DNA from: Rhodococcus qingshengii
Lineage (GTDB): Bacteria; Actinomycetota; Actinomycetes; Mycobacteriales; Mycobacteriaceae
Direction of reading: 5' to 3'
Length of the DNA: 64,000 bases
NCBI RefSeq assembly: GCF_021025955.1
Contig: NZ_JAJNCL010000007.1
Coordinates: 1-64,000 of the forward strand
Part shown: one piece after another, positions 1 to 64,000 of the stretch
Layout of the letters: each line of letters starts with the position of its first letter
Position numbering within the stretch: position 1 is the stretch's first letter
Translations under genes and position numbers: made by a program
The notes under the pieces: model-generated
The model's input: the letters and a program-made list of their open reading frames with translations, nothing else
What the model was told of the DNA's origin: nothing
Database searches by the model: none

Positions 1-2
1 TG

Positions 3-581
3 CGTGACATCTGCCGTGAGCACGACATCCTGTTTGTGGTCGACGAGGTCGTGACGGGTTTCGGTCGGATCGGTGGTGAGTGGTTCGCGTCCACTCGTTT
101 CGATTTGCAGCCTGACATGATGACCACGGCAAAGGGTTTGACGTCGGGTTATGTTCCGATGGGTGCGGTGTTCATCGCGCCGCGGGTGGCGGAGCCGTTC
201 TATGCCGGTTCGTGGTGGCGCCATGGGTACACCTACGGCGGGCATGCTGGTGCTGCGGCGGCGGCGATGGCGAACCTCGACATTCTCGAGCGTGAGAATT
301 TGCTCGTGGAGTCGAAGCGTTTGGAGGCGTCGTTGCATACGCATTTGCAGCCGCTGGCGGAGCATCCGCGGGTGGCGGAGGTGCGCAGTGGGCTCGGTGC
401 GGTCGCGGCGGTGCAGTTGGCTGATCCGGCGGAGGCGTTGCCGTTTGTGAAGACGTTGCGTGAGCACGGTATTTCGGGTCGTGCTGCGGGTCAGGGTGCG
501 ATGCAGATTTCGCCGACGTTTGTCATGACCGATGATCAGGTCGCGGAGATGGCAGCAGGGATCCTCGCAGCCCTCGGCTAG
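3..581 (+). CDS. Class III (omega) aminotransferase, 3' part only
   Basis: The reading frame is open from the left window edge, so the N-terminal half is missing. The visible part carries the PLP-enzyme core of class III aminotransferases: VVDEVVTGFGRIG (the Asp that contacts the pyridine nitrogen) and TTAKGLTSGYVPMGAV, whose Lys forms the Schiff base. The following YTYGGHAGAAAAAMANLDIL is the usual second-domain start. The family moves amino groups from omega-amino acids, amines or beta-alanine to pyruvate or 2-oxoglutarate; the substrate cannot be read from this fragment. It lies upstream of a nucleobase permease and a molybdenum hydroxylase operon on the same strand, which would suit a role in nitrogen-compound catabolism, but that is inference from context. 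Confidence 0.9.
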   Translation, partial: RDICREHDILFVVDEVVTGFGRIGGEWFASTRFDLQPDMMTTAKGLTSGYVPMGAVFIAPRVAEPFYAGSWWRHGYTYGGHAGAAAAAMANLDILERENLLVESKRLEASLHTHLQPLAEHPRVAEVRSGLGAVAAVQLADPAEALPFVKTLREHGISGRAAGQGAMQISPTFVMTDDQVAEMAAGILAALG

Positions 582-814
582 GTACCTCGTTTTCCGTTGA
601 CAGACATCGTGTTACGGAATCATTAAGCCGACGAAAATGTTGGGGCCCGTCGTATCGCGGTCCCAGTTTCCGTCGAAACTGTCTCCAGCACTGACGATGA
701 CCCCTGCCCGCATCATCTGTCACCATTGTTGCCAATCTCGGTGAGCGGGTTCTGGCAGATTGTCATCACGTCCAAATCTTGGTGCTGTATTAGCGTTTCA
801 CTCCAGACACGGTG

Positions 815-834
815 TTTGTGAGCTGGGGCACAAA
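815..834. promoter_or_regulatory. Possible operator: TTTGTG-N8-CACAAA palindrome
   Basis: The 292-bp gap between the aminotransferase and the permease holds no convincing gene. A perfect 6+6 inverted repeat (TTTGTG, 8-nt spacer, CACAAA) lies about 40 bp before the permease start. The dyad geometry is that of a dimeric helix-turn-helix repressor site. No regulator can be named and no clear promoter hexamers were identified. Confidence 0.25.
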
Positions 835-873
835 GCATTTCGAACACCTTCCTTCTTCGCGAGAGGTCTCGTC

Positions 874-2313
874 ATGCCTATCTGGACGTTGCACGGAGAT
901 GGAAAGAATATCGGGCCCGGTGAGGTGGTTGCTCCCGGCGAGCGACTCAGTTGGGCGAGAACCATCGGATTAGGTGGTCAACATGTCGTGTCGATGTTCG
1001 GCGCGACGTTCGTGTTCCCGATCATCATGGGACTCAATCCTCAACTTGCCGTGATGATGTCGGGATTTTGTACACTCTTCTTCCTCCTGGTGGTCAAGGG
1101 GCACGTCCCCAGTTACCTCGGTACGTCCGCGGCCTTTGTCGGCGGCGTCGCCGCTATTCGTGCCCAGGGCGGAACGACGGCGGAAGTGACCGGTGCGATT
1201 CTGGTGTCGGGGTTGGTTCTGGGGTTCGTCGGTATCGCCATCCACTTTCTCGGCGGTGGCGTCATCGGTAAAGCGCTACCGCCGGTGGTCACCGGCGCAG
1301 TGGTGATGTTGATCGGTTTCAACCTGGCGCCGGTTGTCGCGGGGCTGTACTGGCCGCAGGACCAATGGGTGGCACTTATCGTGATGGTGGCACTGATCGT
1401 GATGAGCGTTGCGCTACGCGGCTTCCTGGGACGTATCGCCATTCTCGTCGCGCTGGTTTTCGGTTACATCTTCTCGTGGGTGCTCGACCGGGTCTCCGGT
1501 CCGATCACGTCCGCCAGTGGTAGTGGCGCACCCACCGAGCACTTTCGTGTCAACTGGGATTCGGTGCACTCGGCGTCGTTGTTCGGGTTGCCGCCGTTCT
1601 CGGACGAAGCTAACGGAATCGTCGGTATTCACGCTCCCTCGTTCAGCCTCACATTCATCGTCCTGGTCCTTCCCGGTGTCATCGCACTGGTCGCGGAAAA
1701 CGCCGGCCACGTCAAGGCAGTCGCAGAGATCACGGGCGACGATCTCGACCCGTACATCGGACGCGCAATTGCCGGTGACGGTTTTGCCACCGCCATCGCC
1801 AGCGCAGTAGGCGGCTCCCCCACGACGACACACGCCGAGAACATCGGTGTCATGGCAGCCACTCGGGTGTACTCGACCGCCGCGTACGTGATTGCCGGTT
1901 TCATCGCGATCCTGCTCGGCTTCTCGCCCAAGTTCGGAGCCGTCATGGCAGCGACGCCCGGCGGCGTTCTCGGCGGAATTCTTGTGGTTCTGTTCGGCAT
2001 GATCGGTCTGCTCGGCGCCAAGATCTGGAAAGAGAACGGTGTCGACTTCGGGAATCCCCTCAATCTGATGCCGATCGCGGCCGGCCTGATCATCGGTATC
2101 GGTGACACGGCCCTGAAGTTCAGTGACACGTTCTCGCTCGGAGGTATCGCGCTCGGAACCATCGTGGTGATCGTGATGTACCACCTCTGCCAGCTCGTCG
2201 GGTCCTGGAACCCCGCGCTGAACAGGCCGAAGTCCGGGAGGCGACCGAGCGCAAAGCAGGGGGCGAATGCGTCGGATGACGAAAGGGAAGTGCCCGTGGC
2301 GCAGCTCACGTGA
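874..2313 (+). CDS. Nucleobase:cation symporter 2 (uracil-xanthine permease family)
   Basis: A polytopic membrane protein of about 479 residues, the normal length for NCS2 permeases such as UraA, RutG and PbuX. The start ATG at 874 is preceded by GAGAGG at 861-866; the frame is open further upstream, but that part lacks membrane character. The N-terminal GLGGQHVVSMFGATFVFPIIMG is the NCS2 signature with the conserved QH pair of the first segment. LVAENAGHVKAVAEITG and SAVGGSPTTTHAENIGVMAATRV correspond to the substrate-binding segments 8 and 10. The family imports uracil, xanthine or uric acid with protons. It directly precedes a xanthine-dehydrogenase-like operon, so uptake of the substrate oxidised there is a reasonable inference. 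The C-terminus has a short charged tail. Confidence 0.93.
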   Translation: MPIWTLHGDGKNIGPGEVVAPGERLSWARTIGLGGQHVVSMFGATFVFPIIMGLNPQLAVMMSGFCTLFFLLVVKGHVPSYLGTSAAFVGGVAAIRAQGGTTAEVTGAILVSGLVLGFVGIAIHFLGGGVIGKALPPVVTGAVVMLIGFNLAPVVAGLYWPQDQWVALIVMVALIVMSVALRGFLGRIAILVALVFGYIFSWVLDRVSGPITSASGSGAPTEHFRVNWDSVHSASLFGLPPFSDEANGIVGIHAPSFSLTFIVLVLPGVIALVAENAGHVKAVAEITGDDLDPYIGRAIAGDGFATAIASAVGGSPTTTHAENIGVMAATRVYSTAAYVIAGFIAILLGFSPKFGAVMAATPGGVLGGILVVLFGMIGLLGAKIWKENGVDFGNPLNLMPIAAGLIIGIGDTALKFSDTFSLGGIALGTIVVIVMYHLCQLVGSWNPALNRPKSGRRPSAKQGANASDDEREVPVAQLT

Positions 2314-2402
2314 TGCCAAGTTGAATGTATGCCAGGTATGACCCGTGACCGTTGTCACATCTGCACAAAACGTGAAGTGACTCATAGAGGCAGGATTGAG
2401 TA

Positions 2403-3305
2403 ATGAAACCGTCGCCGCTGACTTATCACCGACCGTCCTCGGTCGAGGACGCGTGCCGAATCCTCTCCGAGGTATCTCACGAGGGGAAGGTGCTCGCCGG
2501 TGGGCAATCGCTTGTGCCGCTGCTGTCCATGCGCCTCGCCGCCCCCGCCCACATCGTCGACATCGGATCGATTCCTGACCTCGCTTCGGTGACCTCGTCC
2601 GAAGACGAAGGAGTGCGGTTCCAGGCCCTGGCCACGCACTCGGTGCTGGCGGCCGACGAAGGTGCTCGCCGAGTTCAGCCTCTGCTGAACCGCGCCCTGC
2701 AGTTGGTGGCGCACCCCACGATCCGTAACCGCGGGACGAGCGTCGGCTCCATCGTCCATGCCGACCCGTCGGCGGAGATGCCGGCAGTCCTGACACTGCT
2801 CGGGGGCAGCGTGACCGTTCAGTCGGTGCGTGGCACCCGCGAGATCGCGTCGCCGGATCTCTTTGTCGGTCCCCTCGAATCGAGCCTGGAATCTGACGAG
2901 ATCGCGGTGTCGGTGTCGGTGCCCGCCGCCGAGCCCGGTGTGGGAACCGCTATCGACGAGATCGCCCGTCGCCACGGTGACTACGCACTGGTCGGTGTCG
3001 TCGCGCGTATTCGCGTGGTCGACGGTCTGGTGGCCGAAGCACACATGACGTACGTGTCCGCCGGAGAGCTGGGGCAGGTCGTGGACTACACGGACGTGCT
3101 GGCGGGGGCATCTGCGACGGATCAGCGAGATCCGCGCTGGCGCACCCTCGGGGAATGCGCCCGCGCGCAGATAGATACCGAGGCAGACATTCACGGGACG
3201 GCGGCGTACCGCTCGCAACTGGTGTCCGCGCTCACGGCGCGGGTCGGGTTTGCAGCGGCAACAGATGCTCTCAGTGAGAACGCAGTACTGGCAGGAAAGT
3301 GGTGA
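2403..3305 (+). CDS. Molybdenum hydroxylase FAD-binding medium subunit (CoxM/XdhB family)
   Basis: Three hundred residues with the two FAD-binding loops of the xanthine dehydrogenase/CO dehydrogenase medium subunit: AGGQSLVPLLSMRLA near residues 32-46, and a TSVGSIVHADPSAEMPAV stretch near 112-129, which replaces the usual TIGGN loop. The C-terminal CO dehydrogenase flavoprotein domain follows. It passes electrons from the 2Fe-2S subunit to FAD and on to the final acceptor. It is the first gene of an M-S-L-G operon: its TGA ends 2 nt before the ATG of the small-subunit gene. The size is normal for the family. Confidence 0.92.
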   Translation: MKPSPLTYHRPSSVEDACRILSEVSHEGKVLAGGQSLVPLLSMRLAAPAHIVDIGSIPDLASVTSSEDEGVRFQALATHSVLAADEGARRVQPLLNRALQLVAHPTIRNRGTSVGSIVHADPSAEMPAVLTLLGGSVTVQSVRGTREIASPDLFVGPLESSLESDEIAVSVSVPAAEPGVGTAIDEIARRHGDYALVGVVARIRVVDGLVAEAHMTYVSAGELGQVVDYTDVLAGASATDQRDPRWRTLGECARAQIDTEADIHGTAAYRSQLVSALTARVGFAAATDALSENAVLAGKW

Positions 3306-3307
3306 CC

Positions 3308-3952
3308 ATGTCCAAAAACGATCGCTCCATCGATGATCAACTCGCCGAGTTGGCAGCAGATACCGGTGAACACCATGTGGCCGTGACGTTCACGCTCAAC
3401 GAGGTGACGAGCACTGTCGTTCTCCCCTCCCGCACTCTGGCCTCGGACGCCATTCGTCACCACCTCCGTAAGACGGGAACGCACGTCGGTTGTGAACACG
3501 GTGTGTGTGGTGCGTGCACTGTGCTGCTCGACGGAAAGCCGGTGCGATCCTGCCTCGTCCTCGCCGCCAGCCTCGAAGGTCGATCGATCACCACCGTCGA
3601 AGGACTCGTCGAGCCGGACGGCACCTTGCATCCGGTTCAGCAGGCGTTCAAGGATTGTCACGGTTTGCAGTGCGGATTCTGCACACCGGGTTTCGTGACG
3701 ACCATCGCGGCGTTTCTCGAGGAGAACCCCAATCCCACGCGTGAGGAAGCAACCGACGCGATAGCGGGAAACCTCTGCCGTTGTACGGGATACCAGAACA
3801 TCAGGGCGTCGGTTCTACGCGCTGCCGAGATCAAGCGTGAACGAGCCGGGCAGTTCCCGCTCGGAATCGACGACGCATCCACTCGGGAGGCGTTGGATCG
3901 CAAGGTGCGGGGAACAACGAATCCCGTCGGAGGACGGGCGGGTAAGGCATGA
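3308..3952 (+). CDS. Molybdenum hydroxylase 2Fe-2S small subunit (CoxS family)
   Basis: The protein has both iron-sulfur cluster motifs of the family: a plant-ferredoxin type CEHGVCGACTVLLDG starting at about Cys62, and the alpha-helical domain CGFCTPG (about Cys122) with CRCTGYQNI (Cys157, Cys159). It carries electrons from the molybdenum centre to FAD. ATG at 3308 is chosen because AGGAAAG lies 9 nt upstream; an in-frame GTG at 3302 overlaps the previous stop and is possible. At about 214 residues it is longer than the typical 160, with an extra N-terminal stretch of some 25 residues before the ferredoxin fold and a C-terminal tail of about 40. It overlaps coxL by ATGA. Confidence 0.93.
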   Translation: MSKNDRSIDDQLAELAADTGEHHVAVTFTLNEVTSTVVLPSRTLASDAIRHHLRKTGTHVGCEHGVCGACTVLLDGKPVRSCLVLAASLEGRSITTVEGLVEPDGTLHPVQQAFKDCHGLQCGFCTPGFVTTIAAFLEENPNPTREEATDAIAGNLCRCTGYQNIRASVLRAAEIKRERAGQFPLGIDDASTREALDRKVRGTTNPVGGRAGKA

Positions 3953-6471
3953 GTACTCCGGTCAAACCAGCAAAGCGCAACGGGGCCAAGCACCCCGCTT
4001 CCGATCATTCGACGGCCGATCATTCGGTTGCCGACGACGGCAAGTTCTTCGGCAAACCGATTCCGCGCGAGGAAGATACGCGTCTGCTCAGCGGTCAGGG
4101 GCGGTATCTCGACGATCTGGGTCACAACGCGCTGATCGCGGCATTCGTCAGGTCGCCGCATGCACATGCGCGAATCATCGACATCGACATCGATCAGGCA
4201 CTGGAAGTGCCTGGCGTACATGCCATCTACACCTACGAAGATCTCCTGGCCGACACCCCGGAGATGGCGGAGAACTTGCCACTGCTCATTCCGCATCCGG
4301 GAATCATCGCTCCGCGTAACGGGTACCCCCTTGCAAAGGACGAGGTGAACCACGTCGGAGAAGCCATCGCCATGGTGGTCGCCGACAATCGGTACATCGC
4401 CGAGGATGCGTGCGCGAAGATCGACGTCACGTACGAGACACTGAAGCCGGTAGTGGGAATCGACGTCGCCCGCACTGCCGACAATGCCGTTCACACTGAC
4501 GTTCCGGACAACATCGCCGCTCATCTGCAGCACGGGTTCGGTGATCCGGATGCCGAACTTGCGGCCGCGCCGCACCGACTGACGCTGGATCTCGAAATCG
4601 AGCGTTCGGCATCCATGCCGATGGAGGGCAAGGGTGTCTACGCACGCTGGGACGGCGACGAGAACACCCTCACGTTCTGGACCTCCACTCAGACGTCCAC
4701 CTCCGCCCGCGCCGCCATTGCCGCGCGATTGGGTATGGCGCTGAACAAGGTTCACTGCATCGCTCCTGACGTAGGCGGTGGATTCGGTGTCAAGATCGTC
4801 CATCCGTGGCCCGAAGAAGTGATGATCACGTGGGCCGCTCGACGCCTCGGCCAGGCCGGCATCTCCTGTGAGGTGAAGTGGGTCGAGGATCGCCGTGAGC
4901 ACTTCATCTCGAGCGCACACGAGCGTGGACAGATCCAGAAGATCGACATCGGATTCGACGACGAGGGCCGTCTGTTGGCTTTCGACTTCACGTTCTGGCA
5001 CGACAACGGCGCGTACCTGCCGTACGGGATCATCGTCATGATCAACACCGCGACGCAGGTTCTCGGGCCGTACAAGCCGAAGTCGTTCCGGGTCAACGCC
5101 TATTCGCTGTACACCAACACAGTCATCGTGACCCCGTACCGAGGCGCCGGACGTCCGCAGGCCGTGTTCGCGATGGAGCGATCAATGGACGCCATCGCCA
5201 AGTACCTGAACAAGGACAAGATCGCGGTCCGCGAGGCGAACTTCATTCGTCCCGAGGACATGCCGTACGACTTCGGTCTGATGTTCCAGGACGGACGCCC
5301 GTTGATCTACGACACCGGTGACTACCAGGCCGGCATCGACAAGCTCAAGAAGCTCATCGACTGGGACGGATTTCCCGAGTACCAGAAGAAGGCTCGCGCC
5401 GAGGGGCGGAGTGTCGGCATCGGCATCGGCGCGTACGTCGAGGGAACCGGTCCCGGACCCTACGAGGGCGCACACGTTGTGGTCGAGACGTCCGGAAAGG
5501 TCAAGGCGGCAACGGGCTTGACGACGCAGGGCCAGGGTCACCAGACAGCGTTCGCCCAGATCGTTGCAGACGATCTCGGAGTCAAGGTCTCCGACGTCGA
5601 GATCGTCACCGGTGACACTCGCCGGTTCGGTTATGCCGTCGGAACTTTCGCCTCACGTGGCGCGGTCATGTCGGGTTCGGCTTTCCACGTCGCGGCGCAG
5701 ATGGTCGCGGAGAAAGCGAAGAAGATCGCGTCCGGAATCTTGAATCTGCCGGAAGGCGAACTGGAACTCCAGGGTGGTCACGTGTGCAAACTCGGCACCG
5801 AGCCCGGAGTGGAAGGTACTTCTGTGCCGCTGAGTGTTGTTGCCGTTCTGTCGAACCCGCTACGATATGCGTTCGACCGTGAGTCGAAGCTGGCTACCGG
5901 TTTTGCCAAGACCGACACGGACATGTCGAAGCCGCCGATTCCCGAGGGCGAGCAGCCCGGTCTGGAAGCCACCGGCTACTACTCGCCGCCCAGTTCGACT
6001 TTCGCTTCGGGAGTGCACGCGGCGATCGTCGAAACCGATCCCGTCACAGCCGAGATCACGGTCCGTCGTTACGTCGTCATCCACGACTGCGGCAACGTGA
6101 TCAATCCGCGCATCGTCGAAGGCCAGGTCATGGGCGCCGTCGCGCAAGGTATCGGCGGCGCACTCTACGAACGAATCGTCTACGACGAGCACGGGCAGAT
6201 GCTCAACGCGTCGTACATGGACTTCTTGATGCCGTTTGTCACGGAGATGCCGGATTCACTCGAGATGGATCACACCGTCACGCCGTCGGGGCTCAACCCA
6301 CTCGGTATGAAGGGCGCCGGCGAGGCCGGTGTGATCCCGACCAGCGCCGTCATCGCGGCCGCCATCGAGGATGCCGAAGGAATTTCGATCACGTCCATGC
6401 CCATTTCACCGTCCGAACTGTTCGAACTTCGACTCGCACATGCGGGTTCGTCATCAGAGGAGAATGCATGA
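3949..6471 (+). CDS. Molybdenum hydroxylase large subunit, form II CoxL type (aldehyde oxidase/xanthine dehydrogenase family)
   Basis: An 840-residue molybdopterin-binding catalytic subunit. The active-site loop reads TPYRGAGRP (about residues 395-403). True aerobic CO dehydrogenases (form I) have AYRCSFR with a copper-binding Cys, whereas AYRGAGR-type loops define form II enzymes, so CO oxidation is unlikely. DVGGGFGVK and KGAGEAG near residues 785-792, with the catalytic Glu, are the expected molybdenum-site motifs. The family hydroxylates aldehydes or N-heterocycles. The start overlaps the small-subunit stop by ATGA, and its own stop overlaps the CoxG-like gene the same way, indicating translational coupling. 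There is a disordered N-terminal extension of about 35 residues. The neighbouring NCS2 permease suggests a purine- or pyrimidine-like substrate, by inference only. Confidence 0.93.
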   Translation: MSTPVKPAKRNGAKHPASDHSTADHSVADDGKFFGKPIPREEDTRLLSGQGRYLDDLGHNALIAAFVRSPHAHARIIDIDIDQALEVPGVHAIYTYEDLLADTPEMAENLPLLIPHPGIIAPRNGYPLAKDEVNHVGEAIAMVVADNRYIAEDACAKIDVTYETLKPVVGIDVARTADNAVHTDVPDNIAAHLQHGFGDPDAELAAAPHRLTLDLEIERSASMPMEGKGVYARWDGDENTLTFWTSTQTSTSARAAIAARLGMALNKVHCIAPDVGGGFGVKIVHPWPEEVMITWAARRLGQAGISCEVKWVEDRREHFISSAHERGQIQKIDIGFDDEGRLLAFDFTFWHDNGAYLPYGIIVMINTATQVLGPYKPKSFRVNAYSLYTNTVIVTPYRGAGRPQAVFAMERSMDAIAKYLNKDKIAVREANFIRPEDMPYDFGLMFQDGRPLIYDTGDYQAGIDKLKKLIDWDGFPEYQKKARAEGRSVGIGIGAYVEGTGPGPYEGAHVVVETSGKVKAATGLTTQGQGHQTAFAQIVADDLGVKVSDVEIVTGDTRRFGYAVGTFASRGAVMSGSAFHVAAQMVAEKAKKIASGILNLPEGELELQGGHVCKLGTEPGVEGTSVPLSVVAVLSNPLRYAFDRESKLATGFAKTDTDMSKPPIPEGEQPGLEATGYYSPPSSTFASGVHAAIVETDPVTAEITVRRYVVIHDCGNVINPRIVEGQVMGAVAQGIGGALYERIVYDEHGQMLNASYMDFLMPFVTEMPDSLEMDHTVTPSGLNPLGMKGAGEAGVIPTSAVIAAAIEDAEGISITSMPISPSELFELRLAHAGSSSEENA

Positions 6472-7139
6472 GAATCGCCGGCACCGCGCAGCTGACGGCA
6501 CCTCGAGAAGAGGTCTACGACAAGCTCCAGGACGGTCGTGTACTGGCCGCGACCATTCCCGGTGTGCAGTCGCTCGAGCAGCTCACGGACAATCACTACA
6601 AGCTCTCGATCATGGCAGGAGTCGCGTCGATCAAGGGCGTCTACGACGGTGAAGTTGTTCTTTCGCAACAAAATCGGCCCAATTCGTTTGTCATGACGGC
6701 TTCGGGCGCTGGTGCTCCAGGCACGGTGAAGGCGGACGTCACGGTCACGTTGACGGAGAACGAGGGTGGCACGCTGCTTTCGTACGACGCCGACGCGGTA
6801 GTCGGCGGGATGGTCGGCGGCGTCGGACAGCGGATGATCACCGGTGTCGCCAAGAAGATGGCCGGGGTGTTCTTCAAGAGCATCGACGGCGTCATTGCCA
6901 ACGGCATCCCCGAGAAGGTGACTGCCGCCGTGGCGGCGGCAATCCCGGCAGCGTCGGTCGAGGCGGTGCCGGTAGTTTCCGGAGCTGTCGAGGCACCGAC
7001 GGTTCTTCCGGCCGGTGTACCGACAGCGGGTGGCGCCGATGCTCGCACGGTGATGGTCAGCGCCGTCGTCGGCGCGGCCATTGCTTTGTCAGGTGTTGCT
7101 ATAGGCGGATTCCTGGCGCGTTCTGGGTGTCGCGAGTAG
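6468..7139 (+). CDS. CoxG-like SRPBCC protein with C-terminal membrane anchor
   Basis: The first 150 residues match the CoxG (carbon monoxide dehydrogenase subunit G) branch of the SRPBCC/START fold: the opening MRIAGTAQLTAPREEVYDKL and the later GGMVGGVGQRMITGVAKKM are characteristic. The C-terminus ends in one hydrophobic segment (around VSAVVGAAIALSGVAIGG) after an Ala/Pro/Val-rich linker. In Oligotropha CoxG helps attach the enzyme to the membrane; here it may do so for the upstream hydroxylase. It overlaps coxL by ATGA and is the last gene before a strong terminator. Confidence 0.88.
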   Translation: MRIAGTAQLTAPREEVYDKLQDGRVLAATIPGVQSLEQLTDNHYKLSIMAGVASIKGVYDGEVVLSQQNRPNSFVMTASGAGAPGTVKADVTVTLTENEGGTLLSYDADAVVGGMVGGVGQRMITGVAKKMAGVFFKSIDGVIANGIPEKVTAAVAAAIPAASVEAVPVVSGAVEAPTVLPAGVPTAGGADARTVMVSAVVGAAIALSGVAIGGFLARSGCRE

Positions 7140-7190
7140 TTCAGCGGCGTTTCGACAGGGCTTCCACAGCTGTTTTGCGATGAGGGAAAC

Positions 7191-7221
7191 GCCCCGAACC
7201 GACCAGGTTCGGGGCGTTTTT
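7191..7221 (+). terminator. Rho-independent terminator of the Cox-like operon
   Basis: A perfect 10-bp GC-rich stem (GCCCCGAACC / GGTTCGGGGC) with a 5-nt loop is followed directly by GTTTTT. It lies 51 bp after the CoxG-like stop. An AAAC run on the other side makes the reverse orientation partly functional too. The rest of the 292-bp gap up to the hydantoinase gene shows no gene. Confidence 0.9.
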
Positions 7222-7431
7222 CACGTCCGTGTAACCCACACGGGCGCCGGCGAAGATCCGCTCGTGATCGTGCGCCGAACCTTGGTCCCCCGATTCGGCG
7301 AAATGTGACAAAGAATCCGCTCTTCCGAACCTGTGGAATAGCTCTACACGTCAGGTACGAGCCACTCACCGGCTAGGCCGCAACCGTCGATCGGTACCAG
7401 ACGAGACGAGCCAAAGATCTCAGGAGGAAGC

Positions 7432-9531
7432 GTGGAACCCAGGAAGATTCGGGTCGGTATCGATACCGGCGGAACGTTCACCGACATCGTTGCAGTGGAC
7501 GACGAAACCGGCGCCATCGTCACTACCAAGACCCCGTCCACTCCGGCGGACCCCGCCGAGGGCTTTCTCGCCGGTATCGAGAAAGTGCTCGCCAAGCTCG
7601 GCGAGAGCGGCGACTCGATCGGTGCGGTCAGCCACGGGACGACGGTCGCGACCAACAAGCTGCTCGAAGGCAAGGTCGAGAATCTCGGCTTCATCACCAC
7701 CGAGGGCTACGAGCACGTTCTCGAAATCGCTCGTCAGTCGGTGCCGGACGGTTACGGCAACTCGTACTTCTGGGTCAAGCCTGAACGCATCGTTCCTGCC
7801 GATCGGGTACGCACCGTCGGTGGACGGCTTTCCTTCGACGGCAGCGAGATTCGCCCGCTCGACGAAGAGAGCGTCCGTAGCGCAGCGCAGTTCTTCAAGG
7901 ACCGCGGCATTCGCACCATCGGTGTCTGCCTCATGCACTCGTACGCCGATCCGACGCACGAGGAGCGCGTACGCGACATCCTCTTTGAAGTTTTCCCCGA
8001 CGCGACGGTGAGCATCTCGAGCCAGGTGCTTCGTGAGTACCGCGAGTACGAGCGGTCCATCACCACACTCGTGGACGCCGCGGTCAAGCCGAACATCCGC
8101 AACTACGTGAACAACATCGCGAATCGTCTGCGTGAGTTCTCGACCACCGACGGCGAACCTCGCGATATCCCGTTTTACGTCATGAAGTCCAACGGCGGTG
8201 TCCTCTCGGCCAAAGAAGTTGTTCACCAGCCTATTACGACAGTACTTTCCGGACCGGCTGCCGGCGCTCTCGGTGCCGCGCTGATCGCCGACGCAGCCGG
8301 CGTCGAGCAGGTGTTGACCTGTGACGGCGGCGGAACGTCGACGGACGTCACCGTCGTGGTTCGCGGCGAGCCCGCGCTGACCACCGAAGGGCGAGTGGGC
8401 AACTACCCGTCGAAGATCCCGATGATCGATGTCGTGACCGTCGGCGCCGGTGGTGGGTCGATCGCGTGGATGACGCCGGAGCACACCCTCCGAGTCGGCC
8501 CTCAGTCGGCCGGCGCCGATCCCGGACCGTTGTGCTACGGCAAGGGCGGCAGCGAACCGACCATCACCGACGCGCACGTCCTGCTCGGTCGCATCCCACC
8601 CCACCTGCTCGGTGGTGAGATCCCCCTCGACACCGAACTGGCGCGCAAGGGACTCGAAGAGCTTGCAGCACAGCTGAGTCTGGGGTACGAAGAGTGCGCG
8701 GTCGGTGTCCTCGAGGTCTCGGCGTGGAATCAGGCCAACGCCCTGCGCCAGATCACCGTCAAGCGTGGTCTCGACGTTCGCGACTTCACCCTCGTGACCT
8801 TCGGCGGCTCCGGCTCACTGCTCGCCTGCCGTCTTGTCGACATCCTGGGTCTGAAAGACGTTCTCGTCCCGCTCAATCCGGGTAACGTCTCCGCGTTCGG
8901 TCTGCTGACGGTCGATGTCCGCAACGACTACGTCCAGACGCACGTCAGTCGTCACGACCGGTTGAAGGCAGAAGACCTGCAGAGCCAGTTTGATGCGTTG
9001 GCCGGCGAAGCCGAGATCGCGCTCGCCGAAGAAGGATTCGACGAGACGCAGCGCAAGTACTCCCGTACTGCGGATCTGCGCTACCTCGGTCAGGCCTTCG
9101 AGGTACGCGTCCCGGTGGCGGAAGGTACCGTCACGGCGCAGATCATGGACGACGCGGCCGAGGCGTTCCACCAGGCGCACCGCGAACTGTACGGCTACGA
9201 CTTCCGGGGAGACCCGTCGCAGCACGTGGAATGGGTCAACCTGCGCGTGAGCGGCATCGGTCCGATCAAGCGTCCGACGCTCAAGGAGATCGCCGCCGGA
9301 AACGGTGCCGAGACCGCCCGAACCGGTTCGCGCCAATCCTATTTCGACAGCTGGGTCGAGACGGCCACCTACGATCGCACACTGCTCGGTGCGGGTGACG
9401 TCATCGAAGGACCCGCCGTGATCGAGGAGTTCAGCTCGACTGTTCCGATCCATCCCGGCTTCTCGGCACGTATCGACACCTTCGGGAACATTCGTATCTC
9501 GAAGTCTTCCGACTCGAACGGAGTGAAGTGA
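7432..9531 (+). CDS. Hydantoinase/oxoprolinase subunit A (HyuA family)
   Basis: A protein of 699 residues with the N-terminal hydantoinase/oxoprolinase ATPase fold: VGIDTGGTFTDIVAVD (residues 7-22) is the phosphate-1 loop, SHGTTVATNKLLEGK follows near residue 66, and TCDGGGTSTDVTVV and VGAGGGSIAW form the second ATP-binding half. The family hydrolyses five-membered cyclic amides (5-oxoproline, hydantoins) or carboxylates ketones, usually with a HyuB partner. GTG at 7432 has AGGAGG at 7422-7427. The next gene starts on its stop (TGATG), so A and B subunits are translated together. The exact substrate is not visible. Confidence 0.93.
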   Translation: MEPRKIRVGIDTGGTFTDIVAVDDETGAIVTTKTPSTPADPAEGFLAGIEKVLAKLGESGDSIGAVSHGTTVATNKLLEGKVENLGFITTEGYEHVLEIARQSVPDGYGNSYFWVKPERIVPADRVRTVGGRLSFDGSEIRPLDEESVRSAAQFFKDRGIRTIGVCLMHSYADPTHEERVRDILFEVFPDATVSISSQVLREYREYERSITTLVDAAVKPNIRNYVNNIANRLREFSTTDGEPRDIPFYVMKSNGGVLSAKEVVHQPITTVLSGPAAGALGAALIADAAGVEQVLTCDGGGTSTDVTVVVRGEPALTTEGRVGNYPSKIPMIDVVTVGAGGGSIAWMTPEHTLRVGPQSAGADPGPLCYGKGGSEPTITDAHVLLGRIPPHLLGGEIPLDTELARKGLEELAAQLSLGYEECAVGVLEVSAWNQANALRQITVKRGLDVRDFTLVTFGGSGSLLACRLVDILGLKDVLVPLNPGNVSAFGLLTVDVRNDYVQTHVSRHDRLKAEDLQSQFDALAGEAEIALAEEGFDETQRKYSRTADLRYLGQAFEVRVPVAEGTVTAQIMDDAAEAFHQAHRELYGYDFRGDPSQHVEWVNLRVSGIGPIKRPTLKEIAAGNGAETARTGSRQSYFDSWVETATYDRTLLGAGDVIEGPAVIEEFSSTVPIHPGFSARIDTFGNIRISKSSDSNGVK

Positions 9532-11471
9532 TGACCGCCATTCTCGATGCTGCTGCTGCCACCGCGGCCAAGCCGTACCGACTCACCGCTACCGACGGCG
9601 CGTCACCTGATCCGATTCTGGTCGAGATCGTCGCCGGTTACCTGGCCAGCGTGGAGATGGAGGTGGAGACCTCCATCTCGCGCACCTCGCGCTCACCGAT
9701 GATCCGTGACGCTCACGACTTCCGTGCAGGTATTCACGACCGGAACCTCCGCAAGCTCACGGGCCGTTCGTATTCCGCTCTGGTTCATCCGATCGCGCGG
9801 GACTTTCCGCTCGAGACGATGAAGCCGGGAGACGTGTACTTCCACAACGACGTCTACCTGTCCGAAGGTGGAATCGGCCATCTCCCCGACCTCTGCGTCA
9901 CCGTGCCGGTCTTCGCACGCGTCACTCCCGATGCCGAACCGAAAGTTGTCGCCTTCGTTCAGGCATTCGGTCACCACGACGACATCGGCGGTTGCTGCCC
10001 CGGTTCCATGCCGTCCGGTGCGACCACGGTGTACGAAGAGGGACTGATGGTTCCGCCGATCAAACTGTGGGACCAGGGCGTTCCCAACGAGGCGGCGCTG
10101 CGCATCATGACGCGCAACTCCCGCATGCCCGACGCTCTCGCAGCCGATCTCGATGCCGAGTGCTCGGCGTGCCTGATGGGTGCGCGTCGACTCACCGAGT
10201 TGTTCGAGCGCTACGGCGTCGACACTGTCGAGTCGTGCTTCGACGCGATGATGGACGCGACCACCGAGACGTACCGCCGCGAGATCCTCAGCAAGATCCC
10301 GGTCGGTGAGTACACCTGGGAGGACTACGCCGAGCATGACGGCGTCGACGAGCCGATGCTCCACATCCAGCGAATCACGCTCACGAAGACGCGGCCGGAA
10401 GACGAGGGCGGCGAGCGACTCATCCTGGACTTCAACGGAACCGGGCCGCAGGCAAAGGGCCCGATCAACCACTGCGGCGACTACGCGGACGGAAACTTCC
10501 TCATCAAGTGGTTGGCCCCGATTCTGCGTAACCTCGCGGACACCCCGGAGCGCATGGCCGAACTGGATGTCAACGAAGGCGTCGTACCGCTGATCGAGAT
10601 GAAGTTCCCCGAGAAGGGAACGCTGATCACTCCGATCTTCCCCGCTCCCACCAATGCTCGCACGTTTGTCATCCTCCGTCTGCTCGGAGTGCTGGCCGGA
10701 GTCGTGGCCAAGGCCGTGGACGGCAACATGCCCGCCGATCAGGAAACCATCAGATACACCGGTGTTTACGGTGAGGACTTCGAGGGTCACTCGTACCTCA
10801 TGCGTGAGGTACTCGGCGGTGGATCGGGCGGACGCTACTACGCCGACGGTGAGGACACGATTCACGTCGTTCCCGACTCGCGGAACCTGCCGACCGAGTT
10901 CACCGAGAGCCGCTTCCCGTTCATCGTCGAGAAGCTCGGTCTGGCCATGGATTCCGGCGGAGCCGGACGCTACCGCGGCGGCCTGGGATACGAGAAGCAC
11001 ATCCGCATGCTCAAGGATGCGCACTTCATGTCCATCGCGGACCGTTCGATCCTCGCCTGCTGGGGAGTCAAGGGCGGCAAGGCCGGCCGGCCGTTCTCCG
11101 TGGTCCTGAATCCGGGTGGACCGAACGAGCGTGAGTTCGACGCTCTGACCGATGCCGAGCCGATCAAGGCCGGCGAGGTCGTACGGATTCGTACCACCGG
11201 TGGCGGCGGTTGGGGAGATCCACTGGAGCGTCCCACCGAGGAAGTCTTGCGAGATATTCAGTGGCGCAAGGTTTCCGTCGAGGGCGCACGCGCTGACTAC
11301 GGAGTTGTCGTGATCGAGGGTGACGAGCCGTCTGTCGACGAGGCTGCTACCACGGAGCTACGGGATCAGTTGCGTTCGGAGCGCGGTGAGAACGAACCCT
11401 TCTTCGATCGGGGTCCGGGCTACGCACAGCTTTCCGGTGGCGCCACCTCAGCGGTCTACGACTACGTCTAG
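9531..11471 (+). CDS. Hydantoinase/oxoprolinase subunit B (HyuB family)
   Basis: A protein of 646 residues matching the HyuB half of ATP-dependent hydantoinases/oxoprolinases and acetone-carboxylase-like enzymes. Seen are the SRTSRSPMIRDAHDF start, the HNDVYLSEGGIGHLPD metal-binding region, AFGHHDDIGGCCPGSMP, and the terminal RIRTTGGGGWGDPLERP. ATG at 9531 overlaps the HyuA stop and has GGAG 7 nt upstream; a GTG at 9528 is the alternative. It acts as a complex with HyuA. The gene is followed 14 bp later by an NmrA-like gene that is probably in the same transcript. Confidence 0.93.
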   Translation: MTAILDAAAATAAKPYRLTATDGASPDPILVEIVAGYLASVEMEVETSISRTSRSPMIRDAHDFRAGIHDRNLRKLTGRSYSALVHPIARDFPLETMKPGDVYFHNDVYLSEGGIGHLPDLCVTVPVFARVTPDAEPKVVAFVQAFGHHDDIGGCCPGSMPSGATTVYEEGLMVPPIKLWDQGVPNEAALRIMTRNSRMPDALAADLDAECSACLMGARRLTELFERYGVDTVESCFDAMMDATTETYRREILSKIPVGEYTWEDYAEHDGVDEPMLHIQRITLTKTRPEDEGGERLILDFNGTGPQAKGPINHCGDYADGNFLIKWLAPILRNLADTPERMAELDVNEGVVPLIEMKFPEKGTLITPIFPAPTNARTFVILRLLGVLAGVVAKAVDGNMPADQETIRYTGVYGEDFEGHSYLMREVLGGGSGGRYYADGEDTIHVVPDSRNLPTEFTESRFPFIVEKLGLAMDSGGAGRYRGGLGYEKHIRMLKDAHFMSIADRSILACWGVKGGKAGRPFSVVLNPGGPNEREFDALTDAEPIKAGEVVRIRTTGGGGWGDPLERPTEEVLRDIQWRKVSVEGARADYGVVVIEGDEPSVDEAATTELRDQLRSERGENEPFFDRGPGYAQLSGGATSAVYDYV

Positions 11472-11485
11472 GACGGAAAACTCTC

Positions 11486-12319
11486 ATGGAGAACGGAATT
11501 GCTCGCGGCGCCGACATCGCGGTGATCGGCGCCGCGGGTAAGACCGGCGAGGCAGTTGTCGCCGCACTTCCCCCGAGCGTGACAGTTCGGCGACTGGTGC
11601 GAAAGGCCCGTATCGACGGCGACTTCGAGGTCGAACTCGAAACGGGAAACGGACTGCGCAAGGCGCTCGCCGGGTGCCGAGGCGTGTATTTCATCGCCCC
11701 CAACGTCCATCCCGACGAGCCGGCGCTTCTTCGCAATGCGCTGACGGCAGCGGCTTCGGCGGGAGTGGAGCACTTTGTCTATCACTCCGTCGCGTGGCCG
11801 TTCAGCCCGTCCATGCCGCATCACCTGGACAAAGCCAGATGTGAGGACGAACTGCATCGCTCCCCGCTGAAGTGGACTGTGTTGCAGCCGTGCGCGTATG
11901 CCGAGAACTTCGAGGCGGTACTCACTGGTCGATCCGAGACCATCGTCCTGCCGTACAGCGCGGACACGAAATTCTCGTTCGTGAGTTTGGCGGACGTGGC
12001 GGCCGTTGCCGCTGTGGTTCTGAGCGAGGGCCCGGGCGAGCATCACGGAGCGACGTACGAAGTGGGCGGCCCTGAAGCAGTCAGCGTCATGGAGGTGGCA
12101 CAGATGGTGGAGAAGCAGACGTCACGGACCGTCACGATAGATCAGATCAGTGTGGATCAATGGCGCGAACGGATCGGCAACGACCTCGACGTCAACGCCA
12201 GCTCGCGTCTGGCCGCGATGTTCGACTTCTACAACCACCATGACTTCCTCGCCGGCAGTGCGGCCGTCGAACTGCTGTTGGGTCGCCGACCGACGGGAAT
12301 CGAGAGCCTGATTCGGTGA
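11486..12319 (+). CDS. NmrA-like NAD(P)-binding oxidoreductase or sensor
   Basis: A 277-residue Rossmann protein. IAVIGAAGKTGEAVVAAL near residue 12 is the glycine-rich dinucleotide loop of atypical short-chain dehydrogenases of the NmrA/HSCARG group; VEHFVYHSVAWPF, LKWTVLQPCAYAENF and FVSLADVAAVAA are group features. The YxxxK catalytic pair of classical SDRs is not evident, so it may sense redox cofactor or act as an isomerase or reductase. It follows the HyuAB genes on the same strand at 14-bp spacing. The role in the pathway is unknown. Confidence 0.82.
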   Translation: MENGIARGADIAVIGAAGKTGEAVVAALPPSVTVRRLVRKARIDGDFEVELETGNGLRKALAGCRGVYFIAPNVHPDEPALLRNALTAAASAGVEHFVYHSVAWPFSPSMPHHLDKARCEDELHRSPLKWTVLQPCAYAENFEAVLTGRSETIVLPYSADTKFSFVSLADVAAVAAVVLSEGPGEHHGATYEVGGPEAVSVMEVAQMVEKQTSRTVTIDQISVDQWRERIGNDLDVNASSRLAAMFDFYNHHDFLAGSAAVELLLGRRPTGIESLIR

Positions 12320-12325
12320 AGCTTG

Positions 12326-13336
12326 CTACGACATGCCTCCTGCCGCCCAGACCACGAGCGGTGGAAGGGCGGCCAGGATCAGGCAGACCGTTCCGTTGAG
12401 CCACTTGTGCTCCACCGTGACGGCGGCGAACTCGCGCAGGATCGCGCTCGGCAGGTAGTACCGGGCGGTGCGGGAACCGATGACTTCTGCGTCCAATCCG
12501 AGGCTTCGGGCAAACGTCGCGGTTCGGAGGATGTGGAAGTTGCTGGTGACCAGAACCATCCGAGGGTCCGTGGTGTCGGCGCGGAGGAGGTCCCGCGTGT
12601 ACTCGAGGTTCTCGAGCGTGGTGGTCGAACGGTCCTCGAGCATCACGTTCTCACGCGGGATCCCGTGATCGACGAGGTAGACGCACATTGCCTCCGCCTC
12701 GCTGACGACCTCGTCCGATCCTTTCCCGCCGCTGACGACCAACAGCGGTGAACGTCCTTCGCCGACCTCGGCACGAAAGACGTCCGCTGCCTTGTCCAGA
12801 CGGCTGGCCAGCAGGGGCGTCACGTCGGCGCCCGAAAGCCCAGCTCCGTGCACCACTATCGCGTCCATCCCGGGCTGGTACTTCTGGCGTCCGTAGACGT
12901 AGGAGTAGAGCAGAAAGCTCGTGAACAAGAACCCCAGGTACGACGCGACCAGACTGAATGATCCGAGAACGACTGCGAGCCAGTACCTCTGCGCCAGCAA
13001 CGCGGATGCGAGCAGCACATAGGGAACGAGCAGTCCGAGGCCGGCGACGAGCGAGAGCAGATTTGCGATGCTGAATCCCTCGCGCCGCAGCATCGTGACC
13101 CCGTTGACGATCAGGAACCCTGCGAGCAGGAGCACCAGCAACGGCGAGAGCAGAGCGATCGTCGCGATCACAAACGACGGGACCTCGGTTCCCGGCGCAC
13201 CCGACTGCAACATCCAGAAACCGGTGAAGATCAGTCCGAGAAGTAGATAGACACCGTTGCTCAACCTCCGCCTGTCCTGTCTGAACCGGTAGCCGCAGAA
13301 TCCGAGCAGCGCGAGGCCGATGAGGAGAAGGATCAC
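12326..13336 (-). CDS. YdcF/ElyC-family (DUF218) membrane protein
   Basis: A protein of 336 residues starting with GTG. The N-terminal half has about five hydrophobic segments; the C-terminal half is a DUF218 domain with the family motifs IVVHGAGLSGADVTPLLASRLDKA, LLVVSGGKGSDEVVSEAEAM, ENVMLEDRSTTTLENL and VLVTSNFHILRTATFARSLG. DUF218 proteins (SanA, ElyC, YdcF) are linked to envelope integrity. It is convergent with the NmrA-like gene (6 bp apart) and not obviously connected with its neighbours. Confidence 0.88.
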   Translation of the reverse strand: MILLLIGLALLGFCGYRFRQDRRRLSNGVYLLLGLIFTGFWMLQSGAPGTEVPSFVIATIALLSPLLVLLLAGFLIVNGVTMLRREGFSIANLLSLVAGLGLLVPYVLLASALLAQRYWLAVVLGSFSLVASYLGFLFTSFLLYSYVYGRQKYQPGMDAIVVHGAGLSGADVTPLLASRLDKAADVFRAEVGEGRSPLLVVSGGKGSDEVVSEAEAMCVYLVDHGIPRENVMLEDRSTTTLENLEYTRDLLRADTTDPRMVLVTSNFHILRTATFARSLGLDAEVIGSRTARYYLPSAILREFAAVTVEHKWLNGTVCLILAALPPLVVWAAGGMS

Positions 13337-13360
13337 GGAGCCAGCCTAAGCGAGGCCGCT

Positions 13361-14170
13361 CTACCCGACGGATGTCACCACCTTCGACTGCTGGATCGAC
13401 GTCAACACTCTCGTGCGGGCCTCGATGAACAGTGGGTCCGCTTTCGTGGTCAGTTGATCTCGAGCACCGGTCAGAGGAACGTCGACGATGTCCTGCATCA
13501 ATGCCGGAGTTCCGCCGAGGACGACCACTCGATCGGACAGGTACACCGATTCGTCGACGTCGTGGGTGACCAGGAGGACGGTGATGCCAAGATCACGCTG
13601 AAGGGTGAGCAGCAGGTCTTCGAGTTCCGCGCGGGTCTGCGCATCGACCGACGCAAAGGGTTCGTCCATGAGAAGTACCTGCGGTCGATAGGCCAGAGCG
13701 CGAGCTATCGCCACTCTCTGCTGCATTCCGCCGGACAACTGCCAAGGGTAGGAACGCGCAGCACCTTCCAGACCGACGACGGCGAGTGCCTCGGTTACCC
13801 TCTCGTTCTGAACCTTGCGTGCCAGGCCGTTGCCCCGCAGCGGCAGGCGAATGTTCTCGCCTACTCGAAGCCAAGGCATCAGTGTGCGTCCGTAATCTTG
13901 CGACACGAGCGCAAGAGTGGCGGGCGGAGCGTCGATCGCGATCCCAGCGATGCGGACCTCACCCGTAGTCGGCTTCTGTAAACCGGCGATGCAACGAATC
14001 AGCGTGCTCTTGCCGATTCCGGAATGTCCGACGATGCAGACGATTTCTCCCGATGCAACCGAAAGATCGATCCCGCGAAGCACTTCGCGGCCGGTAGATC
14101 CGCCGTAGGTCACCCCGAGGCCGTTCAGTTCGACTGCGGGAGTGGATGCCGCAGATTCTGTGGATGACAT
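13361..14170 (-). CDS. ABC transporter ATP-binding protein, SsuB/TauB/NitT type
   Basis: About 269 residues with Walker A VGHSGIGKSTLIR, Q-loop LVSQDYGRT, signature LSGGMQQRVAIARALA and Walker B VLLMDEPFASVDAQTR. The start at 14170 (MSSTESAAST) is chosen because AAAGGAAA precedes it and because it overlaps the stop of the upstream permease (TGATG). It energises the two permeases encoded upstream; members of this subfamily carry nitrate, sulfonates, taurine or pyrimidine precursors. It is the last gene of a four-gene minus-strand operon. Confidence 0.92.
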   Translation of the reverse strand: MSSTESAASTPAVELNGLGVTYGGSTGREVLRGIDLSVASGEIVCIVGHSGIGKSTLIRCIAGLQKPTTGEVRIAGIAIDAPPATLALVSQDYGRTLMPWLRVGENIRLPLRGNGLARKVQNERVTEALAVVGLEGAARSYPWQLSGGMQQRVAIARALAYRPQVLLMDEPFASVDAQTRAELEDLLLTLQRDLGITVLLVTHDVDESVYLSDRVVVLGGTPALMQDIVDVPLTGARDQLTTKADPLFIEARTRVLTSIQQSKVVTSVG

Positions 14171-14958
14171 CAGTTTCCTTTCACTGCGAGTGCGCCGTGG
14201 GTCCGAGGCTGCCATTTGAGCAGCCAGCGCTCGATCACGCCGTATCCGAGGTTGAGCACGTACCCGATGATTCCCAGAAGGAGAATTCCGGACCACATGT
14301 CTGCGATCGCGAAGGTCTGTTGCGCGACGATCACGAAGTGACCGATTCCTGCAGTGGAGACGTACATTTCGCTGCCGACCATGATGACGACACCGATCGC
14401 GAGACTGGTGCGGATGCCGACCGTTATCTGAGGCATCGCTCCGGGGAGGAGTACCTGCGTGACCAGCAGGGGCGTTCGGATCCGATAGCTGCGCGCCACC
14501 AATCGAATACTCGGGTCGATGGAGCGTATGCCGTCGAGGGTGTTGAGGAGTATCGGCCAGACCGCGCCGAAGGCGATGGCGGCGACGTTGCCCGAAGAAC
14601 CTGTGCCGAAGACGATGAACAGGGCCGGCAGTACGGCCAGTGCGGGTATTGCACGGAAGAACTGGAGAAACGGATCGGCGATGTCTGCAGCCAGTGGAAA
14701 CAGCGCAAGAAGAAGGCCGACCCCGATGCCGACCACCAGTGCTACGGCGAGACCGAAGCCGAGATTGGTCAGGCTCGGCACGACATCGCGTGCAAATCCT
14801 GACCCGAACCAGTTGTCCACAAACGCTTTCCAGATTCGTGACAGCGGCGGAAAGTACGGCGACTTACTCGACGCGGATCCGAAGTACCACACTCCGACGA
14901 TCAAGATCGGCAACCACAGCTCCCACGCGAGGAGTCGAATCCCGGACATCATTCTCAC
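14170..14958 (-). CDS. ABC transporter permease (SsuC/TauC-like), second copy in operon
   Basis: About 262 residues with six hydrophobic segments and the permease EAA loop (GAVWPILLNTLDGIRSIDPS ... LLPGAMPQITVGIRTSLAIG). GTG at 14958 overlaps the stop of the preceding permease (GTGA) and has an AGGAGG about 6 nt upstream; in-frame ATG codons 6 and 9 nt further in are alternatives. Two different permeases in one operon indicate a heterodimeric channel. Confidence 0.9.
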   Translation of the reverse strand: MRMMSGIRLLAWELWLPILIVGVWYFGSASSKSPYFPPLSRIWKAFVDNWFGSGFARDVVPSLTNLGFGLAVALVVGIGVGLLLALFPLAADIADPFLQFFRAIPALAVLPALFIVFGTGSSGNVAAIAFGAVWPILLNTLDGIRSIDPSIRLVARSYRIRTPLLVTQVLLPGAMPQITVGIRTSLAIGVVIMVGSEMYVSTAGIGHFVIVAQQTFAIADMWSGILLLGIIGYVLNLGYGVIERWLLKWQPRTHGALAVKGN

Positions 14959-15746
14959 GTCGTCATCCTCCTCGGGATGTAATGCCAAGCAAGTAAACGA
15001 TTCTCGATTGCCATCACAGCGAAGGCGAGCAGCATGCCGAGTACTCCGGCGACGATGATCAGTGCGAACATTCGATCAGGGACGGATTGGCTCAGCAGGA
15101 TTTCCTTGCCGACTCCGGGAACGCCGGCGATCAGTTCGGCGCCGATGGTCAGCAGCAAACTCAGTGTTGCCGAGATACGAATTCCCGTGAAGATGTACGG
15201 CATCGACGCGGGTGCAACTACGAGAGCGAGTCTGCGCCACAGGGGAAGCCGGAAGGATCGTGCGGTGGAGAGTAGTTCCGGATCGACGTTGCGGACACCG
15301 TGGATGGTCTGGAGCAGGATCGGCCACACGCTTACCGCCACGATCAGCGCAACCGCCATACGTTGTGTCGGGCCCATGATCAACAGAAAGAGCGGGATGA
15401 TCGCGAGCGGAGGCACGGTCCGGCAGAAGTCGATGACGAAGCGCGAAGAGACTGTCAGGAACGGGTGCGCGGCGAGCAGCAGTCCTGCCGGGATTCCGAT
15501 GGCCAGGCACAGAGCCAATCCGATGGCGGTTGTGGTCAAGGTCTGTCCCAACGACGCCCACAGCGAAGAGGTACCGAGTTCGTCCACGAACGCCACTGCC
15601 ACGTCACTGAACTTCGGCACACCTTTGACGTTCTCGTCGCCCAGCATTCCGAATACCTGCCAGGCGGCTGCCAACGCGAAGAGCGTCAGCAGCCGACCGA
15701 GCAGGACCTGCCTGCGGCGAGTCTGCAGGGTTATCAAGGCGGACAA
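14955..15746 (-). CDS. ABC transporter permease (SsuC/TauC-like)
   Basis: A protein of 263 residues with six predicted membrane segments and the conserved loop VSVWPILLQTIHGVRNVDPE followed by LVVAPASMPYIFTGIRISAT. The only start that suits the frame is TTG at 15746, 1 nt after the stop of the binding-protein gene, so it probably relies on translational coupling. It forms the membrane channel together with the next permease. Confidence 0.88.
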   Translation of the reverse strand: MSALITLQTRRRQVLLGRLLTLFALAAAWQVFGMLGDENVKGVPKFSDVAVAFVDELGTSSLWASLGQTLTTTAIGLALCLAIGIPAGLLLAAHPFLTVSSRFVIDFCRTVPPLAIIPLFLLIMGPTQRMAVALIVAVSVWPILLQTIHGVRNVDPELLSTARSFRLPLWRRLALVVAPASMPYIFTGIRISATLSLLLTIGAELIAGVPGVGKEILLSQSVPDRMFALIIVAGVLGMLLAFAVMAIENRLLAWHYIPRRMTT

Positions 15747-15747
15747 C

Positions 15748-16752
15748 TTAATTGGCCGGAGTCAGCAAGGAATCGCTGTCAACCGACTCCGTCAGTACCC
15801 CGTACTTGACCAGCAGTTCGATCTCCGTGCCGAGAGCGCCCGGTTCCACTACTGCGACGAACTGAGGATTCTTGCTGTTGGCCAGCATTTCGAGCGGAAT
15901 CTTGGCTTGTGTCGAGAGTGCGGCCTTGACCGCGCCCGGATTCTGATTGGCGTAGTCAACTGATTTGGCAAGCGCCGTACGGAATTTAGCGAGTGAGTCC
16001 GGGTTCGCATTGACAAACGATTCCGAAGCGACCAGCGAGGTCCCCGGTACACCGGGTGCGGCCAAGGGGAAGGGGTGGCCGAGGATCTTCAGCCCCGAGT
16101 CGGTTGCCTTGCTCAGGAACGGATCGATGAGGAATGCCGCGTCGGCACCGCCAGTGGAAACCAGGTCGCCGAGGTTGGGCATGGGCGCCTGAATGAACGA
16201 GATCTTGTCGGCTGCTCCACCAGATTTCTCCACCGCGGCAGAGATGACCGCCTCGCTGACGGACTTCAAACCGCTGATCGCAACGGTTTTGCCTTCGAGG
16301 TCACGGAAGCCACTGATGGAACTGTCCTTGGCGACAACGAGGCCGGACTGGTCGACGTCGTCACTCGCGGCAAAATTCGTGAGTCCTCCGACGATGGTGA
16401 CGGGCATGTTCTGGCTGCGTGCCTGAATGGCGGCAGCGGCAGTTGTGGCTGCCATATCTGCATTTCCGCTGAGCAGCAACGGAATTTGAGCCGAGGAGCT
16501 GGCCCCGCCCTCGACGAGCTGAATGTCGAGTCCCTCAGTGGTGAAGAACCCCTGTTCCATGCCCAGCCAGATCGGTGCGAAGTCGGCGATCGGTTGAGGA
16601 GCGATGCGAATCGTCGTGGTCTGCGTGCCCCCATCGTCGGAGGCTGTGGCGTCGCTCGAGCAGCCGGTCAGTGCCAATGCCGCGGTCGCGACCGCCGCTA
16701 TGGCAACAACTCTGAACCGTGGTGTCGACCGAAGGGTATATCCAACCGTCAT
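15748..16752 (-). CDS. Lipoprotein substrate-binding protein of the NMT1/SsuA family
   Basis: A protein of 334 residues. The N-terminus is a lipoprotein signal: basic start, hydrophobic VVAIAAVATAALALTGC, with Cys as the lipidation residue. The mature part follows the SsuA/TauA/NMT1 fold (IRIAPQPIADFAPIWLGMEQGF..). Start ATG at 16752 with GAGAGG 9 nt upstream; an open frame runs further upstream but crosses the promoter and the IclR gene. It captures the ligand outside the membrane for the following permeases and ATPase. The ligand is unknown; nitrate, sulfonate or pyrimidine/hydantoin-like compounds are all used by relatives. Confidence 0.9.
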   Translation of the reverse strand: MTVGYTLRSTPRFRVVAIAAVATAALALTGCSSDATASDDGGTQTTTIRIAPQPIADFAPIWLGMEQGFFTTEGLDIQLVEGGASSSAQIPLLLSGNADMAATTAAAAIQARSQNMPVTIVGGLTNFAASDDVDQSGLVVAKDSSISGFRDLEGKTVAISGLKSVSEAVISAAVEKSGGAADKISFIQAPMPNLGDLVSTGGADAAFLIDPFLSKATDSGLKILGHPFPLAAPGVPGTSLVASESFVNANPDSLAKFRTALAKSVDYANQNPGAVKAALSTQAKIPLEMLANSKNPQFVAVVEPGALGTEIELLVKYGVLTESVDSDSLLTPAN

Positions 16753-16854
16753 GTCCGAAAACCTCTCGCTGGGAAAGATAGGACTTCCTTGCCGGGAGTC
16801 CGGTGGGAAGGTGAAGACGCTCAAAGAATTCCGTACGCCGGAATGATTGTTGTG

Positions 16855-16883
16855 ACTATAGTAATTTCCTAGGCGAATGCCAA
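16855..16883 (-). promoter_or_regulatory. Sigma70-type promoter of the ABC transporter operon
   Basis: On the minus strand a -35 TTGGCA (16883-16878) is separated by exactly 17 nt from a -10 TATAGT (16860-16855), about 100 bp before the binding-protein start. It sits in the 195-bp gap shared with the divergent IclR gene, so IclR control at this promoter is likely. Confidence 0.7.
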
Positions 16884-16947
16884 GGGTTTTCCAAGAACAC
16901 GAGATTTCGGATCGCCGGGTACTCACACGGCGCCGGGAGGGGATCGG

Positions 16948-17730
16948 ATGACGAAGGGTTCTGCGTCCGCCGTCGACAAAGCGCTGGATCTGCTCGAGGC
17001 CATCGCGCGCTCGACCACGCCGATGAAGCTCAGTGAACTGGCAGAAGAAGTCGGGATGCTCCGCCCGACTGCGCACCGAGTGCTCGGAGAACTCGCGAAC
17101 CGTGGGTGGGTCTTCCGCTACGACGGTCGCTATCTCCCCGGACCGGCTGCGCTGCAGGTTTCTCACGAAGCGGCGGCGCATTCCTTGGCGGCCTTGTGCG
17201 ATCCGACCATGCAGACGCTGTCCGAGAGCACGGACATGATGGTGAATCTGCAGGTTCTCGAGAGCGGCGGGACGCGAATCATCGCGGCGCTGCGTCCCGA
17301 GCGACTCAAGATGATCACTCGGATGCTCGGGGATCTGCTTCCGCCACACCGGTTCGCGGGTCCGCTCGCGTTGGTGGCGGCGCTCGAGGACAACACCCGG
17401 GCGCCCTACCTGGCAATGGTGGAGAAGAGCGGCTATCCAATGGAAGGCCCCACCGGCTTTCTCGCCGACATCGCCGAGACGCAGAAAACCGGATTCGCCG
17501 TTGTCCACAAACGATCCCAGGACATCATCGGTTCGGTCTCGCGTGCAGTGTCTTCCCGCAAGGGATCTCCGCTCTGCGCGTTGACGGTGATCGGGTTCGA
17601 TACCGACTTCGATGCGAAAACGACGCGAATGGTCGAAGAACATCTGCTGCGGGCGACCGATGAAGTGCAGCAACTCCTCACCGACCACACTTCGGGCAAG
17701 CGCCCGTCCGACACAGGAGAAGAAGGATGA
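16948..17730 (+). CDS. IclR-family transcriptional regulator
   Basis: A protein of 260 residues. The N-terminal winged helix (SAVDKALDLLEAIARSTTPM, then LSELAEEVGMLRPTAHRVL) and C-terminal effector domain (AALRPERLKMITRMLGDLLPPH ... GFAVVHKRSQDIIGSVSRAV) are typical IclR. GGGAGGGG precedes the ATG. It is divergent from the ABC transporter operon and overlaps the following hydrolase gene by ATGA, so it probably controls both the transporter and the hydrolase-RidA pair. Confidence 0.92.
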   Translation: MTKGSASAVDKALDLLEAIARSTTPMKLSELAEEVGMLRPTAHRVLGELANRGWVFRYDGRYLPGPAALQVSHEAAAHSLAALCDPTMQTLSESTDMMVNLQVLESGGTRIIAALRPERLKMITRMLGDLLPPHRFAGPLALVAALEDNTRAPYLAMVEKSGYPMEGPTGFLADIAETQKTGFAVVHKRSQDIIGSVSRAVSSRKGSPLCALTVIGFDTDFDAKTTRMVEEHLLRATDEVQQLLTDHTSGKRPSDTGEEG

Positions 17731-18539
17731 TTTCACGGACCGAGGGCTTCATCACCGTCGCAGACGGCGAACGGGTCTGGTACGAGACTGCCGGCGAGGG
17801 CCCGGATCTGATTCTCACGCATGGTCTCGGCGGCAACGCCGCGGTCTGGTACCAACAGGTACCGTACTTCGCTCAGCACTATCGGGTAATCAGCTGGGAT
17901 CAGCGAGGATTCGGACGGTCCACCAACGAGAATGGCAACCACGGCCCGGTTGCGGCAGTCTCGGATCTGATCGAAATCATGAACCTGTTGGAGGTCGATC
18001 GAGCGCACGTGGTCGGCCAGTCGATGGGCGGTTGGGCCGCATTGGGGACCGCGATCGCTGTTCCGGACCGGGTGGAGTCGGTAGTCCTGGCCTGCACGAC
18101 CGGCGGCATTCCCGTCGGCTTCGGGCCGGACATCGCACCTCCGCTCACCGCAGCGCCGGTCACGGCGCGGCCCCTGGGGGAACACCCCGCTGTGGGCGGA
18201 CGGTTGCCGAGCTTGGACATGGCGAGGGCATATCTGTATCAAGCTCTCGGCACCTTCGGCCATCGCCCACCTGACACCGAGTTCTTCCGAATTCTGAAGG
18301 CCCACAACTATTTGCCGGCCGATCTTGCGGCGGTGGCTGCACCGGTTCTCCTGATCGCGGGTGAGCTGGACGATTTGATGACACCCGAGCGGATTCGCAG
18401 CGCCGCCGAGTTCCTGCCTCACGCAGAAGTGGTCGAGCTTGCCGACCGCGGTCACTCCCCCTATTTCGAGGACCCACACGCGTGGAACGAGTTGGTGGCG
18501 CACTTCCTGGCCGACGTTCGTGCCCGTCCAGTGCGCTGA
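17727..18539 (+). CDS. Alpha/beta-fold hydrolase
   Basis: A protein of 270 residues. Features seen: the oxyanion-hole LTHGLGGNAAVW, the nucleophile elbow VVGQSMGGWAALG with Ser near residue 96, an acid in LLIAGELDDLMTPER, and the His in LADRGHSPYFEDP. The family includes 3-oxoadipate enol-lactonases, RutD-like aminoacrylate hydrolases and C-C hydrolases. It is coupled by ATGA to the IclR gene and followed by a RidA protein, a pairing also found as RutC/RutD in pyrimidine degradation; no RutA or RutB is nearby, so the exact pathway is open. Confidence 0.9.
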   Translation: MISRTEGFITVADGERVWYETAGEGPDLILTHGLGGNAAVWYQQVPYFAQHYRVISWDQRGFGRSTNENGNHGPVAAVSDLIEIMNLLEVDRAHVVGQSMGGWAALGTAIAVPDRVESVVLACTTGGIPVGFGPDIAPPLTAAPVTARPLGEHPAVGGRLPSLDMARAYLYQALGTFGHRPPDTEFFRILKAHNYLPADLAAVAAPVLLIAGELDDLMTPERIRSAAEFLPHAEVVELADRGHSPYFEDPHAWNELVAHFLADVRARPVR

Positions 18540-18582
18540 AACCGCGCACTCGCCAAACATATTCCACTTCCGAGGAGACCTA

Positions 18583-18969
18583 ATGGATTCATCTCAGACC
18601 GTCGAGTTCATCCCACCCGCTTTCGACACACCGTTCTCCACCGGAGTGCGTGTCGGAGATGTTCTGTATCTGTCGGGTCAGATCGGCATGCTCCCAGACG
18701 GGACCTTGGCCGACGGCTTCGAAGCGCAAGCCCGCCAGACCATGGAGAACATTGTCGCTTCGCTGATCGCCTACGGCTCGGGCGTCGAAGCGATCTTCAA
18801 ATGCACTGTCATGCTTGACGACATGTCTCGCTGGCAGGAGTTCAACAAGGTCTATCTCGAGTACTTCCCGGCATCGAGACTGCCGGCACGCAGCGCGTTC
18901 GGAACAGACGGACTGGCGCTGGGTGCGCACATGGAAGTCGAATGCATGGCGTACACCCCGCGGGTCTGA
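18583..18969 (+). CDS. RidA-family (YjgF/YER057c/UK114) protein
   Basis: A protein of 128 residues with the RidA core: PFSTGVRVGDVLYLSGQIGMLPDG, FEAQARQTMENIVASL, FKCTVMLDDMSRWQEFNKVY, and FPASRLPARSAFGTDGLALG with the conserved Arg that hydrolyses enamines/imines. The second half of the usual Rid signature, EVECMAYTP, closes the protein. Start ATG at 18583 has GAGGAG at 18572-18577. It would remove reactive enamine or imine products, perhaps made by the co-transcribed hydrolase pathway. It is convergent with the retron RT gene, 11 bp away. Confidence 0.92.
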   Translation: MDSSQTVEFIPPAFDTPFSTGVRVGDVLYLSGQIGMLPDGTLADGFEAQARQTMENIVASLIAYGSGVEAIFKCTVMLDDMSRWQEFNKVYLEYFPASRLPARSAFGTDGLALGAHMEVECMAYTPRV

Positions 18970-18980
18970 TTTCGGGGGCG

Positions 18981-20231
18981 TCAGTCGTCCCAATTCACAC
19001 GTTCGGCTATGCGCAGCAATGTGCGTCGGCGCGTAGTGCTGGTTTCGCCGATGTGCGCGATCCGGCCGTGGATGTGAGCCCGGAAATTCTCGATACCATC
19101 CCGATTCTGTTCCTGTGCAGAGGTATTCGCAGCATTGTGAAGCAGGGCGCGCAGACGATCGTAGTCGTCACGCGGATACGACGGTTGGTCGTTGATCACC
19201 AGCCCGGTGAGGTGTTGGCGTCGATGAGGGCGCATCACCTTGGTCTTTCGCGGATGGACGGCAAACCCTTCGTCCCTGGCGATCTGCTCGACCGTCCACA
19301 GGAGGGTGCCGACATCTGCCACTTCGATTCCGGAGAAGGCGAGGTCGTCGGCGTATCGGGTGTAGGTGAGCCAGTTCGCTTGTGCGAGAACGCTCAACCG
19401 GATGTCGAGTTTGCGCGCGACGAGATTCGCCAGTGCAGGCGAAGTGGGCGCGCCTTGCGGAAGATGCGCGGTGCGTAGCTGTGATGCCTGTTTATACGGT
19501 AGGCCGCGCAGGGTATCGGCAGGTGTTGCAACCGTGCACAATCCGGTGAGAACTCCTGCCACTGCGGGTGGATAGCCGAGGGCGGCGAAGATCGCGTGGA
19601 CTCGCTCACCGGTGATCGACGGGAAGAACTGTGCGAGGTCCACACCGATCACGATTTCCGACTGTGCGTGTGGCGCTGCAAAGGTCAGCGGACTTCGACC
19701 ACGGACAAACCCGTGGGCCGCGTCGTGTGCGGGCACCTGGTCGAGTATGCGGCGCAATATCTTCCGTTGGATTTCGCGCAACCGGGGTTTCGGTACCTCG
19801 AGGAGGCGAGCGCCGGCCTTCTTGCTGATCTGCATTGGCCGGTAGTGGCGTAGCGGTAGGGGTTTCGTACGCAGCCACTCCCCGCGGTCGGCAAACCACT
19901 CGAGTTCGGAAATCGTCAGATCCAGTGAACGCGCCAGATCTGCACTGGTGTTGTAACGGGGGACGTCGAACCGCCACACCGAGGATTCGTTGGTGTCCAG
20001 TGAGACCGGGACTGGTCGAAGCCGCGGAAGTTCGCGTAGCAATCGGTACAGGGTTTGTGGTTCGAACGGTGGGGCCGGCATGAGGTCGAGCACTCGGACG
20101 GCGAGCGATGTCGCTGAGACACCGTGGACCGTTCCGAATGCCTCTTCGAGCCCACCGAGAGTCCATGGAGCATCGGCAGCAGCAACTGCCAGGCGCCGCG
20201 CCAACTCGGGATCGAGCTCGAAGTCACGCAT
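18981..20231 (-). CDS. Retron-type reverse transcriptase
   Basis: A 416-residue protein starting at ATG 20231, 13 nt after the end of the msr-msd RNA gene. RT motifs in order: VPKPRLREIQ (146-155), AHGFVRGRS (172-180), FAAPH (184-188, in place of the retron NAxxH), catalytic DLAQFFPSI (198-206), LPQGAPTSPALANL (257-270), YADD (293-296), KTKVM (329-333), and LTGL (341-344), equivalent to the retron VTG motif that binds the msr. Residues 1-95 are an N-terminal extension without recognised motifs; 97-130 (ADLARSLDLTISELEWFADR) is the conserved entry to retron RTs. Resemblance to the longer, N-terminally extended RTs of myxobacterial retrons is my impression. No separate effector gene is adjacent. 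It should synthesise msDNA from the upstream RNA and, by analogy with other retrons, act in phage defence. Confidence 0.92.
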   Translation of the reverse strand: MRDFELDPELARRLAVAAADAPWTLGGLEEAFGTVHGVSATSLAVRVLDLMPAPPFEPQTLYRLLRELPRLRPVPVSLDTNESSVWRFDVPRYNTSADLARSLDLTISELEWFADRGEWLRTKPLPLRHYRPMQISKKAGARLLEVPKPRLREIQRKILRRILDQVPAHDAAHGFVRGRSPLTFAAPHAQSEIVIGVDLAQFFPSITGERVHAIFAALGYPPAVAGVLTGLCTVATPADTLRGLPYKQASQLRTAHLPQGAPTSPALANLVARKLDIRLSVLAQANWLTYTRYADDLAFSGIEVADVGTLLWTVEQIARDEGFAVHPRKTKVMRPHRRQHLTGLVINDQPSYPRDDYDRLRALLHNAANTSAQEQNRDGIENFRAHIHGRIAHIGETSTTRRRTLLRIAERVNWDD

Positions 20232-20244
20232 GATTCGAGCCCGG

Positions 20245-20407
20245 GATGCGGCGGCGTGGGGTGACCAAATCCTTTGTCCGGAGCGGCGGCAAGCACGCGG
20301 AGCGTGCCGAGCGCCGGTGGACGCAGTATCCAACTCTTCTGGCCGACCCAGGGGTTACCCCTGAGACTGGTCGCGTGGACCAACTCTCACCCACGCGCCG
20401 CCGCATC
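20245..20407 (-). ncRNA. Retron msr-msd RNA gene
   Basis: Read on the minus strand: a1 arm at 20407-20386 and a2 arm at 20266-20245 are complementary. GATGCGGCGGCG pairs with CGCCGCCGCATC without a gap, then a 2-nt bulge and further pairs with CCCA. After a1 come two msr hairpins: 20388-20363 (about 10 bp around loop CACGC) and 20362-20350 (AGGGG, TAA, CCCCT). The msd is a long interrupted hairpin at 20322-20276 with arms GTCC/GGAC, CGGCG/CGCCG and GCACGC/GCGTGC around a 3-nt TCC loop. The size of about 163 nt, the order a1-msr-msd-a2 and the position just before the RT match known retrons. The branching G should lie at the a1/msr junction (about 20392-20386). Confidence 0.85.
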
Positions 20408-20412
20408 TCTTC

Positions 20413-20441
20413 ACAATGGCAGACCGTCCGGTATCTGTCAC
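20413..20441 (-). promoter_or_regulatory. Candidate promoter of the retron
   Basis: Minus strand GTGACA (20441-20436), 17 nt, CATTGT (20418-20413). A transcript starting 6-8 nt later would begin at the edge of the a1 arm, as retron RNAs require. The hexamers are weak, so this is tentative; read-through from the upstream operon is also possible because its last stop is only 31 nt before the -35. Confidence 0.4.
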
Positions 20442-20471
20442 GTGTGAAGCTGATCTGTCAGGTGTGGGTCA

Positions 20472-21413
20472 TCAGATCGAGGAACGATCCGAACCGACGA
20501 ACTCGCTGATCCACGGCACGACTGCTTCGCGGACGGCGACCGCCTTCGGCAGCAGTCCGTTGCTCAGCAGGAGATCGGCCGCCCGCTGCTGCTCGTCGAG
20601 GAACTCGTCGGTGATCGGGTTGACGCCGAAAGGACGTCCGCGCAGTGCAGCTTCCCAGGCATCGAGGCTTGCGGACCCACCACGCTTCTCGACGTCGTCG
20701 ACGAAGATCTGTGCGGCTTCGCGGGGATTGGCTTCGATCCACGCATCGGATTCCTGCAGAGCCTCGATGATCGCCTGAAGGGCCTCGGGATTGGTCTCCG
20801 CGAAATCGCGCCGGGTGAACCACAGTGAGGGGTGGCTGAAGAGCCCGTCGGTGGCGATCAGCGTGCGGAGCTCGTGGTTCGCTTCGATGTCCGTCAGCCC
20901 CGGGTACGCACCTACCCAGGCATCGATGGTGCCGTCGACGAGATCTGCTCCACCACCGCGCACGTCGGTATCGACGGGGACGATGTCGGACCAGGTCAGC
21001 CCCGCCTGGTCCAAGGCGAACAACAGAAGTGTGGTCTGCCACGATCCGTGCGCGATGCCGACTCGCTTGCCGCGCAGGTCCTCTACCGTGTTGATCTCGG
21101 ACTCTGCTTTGACTACCAGGCGCCCGTTCTCCACGCGGGGGCCGGAAATTCCGATGTAGACGAGATCGCGGCCCTGAGCCAATCCGGTGACGGGCGGCGT
21201 GAATCCGGTTCCGATCACGTCGTATCCGCCCTCCTCGAACAGCCAGTCCGAGTGCAGGGTCGGCAAGGCGTTCTCCGGGTTGACTGCGGGCTTGGCGGGA
21301 AGCTCGCGCAGGTCCACCCACTCGACATCCGGGAGACGATGTTCGAGGATTCCGGTGTGGCGCAGAACGAACAGTGAATTGTTGTGTGGGAAGTATCCGA
21401 CGCGAACGGTCAT
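20472..21413 (-). CDS. Substrate-binding-protein-like (SsuA/NMT1 fold) without signal peptide
   Basis: A protein of 313 residues that begins directly with the mature SBP strand (MTVRVGYFPHNNSLFVLRHT) and shows the DLRGKRVGIAHGSWQTTLL and DAWVGAYPG segments of SsuA/NMT1-type proteins. There is no hydrophobic leader and no lipobox, and the sequence contains no Cys, so it is neither a lipoprotein nor a Cys-dependent desulfinase like the DszB-type gene of this operon. It may be a cytoplasmic binding protein or an enzyme that reuses the fold. It is the last gene of the organosulfur operon, 41 bp after the aldolase-like gene. Confidence 0.75.
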   Translation of the reverse strand: MTVRVGYFPHNNSLFVLRHTGILEHRLPDVEWVDLRELPAKPAVNPENALPTLHSDWLFEEGGYDVIGTGFTPPVTGLAQGRDLVYIGISGPRVENGRLVVKAESEINTVEDLRGKRVGIAHGSWQTTLLLFALDQAGLTWSDIVPVDTDVRGGGADLVDGTIDAWVGAYPGLTDIEANHELRTLIATDGLFSHPSLWFTRRDFAETNPEALQAIIEALQESDAWIEANPREAAQIFVDDVEKRGGSASLDAWEAALRGRPFGVNPITDEFLDEQQRAADLLLSNGLLPKAVAVREAVVPWISEFVGSDRSSI

Positions 21414-21454
21414 GAGATCTACGGTTTCCTGTTCTGAATCAGTGATGGAGGTGG

Positions 21455-22162
21455 CTAGATGAGGCCTCGTCGGCGCGCCTCGTCGGCGAGCCCGCTACGG
21501 CTCCACTGGACGGCGAGGTTGGACGGATCGAATTCGACCGAACCGCCCAGGGATTCGGCGATCGCCTGGAACTGTGCGCCTTCCTCGAGGAGGACGACGA
21601 ACTTCGCGAGGTCGAGCAATCCGCTGCGGCCGATGACGTTGACCCCGCCGTTGGCTTCGAAGATCGCCACCAGATCGGGATCGTGTTCGAGACGCTCTAG
21701 AATGAAATCGCCGGCAGAACGGGACCGATCGATGTGCGGCGGAATCTCTCGGGAGAGCGTCAGCCTCTGCGAAGCCGCATAGCGGATGGGTAGCGTCCGA
21801 TGAGTCTGTGCCCAACCGCCGAGCCACGGAGTGTGGATGTGGACGACGCTGGTGATTTCCGGATGTTGACGGAAGACGGACGCGTAGCCGGTGACGAAAC
21901 CGGCCGATCCGTTGCCGGACAGCACTTCTCCGTCGAACGTAGCGACCACCGGTGACACCGACGGATCGTCCGCCCACGGTCCCGGATCATTCAGGGCGAC
22001 TGCGATTTCGGTACCGGGCACGCGTTCGACGAAGTTGACGGTCCCGTTGGCTGCAACCGTTCCGGTCTTACGGAAGACGTCGAATGCCTTGTCTGCTACT
22101 TTGCGCGCTTCCTCGACGAATGCTGCAGTATCGGCTTCGAGTCGAGTTTCGGTGGTGGTCAT
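21455..22162 (-). CDS. Class II aldolase/adducin-family protein
   Basis: A protein of 235 residues with the class II aldolase/adducin fold. The metal-binding HIHTPW (about 112-117) is present, as are the N-terminal phosphate-loop-like ANGTVNFVERVPG and late ANGGVNVIGRSGLLDL. The relatives are L-fuculose- and ribulose-phosphate aldolases/epimerases and several decarboxylases. Its start overlaps the stop of the SsuD-like gene by ATGA. What carbon-carbon step it catalyses in this operon is unknown; cleavage of the carbon skeleton left after desulfonation is a possible role. Confidence 0.85.
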   Translation of the reverse strand: MTTTETRLEADTAAFVEEARKVADKAFDVFRKTGTVAANGTVNFVERVPGTEIAVALNDPGPWADDPSVSPVVATFDGEVLSGNGSAGFVTGYASVFRQHPEITSVVHIHTPWLGGWAQTHRTLPIRYAASQRLTLSREIPPHIDRSRSAGDFILERLEHDPDLVAIFEANGGVNVIGRSGLLDLAKFVVLLEEGAQFQAIAESLGGSVEFDPSNLAVQWSRSGLADEARRRGLI

Positions 22163-23313
22163 CGAGTCTCCAGTCCAGAAGGTGTGATCGGGGTGCGCTG
22201 CAGGAGGGGAAGAACTTCTTCGCCGACGCGGTATGCCTCTTCGAGATGCGGGTTGCCGGCGAGGATGAAGGCGTCGACGCCCAGCTCGCGCAGCTCGTCG
22301 AGTCTTTCGGCGACCTGCTCGTAGCTACCGACCAGTCCGAACGCCGGGCCTCCGCGGATCAGACTGAAACCGCACCACACGTTGGGCTGCACCTCCAGAT
22401 CCCGGTAGCCGGTGATGTGTTCGGGTACCCAGCCTTTGATGCGGGCGGCTCCTACCGAATCGCCCTGCGCTGCTCGGTCGGCGGCGCCCTTGTCGACGAA
22501 GGCCCAACCCTTCTCGATCTCGGCCCACGCAGCTTCTTCGGTGCGCCGGGCTACGACGTCGATGCGTACGGCGAACTTCGGGGTGCGGCCCAGCTTGGCC
22601 GAATTCTCCCGCACACCGTCGATCTTGGCTCTGAGATCGGCGTACGGCTCGAGCCAGGAAAGGTAGTAGTCGGAGTGCAGTCCGGCGGCGGCGACGGCTG
22701 CTGCCGAAGATCCGGAGAAGTACACCTCGGGAAACGGCTGGCCGGGAAGCCCGGGTGGCAGTGCAGCGCCGTGGGTTTGGAAGAAGCGACCGTCGAAGTC
22801 GAAAGGTTCGCCGTCCCACACACCCTTGAGCACATCGAGGAACTCGGATGTCCTGGTGTAGCGATCGTCGTGGTCGACCTTGTCGCCCCACCACAGCTGA
22901 GGCGCTCCGCCTCCACCACTGATGATGTTGTAAACCAGACGTCCGCCGGTTGCGCGCTGCAGACTGGCCGACATCCGCGCGGCCTGGACCGGGTGAAGGA
23001 ACCCCGGTTGGAACGCAACCATGAAACGGTACGTGGTGGTCTCGGCGGCCAACGCTGCGGCGGTCGCCCACGGATCCTCGGTCATCGGGAAGGACGGCAG
23101 CAGCCCACCGAGGAAGCCGGCGGATTCGGAAGCCTTTGCCACCGCGGCCATGTGGTCGATGTAGCTGTATCCGTCCAACTCGCCTCCCCGGATCGCGGGA
23201 GCGATGTTGCCCGGCCCGTATCCACCGGCGTCACCGCGGTTGTAGCGACGCGGTGTACGAAGCGACGCGTGGTCGCCCTCCATTCCGATCCGCCAGTAGA
23301 AATCTATGCTCAT
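22159..23313 (-). CDS. SsuD-like FMNH2-dependent sulfonate monooxygenase (luciferase-like family)
   Basis: A protein of 384 residues. The start MSIDFYWRIG at 23313 overlaps the preceding stop by ATGA. Alkanesulfonate monooxygenase hallmarks: MVAFQPGFLHPVQAARMSAS, GRLVYNIISGGG, HDDRYTRTSEFLDVLKGVW, and PEVYFSGSSAAAVAAAG. Such enzymes use reduced flavin and O2 to split the C-S bond of sulfonates or to oxidise sulfones, releasing sulfite or a sulfinate. No flavin reductase (SsuE/DszD type) is encoded in the operon, so one must come from elsewhere. Confidence 0.9.
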   Translation of the reverse strand: MSIDFYWRIGMEGDHASLRTPRRYNRGDAGGYGPGNIAPAIRGGELDGYSYIDHMAAVAKASESAGFLGGLLPSFPMTEDPWATAAALAAETTTYRFMVAFQPGFLHPVQAARMSASLQRATGGRLVYNIISGGGGAPQLWWGDKVDHDDRYTRTSEFLDVLKGVWDGEPFDFDGRFFQTHGAALPPGLPGQPFPEVYFSGSSAAAVAAAGLHSDYYLSWLEPYADLRAKIDGVRENSAKLGRTPKFAVRIDVVARRTEEAAWAEIEKGWAFVDKGAADRAAQGDSVGAARIKGWVPEHITGYRDLEVQPNVWCGFSLIRGGPAFGLVGSYEQVAERLDELRELGVDAFILAGNPHLEEAYRVGEEVLPLLQRTPITPSGLETR

Positions 23314-24401
23314 GCGGTGGCCTTCTCTTCCTTGCGGATCCGACCCTCGGGATCGACCAGGTGCAGGAGATGCTCGCCCGCCCGGTGCAACTCTTCGATG
23401 TGTGGCCGACCGGACAGGACGAAACCGTCCACGCCGAGATCGCGATACGACGACAATCGCTGTGCCACTTCCTGGTAGCTTCCGACGAGGCCGATGCTGT
23501 GCTCGTAGCCGATGCGGTCGAATCCGGACCACAGGATGCCGCCCCGATCGATCTCGAGTGCAGCGGAATCGGATTCTCTCAGTTGCCGTTCGACGCGAGC
23601 CCAGGCTTCGTCGGCTGTTTCCCTCGCGATGATCGGGATGCGTAGGACCTTCTCGACGGTCCTGCCGAGTTCGGATGCTCGGTCGTCGAGGGTGGTGATC
23701 CGTGTCGACAACTCGTCACCGGCAAGGGTGAACTGATGGACATCGGCATGGTGGGCCGAGAGTTCCAGAGCTTCCGATGAGTCTCCGGTCAGATGTACTC
23801 GGGGAAAACGGAGTCCCGACAAGATGCCTCGGAATCCGCCGCCGAGTACGTCGTAGTATTCGCCGTCGAAGTCGTAACCCGTGCCGCCGAATCCGCCGGG
23901 GAGAATCTGTTCCTCGTTCCACACACCGCGTGCGACGGTCAGGAACTCCGCCGCGCGCGCGTAGCGGTCGGCTCCTTGAATCACGTCTCCGCGAGCAGCG
24001 GCGTCTTCGGGGTCCGTCTCTACCTTCACTCGCCATTCGAGACGACTTGCCGACAGGCGCTGAAGTGTGGCCGACATTTTGGCGGCGTAGACGGGGGTGC
24101 CGAATGTGGGGTGAAACTCCACGACCACTCGCGAATGACGCGTCTGACGTAGGGCGGCGGCAGCAACGATCCAGGATTCTTCGCCATTCGGATCGTACGG
24201 TGCGACAACGCCGTCGACGCCCGACAGTTCGGCTGCGAGAACGATCTGTGCCAACTCGTCGAAGGGCCCGAAGTTTCCGGGGCGAACATCGGTCGCGACG
24301 GTAGTCGGTCGCTGCGGCCCGAAGCCGCCGCGACTGTTCAGGGCGGCCACGGCCCGGCGTCCGTCACCGCGCGAGGGCAGCTCCCAGTAGACGTCCGTCA
24401 T
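23310..24401 (-). CDS. Luciferase-like flavin monooxygenase (SsuD/DszA relative)
   Basis: A protein of 363 residues of the LLM flavin family: VVEFHPTFGTPVYAAKMSATLQRLS, DRYARAAEFLTVARGVW, FPRVHLTGDSSEALELSAHHAD, and ARVERQLRESDS are equivalents of the SsuD segments. It is clearly a diverged paralogue of the next gene and is coupled on both sides by ATGA overlaps. Two LLM monooxygenases plus a desulfinase parallels DszA/DszC/DszB logic (stepwise S-oxidation, then desulfination), but the substrate is unknown. Confidence 0.88.
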   Translation of the reverse strand: MTDVYWELPSRGDGRRAVAALNSRGGFGPQRPTTVATDVRPGNFGPFDELAQIVLAAELSGVDGVVAPYDPNGEESWIVAAAALRQTRHSRVVVEFHPTFGTPVYAAKMSATLQRLSASRLEWRVKVETDPEDAAARGDVIQGADRYARAAEFLTVARGVWNEEQILPGGFGGTGYDFDGEYYDVLGGGFRGILSGLRFPRVHLTGDSSEALELSAHHADVHQFTLAGDELSTRITTLDDRASELGRTVEKVLRIPIIARETADEAWARVERQLRESDSAALEIDRGGILWSGFDRIGYEHSIGLVGSYQEVAQRLSSYRDLGVDGFVLSGRPHIEELHRAGEHLLHLVDPEGRIRKEEKATA

Positions 24402-25441
24402 TCTGCTGTGCCCTTCTGCGCGGCAACAAGTGCGCGTGCCCGTTCCAGTGGTTCGTGCGCCACCCAGGACTGCAGGTCGAAGTCGGCGGCAAGGAAGCCG
24501 TGCGCATACAAGAATTGCTTCTGCACGCCGAGCAGGTCCACACGCTCGTCCGACAGGCTCAAATGCAGTCCGGTGTGGAAGTTCTCGCCGTAAGCTGCCA
24601 CCACACCTTCGGGCCCGGACTGTGTTTCGGTCTGCAGCACGGCTCGGACCTCGTCGATATTGGCTGCGGCCCAGTCCGCCGCTCTCAGGCTCTCGGCGAG
24701 GAAACCGACGACGATGTCCGGGCGCTGTTCGAGTAGGTCGGCATGAACCGTGATCGGTCGTGGGGTGCCGTTGTTCACGCGATCACGGAGGGATGCAGTG
24801 GAATCGAGATCGACGGCAACGGCGAGGCCGTGTTCGCGGGCAACTTCCTGGGCGCGGGCGCCCTTGACGTAGATGGCGTCGACGTCGCCGCGGAGCAGGG
24901 ATTCGACACCCCACGTCGTGTTGCGGGTGGATGAGGCGGTGCGAACCTCAGGTGCTGCCGTCGTCGCAACCTCGACGAGGGTGACGTCGGCAAAACTTAA
25001 CTTGCCCAGTCGAAGTGCCGAGGCGAAGCCGTGCAGGGCCATGGCGCGAGGAAAGCTCCTGGCCTGATCCGCAGCCCAGGCCGGGATTCCGACCCGAGCG
25101 CCGGCCAGAAGACCTGCTTCTCGGATGTCGGAGTCTCCGCGCACCAGGATCGCCTGGGCCTCGTCGATCCAGGTGAGCCCGATGAGCCGCGTCGGAGAAC
25201 CACTGGCACGCGCGGCCAGTGCGGGGACGTTGCCGCCTTCGCGAATGAGTCCGGAGAGATGGTGATCGAAATGGCGCACTGCCAATTCCGGTCCGGCATC
25301 TTGCAGTACGCCGAAACGCACTCCGGATTCGTTTGCCGTCCGGTCGAGCCAACCGAGACTGTTGGCGAGACCGCTGGCGGTGGGAACGGGGCAGCGGGTG
25401 TACCAGAGTGTGTCGATTGCGGAATCAGCGATCAATGTCAT
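24398..25441 (-). CDS. DszB-like sulfinate desulfinase
   Basis: A protein of about 347 residues from ATG 25441 (AGGAC lies 5 nt upstream; a GTG at 25477 is possible). The N-terminus DTLWYTRCPVPTASGL aligns with the DszB segment bearing the catalytic Cys27; here it is Cys17. RHFDHHLSGLIREGGNVP supplies His57 and Arg67, matching DszB His60 and Arg70 (these DszB residues are from memory of the published structure). TRLIGLTW and ILVRGDSDI continue the similarity. DszB has a periplasmic-binding-protein fold without a signal peptide, as here. The expected reaction is hydrolysis of an aryl or alkyl sulfinate to sulfite. The gene overlaps the ABC ATPase by 17 nt and the LLM gene by ATGA. Confidence 0.8.
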   Translation of the reverse strand: MTLIADSAIDTLWYTRCPVPTASGLANSLGWLDRTANESGVRFGVLQDAGPELAVRHFDHHLSGLIREGGNVPALAARASGSPTRLIGLTWIDEAQAILVRGDSDIREAGLLAGARVGIPAWAADQARSFPRAMALHGFASALRLGKLSFADVTLVEVATTAAPEVRTASSTRNTTWGVESLLRGDVDAIYVKGARAQEVAREHGLAVAVDLDSTASLRDRVNNGTPRPITVHADLLEQRPDIVVGFLAESLRAADWAAANIDEVRAVLQTETQSGPEGVVAAYGENFHTGLHLSLSDERVDLLGVQKQFLYAHGFLAADFDLQSWVAHEPLERARALVAAQKGTAE

Positions 25442-26267
25442 GACTGTCCTGTCCGTCGGGGAAGGTGCGGCCGACACCGAGTTCCTTCAGGAAACTCGCT
25501 CGGTAGCGCAAAGATTCGGGATCGTTCCGATCGCGGGGGCGTGGCAGGTTGATGTCGACGTCCACGGCAAACCCGCCCTTGTCGAGGATGAGCACGCGGT
25601 CGGCAAGTCGTACGGCTTCGTCGACGTCGTGCGTGACGAGTAGTACAGCCGGACGGTGACGGGCGACCAGATCGCCTACCAAGTCTTGCATTTGGAGCCT
25701 GGTCAAAGCGTCGAGGGCTGCGAACGGTTCGTCGAGCAGTAGTAGTTCAGGTTCCCGAACCAGAGCGCGCGCCAATGCGACGCGTTGGGCCTCGCCGCCG
25801 GAGAGGGTGGCCGGCCAGGCACGGTGCTTGTCCGCAAGGTTGACCTCGGAGAGTGCGTTGCATGCATTGTCGGTCACCTGACGTGACCGCTTCTGTCCGA
25901 CTGTGACATTGGCCAGAACTCGCTTCGACGGTATCAATCGCGGTTCCTGGTAGACGACCGTGCGGTCGCGCGGAACCAGCACCTCGCCGCTGTCCGGTGC
26001 TTCCAAACCGGAGAGCACTCGCAACAGGGTCGTCTTGCCGGTGCCGCTGGGGCCGAGGAGAACGACGAACTCTCCGCGTGTGATCTCGAGGTCGATACAG
26101 CCTAGAACAGTCTTGTCGCCGAACGACTTCCGCACTCCGGTGAGTGAGACTGCCACCGGTGATCCGGCTCGTCGTTCGGCCGCGGTGGTACCGGTCCGCT
26201 CACGCGTTGCCAACGGTGGTAGAGGTGCTTCGGTGGTCGGCAGCGAGCCGACGGTCGTGTTCGTCAT
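25425..26267 (-). CDS. ABC transporter ATP-binding protein (SsuB-like)
   Basis: About 280 residues. Walker A LLGPSGTGKTTLLR, Q-loop VVYQEPRLIPSKRV, signature LSGGEAQRVALARALV and Walker B LLLLDEPFAALDALTR are intact. The N-terminal stretch of about 45 residues before the ATPase fold is low-complexity. Start ATG 26267 overlaps the permease stop (ATGA). It powers import through the SsuC-like permease; the YQEPRL/LLPWK-type Q-loop region is typical of sulfonate importers. Confidence 0.92.
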   Translation of the reverse strand: MTNTTVGSLPTTEAPLPPLATRERTGTTAAERRAGSPVAVSLTGVRKSFGDKTVLGCIDLEITRGEFVVLLGPSGTGKTTLLRVLSGLEAPDSGEVLVPRDRTVVYQEPRLIPSKRVLANVTVGQKRSRQVTDNACNALSEVNLADKHRAWPATLSGGEAQRVALARALVREPELLLLDEPFAALDALTRLQMQDLVGDLVARHRPAVLLVTHDVDEAVRLADRVLILDKGGFAVDVDINLPRPRDRNDPESLRYRASFLKELGVGRTFPDGQDSHDIDR

Positions 26268-27121
26268 CGCGCCACCGACAATCTCCGCCACGGCATGGAG
26301 TACCGCTCGATCAGCCTGACCACGGCGTCGAAGATGAGACCCAGCGCCGCGTACATGACGATGCACAGAACCATGTAGTCGGTGCGGTTGTATTCCTGCG
26401 CGAGGGTGACCAGGTATCCGATCCCCTCACGTGTGCCGACCTGCTCGGCGGCGATCAATCCGGTGATGCTGAGCGACAGGCAGATTCGAAGCCCCATCAG
26501 AACACCGGGCAGGGCGGTCGGAAGAATCGCTCCGAACACCAGTCGCCAACCTGTCAGTCCGAAACCCTGTGCCGCTTCCACCATCTTGCGATCGACCCCG
26601 CGCACACCGAGGTAGGTGTACGCGTACATGGGGGCGACGGTCGCGACCGCGATCAGGACTACCTTGAAAGTTTCGTCGATACCGAACCAGGCGATGAACA
26701 GCGGAACGAGCGCGAGGAACGGAACCGCGCGATTGATCTGCATGGTCGAGTCGATCAGTTCTTCACCGAGCGAGGAGAGACCGGACAGAACCCCGAGCAC
26801 CAATCCGACGATCACACCGACCGAAACACCGAGTGCAGCACGTTGAAGCGACGCGAGACCGAAGTCGACCAACTGACCCGACTGGTACAGCTCGGCGAAT
26901 GCCGTCCACACCGCCGGAGGTCCGGCCAGGATCTCTTCGCGGATCAGTCCGGTAGCCGATCCGATCCACCATCCGGCAACCAGCAGCGCGGGCACGAGGA
27001 AGCGGAGGGGGATCGAGACCCACTTGGGCCTGCTGCGATTGCGCCGGTAGCGGGGCGTTTCGAGTTGCGGATGTTCCACTGACTGCGACGCCGTTCGTGC
27101 GGGGCGGGTCAGCGTCACCAT
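26264..27121 (-). CDS. ABC transporter permease (SsuC-like)
   Basis: About 285 residues with a basic, soluble N-terminus of some 45 residues followed by six hydrophobic segments. The EAA loop is MVEAAQGFGLTGWRLVFGAILPTALPGVLMG. Start ATG 27121 lies 4 nt after the binding-protein stop. It is a single permease, so it should work as a homodimer, unlike the two-permease system at 14-15.7 kb. Confidence 0.9.
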   Translation of the reverse strand: MVTLTRPARTASQSVEHPQLETPRYRRNRSRPKWVSIPLRFLVPALLVAGWWIGSATGLIREEILAGPPAVWTAFAELYQSGQLVDFGLASLQRAALGVSVGVIVGLVLGVLSGLSSLGEELIDSTMQINRAVPFLALVPLFIAWFGIDETFKVVLIAVATVAPMYAYTYLGVRGVDRKMVEAAQGFGLTGWRLVFGAILPTALPGVLMGLRICLSLSITGLIAAEQVGTREGIGYLVTLAQEYNRTDYMVLCIVMYAALGLIFDAVVRLIERYSMPWRRLSVAR

Positions 27122-27125
27122 CGGG

Positions 27126-28178
27126 TCACTTCCCCTCGGTGGTGGGCGCTGCCGCTGCCGAACCTGCCACAGCACCCTGGAGGTCGAAGATCACGTCGCT
27201 GCCCTTGAGGGGCTGCTGGATCACCTTGTTCTCGGCGAACAGTGTGGAGATCGATTCGAGGTCGGTAGCGTCGGCTGCAGTCGGATAGCGGAAGTTGGTG
27301 ATCTGGCCGCCCAGGGTGATCGCGTCGTCGAGCCGCTGTCCGGAGAGTGCACGCGGACCGGTCTGTTCGAAGACGTTCTCGAAGGCTGCTGGGTCGGCCT
27401 GCTGCTTCGCGGTGAGTTCCTGGGTGACCTCGAGGAACTTCTGGACCACATCGGGATGCGCTTCGAGTACTGCGGTGCGGCCGGCGATGATGGTGCTGTC
27501 CACGGAGTCGATGCTCGCCTCGGTTGCGATCTCGACCGCGCCCTTGGCCTTGGCCTCCTGATACGGAATCAGGAACGATGCCCACGCGTCGACCTGCCCC
27601 GTGGAGAACGCCGACGCCGCGTCAGCCTGTTGCAGCGGAACGCGTTCGACGGAATCGATCGGTACTCCGGCCTGTGTCAGGGCCTTGAGCGTGATGTACT
27701 CGCCCTTACCTGCAGGGTTGACGGCGATGCGCTTGCCTGCCAGATCTGCGACGGTCTTGATACCGGATTCCGGAGTGGCGATGATGCCGGCCTGGTCCTT
27801 GTTGTACGGGTCGGAGGTGGCGAAGATGCGGACACCCACGTCCTTGGAAAGTGCACCGACGACGGGACTGTATGCGCCGGTTTGGATGTCGAGTTCTCCG
27901 CTGTTGAACAGTTTGAGGTTGGAGCTGAATCCCGGTGTGGTCTTGACCCATTCGATCTTTGCGCCCAGAGGTGCCAACGCCTCGTCGTAGGTTCCGTCGC
28001 GCTTGCCGACGGCGATGGCGCCGGAGTTTCCGGGATCGAAGACCTTGAGCGTGAAGTCGGCGCTGGAATTGCCTGCGGCGCTGTCGGAATCGGAAGACCC
28101 ACACGCCACCGCCAACCCGGCCAGCGGGATCATGGCGAGCGCAGCGGCAGCTCGTGGCAGTCGGCGGAAGCGGGACAT
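27126..28178 (-). CDS. Sulfonate-type ABC transporter lipoprotein binding protein (SsuA-like)
   Basis: A protein of 350 residues. The signal peptide RLPRAAAALAMIPLAGLAVAC ends in a lipobox Cys (about residue 26), giving a membrane-anchored lipoprotein. The mature part has SsuA/NMT1-type motifs: KTVADLAGKRIAVNPAGKGEY, DAWASFLIPYQEAKAKG, and KFLEVTQELTAKQQADP. AAGGAG lies 9 nt before the ATG. It is the first gene of the organosulfur operon and divergent from an IclR regulator. Confidence 0.92.
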   Translation of the reverse strand: MSRFRRLPRAAAALAMIPLAGLAVACGSSDSDSAAGNSSADFTLKVFDPGNSGAIAVGKRDGTYDEALAPLGAKIEWVKTTPGFSSNLKLFNSGELDIQTGAYSPVVGALSKDVGVRIFATSDPYNKDQAGIIATPESGIKTVADLAGKRIAVNPAGKGEYITLKALTQAGVPIDSVERVPLQQADAASAFSTGQVDAWASFLIPYQEAKAKGAVEIATEASIDSVDSTIIAGRTAVLEAHPDVVQKFLEVTQELTAKQQADPAAFENVFEQTGPRALSGQRLDDAITLGGQITNFRYPTAADATDLESISTLFAENKVIQQPLKGSDVIFDLQGAVAGSAAAAPTTEGK

Positions 28179-28333
28179 GTATGTGGCTCCTTCAGGCGTT
28201 GATTCGTCAGAACTGACGACGATGACGCTATTGGGTGCCTGTCCGTTTTACCCCCGTTTGTTTTCTGGAGATTGGAAATCTTGACAACATCGGAAGTCTA
28301 TTCATCTGGGCTTTTATGGACCGTCGTCTGGTT

Positions 28334-28354
28334 CCTTTCCACCTGATGGAAAGG
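28334..28354. promoter_or_regulatory. Candidate IclR operator: CCTTTCC-N7-GGAAAGG
   Basis: A perfect 7+7-bp inverted repeat in the 247-bp gap between the organosulfur operon (minus) and the IclR gene (plus), about 70 bp before the regulator's start. Its dyad form and location suit autoregulation and control of the divergent operon. A TTGACA hexamer lies at about 28282 on the plus strand, without a good -10 at 17 nt. Confidence 0.45.
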
Positions 28355-28425
28355 ATGGCCGGACTGCTGGGTCCGTGTTAGCGTCCGATTCTCAGGTCGA
28401 TCAGGCCACAGCGAAAGGATCGTTC

Positions 28426-29175
28426 GTGACGGACGCACGCGGCGCGGGAGTTCAGACGGTAACCCGTGCCCTGACCATGCTCACATGTTTTCGCAGTGGC
28501 GAAGAACTGGGAGTCTCGGAAGTTGCGCGGCGACAAGAGCTTGCGGTCAGCACCACGCATCGATTGCTGCAGTCGCTCGTCGACGCGGGGTTCCTCGAGA
28601 AGGACGACGCAACCAGTCGGTATCGCATCGGCGCGGCGCTGGCGGCTTACGGACAGGTCTCCTACCGGCAGCATCGGATCTATCTGTCCGAGCCCTATTT
28701 GGAGCAATTGGCCGCGACGACAGGGGCATCCGCCTCCCTGGCAGTGCGAAGCGGAAGTGAGGTGGTGTTGCTCGGATTCAGTCGGTGGCGCGAGGCCGAC
28801 GGGCACGTGCTCCAGGGTGTCCGCCTTCCTTTGCATGCGAGCGCCCTGGGGAAAGCCTTTCTGGCCTGGTCCGATATCGACGATTCCGAACTCGCTGCTC
28901 TGCCACGTGAAGCGACCACTCAGCGTGCGATCACCGATGTTGCCGGTATCCGCCGGGAATTGGAACTGACTCGTGAGCGAGGATACGGATTCAACGACGA
29001 GGAGTTGACCCCGGATTACCGAACGATCGGAATTCCGATCATCGATGGATCCGGCACTGTGCGTTACGCTCTCGGGCTTCGTGGTCCGGTCGAGCTGATG
29101 ATCGACGAACGGATTCCGTTCCTCGCCGACCTTGCCAAGGTGACCGCGCGACAGATCGGTGAAGTGCTTCTCTGA
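28426..29175 (+). CDS. IclR-family transcriptional regulator of the organosulfur operon
   Basis: About 249 residues from GTG 28426, preceded by AAAGGA; the frame is open upstream to 28375. The helix-turn-helix is VSEVARRQELAVSTTHRLLQSLVDAGFLEKD; the effector domain includes LPLHASALGKAFLAW and ERGYGFNDEELTPDYRTIGIPI, the small-molecule pocket segment of IclR proteins. Divergent location suggests that it regulates the SsuABC/DszB-like operon; the ligand is unknown. Confidence 0.92.
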   Translation: MTDARGAGVQTVTRALTMLTCFRSGEELGVSEVARRQELAVSTTHRLLQSLVDAGFLEKDDATSRYRIGAALAAYGQVSYRQHRIYLSEPYLEQLAATTGASASLAVRSGSEVVLLGFSRWREADGHVLQGVRLPLHASALGKAFLAWSDIDDSELAALPREATTQRAITDVAGIRRELELTRERGYGFNDEELTPDYRTIGIPIIDGSGTVRYALGLRGPVELMIDERIPFLADLAKVTARQIGEVLL

Positions 29176-29292
29176 ACTGGCGTGAAGCGCTTGTGGCAGA
29201 TCCGGCCGAACGTGATTACCGTTGGAGTCGAGGGCGCGATCGCACAATGGCTACGCGACGTGACCGCGTCCTCGCGAGCGTGGAGACGAGTG

Positions 29293-29763
29293 ATGACGAC
29301 GATCGGTGTCGTTGCCCTGCTGCTGGGCGTCCTGTTGATCGTGGTCGAGGCGCATGCCCCAACCGTGGGGGTGCTCGGTGGGCTGGGTGCTCTTCTGATC
29401 GGGGCGGGTATCTGGATGCTCTTCACGTCCGACGGTATCGGCCAATTGATCGCGATCCCGGTGACGGCGGGGATTGCGGTGGTCGGCCTGGGCGTAGTGG
29501 CGGTAGCGAGCCGAAAAGCGCTTACCGCGCGCCGCGCGCCCGTGCGTACCGGGACCGAGTCGCTTGTCGGCTCCGATGCGACGGTCCGCAGTTGGACCGG
29601 TGTGCAGGGCCAGGTCGAGCTGGACGGCGGATTATGGAGTGCTCGAATGGAATTCGGGTTCGACGATTCTGCACCTGCCGTGGGCGAATCCGTCGTCGTA
29701 GAGCAGGTTCGAGGTCTGACTCTGAAAGTGCGCCGTCGTGAACCGTGGGAGCTGCCGCTATGA
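29293..29763 (+). CDS. NfeD-family membrane protein (short form)
   Basis: About 156 residues from ATG 29293 with GGAG upstream; a GTG at 29182 would add 37 residues without known motifs. Three to four hydrophobic segments ([52 protein letters not shown]) are followed by the small beta-barrel OB domain ([20 protein letters not shown] ... [19 protein letters not shown]). The gene overlaps the slipin gene by ATGA. NfeD-slipin pairs are widespread and thought to act together in membrane microdomain or quality-control functions. Confidence 0.85.
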
Positions 29764-30575
29764 CCACCGTGCTTGTCGTGTTGTCCGTGTTTGTCGTGCT
29801 GATTGCAGTGATCCTGGGTATGTCGGTGAGGGTCCTGCGCGAGTACGAGCGCGCAGTGGTGTTCCGCCTCGGTCGACTGATCACCTTGAAGGGTCCTGGC
29901 CTGGTCATTCTGGTGCCGGCGATCGATCGCATGGAACGGGTCAGTCTGCGAACCGTCACGCTGAAAATACCAGTCCAAGAAGTGATCACCCGCGACAACG
30001 TTCCCGTGAAGGTCACAGCCGTCACGTACTTTCGGGTCGTCGACGCTGACCGTTCGATAGTCGAAGTCGAGGACTTTTTGGCCGCCACCTCACAGATCGC
30101 CCAGACCACACTGCGCTCCATCCTCGGTAAAGCTGAGCTGGACTCGCTGCTTTCCGAACGTGAACGCCTCAACGAGGATCTGCAGAAAGTCATCGACCAG
30201 CAGACCGAACCGTGGGGCGTCAAGGTCACGACCGTCGAGATCAAGGACGTCGAGATTCCAGCCAACATGCAGCGCGCCATCGCCAGGCAAGCAGAGGCCG
30301 AACGTGAACGTCGGGCCAAGATCATCAACGCCGACGCAGAGTTTCAGGCTTCGGCCAAGCTCGCCGAGGCGGCCGAGGTGATCAGCCGCAATCCGACCAC
30401 TCTGCAATTGCGTTATCTGCAGACGCTTCACGAGATCGGTAGCGAGAACAACTCCACCGTTGTCTTCCCCTTGCCTCTGGACCTCGTCCGGCCCTTCATG
30501 GGCGGCCAAGCAGAGGTTTCTCCTGCCACCCAAGAACATGCCCGTTCTGTCTGGAATGCGAAAGTCGTTGATTAG
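29760..30575 (+). CDS. Slipin/SPFH (band 7) membrane protein
   Basis: A protein of 271 residues: one N-terminal membrane segment ([20 protein letters not shown]), then the SPFH domain with [56 protein letters not shown] and [22 protein letters not shown], characteristic of slipins (stomatin, p-stomatin). The helical tail [26 protein letters not shown] promotes oligomerisation. It is translationally coupled to NfeD. Confidence 0.93.
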
Positions 30576-30606
30576 CAGCTAGTTTCAACCAATCCCGCCC
30601 TTGTGT

Positions 30607-30622
30607 TCGAAACTGTGTTCGA
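30607..30622. promoter_or_regulatory. LexA (SOS) box
   Basis: TCGAAA-CTGT-GTTCGA matches 11 of the 12 defined positions of the actinobacterial SOS box TCGAAC-N4-GTTCGA. It ends 13 bp before the ATG of the DUF222-HNH gene, so LexA binding would block its transcription. DUF222/13E12 genes of M. tuberculosis are known LexA targets, which supports the call. Confidence 0.75.
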
Positions 30623-30635
30623 ATATGATTGCTGC

Positions 30636-31874
30636 ATGGACAGTCGGGATGCGTGGCAACTGGATGGCGAGGACCTCAAGAGTGAGGTCCTCGATCTGGT
30701 GCGTGTCCGGCATGAGTTGCAGTCGCGGATGGTGTTGTTGATCGTGGAGATGTTTTCCCGGGAGGTTCTCGGAGGGAAGGGTTTTCGGGCGATCGCGCAG
30801 TGGTTGCATGGTTCGACGAATTTGGAGATCGGTGAGTGCAGTCTGTTGGTCGGGTTGGCGCGGTTGTTGATGCTCGAACCTGTTGTCGCGGATGCGTTTC
30901 ACCGCGGTGACGTGGATGCGTTGAAGGCTCGTCAGGTGGCGTCGTTTTGTCAGCATCCGCCGAAGAACATGACGCCGGCGGATGTGGACAAGGCTCGTGG
31001 AATCTTATTGTCGTTGGCGTCGAAGAATATTGCGGATTGTGATGCGGTGCGGGCGGCGATCCGGAGGATCGAGAAGCAGTACGGCAACCGTGAGGACGGT
31101 GTTCCGGTGGGTGAGGATTCGGAGCGCAACGAGTTCTATGCCTCGAAGGGCTTGTATGGACGGGTGACGGTGAAAGGTGATCTGGATGCAGTGAACGGGG
31201 CGCGTCTGATCACGTTGTTGTCGAGTCTGTCGGCTCCGACACCGGAGAAGGACGGCGTGAAGGACGCTCGCACTCCGGCGTTGCGGCGTGCCGATGGGTT
31301 CTGCGAGTTGTTGCGGCGGTATGAGCGGGCGGGGTTGGGTCCGATCGAGGGCGGGGTGAAACCACACATCACGGTCACCGCCAGTGCGAAGGACATGACA
31401 GATATGCAAGCGTTGAAGGACTTGCTGCCGTCGACGGAGGAGCTGGGGTTTGCGTGGGCGGATTGGGTGGGCCCGATCAGTATCGATACTGCCCGGATGT
31501 TGGCGTGCGACTGCACCGTGACGCGGATCTTGTTGGACGAGAATGGTGTTCCGCTCGACTGCGGTCAGGAAGCGAGAACGGCGACGGTGCCGCAGCGCCG
31601 GGCGCTTGCGGTTCGGGATGGTGGGTGTGCATTTCCGGGGTGCGGAACACCCTCGGGGTGGTGCGATGCTCACCATATCGTTCACTGGAGTGACGGTGGC
31701 CCAACAGATCTCGACAACCTGCTTCTGTTGTGCGGTCATCATCATCGGACACTGCACCACACGGAATGGCGGGTGGAGATCGGACCGGATCGGAAGACGG
31801 TGTTCTACCCGCCGATGTCGATCGATCCGTATCAACAGCCGATCGGCGGGAACAGCCCACCTACCGCAGCCTGA
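30636..31874 (+). CDS. DUF222 / 13E12-repeat family protein with HNH nuclease domain
   Basis: A protein of 412 residues. The start is placed at ATG 30636 because the upstream open frame overlaps the SOS box. The N-terminal and middle part is DUF222 (helical, LEIGECSLLVGLARLLMLEPVV and DVDALKARQVASFCQ). The C-terminal HNH domain has AFPGCGTPSGWCDAHHIVHWSDGG followed by LDNLLLLCGHHHRTLHH, giving the metal-binding Cys and catalytic His residues. The family is multicopy in Mycobacterium and Rhodococcus and induced by DNA damage; it may be a selfish or DNA-processing element. It is a stand-alone gene flanked by unrelated genes. Confidence 0.9.
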   Translation: MDSRDAWQLDGEDLKSEVLDLVRVRHELQSRMVLLIVEMFSREVLGGKGFRAIAQWLHGSTNLEIGECSLLVGLARLLMLEPVVADAFHRGDVDALKARQVASFCQHPPKNMTPADVDKARGILLSLASKNIADCDAVRAAIRRIEKQYGNREDGVPVGEDSERNEFYASKGLYGRVTVKGDLDAVNGARLITLLSSLSAPTPEKDGVKDARTPALRRADGFCELLRRYERAGLGPIEGGVKPHITVTASAKDMTDMQALKDLLPSTEELGFAWADWVGPISIDTARMLACDCTVTRILLDENGVPLDCGQEARTATVPQRRALAVRDGGCAFPGCGTPSGWCDAHHIVHWSDGGPTDLDNLLLLCGHHHRTLHHTEWRVEIGPDRKTVFYPPMSIDPYQQPIGGNSPPTAA

Positions 31875-31891
31875 ACGGGCGCAACTGAATA

Positions 31892-31929
31892 CGTACACAC
31901 CGGGGCATCGCCATGCCCCGGTGTGTACG
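31892..31929. terminator. Perfect 17-bp palindromic hairpin between convergent genes
   Basis: The arms CGTACACACCGGGGCAT and ATGCCCCGGTGTGTACG are exactly complementary around a 4-nt loop. It lies between the convergent DUF222 and flavin-oxidase genes, 17 bp after one stop and 10 bp before the other. There is no U-run on either side, so it would be an unusual bidirectional terminator; a protein-binding palindrome is an alternative. Confidence 0.6.
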
Positions 31930-31939
31930 GCGTGTGCGG

Positions 31940-32647
31940 TCAGAGCATCGTCGAGATATGGTCCGGTAGCGCGATACCGGAGTCGAGATCCTCGGACGGG
32001 ATCGGTTCACCGAAGTGCGTAGCTGCGGGAACTACTCCAGCCCAAACGGTTTCGACACCGACGTCGGCGGCATCATCACCGGGACCGCCGGTGCGGGCCT
32101 TGACGGAAGCCTCGTACAACGGCAGTGCAAGAACGACGGTTGCCGCCATTTCCTTGCGCGTGTGATCCCGCAAGTGTTGAGAACGTCCGGGGGCCACCTG
32201 GTCGACGATCAGATCCAAAGCCTTCACTCGCTCGTCGTTGTCGGTCACGACTCGAGGTGATCCGACAATGACGCCGCTGCGGTAGTTCATCGAGTGATGG
32301 AATCCCGATCGAGCCAGCACGAGTCCGTCGAGGATCGTGATGGTGATGCAGATTTCGCTGTCGGGAGCCAAGCTCCGTGAAGCCACTGAACCGTGAACAT
32401 AGATAGACCCACCGCGGTCGGGGCCGTCGAGGTCGAATCCGTAGGCGGTGGGAAACACCATGGGAACTCCGCCGACGGTCACGCCCATGTGGCACAGCTT
32501 CGCGGACTGCAAGACGTCGACGAGTGCCGCGCGTTCTGCGATGCCGTGGTGGCGGGCGCGCTTGTGCGTCGTGCGTGCTGTCGGGGACAGCGGAACAGGT
32601 GCAGTGGGGGCAGGAGCAGGGGCAGCAAAGACAACGGAATCTGTCAT
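31940..32647 (-). CDS. Pyridoxamine 5'-phosphate oxidase-family (FMN split-barrel) protein
   Basis: A protein of 235 residues. After a Pro/Ala-rich N-terminus of about 35 residues comes an FMN-binding split barrel: AERAALVDVLQSAKLCHMGVTVGGVPMVFPTAYGFD, GSIYVHGSVASRSL, CITITILDGLVLARSGFHHSMNYRSGVIVG. This is the Nim/PNPOx-like subfamily (DUF447-like), not classical PdxH. It is divergent from a MocR/PdxR-type regulator, which commonly controls vitamin B6-related genes, so a role in B6 metabolism is plausible but not proven. Confidence 0.87.
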   Translation of the reverse strand: MTDSVVFAAPAPAPTAPVPLSPTARTTHKRARHHGIAERAALVDVLQSAKLCHMGVTVGGVPMVFPTAYGFDLDGPDRGGSIYVHGSVASRSLAPDSEICITITILDGLVLARSGFHHSMNYRSGVIVGSPRVVTDNDERVKALDLIVDQVAPGRSQHLRDHTRKEMAATVVLALPLYEASVKARTGGPGDDAADVGVETVWAGVVPAATHFGEPIPSEDLDSGIALPDHISTML

Positions 32648-32665
32648 GCAGACAATACTGCTGGC

Positions 32666-32716
32666 AAAGTGGCTTCAAGTCATGGTCCAATCAGTGGAGA
32701 CTTCGATAGGCCACTT
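32666..32716. promoter_or_regulatory. Candidate MocR/PdxR binding sites
   Basis: In the 84-bp divergent gap, AAAGTGGCTTCA (from 32666) and the inverted AGGCCACTT (32708-32716) are related half-sites, with CAGTGGAGACTT between them. They resemble the AAAGTGG-type box reported for PdxR of Corynebacterium glutamicum (from memory). Two or more half-sites upstream of both genes fit MocR-type control. Confidence 0.45.
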
Positions 32717-32731
32717 CCGAGAGGGTTCTGA

Positions 32732-34117
32732 ATGTTTCTTCCTTCGGCGGTAGCCGTGGTCCTCGATCGGACAGATCGGCGGGCGCTCCCCGTCCAGGTC
32801 GCCGACCACCTCAGAGCCGACATTCGCAGTGGCCAGGCTGCGGTGGGTCTGCGGTTACCCAGCTCCCGGAAACTGGCGGCGGAACTCGCGGTCGCGCGGG
32901 GCGTCGTGGAACGGGCGTATGAGCAGTTGATCGCAGAGGGTTGGCTGGTCGCTGTGCACGGCTCGGGCACCTTCGTTGCCGAGGCGCCCTCCCCTGTGGT
33001 CACTCCCACGACTACGACCGCGAAGCCCGCCGAGAAGATGTCGCCCAGGGTGCAGCTCCGGCCGGGCGTGCCGTGGACGCCGCCGCGTGCATCGGCAGCG
33101 TGGCGGCGGGCGTGGCGTGACGTCGGGGCCAAACCGCCACCATTCGAGGATCCCGATCCTGCGGGCGACTACGAATTGCGTTCGGCACTATCGGAATTGC
33201 TGGCAAGGGCCCGCGGAATGTCGGTTGAGCCCGAGAGAATCCTGATCACCTCGGGTGCCACCCACGGCCTCGGACTGGCGTTGTCGACGCTGCGTACCAG
33301 TGGCGCAGTGCTGGCGATGGAAGACCCCGGGTACCGGTATGCGTCCTCGGCTGCAACAGCGTGTGGGTGGTCGCTGCTGGACGTACCGGTTGATGCGCAC
33401 GGTCTCCGTGTAGACCAACTCGAATCGGCGCCAGAGAATGTTCGCGGCGTGTATGTGACACCGTCCCATCAGTATCCGACGGGTGGGTTGCTTCCAGTGG
33501 GTCGGCGCAACCAGTTGATCGAGTTCGCACGGGCCCGCGCCGTCGTCCTTTTCGAGGACGATTACGACTCCGAATTCCGTTACGACGTAGCGCCTTTGCC
33601 TGCGCTTGCGCAGTTGGCCCCTGACCGGGTGGTGTATCTCGGAACGGTTGCCAAGACACTCGGCGCGGGAATTCGACTGGGCTGGTTGGTCGCTCCCCTC
33701 GACCTGGTCGACCGCATTGCGACATACCGCAAACGAATCGGCGACTTCCCGTCGGTTCCGCTGCAGCAAGCACTCCTGTCCCTGCTCCGTGACGGCGAAT
33801 GGGATCGGGCGGTACGTACCGCCCGGCGCCGGTACCGCGAGCGCGATCGGGCGGTCGAGGAAGCGCTGTCATCGTTCGGTGAACTGCGGGGTCTCGGCGC
33901 CGGCATGCACACGACGCTCATGCTCGACGCGGATCTGGCAGCCACCGTCGCTCGCGAGGCACTCCAGTACGGCGTCGAAGTGCCCACCCTGGTCGAGTCC
34001 ACCCGAACGCACGGAACTCCCGGCGGATTGGTCATCGGCTACGGGCGAGTGGAATCCGCAGACCTCGAATATGCGCTCGCGGTGATAGCCGAGTGCCTCG
34101 CACGTCACAGCGCGTGA
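32732..34117 (+). CDS. MocR-family regulator (GntR helix-turn-helix fused to aminotransferase), PdxR-like
   Basis: A protein of 461 residues. The N-terminal GntR winged helix is LPVQVADHLRADIRSGQAAVGLRLPSSRKLAAELAVARGVVERAYEQL. A linker leads to a class I aminotransferase-like domain with VYLGTVAKTLGAGIRLGW, where Lys is the PLP-binding residue, and EDDYDSEFRYD supplies the Asp. In PdxR, PLP binding tells the cell its B6 status. GAGAGGG precedes the ATG. It is divergent from the flavin split-barrel gene, its likely target. Confidence 0.92.
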   Translation: MFLPSAVAVVLDRTDRRALPVQVADHLRADIRSGQAAVGLRLPSSRKLAAELAVARGVVERAYEQLIAEGWLVAVHGSGTFVAEAPSPVVTPTTTTAKPAEKMSPRVQLRPGVPWTPPRASAAWRRAWRDVGAKPPPFEDPDPAGDYELRSALSELLARARGMSVEPERILITSGATHGLGLALSTLRTSGAVLAMEDPGYRYASSAATACGWSLLDVPVDAHGLRVDQLESAPENVRGVYVTPSHQYPTGGLLPVGRRNQLIEFARARAVVLFEDDYDSEFRYDVAPLPALAQLAPDRVVYLGTVAKTLGAGIRLGWLVAPLDLVDRIATYRKRIGDFPSVPLQQALLSLLRDGEWDRAVRTARRRYRERDRAVEEALSSFGELRGLGAGMHTTLMLDADLAATVAREALQYGVEVPTLVESTRTHGTPGGLVIGYGRVESADLEYALAVIAECLARHSA

Positions 34118-34176
34118 AGTCTCGTTGATCGGGAGTGCGGCAACGGATGGGCGTCGTCCAGTTCTAGCGTCCACTC

Positions 34177-36294
34177 GTGACGATCCGAAGCCAGACCTTT
34201 CCGCACCTCCTCGCACCAGGCACCATCGGCCCGATGACGGTGCCCAATCGCGTCGTTCTCCCTGCCATGGACATGAACCTGTGTGAAGACGGGGAAATCG
34301 AAAAGGGCGACATCGACCACTTCGTGGCTCGCGCGGCCGGTGGAACGGGTCTGATCATCACCGGTTGCTGCGCTGTTGCGTACCCGCTTGGCTGCACGAG
34401 CCGCAAGGAACCGGGGCTCTCGGAAGACCGGTTCATCCCCGGACTCAAAGCGCTGGCCGACGCGGTGCACGACGCAGGCAGCAAGCTCTGTGTGCAGATG
34501 ACACACCACGGCAAGGTGGCGCGCATCGATACCCTCGACGGCCGACCGCAGTTGGTCCCGTCCACGCCGAAGCCGCCGGGTGACATGAGTGCGATGGCCG
34601 ATTGCACACCCGAAGAACTGGGCAAGATGGCTGCCATCAACGAGGGCAAGAGAGCGACCTACCACGAGGCCACCAAGGAAGATCTTGATTGGCTGGTCCT
34701 CATGTTCGCCGAGGCTGCCGGACGGGTGAAGGCGGCGGGCGGCGACGCCGTCGAGATTCACTGTGCCCACAACTACGTCCTCGGAGCGTTCCTGAGTCGG
34801 TATACGAATCAGCGTAGCGACGAGTACGGAGGTTCCATGGAGAACCGGGCTCGCCTGGCTTGTGAGGTTATTCGGGCGGTCAAGGAGGAGGTCGGTGATT
34901 CGCTTGCCGTCATCGTGCGTCTGGCCGGTCAAGAGTATGGCGAAACCGACGGGCTGACTGTCGACGAGGCTGCTGCGGCCGCCACGATGTTCGAAGAGGC
35001 CGGCGCTGACGCCATCCATGTCACCGGTACCGCACTGAATGCTTTTGCCAACTTCACGGACGGCCCCCTGCCCGACAAGGTCGGCTACTACACCGACAAT
35101 GCAACGCGAATCAAGCAGGCGATCTCGATTCCCGTGATCACCGTCGGACGTATGCTCCCCGAGGTCGGCGAGAAGATGATCGCGGAAGGTCGCACGGACT
35201 TCGCCGCAATGGGCCGTCAGCTGCTGGCAGACCCACAGTTGGTGAACAAACTCAAAGACTGTGCACCCGAGCGTGTTCGGCCTTGCATCAATTGCTACGT
35301 CTGCGTGCAGGAGAACTTCTGGGACGCGACCCCGCTGTGCGCTGTCAATCCCGCCCTGGGCAACGAGGCGCTGCTCCCCTTCGTTCGCACCAGCACTGCG
35401 AAGCACGTTGTTGTGGTCGGCGCGGGCCCCGGCGGTCTCGAGACGGCCCGCGTGGCAGCTGAACGCGGGCACCGAGTCACGGTGTTGGACAAGTCCGATC
35501 GCCTCGGCGGCACCCTGTGGTTCTCGAGCCTCACTACCCCGGACAACGGGCGTCTGCTCAGCTGGTTGAAAGTGGAAATCAAGCGTCTCGGTGTCGATGT
35601 TCGACTGAAGACCGAAGCCTCGGTCGCCTCGATCCGGGCACTGAATCCCGACGCCGTAGTCGTGGCTACGGGTGCAGTCCGCGAGCGGCCGAGTGTTCCG
35701 GGCGGCGATCTCCCGCACGTACATACCGGTGACTCGTTGCGCGCCTTGATGACCGGCGCCGGCGACGTCTCACAGGTACCGCCGTTCCTGCGGACGATGG
35801 CCAAGTTGGGCAAGCTGTCCGGTATCACCAAGAGTCCCGCGGCGATCCGAGCTGTGACTCGCAAGTTCCTGCCCATGGGCAAGGACGTGGTGGTGATCGG
35901 TGGTTCGCTTGTTGGACTCGAGCTTGCGGAGTTCCTGGCCGAGCGCGGTCGCAATGTGACGCTGATCGAAGAAGGTCAGCAGTTGGGCATTCCGATGGCG
36001 ATGCCGCGCCGCTGGACGGCTGTGCGCCACGCCAAGCATGTCGGTGTGAACATTCACCGCAATTCAACGGTGCAGCGAATCACCAAGGAGCACGTCGAAT
36101 TCCGTTCCGGTGACAAGACACTGACAGCTTCGGCCGACATGGTTGTCGTCGCGTCGGGTGTGTCGGCGCAGGCGCCACTGGCCGACGCTCTGATCGGCGT
36201 CGTCTCCGACGTGCATGTGGTTGGCGACGCGGTGAACGTCGACTACATCGAAGGTGCGATGCACACGGCGTGGAAAGTTGCGATGGGCTTGTAG
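34177..36294 (+). CDS. FadH-like NADH:flavin oxidoreductase (2,4-dienoyl-CoA reductase type)
   Basis: A protein of 705 residues. The first 380 residues are an OYE-type TIM barrel (VPNRVVLPAMDMNLCEDGE, MTHHGKVA, GDAVEIHCAHNYVLGAFLSRYTNQRSDEYGGSMENRARL). A 4Fe-4S motif CINCYVCVQENFWDATPLC follows. Then come two Rossmann FAD/NAD(P) domains (VVVVGAGPGGLETARVAAERGH and DVVVIGGSLVGLELAEFLAERG). This is the layout of 2,4-dienoyl-CoA reductase and trimethylamine dehydrogenase relatives. The start codon is GTG at 34177 with no strong ribosome site. The physiological substrate is not evident. Confidence 0.9.
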   Translation: MTIRSQTFPHLLAPGTIGPMTVPNRVVLPAMDMNLCEDGEIEKGDIDHFVARAAGGTGLIITGCCAVAYPLGCTSRKEPGLSEDRFIPGLKALADAVHDAGSKLCVQMTHHGKVARIDTLDGRPQLVPSTPKPPGDMSAMADCTPEELGKMAAINEGKRATYHEATKEDLDWLVLMFAEAAGRVKAAGGDAVEIHCAHNYVLGAFLSRYTNQRSDEYGGSMENRARLACEVIRAVKEEVGDSLAVIVRLAGQEYGETDGLTVDEAAAAATMFEEAGADAIHVTGTALNAFANFTDGPLPDKVGYYTDNATRIKQAISIPVITVGRMLPEVGEKMIAEGRTDFAAMGRQLLADPQLVNKLKDCAPERVRPCINCYVCVQENFWDATPLCAVNPALGNEALLPFVRTSTAKHVVVVGAGPGGLETARVAAERGHRVTVLDKSDRLGGTLWFSSLTTPDNGRLLSWLKVEIKRLGVDVRLKTEASVASIRALNPDAVVVATGAVRERPSVPGGDLPHVHTGDSLRALMTGAGDVSQVPPFLRTMAKLGKLSGITKSPAAIRAVTRKFLPMGKDVVVIGGSLVGLELAEFLAERGRNVTLIEEGQQLGIPMAMPRRWTAVRHAKHVGVNIHRNSTVQRITKEHVEFRSGDKTLTASADMVVVASGVSAQAPLADALIGVVSDVHVVGDAVNVDYIEGAMHTAWKVAMGL

Positions 36295-36301
36295 TTCAGT
36301 T

Positions 36302-37321
36302 TCAGGTAGCGCTCTGTGCCGCAACGATGTCCGGCCACCATCGGGCCGCGACATCGGGATGCGCGCGTAGTCGACTCTTGAGGGCGTTCGCCCCGTAGGA
36401 ATCGTGGATCGGGTTGTTCGCGTCCACGGTGACGCCGGTGGCGCGCGCCGCTAACTCGGACGGTAGGTCGAACTCCGGGATCTGTGCCGCATAGTTCGGG
36501 TTGAAGAAGAACGGCACCGAGATACGTTCACCGTCACCCTCGGGTGAAATTACGCGGTGCACAGTCGCTTTCAAGTATCCGCCGGTTGCCACCTCGAGCA
36601 GTTCGCCGATGTTGACCACCAGTGCCCCGTCGATCGGCGGTGCGTCGATCCAGTCGCCGTCGTGCTCGACCTGCAGACCGCCCTTGCCTGGTTCGACATA
36701 GAGAAGTGTCAGCACGCCCGCGTCCTTGTGCCCGCCGACGCCCTGGGAGCCGGCACCTTTCGGGCGTCCGGGGTAACGCACCACTTTGATGAGGATCGAC
36801 GGATCGTGAGCGAACGCGTCGTCGAAGATGTTTGCGTCCTGCCCTAGCGCGACCGCCCATTCGCGCAAGAGGCTCAATGCGATCGAGGTAAGCGTGTCGT
36901 TCCACTCGGTGATGACGTCGCGGAGTTCGGGAAGGGCGTCGGGCCACTGGTTGGGCCCCTGCAGGATCTCCCAGGCCGGTGAGGTGTCGGTGCGCTCGGC
37001 GGCGGGCTGTTCGGCGCCGATGTCGATCTGCTCCCGCCAGTCCTGCTTGCCTTCGGTCAGTTCGCCGCCGAGCCTGGTGTATCCACGGAAGTGCGGGCTG
37101 CGGACGTTCTCGATCGCGAGCTTCTCGGCAGTCGGTAGCGCGAAGAATTCGCGGGCGACGTCGAGGAGGCGCCGCTGCAGGTCGTCGGGAATTCCGTGGC
37201 CGACGAGATAGAAGAATCCGACCTCGTGGGTGGCCTCGCGGAGCTGAGTGCGGAACTGCTCGGCGGTGTCGGGGTTCTGCGCCAGCGACAGATCGAGCAC
37301 TGGCAGCGACGTAATCGACAT
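36302..37321 (-). CDS. Isopenicillin-N-synthase-family 2-oxoglutarate/Fe(II) oxygenase
   Basis: About 339 residues from ATG 37321, preceded by GAGGA; upstream ATG codons at 37357/37360 are possible. N-terminal DIOX_N region: LPVLDLSLAQNP, EVGFFYLVGHGIP. The catalytic core contains VGGHKDAGVLTLL (His and Asp iron ligands), then ATVHRVISPEGDGERISVPFF, with the third His ligand and the RxS 2-oxoglutarate motif. Bacterial members hydroxylate diverse small molecules. It is convergent with the FadH-like gene, 7 bp apart. Confidence 0.9.
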   Translation of the reverse strand: MSITSLPVLDLSLAQNPDTAEQFRTQLREATHEVGFFYLVGHGIPDDLQRRLLDVAREFFALPTAEKLAIENVRSPHFRGYTRLGGELTEGKQDWREQIDIGAEQPAAERTDTSPAWEILQGPNQWPDALPELRDVITEWNDTLTSIALSLLREWAVALGQDANIFDDAFAHDPSILIKVVRYPGRPKGAGSQGVGGHKDAGVLTLLYVEPGKGGLQVEHDGDWIDAPPIDGALVVNIGELLEVATGGYLKATVHRVISPEGDGERISVPFFFNPNYAAQIPEFDLPSELAARATGVTVDANNPIHDSYGANALKSRLRAHPDVAARWWPDIVAAQSAT

Positions 37322-37453
37322 GGGGTCCTCGATCCGTGTGATGGTTCTGATGTCCATCATTCCACGCTGATCGGCACACGGACCCGCGCGGCGATTCGGC
37401 AGCCGCAGGCGTGATTACCCGCGCGGATGCGGAAACACCCTGCGGATAACAGA

Positions 37454-37489
37454 ATCGGGGCCTTGCGCCACTGGCGCAAGACCCCGAAT
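37454..37489 (-). terminator. Terminator-like hairpin after ino1
   Basis: A stem made of TTGCGC/GCGCAA extended by CGGGG/CCCCG, 15 bp after the ino1 stop. The downstream T content is low (GATTCTGTT), so termination may be moderate. Confidence 0.6.
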
Positions 37490-37503
37490 CAGTGTGAGTC
37501 TAA

Positions 37504-38607
37504 CTACGCTTCGTCAGCGCCGATGATGAACGCTTCGAGCTCGGTGCGAGCCTTGTCGTCGGCCATCTGGACCGGCGGGGACTTCATCAGGTAAGCGGAA
37601 GCCGGGTAGACCGGTCCGCCGATGCCGCGGTCCAGTGCGATCTTGGCTGCACGGACTGCATCGATGATGATGCCTGCAGAGTTGGGCGAATCCCAGACCT
37701 CGAGCTTGTACTCCAGGTTCAGGGGAGCGTCACCGAAGGCGCGGCCTTCGAGGCGAACGTATGCCCACTTGCGGTCGTCGAGCCACTCCACGTAGTCCGA
37801 GGGGCCGATGTGGACGTTGCGATCGTGGACCTTGCCGGCGAGTGCACCGGTCAGGTTGGACGTCACGGCCTGGGTCTTGGAAACCTTCTTGGACTCCAGG
37901 CGATCACGCTCGAGCATGTTCTTGAAGTCCATGTTTCCACCGACGTTGAGCTGGTAGGTGCGGTCCAGCACGACGCCGCGGTCTTCGAACAGCTTCGCCA
38001 TCACGCGGTGGGTGATGGTGGCGCCGACCTGGCTCTTGATGTCGTCACCGACGATCGGGACGCCGGCGTCCTTGAACTTGGCAGCCCACTCCGGGTCGGA
38101 AGCGATGAAGACGGGCAGGGCGTTGACAAATGCAACGCCTGCGTCGATCGCGCACTGTGCGTAGAACTTGTCAGCGTCGTCGGAACCGACGGGCAGGTAG
38201 GAAACGAGGACGTCGACCTTGGCGTCCTTGAGTGCCTTGACGACGTCGACGGGCTCAGCGTCGGACAGCTCGATGGTCTCGGCGTAGTACTTGCCGATGC
38301 CGTCGAGGGTCGGGCCGCGCAGCACCGGGATGTCCAGCGGCGGGACGTCGGCGATCTTGATGGTGTTGTTCTCGCTCGCGAGGATGGCCTCGGAGAGGTC
38401 GAAGCCGACCTTCTTGGCGTCGACGTCGAAAGCGGCGACAAACTGCACATCGCGGACGTGGTACTTACCGAACTTGACGTGCATGAGGCCGGGGACCGTC
38501 TGGGTCTCGTCGGCATCCTTGTAGTAGTGGACGCCCTGAACCAGGGACGAGGCGCAGTTACCCACGCCCACAATGGCTACGCGCACCGCGGTGCTGTTCT
38601 CACCCAT
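37504..38607 (-). CDS. ino1: Inositol-3-phosphate synthase
   Basis: A protein of 367 residues matching the actinobacterial myo-inositol-1-phosphate synthase. NAD loop [19 protein letters not shown] near residue 8; [73 protein letters not shown]; and [19 protein letters not shown]. It converts glucose-6-phosphate to inositol-phosphate for phosphatidylinositol, PIMs and mycothiol. AAGGAG precedes the ATG. Its start overlaps the padR-like gene by 8 nt, the same arrangement as Rv0046c/Rv0047c of M. tuberculosis. Confidence 0.96.
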
Positions 38608-39163
38608 GGTCGGGTTCTCCTTCTTTCCGGGATGTTCCTGTTGTCGATTGCTCGGCTGCGATCAATTCGTTGAGCCAACGCACTTCGCGCTCACTCGATT
38701 CGAGTCCGAGCTGGTGGAGCTGACGGGTATAGCGGTCCAGCGATCCGCTGGCCCGACCGACGGCCTCGCGGAGCCCCTCGCGGCGCTCCTCGACCTGGCG
38801 TCGCCTGCCTTCGAGGATCCGCATCCGCGCTACTGCGGGGGTGCGACTGAAGAAGGCGAGGTGAACGCCGAAACCGTCGTCGGTGTAGTTCTGCGGTCCC
38901 GTGTCGGCGACCAGTTCTGTGAACCGTTGCCGCCCTTCCGGGGTGAGCTCGTAAACGCGCCGCGCCCGACGCTTGAGAGCGCCGGTGGCAGTGTCGACGT
39001 TTTCCGAGATCAATCCGTCGGCTTGCATGCGCCGCAGTGCCGGGTACAGCGATCCGTACGAGAACGCGCGGAATGCGCCGAGCAGACCAGTGAGCCGCTT
39101 GCGCAGCTCGTATCCGTGCATCGGTGACTCGAGGAGCAGCCCGAGGATTGCGAGTTCGAGCAA
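38600..39163 (-). CDS. PadR-family transcriptional regulator
   Basis: A protein of 187 residues starting with TTG at 39163 (GGGAGG about 8 nt upstream). The PadR winged helix is [23 protein letters not shown] and [19 protein letters not shown]; the C-terminal part is a long helical vinculin-like dimerisation region ([22 protein letters not shown]). It is the ortholog by position of Rv0047c and is co-transcribed with ino1. A palindrome overlapping its promoter suggests autoregulation, which would also affect ino1. Confidence 0.92.
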
Positions 39164-39212
39164 CTGACAAACCTCCCGAGTCGTTGAACCTAACCGCTTG
39201 ATGCGATAACCA

Positions 39213-39231
39213 ACTATATCGCGCCGATATA
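39213..39231 (-). promoter_or_regulatory. PadR operator overlapping the padR-ino1 promoter
   Basis: TATATCG-CGC-CGATATA (39215-39231) is a perfect 7+7 dyad. On the minus strand a TATAGT -10 hexamer (39218-39213) is partly inside it, about 50 bp before the padR TTG start. A regulator bound here would block the promoter. AT-rich ATAT dyads are typical PadR sites. Confidence 0.55.
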
Positions 39232-39279
39232 TAAAACCACACTGCGGCCCGATACGTGTACCAAGGTGTCACGGCTAGA

Positions 39280-40050
39280 TCAGGGCTTGAACGGGTAAAT
39301 CGACATGATTTCGCCATCGAGGGCAGCGGTCAGGGACCCGCTCTCGTCGAGGTCGTTGCCGACGTGAATCTGGATGGTCGGAACATTTTCGGTGCTGTCG
39401 ACAGAAACGTACCGAGTGGTCGGATTTTGCACCGACGTCGTTGTTCCGGCGCCGTCGAGCAGAGCGATCACGATGCGAGGATCGAGCTGTGTGACGTCTA
39501 TCTGTGCCACGTCGGGTTCGCGCGATCCTCCTGAAGTCGTGTCCTCGAGGTCACCTCGGTAGTAGCTGTCCAGGCCCTTGCGCGGCGCGGCAGGATCGGC
39601 GCGCGTCACCCGTGCATAAGTGGGATAGATGGTCATCTCGTCGACCAGTCCGCTGCCGTACTCCGTTTCGATGGCGCGGAACATTGCACCCAGGCCGTCG
39701 ACGGTGTGCAACTGTGGCTCGGGGGTGGAGAAGATCGTGACGTCGGACGCGACGTATTTGATTCCGAAACCGATAGCCGAGACCAGTGACAGGGCGATGA
39801 TCACAACGGCGATCCAACGCGTGTCGAGCGAAGGTTCTTTCCGGAGAACGGGTAGGGACGCCTCGGTCTGCAGATCGAACGTCAATTCTTCGAGATCGCC
39901 GAGAGTGACTGCAACCGCGGCGAGTTCGGTCAGTTCGTCGTGCTCGGCCGCGGTGAGTTGCCCGTCGGCGAAGGCGGAGTCCAGCACTGCGCAGGTGGCC
40001 TCGCGGTCGGCGTCGCGAGCACGGGTGGTCCGGGTCAGGTCGTTTGGCAT
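39280..40050 (-). CDS. DUF1707 domain membrane protein, paralogue 1
   Basis: A protein of 256 residues. DUF1707 at the N-terminus (RARDADREATCAVLDSAFADGQLTAAEHDELT) is followed by one membrane segment (IAVVIIALSLVSAIGFGIKY) and an extracytoplasmic domain with a final IHVGNDLDESGSLTAALDGE motif. DUF1707 is a short helical domain common in actinobacterial membrane and regulatory proteins; its biochemical role is unknown. It is the third of three tandem homologues, 11 bp after the next. Confidence 0.8.
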   Translation of the reverse strand: MPNDLTRTTRARDADREATCAVLDSAFADGQLTAAEHDELTELAAVAVTLGDLEELTFDLQTEASLPVLRKEPSLDTRWIAVVIIALSLVSAIGFGIKYVASDVTIFSTPEPQLHTVDGLGAMFRAIETEYGSGLVDEMTIYPTYARVTRADPAAPRKGLDSYYRGDLEDTTSGGSREPDVAQIDVTQLDPRIVIALLDGAGTTTSVQNPTTRYVSVDSTENVPTIQIHVGNDLDESGSLTAALDGEIMSIYPFKP

Positions 40051-40061
40051 GTCCGTGGCAC

Positions 40062-40883
40062 CTAGTGGGGAGTGAAGGGAGACAGGCGGATCGGGCGTCC
40101 GTCAGGAGTCAGGTCCATCCATCCGCTCGCGCCGAGGTTGTTGCTCACGTAGATGGAAATGCGTGGATCCTGGCTCGACGAACTCATGCTGATGTGTGTG
40201 ATTTCGGCGTCGGGAACATTGAGATTTGCGGACGCTCCTGCCAGATACCCGGCGAGTTTGTCGATGTCGACGGTAGCGAGGTCGAAGGTGACAGTGCTGG
40301 CCGCCCGGGTCGACGTGCTGTCGCGTGGTGTGAAACCGCCTCGAAAGTCGATGTCCTCCTCCAGATTCGGCGAGACAGCGGCGGCGCGAGTGACGCTTGC
40401 ATAGCCGTCGTAGAAGTTGGCGGAATCGATCATCGTCGTGCCGTACTTGGCGCTGTATCTGGTGATGAATTCCCCGATCCCGCTTGCCGTGACCGTGTTC
40501 AGCGTCGAACTCACTATGGGGGCAAGCGGTCCGACCGGTTCGGCTGCAGCCGGTGGAGACGGCGGGGGTGAATCGTCGGCGGACAAGGTGAGGAACCCGA
40601 TCAGGCCCGCGAAGGCAACCGATGCGGCCGCGAGGTACCAGATCTTGTCGATACGACGAACTTTGGCGACGGCATTGCGCAGCGTCGCTTTCTGCAGATC
40701 GCGGACCAGCAGATCGAGCTGGCCGAGGGTGGTCGCGGTCATGGCCGCCGCCGTTCGGTTCGCATGCTCGTCGGCCGTGATCTGTCCTTCGGACAGGGCG
40801 GAGTCGAGAACGGCGCAGGTGTCGGAACGGTCGACGTCGCGCGCACGGGTGCGCGTAGAGGTAGTAGTCGGGGACCCACTCAC
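40062..40883 (-). CDS. DUF1707 domain membrane protein, paralogue 2
   Basis: A protein of 273 residues from GTG, same layout: DUF1707 (TRARDVDRSDTCAVLDSALSEGQITADEHANRT), a membrane segment (LAAASVAFAGLIGFLTLSA), a Pro-rich spacer and an extracytoplasmic domain ending ISIYVSNNLGASGWMDLTPDG. The conserved tail (YxxNxLGxxGxxxxTxxG) is shared by all three paralogues and suggests a common ligand or partner. It begins 9 bp after paralogue 3 ends. Confidence 0.8.
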   Translation of the reverse strand: MSGSPTTTSTRTRARDVDRSDTCAVLDSALSEGQITADEHANRTAAAMTATTLGQLDLLVRDLQKATLRNAVAKVRRIDKIWYLAAASVAFAGLIGFLTLSADDSPPPSPPAAAEPVGPLAPIVSSTLNTVTASGIGEFITRYSAKYGTTMIDSANFYDGYASVTRAAAVSPNLEEDIDFRGGFTPRDSTSTRAASTVTFDLATVDIDKLAGYLAGASANLNVPDAEITHISMSSSSQDPRISIYVSNNLGASGWMDLTPDGRPIRLSPFTPH

Positions 40884-40892
40884 CGGCTCACC

Positions 40893-41753
40893 CTAGCTTC
40901 CGTACGGGTAGGAACGAGAGATCTCGCCCCACGGCGTGACTTCGATTCGTCCTTGGTGGCCGAGTCCGTTCTCCGCATAGATCGCGATCTCCGGGACGCC
41001 GTAGTTCGCGTCCATGATCAAGTGCGTGATCGCGGCGTCCGAAATGTTGACATAGCCGCCGATGTTCGCCATGTACGGCGCGAGTTTGTCGATCTGGATG
41101 GAACCGAGGTCGAAGGTCGGCTGGCCAGTTCGCCGCGGAGTGGATGTCACATCCCGCTCGAAGCCGTCGCGAAAACTGATGGACTCTGTGAGAGCGGGAG
41201 CGTCGGGGACCTCCCGGCTCACCGAGGAGTAGTCGCCGTGGAAGCTGGCGCCGTCTACGAACATGTCACCGAACTCTTCTCGATACATCTCGAGAAAAGC
41301 TCCGATTCCTTCCGGCGTCAACGTGTCGATGTGTGCGATCAGGATCGGTTCGACGGTCGGCTCCGGCACCGGGGTGGTGGTCGGCAACGGCGGAGCGAGG
41401 GAAGTAGTGCTGGCATAACTGGCAGTGATGTCCTCCGAGGGCGTCAACGGTGACCGACTCCACGCCACTGCGGCGACCGCGCCGATGACGATCAGAGCAG
41501 CAGCACCGACGTACAAGGCCTTTCGTGTCGTCGACGTCCGAGGCGCCGTTTTGGTCTCGATCTTCGGCACCTGCAGATCGTTGACCAGGCGTGCGAGCGC
41601 GAGCAGGGTCTTCGCGGACTTCGCCTTCTCGGTCCGTTCGAAATAGTCCTCCGCGCTCAACTGCCCTTCGGAGTATGCAGCTTCCAATACATTGCACGTT
41701 TCGACGCGATCGAGATCACGAGCACGCGTCATCGGAGAACGGGAAGACTTCAC
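40893..41753 (-). CDS. DUF1707 domain membrane protein, paralogue 3
   Basis: A protein of 286 residues; GTG at 41753 or ATG at 41732 (MTRARDLDR). The DUF1707 domain TRARDLDRVETCNVLEAAYSEGQLSAEDYFERT is followed by a membrane segment (LYVGAAALIVIGAVAAVAW) and an extracytoplasmic domain ending IAIYAENGLGHQGRIEVTPWG. It is the first gene of the three-gene run and lies between padR and the DUF5318 gene, the position of Rv0048c in M. tuberculosis. Confidence 0.8.
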   Translation of the reverse strand: MKSSRSPMTRARDLDRVETCNVLEAAYSEGQLSAEDYFERTEKAKSAKTLLALARLVNDLQVPKIETKTAPRTSTTRKALYVGAAALIVIGAVAAVAWSRSPLTPSEDITASYASTTSLAPPLPTTTPVPEPTVEPILIAHIDTLTPEGIGAFLEMYREEFGDMFVDGASFHGDYSSVSREVPDAPALTESISFRDGFERDVTSTPRRTGQPTFDLGSIQIDKLAPYMANIGGYVNISDAAITHLIMDANYGVPEIAIYAENGLGHQGRIEVTPWGEISRSYPYGS

Positions 41754-41860
41754 AGGAAGTGATCGTAATGGCTGGTCGCTATGCCCCCAGCCCCCGAAAT
41801 GTGTTCATCGTGACCCTCCCGAACCGTCCGTCGCGGCGCGGACGCACGTACGCTGGTCAG

Positions 41861-42280
41861 GTGCGGATACAGCGGCAAGTTGTGGACTACGCGCTCGCGC
41901 GTCGGTCTGTGCTGGCCGAAGTGTCTGCGGGTAGGACCGACGTCAAGCAAGTGTGTGACGCCGATCCGTACCTACTCAGAGCCGCGAAGTTCCACGGCCG
42001 GGGCAGCGACGTCGTCTGCCCCATCTGCCGCAAGGAACAGTTGACGCTCGTGTCCTGGGTGTTCGGCGACAAGCTCGGCCAAGTTTCGGGATCCGCCCGA
42101 ACCTCGGACGAGCTCGCTCGGCTTGCGGAAACAGCAGAGGAGTTCACGGTGCACGTTGTAGAGGTGTGCCGTACCTGCAGTTGGAACCACTTGGTGCAGT
42201 CCTATGTGCTCGGCGCAGTACCTGCGCCGCCGCGACCGCGGCGAGCACGCCCACCAAGCCGGCGCACCGCCAGCGAGTAA
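41861..42280 (+). CDS. DUF5318 protein with two CxxC zinc-binding motifs (Rv0049-like)
   Basis: About 139 residues from GTG 41861 (starting MRIQRQVVDYALARR); the open frame extends upstream to about 41591, but this start fits the known mycobacterial homologue. CPICRKEQLTLVSWVFGD and CRTCSWNHLVQSY provide two CxxC pairs likely to bind zinc. The function is unknown. It is conserved next to ponA1 in mycobacteria, nocardiae and rhodococci. Confidence 0.85.
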   Translation: MRIQRQVVDYALARRSVLAEVSAGRTDVKQVCDADPYLLRAAKFHGRGSDVVCPICRKEQLTLVSWVFGDKLGQVSGSARTSDELARLAETAEEFTVHVVEVCRTCSWNHLVQSYVLGAVPAPPRPRRARPPSRRTASE

Positions 42281-42347
42281 CGCCACACCCGAAGAAGGGC
42301 CCGATCGAAGTCTGCACGTGATCGGTCCGTGACCACTGGAGATTTGA

Positions 42348-44990
<2,643 letters not shown>

Positions 44991-45029
44991 TTGGAGGGTG
45001 GTCGGTTCGAAAGACGGTAACCTCGCGGA

Positions 45030-46607
45030 GTGGCCGCGAATGCTGATGATGCCGAACCGACCTCCCCCGCTCCGCTGGCCGAAGATCGTCGTTCGGCGGA
45101 TTGGCGGGACGTTCCCAGTCGCAACGACGCGATGGTGTCTGCGCTGTCGGGAACCGTCGGCGGTCCGGTAGGTCGTCACGCACTGATCGGACGCACTCGC
45201 TTCTTCACACCGATGCGAGTGATCCTTCTGCTCGCCGTGGTGTTCTTGGCTTTCGGCTGGTTCGCGAAGGCGGGCTGTATTCAGCAGGCGCCGGTCGGCG
45301 AGAGCGGGCAGGTGGGCCTCGACTGGAGTGGCAGCCGTCAGTACGTGGCCATGTGTTACTCCGACACCGTTCCGCTGTACGGAGCCGAGCGCCTCGATCA
45401 GGGAGCATTCCCGTACAAGACGTCGTGGGAAGAAGTACGCGGAGACGGTTCGATCCAGATGCGGTACATGGAGTATCCGGTCATCTCGGGGCTCTATCAG
45501 TACGGCGCAATGAAAGTCGCCAAGGCGTGGGATTCGATCACTTGGCTGCCGGGCGCGATTCAGGTGGCGCTCTATTTCAACGTCGTGGCGTTCGGGTTGG
45601 CGTTGGCGTGGCTGGTCACCGTGTGGGCGAGCACCCTGCTGGCCGGACGACGAGTGTGGGACGGCGCGCTCATCGCGTGTTCCCCGTTGGTGATCGTGCA
45701 CGTGTTCACGAACTTCGATCCTCTGGCGACGGCGTTCGCGGCCGGTGGGTTATTGGCATGGGCACGCAAGCGGCCCGTGCTCGCGGGAATCCTGCTCGGC
45801 CTGGGCGGCGCCGCGAAGCTCTACCCGCTGCTCCTACTGGGACCGCTCTTGGTCCTGTGTCTGCGCGCGGGCAAGACGAGGGACTGGCTGGTGACCGCAC
45901 TCAGCGCCGTCGCGGCATGGCTTGCGGTGAACCTGCCCATCGCCGCGCTGTACCCCCATGGTTGGTACGAGTTCTTCCGGCTCAACTCCGAACGCGGGGC
46001 CGATCCGGATTCGTTCTACAACGTGATCGCGTCGTTCACGTCGTGGAAGGGCCTCGACGGTCCTCTCGCGCAAGGTGAGTCGCCGTCGAATCTCAACGCC
46101 GTCTCTCTACTGCTGTTCGTGGCCGTCTGCATCGGTGTCGGATACGTCGCCCTGACGGCGCAGCGTCGTCCGCGCGTTGCGCAGCTGTGCTTCCTGCTCG
46201 TGGCCGGCTTCCTGCTCACCAACAAGGTGTGGAGCCCGCAGTATTCGCTGTGGCTGGTGCCGCTGGCCGTGTTGGCCTTGCCGCATCGCAGACTCCTGCT
46301 CGCGTGGATGACCATCGACGCCCTGGTCTGGGTTCCACGAATGATGTATTACCTCGGGGTGTCCAACAAGGGTCTGCCCGAGCAGTGGTTCACCGGAACC
46401 GTCGTGATCCGGGACGTCGCAGTGCTGGTTCTGTGCGCGCTGGTGGTGCGGCAGATCTACCGGCCGTCGGAGGATCTCGTGCGGTACGGGTTTATCGACG
46501 ATCCGGCGGGCGGCGTTCTCGATCAGGCACCGGACAACCAACCTGCCTGGCTACCAGGTTGGTTGAAGCCGTCCAAGGCGAAGGAACCGGATCCCGTCAC
46601 GGTTTGA
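45030..46607 (+). CDS. GT87-family (DUF2029) polytopic membrane glycosyltransferase, Rv0051-like
   Basis: A protein of 525 residues starting with GTG. A soluble N-terminus of about 60 residues precedes roughly ten hydrophobic segments. GT-C features: a first extracellular loop with acidic residues (GLDWSGSRQYVAMCYSDTVPLY, DGSIQMRYMEYPVI), GAAKLYPLLLLGPLLVL and NKVWSPQYSLWLVPLAVL, the conserved DUF2029 block. Members use polyprenyl-phosphate sugars outside the membrane, e.g. mannose in PIM/LAM synthesis; the donor here is not known. It follows ponA1 as in mycobacteria. Confidence 0.87.
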   Translation: MAANADDAEPTSPAPLAEDRRSADWRDVPSRNDAMVSALSGTVGGPVGRHALIGRTRFFTPMRVILLLAVVFLAFGWFAKAGCIQQAPVGESGQVGLDWSGSRQYVAMCYSDTVPLYGAERLDQGAFPYKTSWEEVRGDGSIQMRYMEYPVISGLYQYGAMKVAKAWDSITWLPGAIQVALYFNVVAFGLALAWLVTVWASTLLAGRRVWDGALIACSPLVIVHVFTNFDPLATAFAAGGLLAWARKRPVLAGILLGLGGAAKLYPLLLLGPLLVLCLRAGKTRDWLVTALSAVAAWLAVNLPIAALYPHGWYEFFRLNSERGADPDSFYNVIASFTSWKGLDGPLAQGESPSNLNAVSLLLFVAVCIGVGYVALTAQRRPRVAQLCFLLVAGFLLTNKVWSPQYSLWLVPLAVLALPHRRLLLAWMTIDALVWVPRMMYYLGVSNKGLPEQWFTGTVVIRDVAVLVLCALVVRQIYRPSEDLVRYGFIDDPAGGVLDQAPDNQPAWLPGWLKPSKAKEPDPVTV

Positions 46608-46654
46608 CGTCACCGCCTGTTCCCTACCAGGATCCGTGCGCCGGCTGACGCGGG

Positions 46655-47434
46655 TCAGTTCATCCAGAACTCGACCGCCGTTTCCCTGCTCAACTCGCCT
46701 CCGCTACCGGAGATGACCAATCCGGCGGAGGTGAGCTTGTATGTCACGTCCTTGTTGGTGACGGTGAATCCGTTGCCGGTGGGGGTTGGATCGTCGAGTT
46801 CGATGGTGGCGCCGTCGCTCAGCCGTTGACCCTTGTAGTAGTAACGGCCAACTCCGGTCTCACAGATGACGATTCGGGATCCAGTCGTGACGGCAATGGC
46901 GACGGCAGGATTGCTGGAGTTGCAACTGGGACCGCCGGAGATGAAGCCCTGACGGTCGGTGCCGGAGACGGTAGGCGCCGGACCGATCGAGGTTGTGACG
47001 CGTGGGGGTGTCGTCGTTCTCGGCGCTGTGGTGGGTGCACTCGGTGCCCGAGTCGTGGTCGTGGAGTACGAGTACGGCGTCGTGTAGGTGAAACTCCGCG
47101 AACTCGCCTCGTTCGCGGCGTTGCCGAAAGCGGCCGCGAGCAGCCCGAAGAACGCGATCCACACCACCACGGCCAGGATGCCCAGTGCGGTGAAGATGTA
47201 GCCGATGATCAGTCCGGCAAGAGCGAGTCCGTCACCTTCTTCGCCGGTCCGCTTGATCTGGCCGCGTGCGATGTGCCCGAAGACGATCCCCAACGGCGCG
47301 ATGAGGAAGGCGAAGACGAGAGCGAGTACCGCGAGCATGTTCGTCGGCCGCCTGCCGTACGGATCAGGCTGCCCGTACGGAGCCGGTTGCCAATTCTGAT
47401 TGCCCTGGTACCCGTACCCACCCTGATCGCTCAT
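46655..47434 (-). CDS. DUF4190 domain membrane protein
   Basis: A protein of 259 residues: a Gly/Tyr/Pro/Gln-rich cytoplasmic start (QGGYGYQGNQNWQPAPYG), two membrane segments of the DUF4190 hairpin (LAVLALVFAFLIAPLGIVFGHIA, GQIKRTGEEGDGLALAGLIIGY), a Thr/Pro spacer and an extracytoplasmic domain with two Cys (PSCNSSN, VICETG). The function is unknown. It stands alone, convergent with the GT87 gene. Confidence 0.82.
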   Translation of the reverse strand: MSDQGGYGYQGNQNWQPAPYGQPDPYGRRPTNMLAVLALVFAFLIAPLGIVFGHIARGQIKRTGEEGDGLALAGLIIGYIFTALGILAVVVWIAFFGLLAAAFGNAANEASSRSFTYTTPYSYSTTTTRAPSAPTTAPRTTTPPRVTTSIGPAPTVSGTDRQGFISGGPSCNSSNPAVAIAVTTGSRIVICETGVGRYYYKGQRLSDGATIELDDPTPTGNGFTVTNKDVTYKLTSAGLVISGSGGELSRETAVEFWMN

Positions 47435-47479
47435 GAGGTGAATCTTGGCATGGACTTCGTCGAAGAGTGCAGGTGATGG

Positions 47480-48064
47480 CTAGTTTCGGGTACGTGTCTC
47501 CAGCTGAGGTGCGATGGTCGGCCAGTCGTCGTCGGTCATCGCGAACAGTGCCGTTGTGCGCCAACTGCCGTCGACGCGTCGTCGGTGCTTGCGCAGCAGG
47601 CCCTCGAACTGGGCGCCGAGCTTTGTGATCGCTGCCCTGGACTGTTCGTTGAACTCGTCCGTATGCCACTCGACGCGTACGGCTTCGAGCTGGTCGAAGG
47701 CGTGACGAAGCAGGAGCAGCTTCGATTCGGGATTGATCCCGGTTCCCTGAACCGATCGCGACAACCACGTGTATCCGATTGCAAGACTGCGGTTTACCGG
47801 GTCGATCTGGTACATGGACGTAGTGCCGACCACGGCGTTCGTCGCGATGTTCACCTGCGCGAAGGCGATCCGATTCGGGTCGTCGACGGCTGCAGAGATG
47901 TACTTCTCTGCCTGTTCCCGATCGGTGATCGGCGCCGCGGTCCAACGAAAGATCGCCGGGTCGTCAGCAGCTGCGAGCAGAGCGTCGGTGTGCGCGACGC
48001 CCAGGGGTTCGAGTTGGACACGATCACCGGTCAGCGTCGGTGATTCGAACCACGATGCAGTCAT
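47480..48064 (-). CDS. GNAT-family N-acetyltransferase (RimJ/RimL-like)
   Basis: A protein of 194 residues: LTGDRVQLEPLGVAHTDALLAA start, AFAQVNIATNAVVGTTSMYQID, the acetyl-CoA loop SRSVQGTGINPESKLLLLRHAF, and AAITKLGAQFEGLLRKHRR. This is the RimJ/RimL/ribosomal-protein-type subgroup. The start overlaps the GT87 stop (TGATG), so both are one transcript. The acceptor is unknown. Confidence 0.88.
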   Translation of the reverse strand: MTASWFESPTLTGDRVQLEPLGVAHTDALLAAADDPAIFRWTAAPITDREQAEKYISAAVDDPNRIAFAQVNIATNAVVGTTSMYQIDPVNRSLAIGYTWLSRSVQGTGINPESKLLLLRHAFDQLEAVRVEWHTDEFNEQSRAAITKLGAQFEGLLRKHRRRVDGSWRTTALFAMTDDDWPTIAPQLETRTRN

Positions 48065-49419
48065 CAGGCGTGCTCCCGTGAGTGAGTCGGAAGGTTGTTG
48101 TCGGAGTTGACAATCCGATCGGTTCCGCCGGCAAGCGGATACCGCAACGGGACTCGTAGGAACAGGAAGAAGAACACGGCGAGCAGGATGACGTGGCCCC
48201 ACACACTCGCCTGGACGACGGCTTCGTACTTGCTCGGATCGAGATTCATGTCCAGTTGGTAGAAGTACCGGAAGACGCCGATGCCCAACGCTGCATCGAC
48301 GATCAGATAGGCGACGATCCAGAACCACCGGATCTTGAACAGTACGAGGAAGGGCAGGATCCACAGTGTGTACTGCGGTGAATTGACCTTGTGCAGCAAC
48401 ACGAATCCGCACAGCATCGCGGCACTGACTGCAATCCACGGAAAGTAGCCGTCGCGGACGTAGCGGCGCCAACCCAGATACATCGCGAGCGCGAACGACA
48501 ACAGGATCATTACCGGGGACAGGATGCTCACCAGTGCGTCGTAGTCGGCGTTGAGTTCGCGAACTCCGAAACCGTAGAACGGGCGCAACCCCCAGAACCA
48601 CACTGAGTTGGTGGTGATGTCCGCGCTTCGCTTCTCTTGGAAGCTGAACGACGCGCGCCAGCCTTCGTACGAGATGAGGGCGAACGGCAGGTTGACCAGG
48701 ACAACGGTGCCGATCGCCGCGCCCGCCGTCATCAGCGCCCCACGAACGTCGTAGCGCTTGCTTTCAGTTCCGTGCAGGAGCACGTAGGCCATGAGCGGCA
48801 GCACGAACATTCCCGGGTACAGCTTCAAGCAGAAGCCGATCGCCAGGATGACGGCCGCCAGAACCGCGCGGGTCCGTAGTGGGATCCGCTCGAACGTCAT
48901 CAGGAAGATCGCGCCGACGCTGGTAGCCACCACCGGGAGCTCCCAGTTGTGGAATGCGTACAACACCAGCGGCGGTGTTGCCGACCACACGAGCGCGTAC
49001 GCGCCGCTCATCTTGCCGAGCATCCACGCGGTGAGCAGCCCGAAAGGAGCCAGGATCAGTGCCGAGTGCAGAAGGAAATCAGTGTCGGTGTGTGAGCCGA
49101 TTCCGCCCAGCCACATCAGAATCCCGCTGAGCACCGGGTACTCGACGGTTCCGCCGGTCAGGAACCCTTCGGGTGTTATCCCGCCGGTGACGAAGGGGAA
49201 CAGATGCTGATCGATACCTCGTCCGAGCCACAGCAACTGAATGTCGGAGTAGCAGACGTCGATGTTCTTGTTGACGTCGAAGTTCAGGCTTCGCCCGTCG
49301 GGAGCGAACGGTGCGCCGCCGCATCTGGCCTTGTTGAAATAGCCCAGCGCCATCGTCAGGCCGCACAATCCGACGACCAACGCCAGGATCGACGCCGGGG
49401 TCTTGCGGTCTGTTCGCAT
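48064..49419 (-). CDS. GT87-family (DUF2029) membrane glycosyltransferase
   Basis: About 451 residues from ATG 49419; GTG 49428 is possible. About ten hydrophobic segments, the luminal acidic loop NKNIDVCYSDIQLLWLGRGI, GTVEYPVLSGILMWLGG, FCLKLYPGMFVLPLMAYVL and NSPQYTLWILPFLVLF match the DUF2029/GT-C pattern seen in the gene at 45-46.6 kb, so the two are distant homologues. It is transcribed away from rpsF. Confidence 0.86.
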   Translation of the reverse strand: MRTDRKTPASILALVVGLCGLTMALGYFNKARCGGAPFAPDGRSLNFDVNKNIDVCYSDIQLLWLGRGIDQHLFPFVTGGITPEGFLTGGTVEYPVLSGILMWLGGIGSHTDTDFLLHSALILAPFGLLTAWMLGKMSGAYALVWSATPPLVLYAFHNWELPVVATSVGAIFLMTFERIPLRTRAVLAAVILAIGFCLKLYPGMFVLPLMAYVLLHGTESKRYDVRGALMTAGAAIGTVVLVNLPFALISYEGWRASFSFQEKRSADITTNSVWFWGLRPFYGFGVRELNADYDALVSILSPVMILLSFALAMYLGWRRYVRDGYFPWIAVSAAMLCGFVLLHKVNSPQYTLWILPFLVLFKIRWFWIVAYLIVDAALGIGVFRYFYQLDMNLDPSKYEAVVQASVWGHVILLAVFFFLFLRVPLRYPLAGGTDRIVNSDNNLPTHSREHA

Positions 49420-49531
49420 GATTCTCACCCTAGGGGGCGGAGTGGCTTGCGGGGCGACGCGTCTGCGCCACGCGTCGCGTATCGACCCGATGATCCTCCC
49501 TGAGGGGCGGGACGATTTCCCTGGTCAAGGC

Positions 49532-49599
49532 CCCTCGTGTAACCTACGAGGGTTGCTGACGCAACGACCCTCCTGCCACGGATAGTCCGTGGCCGTTTT
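49532..49599 (+). promoter_or_regulatory. Structured leader of the rpsF operon with terminator-like hairpin
   Basis: Three hairpins precede rpsF: CCCTCGT/ACGAGGG (49532-49552), a competing stem GAGGG-TTGC/GCAA-CGA-CCCTC (49548-49573) that uses the same GAGGG, and GCCACGGA/TCCGTGGC (49575-49593) followed by CGTTTTC. No plus-strand gene ends just upstream, so the last hairpin sits in the leader, where it could act as an attenuator. Ribosomal operons are often autoregulated, and S6:S18-binding leaders are known in other bacteria. A possible -10 TAACCT at 49540 would place part of this upstream of the transcript. Confidence 0.45.
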
Positions 49600-49611
49600 C
49601 ACTTAGTCCAC

Positions 49612-49621
49612 AGGAGGTGAT
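49612..49621 (+). promoter_or_regulatory. Full-length Shine-Dalgarno of rpsF, unusually distant
   Basis: AGGAGGTGAT is complementary to the whole anti-SD end of 16S rRNA, yet it ends 8 nt before the ATG, with the AGGAGG core 12 nt away. A second GAGG at 49622-49625 lies at 4 nt. The doubled site probably gives strong initiation. Confidence 0.6.
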
Positions 49622-49629
49622 GAGGTCTT

Positions 49630-49917
49630 ATGCGTCATTACGAATTGATGGTCATCCTTGACCCCAGCCTGGACGAGCGCACTGTCGCTCCTTCACTGGA
49701 TACGTTCCTCAATGTTGTGCGCCAGCACGGCGGCACGATCGACAAGGTCGATGTCTGGGGTAAGCGTCGTCTCGCCTACGAGATCCTGAAGCATGCTGAA
49801 GGTATCTACGCGGTGATCGACATCAACGCCACTCCCGCCACCGTCGCTGAGCTCGATCGTCAGCTCGGTCTGAACGAGTCGGTTCTGCGCACGAAGGTTC
49901 TGCGCCACAACAAGTAA
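49630..49917 (+). CDS. rpsF: 30S ribosomal protein S6
   Basis: A protein of 95 residues of the S6 fold: [75 protein letters not shown]. It binds 16S rRNA in the platform together with S18, encoded two genes downstream. It is the first gene of the conserved rpsF-ssb-rpsR-rplI operon. Confidence 0.98.
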
Positions 49918-49981
49918 TTACTGTCGGTAGCGAGCTCTACTCTCGCGCCCAACGGTCTTACATCAATGCAGGAGGAACCAC

Positions 49982-50506
49982 ATGGCTGGCGACACCATCA
50001 TCACCGTCATCGGAAACCTGACGGCTGATCCTGAACTTCGTTTCACCCCGGCGGGTGCCGCGGTTGCAAACTTCACGGTTGCTTCCACGCCCCGCACCTT
50101 CGACCGTAATTCCAATGAATGGAAAGACGGCGATGCGCTGTTCATGCGCTGCAATATCTGGCGCGAAGCAGCCGAGAACGTCGCGGAGAGCTTGACCCGT
50201 GGCTCACGAGTAATCGTGAGCGGCCGGCTCAAGCAGCGTTCGTACGAAACTCGCGAGGGCGAAAAGCGAACTGTCGTCGAGCTCGAAGTCGATGAAATCG
50301 GTCCTTCACTGAAGTACGCCACGGCAAAGGTCAACAAGGCCAACCGTGGCGGCGGCGGTGGAGGCGGCAACTTCGGCGGTTCCTCCGGCGGATCGGGTGG
50401 CGGACGTCCGAGCGCTGCACCTTCGGGTGGAGACGATCCTTGGGGCAGTGCGCCTCAGGCTTCGGGCTCCTTCGGTGGTGCGGGCAGCGACGAACCGCCC
50501 TTCTGA
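49982..50506 (+). CDS. ssb: Single-stranded DNA-binding protein
   Basis: A protein of 174 residues. The OB fold begins [22 protein letters not shown] and includes [21 protein letters not shown] Gly-rich linker leads to the acidic tip DEPPF, the docking site for replication and repair partners. AGGAGG lies 6 nt before the ATG. It protects ssDNA in replication, repair and recombination. Confidence 0.97.
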
Positions 50507-50545
50507 TCCGTACCTGATCAGGAACATCCAGAAAAGAGCAAAGAC

Positions 50546-50788
50546 ATGCCGAAGCCGCCCTTGCGCGACAAGGTTATGAAGAAGAAGGTCTGCACCTTCT
50601 GTAAAGAGAAGAACACGCAGATCAACTACAAGGACACGACGTTGCTGCGTAAGTACGTCAGCGATCGCGGAAAGATCCGTGCTCGCCGTGTCACCGGCAA
50701 TTGCGTCCAGCACCAGCGCGACGTTGCCATTGCCGTCAAGAACTCACGTGAGGTAGCACTGCTGCCTTACGCCACCGTGGCTCGCTAA
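50546..50788 (+). CDS. rpsR: 30S ribosomal protein S18, zinc-ribbon (C+) type
   Basis: An 80-residue S18: [54 protein letters not shown] with the later NCVQHQ gives a CxxC...CxxH set, so this is the zinc-binding form. Many actinobacteria also have a zinc-free S18 elsewhere under Zur control; this operon copy is the primary one. It partners with S6. Confidence 0.97.
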
Positions 50789-50806
50789 GGAAAGGGAGGA
50801 AAGAAC

Positions 50807-51262
50807 ATGAAGCTCATCCTCACCGCTGACGTGGACAACCTCGGTGCGCCTGGCGACACCGTGGAGGTCAAGGACGGCTACGGCCGTAACTACCTGCTCC
50901 CCCGCGGACTGGCAATCGTCGCCACTCGTGGCGCCGAGAAGCAGGTCGAGGGCATCCGTCGTGCACAGGAAGCGCGCGCTGTGCGCGGCCTGGATCACGC
51001 CAAGGAGCTCAAGGCAGCTATCGAGGGCCTCGAGTCCGTAACACTGACGGTCAAGACCGCCGGTGGCTCGGGCAAGCTCTTCGGTTCGGTTACCGTCGCT
51101 GACGTCGCTGCTGCGATCAAGGCTGCCGGTGGACCGGTTGTCGACAAGCGCTCCATCGTGTTGCCGAAGGCTCACATCAAGAACACGGGCAAGCACGCCG
51201 TGGTCGTGAACCTGCACCCCGATGTGGTTGCCAAGTTCAACCTGAACGTCGTCGGCGCATAG
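50807..51262 (+). CDS. rplI: 50S ribosomal protein L9
   Basis: A protein of 151 residues: N-domain [36 protein letters not shown], connecting helix, then C-domain [17 protein letters not shown] and [29 protein letters not shown] precedes the ATG. It ends the operon before a strong terminator. Confidence 0.98.
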
Positions 51263-51276
51263 TCGACTGTTCGTCT

Positions 51277-51318
51277 CGTCGGGCCCCGCACACTTCGGTG
51301 TATGGGGCCCGACGTTTT
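51277..51318 (+). terminator. Rho-independent terminator after rplI
   Basis: An 11-bp stem CGTCGGGCCCC/GGGGCCCGACG, extended by ACAC/GTGT around a TTCG tetraloop, is followed by TTTTGTTT. It lies 14 bp after the rplI stop and is one of the strongest terminators in the window. Confidence 0.95.
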
Positions 51319-51452
51319 GTTTCGGGATGCGGTGTGCCGCCTGTCAGCGTCCCGAATCGGACCTGGGGATAACTCTCACACTGTGATGTTCGACTTCGGT
51401 GATCGGTGACGAATCGGGCGAGGCAACACGCCCGACGCGCCGACGCGCCGAC

Positions 51453-51610
51453 TGTGGAAAAACTATTTTCATCAACAGGGCTGTGAAATTGGGGATAGCC
51501 ATCTACCTGGTCTTTTGTGGTTACTATGCAGAGTAGTCCCCAAATGCTCCACAGGCGGTGCACACCGTGGGGCGGGAGTTTCCACAAAGCATCCACAGGT
51601 TTATCCACAG
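51453..51610. promoter_or_regulatory. Cluster of DnaA-box-like sequences upstream of dnaB
   Basis: The 509-bp gap between rplI and dnaB has no gene. It contains an exact TTATCCACA (51602-51610, plus), GCATCCACA (51589-51597) and TTTTCCACA on the minus strand (51461-51453), plus other CCACA cores nearby. The actinobacterial consensus is TTGTCCACA; TTATCCACA is the general consensus. The sites could let DnaA regulate dnaB or titrate DnaA. No AT-rich unwinding element stands out, so this is not called an origin. Confidence 0.4.
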
Positions 51611-51771
51611 TCCGGTTTGTATGCGGACCCACTAGTCCCTAACGTCATCTCGGCGTCTATCTACAGACCGGCCGTCAGCGGCTAGGGGATGTCGGTGGGG
51701 GCAGGTACAAATGATGAGGGCGCTGCGGTTTCTGGCAGTGTCGTCGAGTGTTTTACGGGAAGGTCTCGCTT

Positions 51772-53178
51772 GTGGCTGTTGTAGATGATCGAGGACCTTC
51801 CGACTTCTCAGGGCCGGACTACCCGGGCCCTCCCGAGGCTGAGCCCGACCAGGAGTTCGGACGCCAGCCACCACAGGACATGACTGCCGAGCAGTCGGTG
51901 CTCGGCGGCATGCTGCTGAGCAAGGACGCCATCGCTGACGTCCTCGAGGTACTGCGCCCGGGTGACTTCTACCGGCCCGCCCACCAGTCCGTCTACGACG
52001 TGATCCTGGACCTCTACAGCCGTGGTGAGCCCGCTGACCCCGTGACGGTTTCCGCCGAGCTCGACCGTCGCGGTGAGCTTCGTCGTATCGGTGGTGCTGC
52101 CTATCTGGTGACCCTGACCCAGACAGTGCCCACGGCGGCCAACGCCGCCTTCTATGCCGAGATCGTGGCCGAGAAGTCCGTGCTGCGTCGTCTGGTCGAC
52201 GCCGGTACTCGCATCGTCCAGTACGGCTACGCCGGCACCGAGGGTCAGGACGTGGCCGAGGTTGTCGACCGCGCGCAGGCCGAGATCTTCGAAGTCACCG
52301 AGCGCCGCACCACCGAAGACTTCGTACCCCTGACCGAGCTCCTCCAGCCCACGATGGACGAGATCGACTCCATCGCCAGCCGCGGCGGAATTTCCCTCGG
52401 TGTGCCCACCGGATTCAAGGATCTCGACGAGATTACCAACGGTCTTCACGCTGGTCAGATGATCATCGTCGCGGCTCGTCCTGGTGTGGGCAAATCGACC
52501 CTTGGAATGGATTTTTTGCGGTCCTGCTCCATCACTCACGGCATGGCCAGCGTCATGTTCTCACTGGAAATGAGCAAAACCGAGATCGTCATGCGTCTGC
52601 TGTCCGCAGAGGCAAAGATCAAGCTCGGTGACATGCGCTCCGGCAAGATGACCGACGACGACTGGACCAAGCTCGCACGTCGTATGAGTGAGATCAGTGA
52701 GGCGCCGCTTTTCATCGACGACTCCCCCAACCTCACGATGATGGAAATTCGCGCAAAAGCGCGGCGGCTCAAGCAGAAACACGATATTCGCTTGATCGTG
52801 ATCGACTACCTCCAGCTGATGAGCTCCGGCAAAAAGGTCGAGTCCCGCCAGCAGGAAGTTTCCGAATTCTCCCGTAGCCTAAAGCTTTTGGCGAAGGAGC
52901 TCGAAGTTCCGGTTGTCGCGATCTGTCAGCTCAACCGTGGTCCTGAGCAGCGAACCGACAAGCGTCCTCAGGTCGCCGACCTTCGTGAGTCCGGATCGCT
53001 CGAGCAGGACGCCGACATGGTGATTCTGCTGTACCGCCCCGACGCGACGGAGCGAGACGATCCCCGTGGTGGCGAGGCCGACCTGATTCTGGGTAAGCAC
53101 CGTAACGGCCCGACCGCGACAATTACTGTGGCGCACCAACTTCACCTGTCCAAGTTCGTGGATATGGCGCGAGGATAG
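51772..53178 (+). CDS. dnaB: Replicative DNA helicase DnaB
   Basis: About 468 residues from GTG 51772 (GGGAAGG 8 nt upstream; the frame is open to 51748). N-terminal primase-interacting domain QDMTAEQSVLGGMLLSKDAI; RecA-like motor with Walker A VAARPGVGKSTLGMDFLR, Walker B IRLIVIDYLQLMSS, and H4 VADLRESGSLEQDADMVILLYR. The final block HRNGPTATITVAHQ is complete. No intein is present, unlike several mycobacterial dnaB genes. Confidence 0.97.
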   Translation: MAVVDDRGPSDFSGPDYPGPPEAEPDQEFGRQPPQDMTAEQSVLGGMLLSKDAIADVLEVLRPGDFYRPAHQSVYDVILDLYSRGEPADPVTVSAELDRRGELRRIGGAAYLVTLTQTVPTAANAAFYAEIVAEKSVLRRLVDAGTRIVQYGYAGTEGQDVAEVVDRAQAEIFEVTERRTTEDFVPLTELLQPTMDEIDSIASRGGISLGVPTGFKDLDEITNGLHAGQMIIVAARPGVGKSTLGMDFLRSCSITHGMASVMFSLEMSKTEIVMRLLSAEAKIKLGDMRSGKMTDDDWTKLARRMSEISEAPLFIDDSPNLTMMEIRAKARRLKQKHDIRLIVIDYLQLMSSGKKVESRQQEVSEFSRSLKLLAKELEVPVVAICQLNRGPEQRTDKRPQVADLRESGSLEQDADMVILLYRPDATERDDPRGGEADLILGKHRNGPTATITVAHQLHLSKFVDMARG

Positions 53179-53202
53179 CTGCTTGCCGCCATCGCCTGGT
53201 GA

Positions 53203-53275
53203 TGAGACAAATATCAGGCATCATGAGATTTTGAGACAAACACCTGCAGTTATGTAAATTTGAGAAAAATGCAGG
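53203..53275 (+). repeat. Three degenerate direct repeats with exact 29-bp period
   Basis: TGAGACAAA at 53203 and 53232 and TGAGAAAAA at 53261 are spaced exactly 29 bp apart, with weaker similarity in the rest of the first two units (ATG and ATT positions). The array begins 25 bp after the dnaB stop. Repeats of this kind occur at ends of some transposons (IS21/Tn7-like) as transposase sites and also as iterons; no transposase gene is seen nearby. Confidence 0.5.
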
Positions 53276-53662
53276 CCGCCCGCTCTCGCTTTTTCCTGCG
53301 TCGTTGGGGGTCGTTCCGTCGGGGTGAGTTCGCGTGGCCTGCGACTGGTAGCTCGTGTGAAGACGTCTGTGTCGAGTGCCTTGGCGAGGTAGGTGCATTC
53401 CCAGTGTATTTGGGTGGGTCGGACCCCGAACATCGCGGCAGCGTCGCCGTCGAGCTTGCAGTGGGCGCTGTCGGTGAATCGGCAGAGTCGTAGTGCTGCA
53501 ATCTTTTCGCCGGCGAGGGCGAGGTGCACGAGTTCTTCGGGGTCGCCTGCAGCGGATGCTCCGAGTGTGAGTGAGAGGCTCGTTCGCCGGAGATCGCTGC
53601 GACCGATGTCGGTGTTGGTGCAAACACCGAACCGGCTGTAAGGCAGAACACTTCGGCCACTG
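53221..53662 (-). pseudogene. Open frame with protein-like composition, possible gene remnant
   Basis: One minus-strand frame runs open from about 53662 to 53221 and reads like a real protein: VCTNTDIGRSDLRRTSLSL, ELVHLALAGEKIAALRLCRF, DAAAMFGVRPTQIHWECTYL, LTPTERPPTTQEKARAGG. No start codon with a ribosome site was found at its beginning; the first internal ATG/GTG would give about 100 residues. The frame ends in the 29-bp repeats. I do not recognise a family; it could be a truncated gene left by an insertion event. Confidence 0.3.
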
Positions 53663-54524
53663 TCAAAGCTTTTTCATCACAATGGAACTGGGACTTTCGA
53701 CCCTGTCGGCCACAACAGTGCGCAAATAACCTACGTCGGGTCGGGGGCACCCGTTCCGTTTGAGGGGGCAAACAATCGGGCGGGTGTTTGTCAAGGCAAG
53801 ACCATGTCACCCTCACTGGTCTCCTTGCCGGACTCTGGGCTGTGTGCGTCCAGAGTGCTCAGGGCCCGCCCGACCCGGCGATCGAAAGAAAGATGACGAA
53901 AGGTTCTGAGATGAGCCGAATGAGCGATCGGCGATAGACAGGTTCTGCTCGCCGCGTGGCAACGCGAACTACCGGTGTCAGAGGTTCGGCGTGTAAGCCG
54001 AACTCGCTCACGGCAGAAGATCTGAGGGCTGTAATCGATTCCCTCACTGAAGTTCTCGCTGCTGAAGAATCGAGTGCGGAAATCGCATCTGGCATCCGAA
54101 ATCCTCCGTCGTCGACGCCAACTGGCTGGCCGGAGTAACCGTGCGCGTCAGACTCTCTTCTCGGAGGTGCCTCGTTCGCCTCTTTCGCCCACGGAACGGT
54201 GAACCCGCAATACGGCATCCGGTCCAGTTTAGAGAAACGGGCCCATCGTCCATGTCCGCGAGTTTCGGCCCTTAGGTACATTGCACCGGGAAACGGAACA
54301 CGGGAGGAGCATCCAGCCGGTTGACAGACCACTCGGCCCACGAGCCGCAACCCGCGTCGCCGTGCATATCCAGATGATGTGACCGACTAGGCCACCGAGC
54401 CACGATCGGCACCTCGGCTGTATGGATATCGCGAAGATCTGGGGAGGATTCTTCCCTCGGCCGGTTCGGTGATCGATTCTGAGTGAACTTGGTTCTTTCG
54501 TGGTCTCGGAAAGGAAGCTCCGCC
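53663..54524. other. Gene-poor stretch without a convincing coding region
   Basis: Several overlapping frames are open on both strands but none has clear domain content with a ribosome site. The best candidates are a short plus-strand frame at 53956-54138 (contains LTAEDLRAVIDSLTEVLAAEE) and a minus-strand frame at 53859-54350. Neither can be supported. No tRNA or large repeat was seen. Confidence 0.4.
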
Positions 54525-54689
54525 GTGGGTTCGATTGTTCTCACCCTTGTCCTCGTCCTCTCTTTCCTCGTGCTCGCTTTGCTTCTGCGTTACGCCAATG
54601 CCGGACAGTCGGCCCGCCTCGGCGTTCCGAAGGTCCGTCCGGTCCCGGGAGGCGGCCGGTTGGGTGCTCGACCGCGGGTGCTGCGGTGA
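54525..54689 (+). CDS. Small single-pass membrane protein
   Basis: Fifty-four residues from GTG 54525, preceded by GGAAAGGAAG at 7 nt. One hydrophobic segment (SIVLTLVLVLSFLVLALLLRYA) is followed by a basic, Pro/Gly/Arg-rich tail. The signal-anchor pattern and ribosome site support a real gene; no family is recognised. An alternative in-frame ATG lies at 54483. Confidence 0.45.
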   Translation: MGSIVLTLVLVLSFLVLALLLRYANAGQSARLGVPKVRPVPGGGRLGARPRVLR

Positions 54690-55009
54690 CGGCATGGCAT
54701 GTGATGGCGATCTGTCGCGCATTCAGGTCCCGATTACCTACCGGGGGGTGGGTGCCCGAATCGGATCGACCTGCGGTTTGCAGTCAGGTCGGTCAGGCCG
54801 ATACAACCGTGACGACGGATCGAATTCGGTCATTGTTGGCCGGGGCTGGACGTAGCTGTGATGTCGAATGCGGCAACGCCGTCCGCAGTGGACGCTCTAT
54901 CTCCGGCCGGCCACACATCCTGGCCGGAGTATGGGGAGAAGGTGCTGCGTTGCAGCCTGTTTCGTGTTGATTGTCTCTGATTGCACCCAATGCTGACGAG
55001 GATCCCGCT
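54690..55009. other. 320-bp intergenic stretch
   Basis: No supported gene, hairpin or repeat was found between the small membrane protein and the next short ORF. Confidence 0.4.
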
Positions 55010-55168
55010 ATGAACTATCTCGTTGATCACCTGCACCTGGCTGGTCTTTTCCGTCGAGGGCGCCTTACCGAGGAGGAAGCGATCAACCTCGACAGCTACT
55101 ACCGCCTTCACCCGTTGCCGCGGCCGGCGGTCTTCACGGCGTCACTTGGCGGCCATGCCACATTCTGA
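55010..55168 (+). CDS. Short hypothetical protein
   Basis: Fifty-two residues: NYLVDHLHLAGLFRRGRLT, EEEAINLDSYYRLHP, then a Pro-rich end. GAGGAT lies before the ATG. Composition is protein-like and amphipathic, but no family is recognised and the neighbouring gap to the WhiB gene is 137 bp. Confidence 0.4.
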   Translation: MNYLVDHLHLAGLFRRGRLTEEEAINLDSYYRLHPLPRPAVFTASLGGHATF

Positions 55169-55305
55169 TACTGGCATGAACCCGTAGGAAGTCGCCTGAT
55201 TGCCTGTCAGTGGCGTTGTAAGAGAGAAGTTTTGAGATACGTCTCCTGGTTTCGGATCTGGTTTCAGCGATCCGAGGTCCTGGGGTGAGAGAGGAATTCG
55301 CAGTG

Positions 55306-55584
55306 ATGTCCGCAGTGCACTCGGCGCAGTCCGGGAAAGAGTTTGCCGCTGAACCAAGTTGTTGGCAGAAGTACGCCGCGTGCGGTGGGGTCGAAGCGGC
55401 GGTGTTCTTTTCGCCGGAAGGCGAGCGTGGCGATGCCCGATCCCGCCGGGAACTGCGGGCGCGGCGGATATGTCAGACCTGTTCTGTGCTCGGTCAGTGC
55501 CGCGAGTACGCCCTCGGTGCGGGTGAGCTGTATGGAACGTGGGGTGGCATGAGCGAAGCTGACCGAAGACGGCATGCCCAATGA
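55306..55584 (+). CDS. WhiB-family iron-sulfur transcription factor
   Basis: About 92 residues from ATG 55306, GAGAGGAA upstream; GTG at 55285 is possible. The WhiB pattern is visible: SCWQKYAACGG, FFSPEGERGDARSRRELRARRICQTCSVLGQCREYAL, GELYGTWGGMSEADRR. Cys residues in ACGG, CQTC and QC bind the 4Fe-4S cluster, and GTWGG is the turn that contacts sigma factor. An extra Cys (SC at WQKYAAC) offers the fourth ligand. It is coupled to the next gene by ATGA. The regulon is unknown; the sequence is shorter and more divergent than WhiB1-7 as I know them. Confidence 0.88.
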   Translation: MSAVHSAQSGKEFAAEPSCWQKYAACGGVEAAVFFSPEGERGDARSRRELRARRICQTCSVLGQCREYALGAGELYGTWGGMSEADRRRHAQ

Positions 55585-55856
55585 CAAACCGCGACGAGCA
55601 CCGGGCGGCAGATCATGCAGTCCGAGGCCGCGATCAGATGTGGGGTGAGCAGGTGCCGCTGTCGGTTTACCGAATGGCGGGCGGCGATCTCGTCAATGAG
55701 TACCGCTCGTTGTATCGCCGGTGTGATCGCCTGACTCCGCGTGAGAAAGCACGGTTCTATTTCGTGAACGAGGAAATGAAGGCACGGGGGCTCGGGCATG
55801 GCATTCCAACTCCGGATACCCACGAGGGCATCGATGCTTGGGACGGGGAGATCTGA
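55581..55856 (+). CDS. Hypothetical protein translationally coupled to WhiB
   Basis: Ninety-one residues; its ATG overlaps the WhiB stop (ATGA), so both are made from one mRNA. Contents: QVPLSVYRMAGGDLVNEYRS, LYRRCDRLTPREKARFYFVNEEMKARGLGH, acidic end. Mostly helical in composition, no membrane segment, no recognised family. It might be a WhiB partner or target. Confidence 0.6.
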   Translation: MTNRDEHRAADHAVRGRDQMWGEQVPLSVYRMAGGDLVNEYRSLYRRCDRLTPREKARFYFVNEEMKARGLGHGIPTPDTHEGIDAWDGEI

Positions 55857-55927
55857 GATCGCCAGCTTTCCCGAACAATTGCCGTTAGGAGAGCGCTGTC
55901 CGTGAGAAAGGCCGTCCTCATGCGGTG

Positions 55928-56941
55928 TCAGATCGCCGGTTCGGGGCGGGGGAACAGTCGTGAGAGAACATCGGAGAGGGTGATGATGCCGACTGTCGTT
56001 CGTTCGTCGGTGATCACGGCGAGGTGATTGCGACTTTCCCGCATCGACGCGAGTGCGAGGTGGACGGGGGTTTCGGAGGCGAGGGTGAATGCCGGTCGCA
56101 TGATGGCCTCGGCACGGGTGTGGTCGGGTTGGAGCAGGGTGTCGCGGGCGTGCACAATCCCGAGGGGAACGCCGTTGTCACGGACCAGGATTCGTAGGTG
56201 CCCTGATTGTTTCGAGATTGCCCGCACCTGGTCCATGGTCGCGGAGCTGGTAACGGAGGTCGGAGCTTTGTTGCTCCGTAGCAGATCGCGGACGGTCAAG
56301 GTCTGCATGTCGAGGGCGCCGGAGAGTTGCGCAGAGTAACCGGCGTCGAGGGCTCCGACGTTGGTGGAGTGCTCGACCAGGTGCCGCAAGGTGTCGGGGT
56401 CCTGGCCGCTGCCGACGTGATCGACCGGTTGCACACCGACTTTGACGAGAAGCCAGTTGGCCATCGAGTTCAGCGATTGCAGTAGAGGTCGGGTGAGCCA
56501 CATGAATCCGCGCATCGGGATGGCGAGCAGTGTGGCTGATTTCTCGGGGTGGGCGATCGCCCAGGATTTCGGTGCCATTTCGCCGACGACCAGATGCAGG
56601 AAAGTCACGATGATCAACGCGAGAACGAAACCGGCGACGTCCGCGATCCAGAGCGGCATGCCCCAACTCGAGAAGGCAGGGGTGAGCCAGTGATGGACGG
56701 CGGGTTTGGTGATCGCGCCGAGCGCGAGGGTACATACGGTGATGCCGAGTTGGGAGCCGGCGAGGAGCACAGTCAGCTCGGAGGCGCTGCGCAGAGCGGC
56801 TCGGGCGGAGCGGCTGTTGGGGGCGGCATCTTCGAGGCGGTGCCGTTTGGCGGAGATGAGGGCGAATTCGACGGCGACGAAGAAGGCACTCAGTGCGATG
56901 AGAGCGACGGTGATGGCGATGACGATCCAGGGGTTGCTCAT
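55928..56941 (-). CDS. CNNM/CorC-type (hemolysin-family) membrane protein, CBS pair
   Basis: A protein of 337 residues: DUF21/CNNM membrane domain (IVIAITVALIALSAFFVAVEFALISAKRHRLED, LAGSQLGITVCTLALGAITKP) followed by two CBS domains (LRDLLRSNKAPTSVTSSATMDQV ... VITDERTTVGIITLSDVLSRL). It lacks the C-terminal CorC_HlyC domain. Such proteins bind Mg-ATP and influence magnesium/cobalt transport. The start overlaps the next upstream gene by ATGA. Confidence 0.93.
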   Translation of the reverse strand: MSNPWIVIAITVALIALSAFFVAVEFALISAKRHRLEDAAPNSRSARAALRSASELTVLLAGSQLGITVCTLALGAITKPAVHHWLTPAFSSWGMPLWIADVAGFVLALIIVTFLHLVVGEMAPKSWAIAHPEKSATLLAIPMRGFMWLTRPLLQSLNSMANWLLVKVGVQPVDHVGSGQDPDTLRHLVEHSTNVGALDAGYSAQLSGALDMQTLTVRDLLRSNKAPTSVTSSATMDQVRAISKQSGHLRILVRDNGVPLGIVHARDTLLQPDHTRAEAIMRPAFTLASETPVHLALASMRESRNHLAVITDERTTVGIITLSDVLSRLFPRPEPAI

Positions 56942-58323
56942 CGGTTCTCCTCCGCGGTTTCAGTCCCGGCGATCTCGGTTGGGTCGAGGCGTAGTCGTAG
57001 TGAGGCGGGGACGTGCCGCTCGACGGTCAGGACATCGATGACCAGCGAATGTCGGGGTTGTTCGTCGTCGGAAATCAGGTCGGCAGGATCAGGTGGCAGT
57101 TCGACGCGGATCCGGGTTCCCTCTGGTGGGAGTTCGCCGTGATGGGCGATGGTGAAGCCGGCGATCGTCTCGTAGTCACCACTCGGGAGGTCGTGTCCGA
57201 TGGTGCGTTCGACCTCGTCGAGGTGCACGCCACCGTTGACGGTCCAGGATCCGTCTTCGCTGGGGAGTTCGCGTGGGAGGTCGGGGTCGTGTTCGTCGGT
57301 GATTTCGCCGACGAGTTCTTCGGCGATGTCTTCGAGGGTGATGACGCCGGCGAATCCGCCGTATTCGTCTATGACGCAGGCAAGTTGGTTTCTGCTGTCG
57401 GTGAGTTCGGACAAGGCTTTCGGCAGGGGAAGTGTGGTCGGGAGGATCAGGGCGGGGCGGGTGAGTGCGCGCGCGGTCAGATCAGCAGTAGGAGTCAGCC
57501 CGAGAACATCCTGGAGGTGGATGACACCGACGATGTCCTCGGAATCTGCTCCCACGACGGGATATCGGGAGTGCCCTCGCCCCATGAGAGTGATGACGTA
57601 GTCGAGGGAGTCGTCGGCGCGGACGGTATCGACATGGGTGCGGGGGATCATCGCATGCTCCACCGGGCGGGTGGGGAAATCGAGGATGCGATCGAGCATC
57701 GTCGACAACTCGGGCGGCAGAGTCCCGGTTTCGCGGGACTCGGCGACGATGTGCTCGAGATCGCGGGCGGAGGCGGAGTGCTCGACGTCGTGCACCGGCT
57801 CGATCTTCAGTGCGCGAAGTAGCAGGTTCGATGCCTGGTCGAAGATCCAGATCAGCCAGCCGAACAGTTTCAGATAGAGGGTGGTCGAGCGAGCCAGCCA
57901 CCGGGCCACCGGTTCGGGACGTGCGATGGCCAGGTTCTTCGGGAACAGCTCACCGAAGAGCATCTGGACCAGGGTGGAGAACAGCAACGCCAGCACGGCA
58001 CCGATCCCGAGCCCCACTGCGGTGGGGATGCCGATGCCGCCGAAGATCGTTCCGAGCGATTGACCGATAAGAGGTTCGGCGACGTAACCGACCAGCAGAC
58101 CGGTGACGGTGATGCCCAGTTGAGCTCCGGAGAGCATGAACGAGGTGCGGCGGGTCACCGCAAGAGCCCGCTTTGCACCAGAATCGCCCGTCTGGGCGAG
58201 AGAATTGAGCCGGGATCGGTCCACGGCCATGTAGGCGAACTCTTGTGCAACGAAGTAGCCGGTGACTGCGGTGATCAGCAGAACGACCAGGACGCCCAGC
58301 AGGAGTGTCAGGGCGATCATCAT
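56938..58323 (-). CDS. CNNM/CorC-type (hemolysin-family) membrane protein with CorC_HlyC domain
   Basis: A protein of 461 residues: DUF21 domain (VLLITAVTGYFVAQEFAYMAVDRSRLNSLAQ, LSGAQLGITVTGLLVGYVAEPLIGQ), CBS pair (IPRTHVDTVRADDSLDYVITLM, LACVIDEYGGFAGVITLEDIAEELVGEI) and C-terminal CorC_HlyC domain (DGSWTVNGGVHLDEVERTIG). The pair of unequal CNNM genes in one operon is common in actinobacteria. Probable role: divalent-cation homeostasis. Confidence 0.94.
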   Translation of the reverse strand: MMIALTLLLGVLVVLLITAVTGYFVAQEFAYMAVDRSRLNSLAQTGDSGAKRALAVTRRTSFMLSGAQLGITVTGLLVGYVAEPLIGQSLGTIFGGIGIPTAVGLGIGAVLALLFSTLVQMLFGELFPKNLAIARPEPVARWLARSTTLYLKLFGWLIWIFDQASNLLLRALKIEPVHDVEHSASARDLEHIVAESRETGTLPPELSTMLDRILDFPTRPVEHAMIPRTHVDTVRADDSLDYVITLMGRGHSRYPVVGADSEDIVGVIHLQDVLGLTPTADLTARALTRPALILPTTLPLPKALSELTDSRNQLACVIDEYGGFAGVITLEDIAEELVGEITDEHDPDLPRELPSEDGSWTVNGGVHLDEVERTIGHDLPSGDYETIAGFTIAHHGELPPEGTRIRVELPPDPADLISDDEQPRHSLVIDVLTVERHVPASLRLRLDPTEIAGTETAEENR

Positions 58324-58786
58324 GAGCCGGACACCTCGCCATCACGCGCGGTGACGTAGTGGGGTGTGTCCGGCCTGGGTCTGTGACTGTCCATGGGTCT
58401 CTCTGTCGATGCGGAAGAAGCCTTGTTCTTTAATCTACGTTTACCTTGCCGGGAAAGTTCCCACCGCCATGCGGTTTCCCCGAAAAAGTCGCGGTGAACG
58501 AATGACGTACCTGACCCAGGCAGGCCGATAGCCGATCGATCATGCGTTCACAGCATGGTCGTCTCCCCGGGGATCGCGCCCCGGTTGGTGTGGGCGTCGG
58601 TCGAGTCCGAAGCGCCGCTGATCGGCGGGTATCCAGGACTCCGGTGGTTCGTACGGCGGAGATGCAGGCTCACTGATGTCAGGCGGGCGGGCTGCGTGTC
58701 GGGATTCGGTGTTGTTCACCCAATGTTCTGCGGGCGCTTGGTTCGCCGAGGTTTTCGATCCACCGCGACAGCCGAGACTTTCTTTC
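58324..58786. other. 463-bp intergenic stretch upstream of the CNNM operon
   Basis: It must hold the minus-strand promoter of the CNNM pair; no unambiguous hexamers were found. A short GGGAA-AG-TTCCC dyad lies near 58453. No gene is supported. Confidence 0.4.
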
Positions 58787-58975
58787 ATGGCTACCACGAG
58801 ATCGGTTGTCGACGCACTGATCGCCCGACACCCCGTGCTGACGGTGCAGCAGGCTGCAGCGATGGTCATGGAGGATTCCGTGTCGATCAATGGGCGTCCG
58901 GTTCGTCACCCCGGACAGCTCGTTTCCGAATCCGATCGAGTTGAAATCGTGCGTTTTGGGGGCCGCACCGCGTAG
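58787..58975 (+). CDS. Small S4-domain-like protein
   Basis: Sixty-two residues from ATG 58787: SVVDALIARHPVLTVQQAAAM, then DSVSINGRPVRHPGQLVSES, with DRVEIVRFGGR, which resembles the S4 RNA-binding motif (xVxxNGxxVxxPxxxVxxxDxIxI). The frame is open upstream to 58676. The ribosome site is weak. It may be a small RNA-binding protein. Confidence 0.5.
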   Translation: MATTRSVVDALIARHPVLTVQQAAAMVMEDSVSINGRPVRHPGQLVSESDRVEIVRFGGRTA

Positions 58976-59001
58976 CTCGACCATCACATGGTCCAGGGTA
59001 G

Positions 59002-59178
59002 TCAGGAAGTGGGTGGGCAGTGGTGCAGTGGTACGGACAGCGCCGCCGCGCCGAAGACGAGTACAAGGATTGGCCGGGATCTGTTCACGTGCTCGGCTGT
59101 GGAGATGAGCGTGAGCAGTTGTCGCACCTGCAATCCCAAAACCGCAACAATACCGAGTAGTGTCGTGACGGTGAACAA
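59002..59178 (-). CDS. Possible small two-segment membrane protein
   Basis: A minus-strand frame of 58 residues from TTG 59178 with two hydrophobic stretches (FTVTTLLGIVAVLGLQVRQLL and PILVLVFGAAALSVPL) and an AEHVNRSR loop. No ribosome site is visible, and the frame has no ATG start. The rest of the 426-bp gap (58976-59401) shows nothing supportable. Confidence 0.25.
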   Translation of the reverse strand: MFTVTTLLGIVAVLGLQVRQLLTLISTAEHVNRSRPILVLVFGAAALSVPLHHCPPTS

Positions 59179-59401
59179 ACTCGGCAGGAACGTATTTCCG
59201 CCTTGCCTTGGGTTCGGTGACTAGAGCGCGGGCCGTCTGCGAACGAGGCTGTCACTCCTGATCAGCAGTACGTCGGGAGTATCGATGATGGCAAACCCGA
59301 GCAGTGGCCCGATCGTCGGGACTAACGCGCACAAGAGTTTTCACTACACAAGCACGTTCCGTCCGCGACACTGTTTCCATCGCTTGCTGTGTACGTCGTC
59401 G

Positions 59402-60388
59402 TCACAGGAGTGCCGTGACGCCGTATAGGGCGACGGCTGAAATCGTTGCTGCTGCAGGAAAAGTGGTAACCCAGGCGATGAGCATGTTTCCCGCTACGCC
59501 CCACCGGACGGCGCTGAGACGTTTGGTCGAGCCGACACCCATGATCGCCGACGAAATCACATGTGTTGTCGATACCGGCGCCCCCATGCCGGCAGAAGCG
59601 ACGTAGAGCACCGAGGATGCGGTCAGTTCCGCTGCAAAACCCTGGGGAGGATCCAATTCGATGATCTTGCGCCCAAGAGTCCGCATAATACGCATCCCAC
59701 CTGTTGCGGTCCCGAGGGCAAGAACAACTGCCGTCAGCAAGAAACACCACCACGGAATCGAGTAGTCGTCTTGTCTACCCGAGACGACAAGAGCCAGGAC
59801 CACGATGCCCATGGTTTTGGCTGCGTCTTGCATCCCGTGGCCGAAGGCCATGGCCGCCGCAGAACATGTCTGGGCCTTTCGAAACCCTCGACTGGTCGAT
59901 GCCGGAGATGCGTGTCGAAACAGCCACATGATGCCTGACATGGCCATATATCCCAGGATGAAGCCGGCGATCGGCGAGACAACCATCGGGATCAGCACCT
60001 TTTCGATCACACCACCCCACAGCACAGTCATCCCGCCGGCCAGCGCGGCCCCGACCATCCCGCCGACAAGAGCGTGCGAGGACGATGACGGTAATCCGTA
60101 CCACCACGTGATGAGATTCCAGCCGATCGCACCTACCAAGGCGCACCCGAGTATCAGTAAGGCGTGAGTGCTGACGTCGAGCTCGATTATTCCCTCTCCC
60201 ACTGTGGCAGCGACTTTGGCGCCGAAGAAGGATCCGAGAAGATTGCCGATTGCGGCCATCAGTAATGCTGAACGCAATGTCAGCGCACGCGTGGACACTG
60301 ATGTCGCAATAGCATTGGCCGAGTCGTGAAAACCGTTGGTGAAGGTAAATGCCATAGCGAGTGCTATGACCAGGAGCAGCATCAGCAC
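59402..60388 (-). CDS. PiT-family inorganic phosphate transporter
   Basis: A protein of 328 residues from GTG 60388. PHO4 hallmarks: FTFTNGFHDSANAIATSVSTRALT, WYGLPSSSSHALVGGMVGAAL, FGHGMQDAAKTMGIVVLAL and GMGAPVSTTHVISSAIMGVG. It imports metal-phosphate with protons at low affinity. It lies 6 bp after the DUF47 gene, the standard pair for PiT regulation. Confidence 0.94.
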   Translation of the reverse strand: MLMLLLVIALAMAFTFTNGFHDSANAIATSVSTRALTLRSALLMAAIGNLLGSFFGAKVAATVGEGIIELDVSTHALLILGCALVGAIGWNLITWWYGLPSSSSHALVGGMVGAALAGGMTVLWGGVIEKVLIPMVVSPIAGFILGYMAMSGIMWLFRHASPASTSRGFRKAQTCSAAAMAFGHGMQDAAKTMGIVVLALVVSGRQDDYSIPWWCFLLTAVVLALGTATGGMRIMRTLGRKIIELDPPQGFAAELTASSVLYVASAGMGAPVSTTHVISSAIMGVGSTKRLSAVRWGVAGNMLIAWVTTFPAAATISAVALYGVTALL

Positions 60389-60394
60389 AGCTGG

Positions 60395-61012
60395 TCACGA
60401 TTCCTTGAGGACGATGGTTTCGATCACATGCGAGACCTTTTCGAAAGCATCGGCTGCGTCTTCGAGCTCGTCGGCGATGTCTTTGAGTTTCATGACGGTC
60501 AGGGCATCGAGATGGCCGTCGAAGAGGTTGGCGAGACATGTTCGATAGAGGTGATCGGCCGTATTCTCGAGTTCATTGATTTTGATCCAGTAGCTTTCGA
60601 GTCCCTGCATCGATGCCAGTTTGGGCATCGCTTCCGCCGTTATCTTTGCGCACGCGTCGAGGGTGTCGATCACGTCGCAGAGATGGTGCGGTAGTTCGCG
60701 CACTCCGTACAAAGACACGAGATGCGACGCCGCTTCCATGTGGTCCATCACGTCGTCGAGAGTTGATCCCAGCATGTAGATATCAGAACGGTCGAACGGA
60801 GTGACGAAAGTTGAATTCACGGTTCGGAACAGCTCGCGCTTTATGCGGTCGCATTCGTGCTCGAACCCGACCATGCGTTCGGCAATGCTGGTGGTATCGG
60901 CTTGTGGGCTGGCCAATTCGGTAAGAGTTTTGGCCCCGAGTTCCAGATATTGTGCCGTGGAGGTGAACAGTGCGTAGAACAGTTCGGACTCGGGTTTGAA
61001 ACCGGAGAACAT
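60395..61012 (-). CDS. DUF47 (PhoU-like) phosphate transport accessory protein
   Basis: A protein of 205 residues, helical: FYALFTSTAQYLELGAKTL, HECDRIKRELFRTVNSTFVTPFDRSDIYMLGSTLDDVMDHMEAA, ENTADHLYRTCLANLFDG and LEDAADAFEKVSHVIETIVLKES. This is the YkaA/DUF47 family with PhoU-like metal-binding helices. It is thought to control the PiT transporter encoded next. Confidence 0.93.
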   Translation of the reverse strand: MFSGFKPESELFYALFTSTAQYLELGAKTLTELASPQADTTSIAERMVGFEHECDRIKRELFRTVNSTFVTPFDRSDIYMLGSTLDDVMDHMEAASHLVSLYGVRELPHHLCDVIDTLDACAKITAEAMPKLASMQGLESYWIKINELENTADHLYRTCLANLFDGHLDALTVMKLKDIADELEDAADAFEKVSHVIETIVLKES

Positions 61013-61041
61013 GAATGTGTCTTTCGCGTCGCTGCAGGGAA

Positions 61042-61092
61042 GACCAGGGCAGTGGCAGCGTGGATGAGGGACACGGTGCCACTGCCCTGGTC
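61042..61092 (-). terminator. 16-bp perfect inverted repeat between cotH-like and DUF47 genes
   Basis: GACCAGGGCAGTGGCA (61042-61057) and TGCCACTGCCCTGGTC (61077-61092) are exactly complementary around a 19-nt loop, 3 bp after the cotH-like stop and 29 bp before the DUF47 start. The T content after the stem is low. It may terminate or attenuate transcription, or stabilise the 3' end of the upstream mRNA. Confidence 0.55.
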
Positions 61093-61095
61093 AGT

Positions 61096-62736
61096 TCAGG
61101 GGGTGTGCAGTTCGTTCAGCGCTGATGTGCGCTGGACGATCCACGTGCGCATCTGATCGATGCTCGACTGCAGCGTCTCTGCGGTCAGTTCGTCACTGGT
61201 GGGGATGGACGTCGCGAGTGAGTCGAGAATTTCGGTCGAGCGGCCGCTTTGGTACATCTGCTCGAACAGGTCCCAATACGTCTTCTCGTACAGCTCGGCG
61301 AAAGCAGGCGATTCGAGGAAACGCTTCTTCAGAGAGTTCGTGGTACCGAGTGGACCACCAGGAAATCCCTGTTGACCAGGTGCTGTCGCGTCCACGCCTT
61401 GTCGAGGGGCGCCGCCTTCCGGCATGCCTTCTGGGGCTTCGCCAGCCGGTATGCCCCCCGGCCCCGCGCCGCCCCCAGGTCCTCCGCCAGCCGGTATGCC
61501 CCCCGGCCCCGCGCCGCCCCCGGGTCCTCCGCCGCCTGCTGGGCCCATAGCGATCGAAACACTGTCATGAGGGCCGGTGGCGGCATCACCTTGCATGGCG
61601 AGGTTGAGATCCCAGGACACCACGGAGATCCTCTTGGTGTCCAGGTCGTACCAGAGGTAATAGTTCTGACCGGGGCCGCTCATGTCATCGCCGTTGACGA
61701 TGAGGTTTTGCGTTGCAACGTATCGAGCGAAGGATTCGACGTCGATCCAATCGGAGAGGTGCGCGTCGAACTCCGCCGAGCTGGCTGCATCCATCCACTT
61801 CAGAAAGCTGATGACCGGTTGTAGGTTTCCGTTGTCGACGGCATTGATTTGTTTGAACTGGCCCGCATAGGCGGTCTGGTCATCGCCCACGTACGCAAAT
61901 CGTGAGCTCGCATCCGCCTTGTAAAGGTACCCGTCCGACTCGAAGAGTGAGTTCGCATAAGTGTCGTCCGGATGTTCGAGTACCAGACGAGTCGACGTCG
62001 CACTGTCATTGATCGAATACACCGTGTACGCGTAACGCTGCGTCGGTTGATCACTATCGGCAGTCAACGACAACGCCATCGCTTCGTTGACCACCGGCGA
62101 TCCAGGCCGGACCGACAACTCGGTCATCCCCTGATACGCGCGGCCCTCGGAGTTCTCATCGAAACTGATGAGCAAGGGAAGTGACGTCGGGTCATCGGCC
62201 GAGGCCGTCGACCCCATTCCCGCCATCATGTCCTGTGGGTCGAAATCTGTTGGTAGTTCCAGTCCCTCAGGAATCTCGAATCCGTCAGGCGGCGTGAACC
62301 CTTCCCCTCCTGGCATCACCCCATCTCCTCGAACACCCATGAGAGTGGAGTTACCCTTCAGCCGCACCGAGGCATCGTTGATGAAAGTTCCGTCGATGGT
62401 GATGTCCGCGGTGATCCATTTCTTGTCGCCACTCTTCCGGAACGAGGAGATCATGTCGTTGTACTCGGAATCAGTTATCTCCAGTGACAATTGATGCGAG
62501 ACCGAGGGGTCGAACAATTCCACGGTGCCACTGATGTTGTCGGTGATCTCGGAGGCGATGACAGATGTGTCACCGGTGATGTAGGGACGAATTCGTGTCT
62601 CACCGAACACGAAAACCAGGACGGAGACGAATGCGACGAACACCACCAACAGCTTCCAATGCTGACGCAGCGTCTTCGGTATCCGATGTTTGAACTTGCT
62701 CCGCGGCGGCGGAGAGCCGGTGCCCGTCATAGTCAT
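61096..62736 (-). CDS. CotH-family kinase-like protein, membrane-anchored
   Basis: A protein of 546 residues: one N-terminal membrane segment (HWKLLVVFVAFVSVLVFVFG), then an extracytoplasmic CotH domain. Core segments: DASVRLKGNSTLMGVRGDG, LPLLISFDENSEGRAYQGM, ALSLTADSDQPTQRYAYTVYSIND, YLYKADASSRFAYVGD, VATQNLIVNGDDMSGPGQNYYLWYDLDTKRISVVSWDLNLAM, giving the metal-binding Asp of the atypical kinase fold. A Gly/Pro-rich insert of about 45 residues contains a tandem duplication. CotH phosphorylates spore-coat proteins in Bacillus; the target here is unknown. TGATG overlap with the DUF4956 gene couples translation. Confidence 0.88.
   Translation of the reverse strand: MTMTGTGSPPPRSKFKHRIPKTLRQHWKLLVVFVAFVSVLVFVFGETRIRPYITGDTSVIASEITDNISGTVELFDPSVSHQLSLEITDSEYNDMISSFRKSGDKKWITADITIDGTFINDASVRLKGNSTLMGVRGDGVMPGGEGFTPPDGFEIPEGLELPTDFDPQDMMAGMGSTASADDPTSLPLLISFDENSEGRAYQGMTELSVRPGSPVVNEAMALSLTADSDQPTQRYAYTVYSINDSATSTRLVLEHPDDTYANSLFESDGYLYKADASSRFAYVGDDQTAYAGQFKQINAVDNGNLQPVISFLKWMDAASSAEFDAHLSDWIDVESFARYVATQNLIVNGDDMSGPGQNYYLWYDLDTKRISVVSWDLNLAMQGDAATGPHDSVSIAMGPAGGGGPGGGAGPGGIPAGGGPGGGAGPGGIPAGEAPEGMPEGGAPRQGVDATAPGQQGFPGGPLGTTNSLKKRFLESPAFAELYEKTYWDLFEQMYQSGRSTEILDSLATSIPTSDELTAETLQSSIDQMRTWIVQRTSALNELHTP
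61441..61530. repeat. Two 45-bp tandem repeats inside the cotH-like gene
   Basis: Units 61441-61485 and 61486-61530 differ by one base (A/G near the end). Each encodes 15 residues of the GGGPGGGAGPGGIPAG type, placed in the linker after the CotH core. Confidence 0.9.
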
Positions 62737-63413
62737 CAGATGTCCGTCTGGTCGTATCCGGTCAGAACGGTCACGCGCTGACCTGCATTGACGGCGCTCA
62801 GTGCAGATATCAACTCTGCAGATTTATTGCCCTTCTTCATTTGCGCGGTGTAGTACAGCTCATTGAGCGCACCCGATCGCGCCGAATCAGTAGAGACCAA
62901 CTCGAACTCCGAGCAGTGTTTGATGAGTACGTCCTCGACGTATGCGACGTATTCCTGTCCAGGCGGAACCTGAACCTTGACAACCTGACGCTGGACATCG
63001 AGCTTGAACCAGTTGAACTTGTACATGATCAACATGACAAGACACACCGCTACAGTCGCAGCGATCGCCAGAACATAGAAGCGGGTGCCCGTCGTCATAC
63101 CGATCGCCATCGCCAGGAAAATGAACCCGACGTCCCGGGTTTCCTTGATCGCGTTGCGGAATCGGATCACCGACAACGCGCCGACCAAAGCGAATGCGCG
63201 AGCGACGTTGGACCCGACGACAAGCATGATCAGCGAAACGATCATGCCCACCATGACCAATGTCTGCACATACGATTGGCTGTACGAGACGTTCTTGTGT
63301 GTGTATCGATAGACCCAGCCGATGATGGCGGAGAGAACGAACGCCAACGACAACGACACGATGATGTCGAAAGTGGAGAATGTTCCACTCAGGTCCTGTA
63401 TCTCGAAGTTCAT
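62736..63413 (-). CDS. DUF4956 membrane protein
   Basis: A protein of 225 residues with four hydrophobic segments (DIIVSLSLAFVLSAIIGWVY, TLVMVGMIVSLIMLVVGSNVA, AFALVGALSVIRFRNAIKET, VLAIAATVAVCLVMLIMY) and a cytosolic C-terminal domain (VQVPPGQEYVAYVEDVLIKH). The ALSVIRFRNAIKETRDVGFIF stretch is the DUF4956 signature. DUF4956 genes are often found beside VTC polyphosphate polymerases and CotH proteins, as here; the function is unknown. Confidence 0.9.
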   Translation of the reverse strand: MNFEIQDLSGTFSTFDIIVSLSLAFVLSAIIGWVYRYTHKNVSYSQSYVQTLVMVGMIVSLIMLVVGSNVARAFALVGALSVIRFRNAIKETRDVGFIFLAMAIGMTTGTRFYVLAIAATVAVCLVMLIMYKFNWFKLDVQRQVVKVQVPPGQEYVAYVEDVLIKHCSEFELVSTDSARSGALNELYYTAQMKKGNKSAELISALSAVNAGQRVTVLTGYDQTDI

Positions 63414-63461
63414 GGTTTCCTGTTTCGGTGTTGGGAGTGGATGCTCAATAGTGCTGTCGGA

Positions 63462-64000
63462 TCACGCGATACGTGTGCGGTGCCGAAGTAGATCTTCCGG
63501 TGCGCGACTGTCGAAACCTGCGGGCATCGCCAATTCCGGTGCACCGCTACGTGATCGAGGGGCCATGCCGAAGGCCTCGATCGATTGACAATATTTCGAT
63601 ACTCGAATGATGGACATATTCATTCGCGCCGTCATATCCGTAGCCCAATAAGGCACTCGTTCATTGGCTTTGAGTTCCACGATCGCGAGCTTCGGAGGGA
63701 TGATGAACCTGTTCTCCGCTCCCGAAGCGAAGTGGAAGTCTCGGTCCCGCCCGTGCACCTTGTGATCGATGGTCACACGCAGCCCGAGATCGGCTTCCGT
63801 ACCGACGTACGCCTCCCGCAGATACCCAGTGGTCACTATCGGACGAAGATCAAGATTTCCCATCAGCGTTGTCACTTCGTTGACGAATGGACGTTGCGAA
63901 ATATCGACATCGATTTCTTCTCGACCGTCGAGCCACCGCTGCGCGGTCCCGTACGGCAGCGCGATCCGTCGCTTCTGCGTGACTCGATTGACCCGCTGCT
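63462..64000 (-). CDS. VTC-domain polyphosphate polymerase, C-terminal part
   Basis: The frame is open to the right window edge, so the N-terminus is outside. The visible 179 codons show the VTC tunnel-domain pattern: VNRVTQKRRIALPYGTAQRW, PFVNEVTTLMGNLDLRPIV, YVGTEADLGLRVTIDHKVHGRD, and LAIVELKANERVPYW with the ELK motif. Basic residues (KRR, R in LRVT, K in HKVH, K in ELK) line the polyphosphate tunnel in VTC4. It should polymerise ATP gamma-phosphate into polyphosphate. DUF4956 and CotH-like genes follow on the same strand (gap 48 bp). Confidence 0.85.
   Translation of the reverse strand, partial: QRVNRVTQKRRIALPYGTAQRWLDGREEIDVDISQRPFVNEVTTLMGNLDLRPIVTTGYLREAYVGTEADLGLRVTIDHKVHGRDRDFHFASGAENRFIIPPKLAIVELKANERVPYWATDMTARMNMSIIRVSKYCQSIEAFGMAPRSRSGAPELAMPAGFDSRAPEDLLRHRTRIA

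Follow-up and report, generated by a model that had tools for sequence, protein, structure and literature searches.

A retron-class reverse transcriptase and its covarying msr-msd RNA in Rhodococcus qingshengii, from an actinobacterial family with no commonly linked effector

The window, that is, the whole 64,000-nt stretch of Rhodococcus qingshengii DNA analysed here (assembly GCF_021025955.1, contig NZ_JAJNCL010000007.1, positions 1 to 64,000), carries on its minus strand a reverse transcriptase (RT) gene preceded by a structured RNA with the layout of a retron msr-msd RNA (Table 1). The RT reading frame extends from an ATG at 20231 to a stop codon at 18981, and its 416-aa product contains the four motifs AHGFVRGRS, FAAPH, YADD and LTGL that a sequence-only reading of this DNA had listed. 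The frame is also open upstream, as far as a TTG at 20333; the ATG at 20231, which lies 3' of the a2 arm of the RNA, is the likely start. In the 6.48-Mb genome the window RT is the only protein matched by Pfam RVT_1. Its four named close relatives all belong to the genus: Rhodococcus sp. IEGM 1409 (98%), R. erythropolis NBRC 15567 (95%), Rhodococcus sp. P-2 (94%) and R. globerulus NBRC 14531 (92%). When the window RT was compared with six close relatives, dN/dS was 0.057-0.084 in all six cases, which indicates that the protein is kept under strong purifying selection.

Table 1. Positions of the retron features in the window.
Feature	Position	Strand	Remarks
Retron reverse transcriptase (RT)	18981-20231	minus	416 aa, ATG start, stop included
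msr-msd RNA, whole	20245-20407	minus	matched by model R1 at 20242-20409, 170 bits; seeds include the window RNA
a1 arm, forming the 5' strand of the long end helix	20387-20406	minus	alignment columns 4-23
a2 arm, forming the 3' strand of the long end helix	20246-20264	minus	alignment columns 163-182
Candidate branching G directly after a1	20386	minus	G in 30/30 aligned RNAs; putative role
msr hairpin 1	20366-20384	minus	alignment structure
msr hairpin 2, CUCAGGGG-UAA-CCCCUGGG	20347-20365	minus	sequence nearly invariant
msd hairpin, template stem	20276-20322	minus	template predicted from ~20266 to ~20325
msd hairpin tip, GCACGCUCCGCGUGC	20293-20307	minus	strongly conserved
Extended -10 promoter-like element TGCCATTGT	20413-20421	minus	ends 3 nt before aligned RNA column 1
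Possible -35 element GTGACA	20436-20441	minus	17-nt spacer to the -10 hexamer; identified by eye

The RNA proposed from the letters of this DNA was recovered with all its parts, namely a1 and a2 arms with 12 consecutive base pairs, two msr hairpins and an msd hairpin. The end helix joins 5'-GATGCGGCGGCG (20407-20396) to CGCCGCCGCATC (20256-20245), and both msr hairpins are short-looped in the fold of the window RNA. Taken as a single sequence, the region folds at -90 kcal/mol for 192 nt (z -2.5), and 5 of 200 shuffled sequences fold equally well. Since this energy is only moderately unusual, the case for the RNA must rest on comparison between loci. The sequence of the msd tip recurs, with at most one mismatch, at seven places in its own genome, including the retron itself and one other exact copy, while its reversed control occurs at five, so that these counts give no sign of a chromosomal target set.

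The comparison was made on 30 loci (L002-L031), the best RT matches of a survey of 151 genomes; seven of them are the window and its close relatives. A homologous RNA could be aligned 5' of the RT in every one, and RNAalifold returned a single structure composed of the a1/a2 helix, the two msr hairpins and the msd stem. To this structure three outer msd pairs (helix 6) were added by hand; they are paired in 86.7% of cells, show no double changes and are supported by conservation only. Over all 30 loci 94.5% of the pairing cells are paired, against a mean of 83.3% when the partners were shuffled (none of 500 shuffles was as high) and 34-53% when they were slid by 1-3 columns. Double changes occur in 24 of the 45 pairs and in 145 cells, where the shuffled controls average 15.6 pairs and 41.2 cells and none of 500 reaches the observed values. 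Helices 3, 5, 6, 7 and 8, which make up the msr hairpins and the msd stem, are paired in 87-100% of cells. Several short elements are invariant in all 30 RNAs: GAG after a1, CGUCC at the base of the msd stem and GGUC before a2. The core of msr hairpin 2, GGGG-YAA-CCCC, is present in 29, and the msd tip GCACGCUCCGCGUGC is identical in 17 and close in the others. Comparison across loci thus settles what energy alone cannot, and the RNA is judged to be real; conservation and covariation in related RT loci, whose absence the sequence-only reading had named as refuting, were both found.

The seed RNAs were also used to build a covariance model, R1, with which the window and 46 other loci were searched. 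With an E-value threshold of 0.01 it detected the RNA in 23 of 24 loci whose RT is confident (L036-L059; L056 was missed) and in none of the 22 loci with weak or broken RT matches (L060-L081), including the two pieces (L060 and L078) of an RT 45-46% identical to that of the window in genome G830. Two of 11 longer loci repeat earlier genomes; the other nine gave eight matches, L120 being reached at E 0.015. Beyond the 30 seeds, the RNA was therefore found in 31 of 33 independent confident-RT loci, L056 and L120 being the misses at E 0.01. A test that requires no alignment looked 5' of the RT for at least 12 consecutive Watson-Crick pairs whose arms are 130-230 nt apart. Such pairing was present in 22 of the 33 non-seed loci and absent from 11, as compared with 20 of 990 dinucleotide shuffles. 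In 12 R1 matches fitted to the model, double changes were seen at 33 of the 45 pairs, a figure that comes from an alignment biased towards the model.

Occurrence of the RNA is tied to that of the RT. Of the 151 genomes, among them the window's own, 55 gave an RT match and 41 an RNA match; all 41 RNAs lie in RT-positive genomes, one in each and adjoining the RT, and none was detected in the 96 genomes without RT. Thirteen of the 14 RT-positive genomes without RNA fall outside the family, and two (G034 and G096) have weak RT matches only. A second set of 397 genomes of the order, partly overlapping the first, gave RT matches in 107, some of them weak and to other RTs, and the RNA in 43, in every case beside the RT; it was found in none of the 290 RT-less genomes, and 64 of the 107 RT-positive ones were without it. 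These whole-genome searches used strict filters and scored no more than 18 or 7 candidates in each genome, and it is at that sensitivity that both the misses and the zeros hold. Nine genomes missed in this way did give an RNA match (E below 0.01) in searches confined to their loci; G093, G106, G108, G120 and G127 had been missed in both searches and G266, G289, G335 and G461 in the search of 397. Of 396 genomes of the phylum, 22 had an RT match, mostly weak, and in one genome beyond the order (G702) RT and RNA occur together. Five genomes (G014, G018, G023, G026 and G038) have an RT match that falls into two parts with the RNA still adjoining, which suggests broken copies or assembly breaks.

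As regards the RT itself, PADLOC's RT_other (582 bits) and RT_outgroup (549 bits) score best, with near full-length matches, and all 36 members of the RT family alignment match both. RT_outgroup is labelled retron, and neither model assigns an effector type. The next type model, the RT of retron type XIII, scores 335 bits, about 250 bits lower than the best; the window family differs from that type in that no common partner gene was found for it. PADLOC also includes RNA covariance models (PMC9252829). None of the six NCBIfam matches of the window RT reaches its curated cut-off, the best being retron_St85 with 177 of 235 bits. A profile of the 36 RTs searched against the PDB placed retron RTs first, with Ec86 at 3e-53, whereas the top match among chains bearing the name of a group II intron RT was found at 1.8e-12 and a chain labelled 'retron-type' at 1.5e-13. 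The latter chain is presumably of group II origin too. Judged by these profile comparisons, the window RT clearly belongs to the retron class. Assignment to the group II intron RTs or to the DRTs was also considered and rejected (group II model 52 bits and Drt2 29, versus 582 for the PADLOC retron model and 177 for NCBIfam St85).

Residues at the diagnostic positions, tallied as column counts over the alignment of 36 RTs, define the traits of the family. The Y[AG]DD active site is present in all 36. The region-X motif opens with F in 28 RTs and never with N; its second residue is A in 32, and the histidine is present in all. The sequence-only reading had remarked on FAAPH standing where retrons usually have NAxxH; the motif is there, and we read it as a family trait rather than an anomaly, since NAxxH is given for just 59% of retron-lineage RTs by Toro and Nisa-Martinez 2014 (PMC4244168). 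Region Y reads LTG in the window; across the family its first position is L in 29, V in 4, M in 2 and I in 1, its second T in 11 and A in 25, and its third G in 35. In the same study VTG accounts for 47% of retron RTs and I/L variants for 26% (PMC4244168). The lack of the N of NAxxH in all 36 RTs and of the T of VTG in 25 tells against the retron reading. Among solved retron RTs the closest to the family is that of retron Ec86 (Eco1), as judged from the profile search. We take the RNA of Ec86 to follow the same plan, with a1/a2 arms, msr hairpins, an msd stem and the RT downstream. In contrast to Ec86, the window family has no common linked effector, carries FAAPH in place of NAxxH and has in most members (33/36) an extra N-terminal region of about 90 residues. 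This region is unlikely to be an effector in general because some RNA-bearing members lack it (L043, L044, L047, L048 and L050, whose RTs measure 334-341 aa from the chosen starts). An AlphaFold model of the RT, made from five near-identical sequences, had a mean pLDDT of 41 and was too poor for use.

Covariation, the R1 matches, the linkage of RNA to RT and the alignment-free pairing together give strong support to the claim made at the outset, that of a complete retron composed of an RT and an identifiable msr-msd RNA. On the strength of the RT class, the covariation, the linkage and the purifying selection observed, we consider the locus very probably to be a functional retron of an actinobacterial family, a degree of confidence that applies to its being a retron. 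The accompanying view that such a retron is unusual in actinobacteria was overstated, given the RT matches in over a third of the first genome set and, some of them weak or to other RTs, in over a quarter of the order; surveys already describe putative retrons from actinobacteria (PMC6868368). The RT is already covered by PADLOC models and the retron fits a known kind. For the RNA there was no Rfam match, either at the gathering score or at E up to 1, and no description of this msr-msd RNA was found in the literature covered, the principal retron surveys lying outside that coverage.

The counterpoint to the retron reading is that, unlike most studied retrons, this family has no commonly linked effector. 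Neighbouring genes within about 9 kb on each side were clustered for 41 regions, of which 39 remained after two in which the RT was not called (L111 and L115). The gene caller was a simple one (at least 60 aa, codon-position G+C score) that may miss small genes, and at that resolution no gene family was common to the RT neighbourhoods of the 39 loci. The RT aside, no family recurs adjoining it in more than seven loci, and for families found in as many as nine loci the distances are scattered. A conserved effector adjoining the RT, as in a tripartite retron, was thus not found in these loci.

This bears directly on the alternative that the locus represents a conventional tripartite retron acting against phage, with its effector specified at some other site in the genome or by a local gene that differs between lineages, which we regard as the best placed of the rivals and yet as doubtful. 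Known retrons usually have an effector (PMC12548924), and the neighbours vary from locus to locus, leaving room for lineage-specific partners. One candidate is a protein of 138-139 aa encoded in L091 (10672-11091) and L092 (10710-11126), on the strand of the RT and 59 and 69 nt after it; the two copies are 59% identical, have no Pfam match and possibly represent a partner in that lineage only. Another is a HAD-like gene that starts 28 nt after the RT on a Tsukamurella plasmid. In the window, however, the downstream gene is convergent and RidA-like, 11 nt from the RT, and the gene upstream of the retron encodes a transporter binding protein. Only two of ten nearby window ORFs had PADLOC matches, an ABC transporter ATPase and the RidA-like protein; the former gave weak ATPase matches, one of which covers a 35-residue part of the model for the retron I-B ATPase. 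Beyond these 35 residues no retron effector was found among the ten. Nor do other loci point to a shared partner, as the six close downstream same-strand genes examined elsewhere comprise five with unrelated domains (PQQ-repeat, GST, Na/H exchanger, VTT-domain and Rrf2 regulator) and one domainless (that of L092).

Two features of the window neighbourhood may be recorded here. The RidA-like gene (18439-18969) has a partial PADLOC match to PD-T4-2_B, which probably reflects a shared RidA domain only. The retron is embedded in a stretch (13361-24401) that encodes luciferase-like monooxygenases, NMT1-type binding proteins, a permease and an ABC transporter ATPase, and that resembles a gene cluster for uptake and oxidation.

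Our own proposal for the function starts from the same negative result: because no common partner gene adjoins the RT, we favour a host protein as the partner. Transcribed from its own promoter, the RNA would begin near a1, and its a1 and a2 arms would pair and hold it closed. The RT would bind the two msr hairpins and, by homology with known retrons, prime synthesis from the 2'-OH of the invariant G after a1. Copying of the msd stem-loop over the predicted template would then yield a hairpin msDNA of roughly 60-80 nt, joined to the RNA. The resulting RT-msDNA complex would act with a host protein encoded elsewhere, sensing phage infection or DNA damage. This functional part is a guess, and defence with an unlinked or lineage-specific partner is more apt to be wrong than right.

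A quite different role, in which the host has co-opted a retron-derived system for DNA repair or the SOS response instead of phage defence, is brought to mind by the position of some family members behind a dnaE2-like gene. Such a gene lies upstream of the retron, on the same strand and within three genes or 1.5 kb, in 12 of 93 RT loci, and the 12 span two bacterial families. Seven of the 39 loci of the neighbourhood analysis have a protein of about 1100 aa within three genes upstream (L091, L092, L094, L095, L096, L103 and L104), and the polymerase lies within 1.5 kb in five of 54 further RT genomes (G066, G154, G160, G173 and G378). The one 1100-aa protein that was scanned has DNA polymerase III alpha domains. 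The name DnaE2 is our assumption from the protein length and from an ImuB-like gene nearby at L103. A SpoU-type methylase gene, of which one example was scanned, belongs to the cluster on the opposite side in five of the seven loci. Mapped onto the RT tree, the adjacency requires five changes, against a mean of 10.9 after shuffling, and well-supported branches force four of the five; six of the 50 rows (L004, L005, L006, L008, L036 and L037) were scored as non-adjacent without inspection. The strong purifying selection on the RT would also suit a role of this type. On the other side, 81 of the 93 loci, that of the window included, were not seen adjoining dnaE2, a count that takes in a few draft genomes with the two genes on separate contigs, and in 27 of the 54 further genomes a dnaE2 match was absent at the cut-off used. 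The window genome has its dnaE2 on another contig, not near the retron. Shared old gene order is the simpler reading of the adjacency and explains much of its clustering; as a pointer to function the adjacency is a lead only, and a takeover for repair or SOS appears unlikely.

To much the same low degree we entertain the idea of an actinobacterial retron lineage that lacks a dedicated effector and whose RT has relatives in Burkholderia; its RT and msDNA would be the whole mobile unit, working through a host factor. DNA damage or replication would be the sensed cue, as suggested by the conserved tip of the hairpin DNA together with the repeated position behind dnaE2.

The region between promoter and RT start was also compared across loci. 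A [TC]ANNNT element is found 3-5 nt ahead of the aligned RNA in 29 of 30 loci (L027 is the exception), and in 23 it is TG-extended, a pattern that occurs in 2.9% of random 34-nt windows. A scan of 18900-20600 with a stricter sigma-70 consensus for promoters, together with a terminator scan, found nothing. A promoter-like pattern at the same place in so many loci suggests that the RNA probably starts at or near a1. At the other end of the RNA, the ATG of the RT overlaps the aligned RNA in six Rhodococcus loci (L011-L014, L016 and L017), where the a1/a2 helix could consequently also affect RT translation. Elsewhere (L021, L028, L031, L038, L047, L049 and others) the inferred RT start is 20-59 nt from the RNA, two loci with a start over 300 nt away (L030 and L054) having been set aside as uncertain. 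The notion that the structured RNA is a leader regulating RT translation, with an end helix closing at or over the RT start and no msDNA, could appeal to the overlap and to a2 ending near the start codon, but it is very improbable, as the overlap is not kept, the whole retron layout is present with its free G after a1 and its msd stem, and the RT belongs to the retron class, in which the known members rely on an RNA of this kind.

For a large actinobacterial retron family, this work gives a covarying RNA model, and such retrons can be located in genomes, cloned and tested. The family offers a clean case of the question what a retron does without a toxin encoded beside its RT, and a native actinobacterial retron could help to make DNA inside Rhodococcus and related industrial hosts.

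More distant RTs were found in phages and in Burkholderia. Fourteen phage records have RT matches, all distant; the best of the ten listed is 38% identical over 53% of the protein. A Burkholderia 'reverse transcriptase family protein' is 46% identical to residues 89-415 of the window RT, and RTs 45-46% identical to that of the window lie on large Burkholderia replicons listed as plasmids (L122, L126 and L127). In B. pyrrocinia (L122, RT at 5683-7032) the RT likewise sits between annotated genes that are seemingly unrelated, none of them effector-like. R1 gave no match at L122, the one Burkholderia locus searched, and the stretch upstream of its RT folds no better than shuffles (z -0.9); a hairpin there, ACGGGGCUACCCCGU, resembles msr hairpin 2 (GGGG-CUA-CCCC).

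Within the actinobacteria, plasmid RT copies from Tsukamurella and Dietzia both have the RNA. The Dietzia copy (L124, 2854-4298; RNA 131 bits) is a retron of the same kind on a 46.8-kb plasmid, where it adjoins a mercury reductase gene and is followed, among annotated genes, by one for a transposase on the opposite strand; its location on this plasmid beside mercury reductase suggests that the unit can move.
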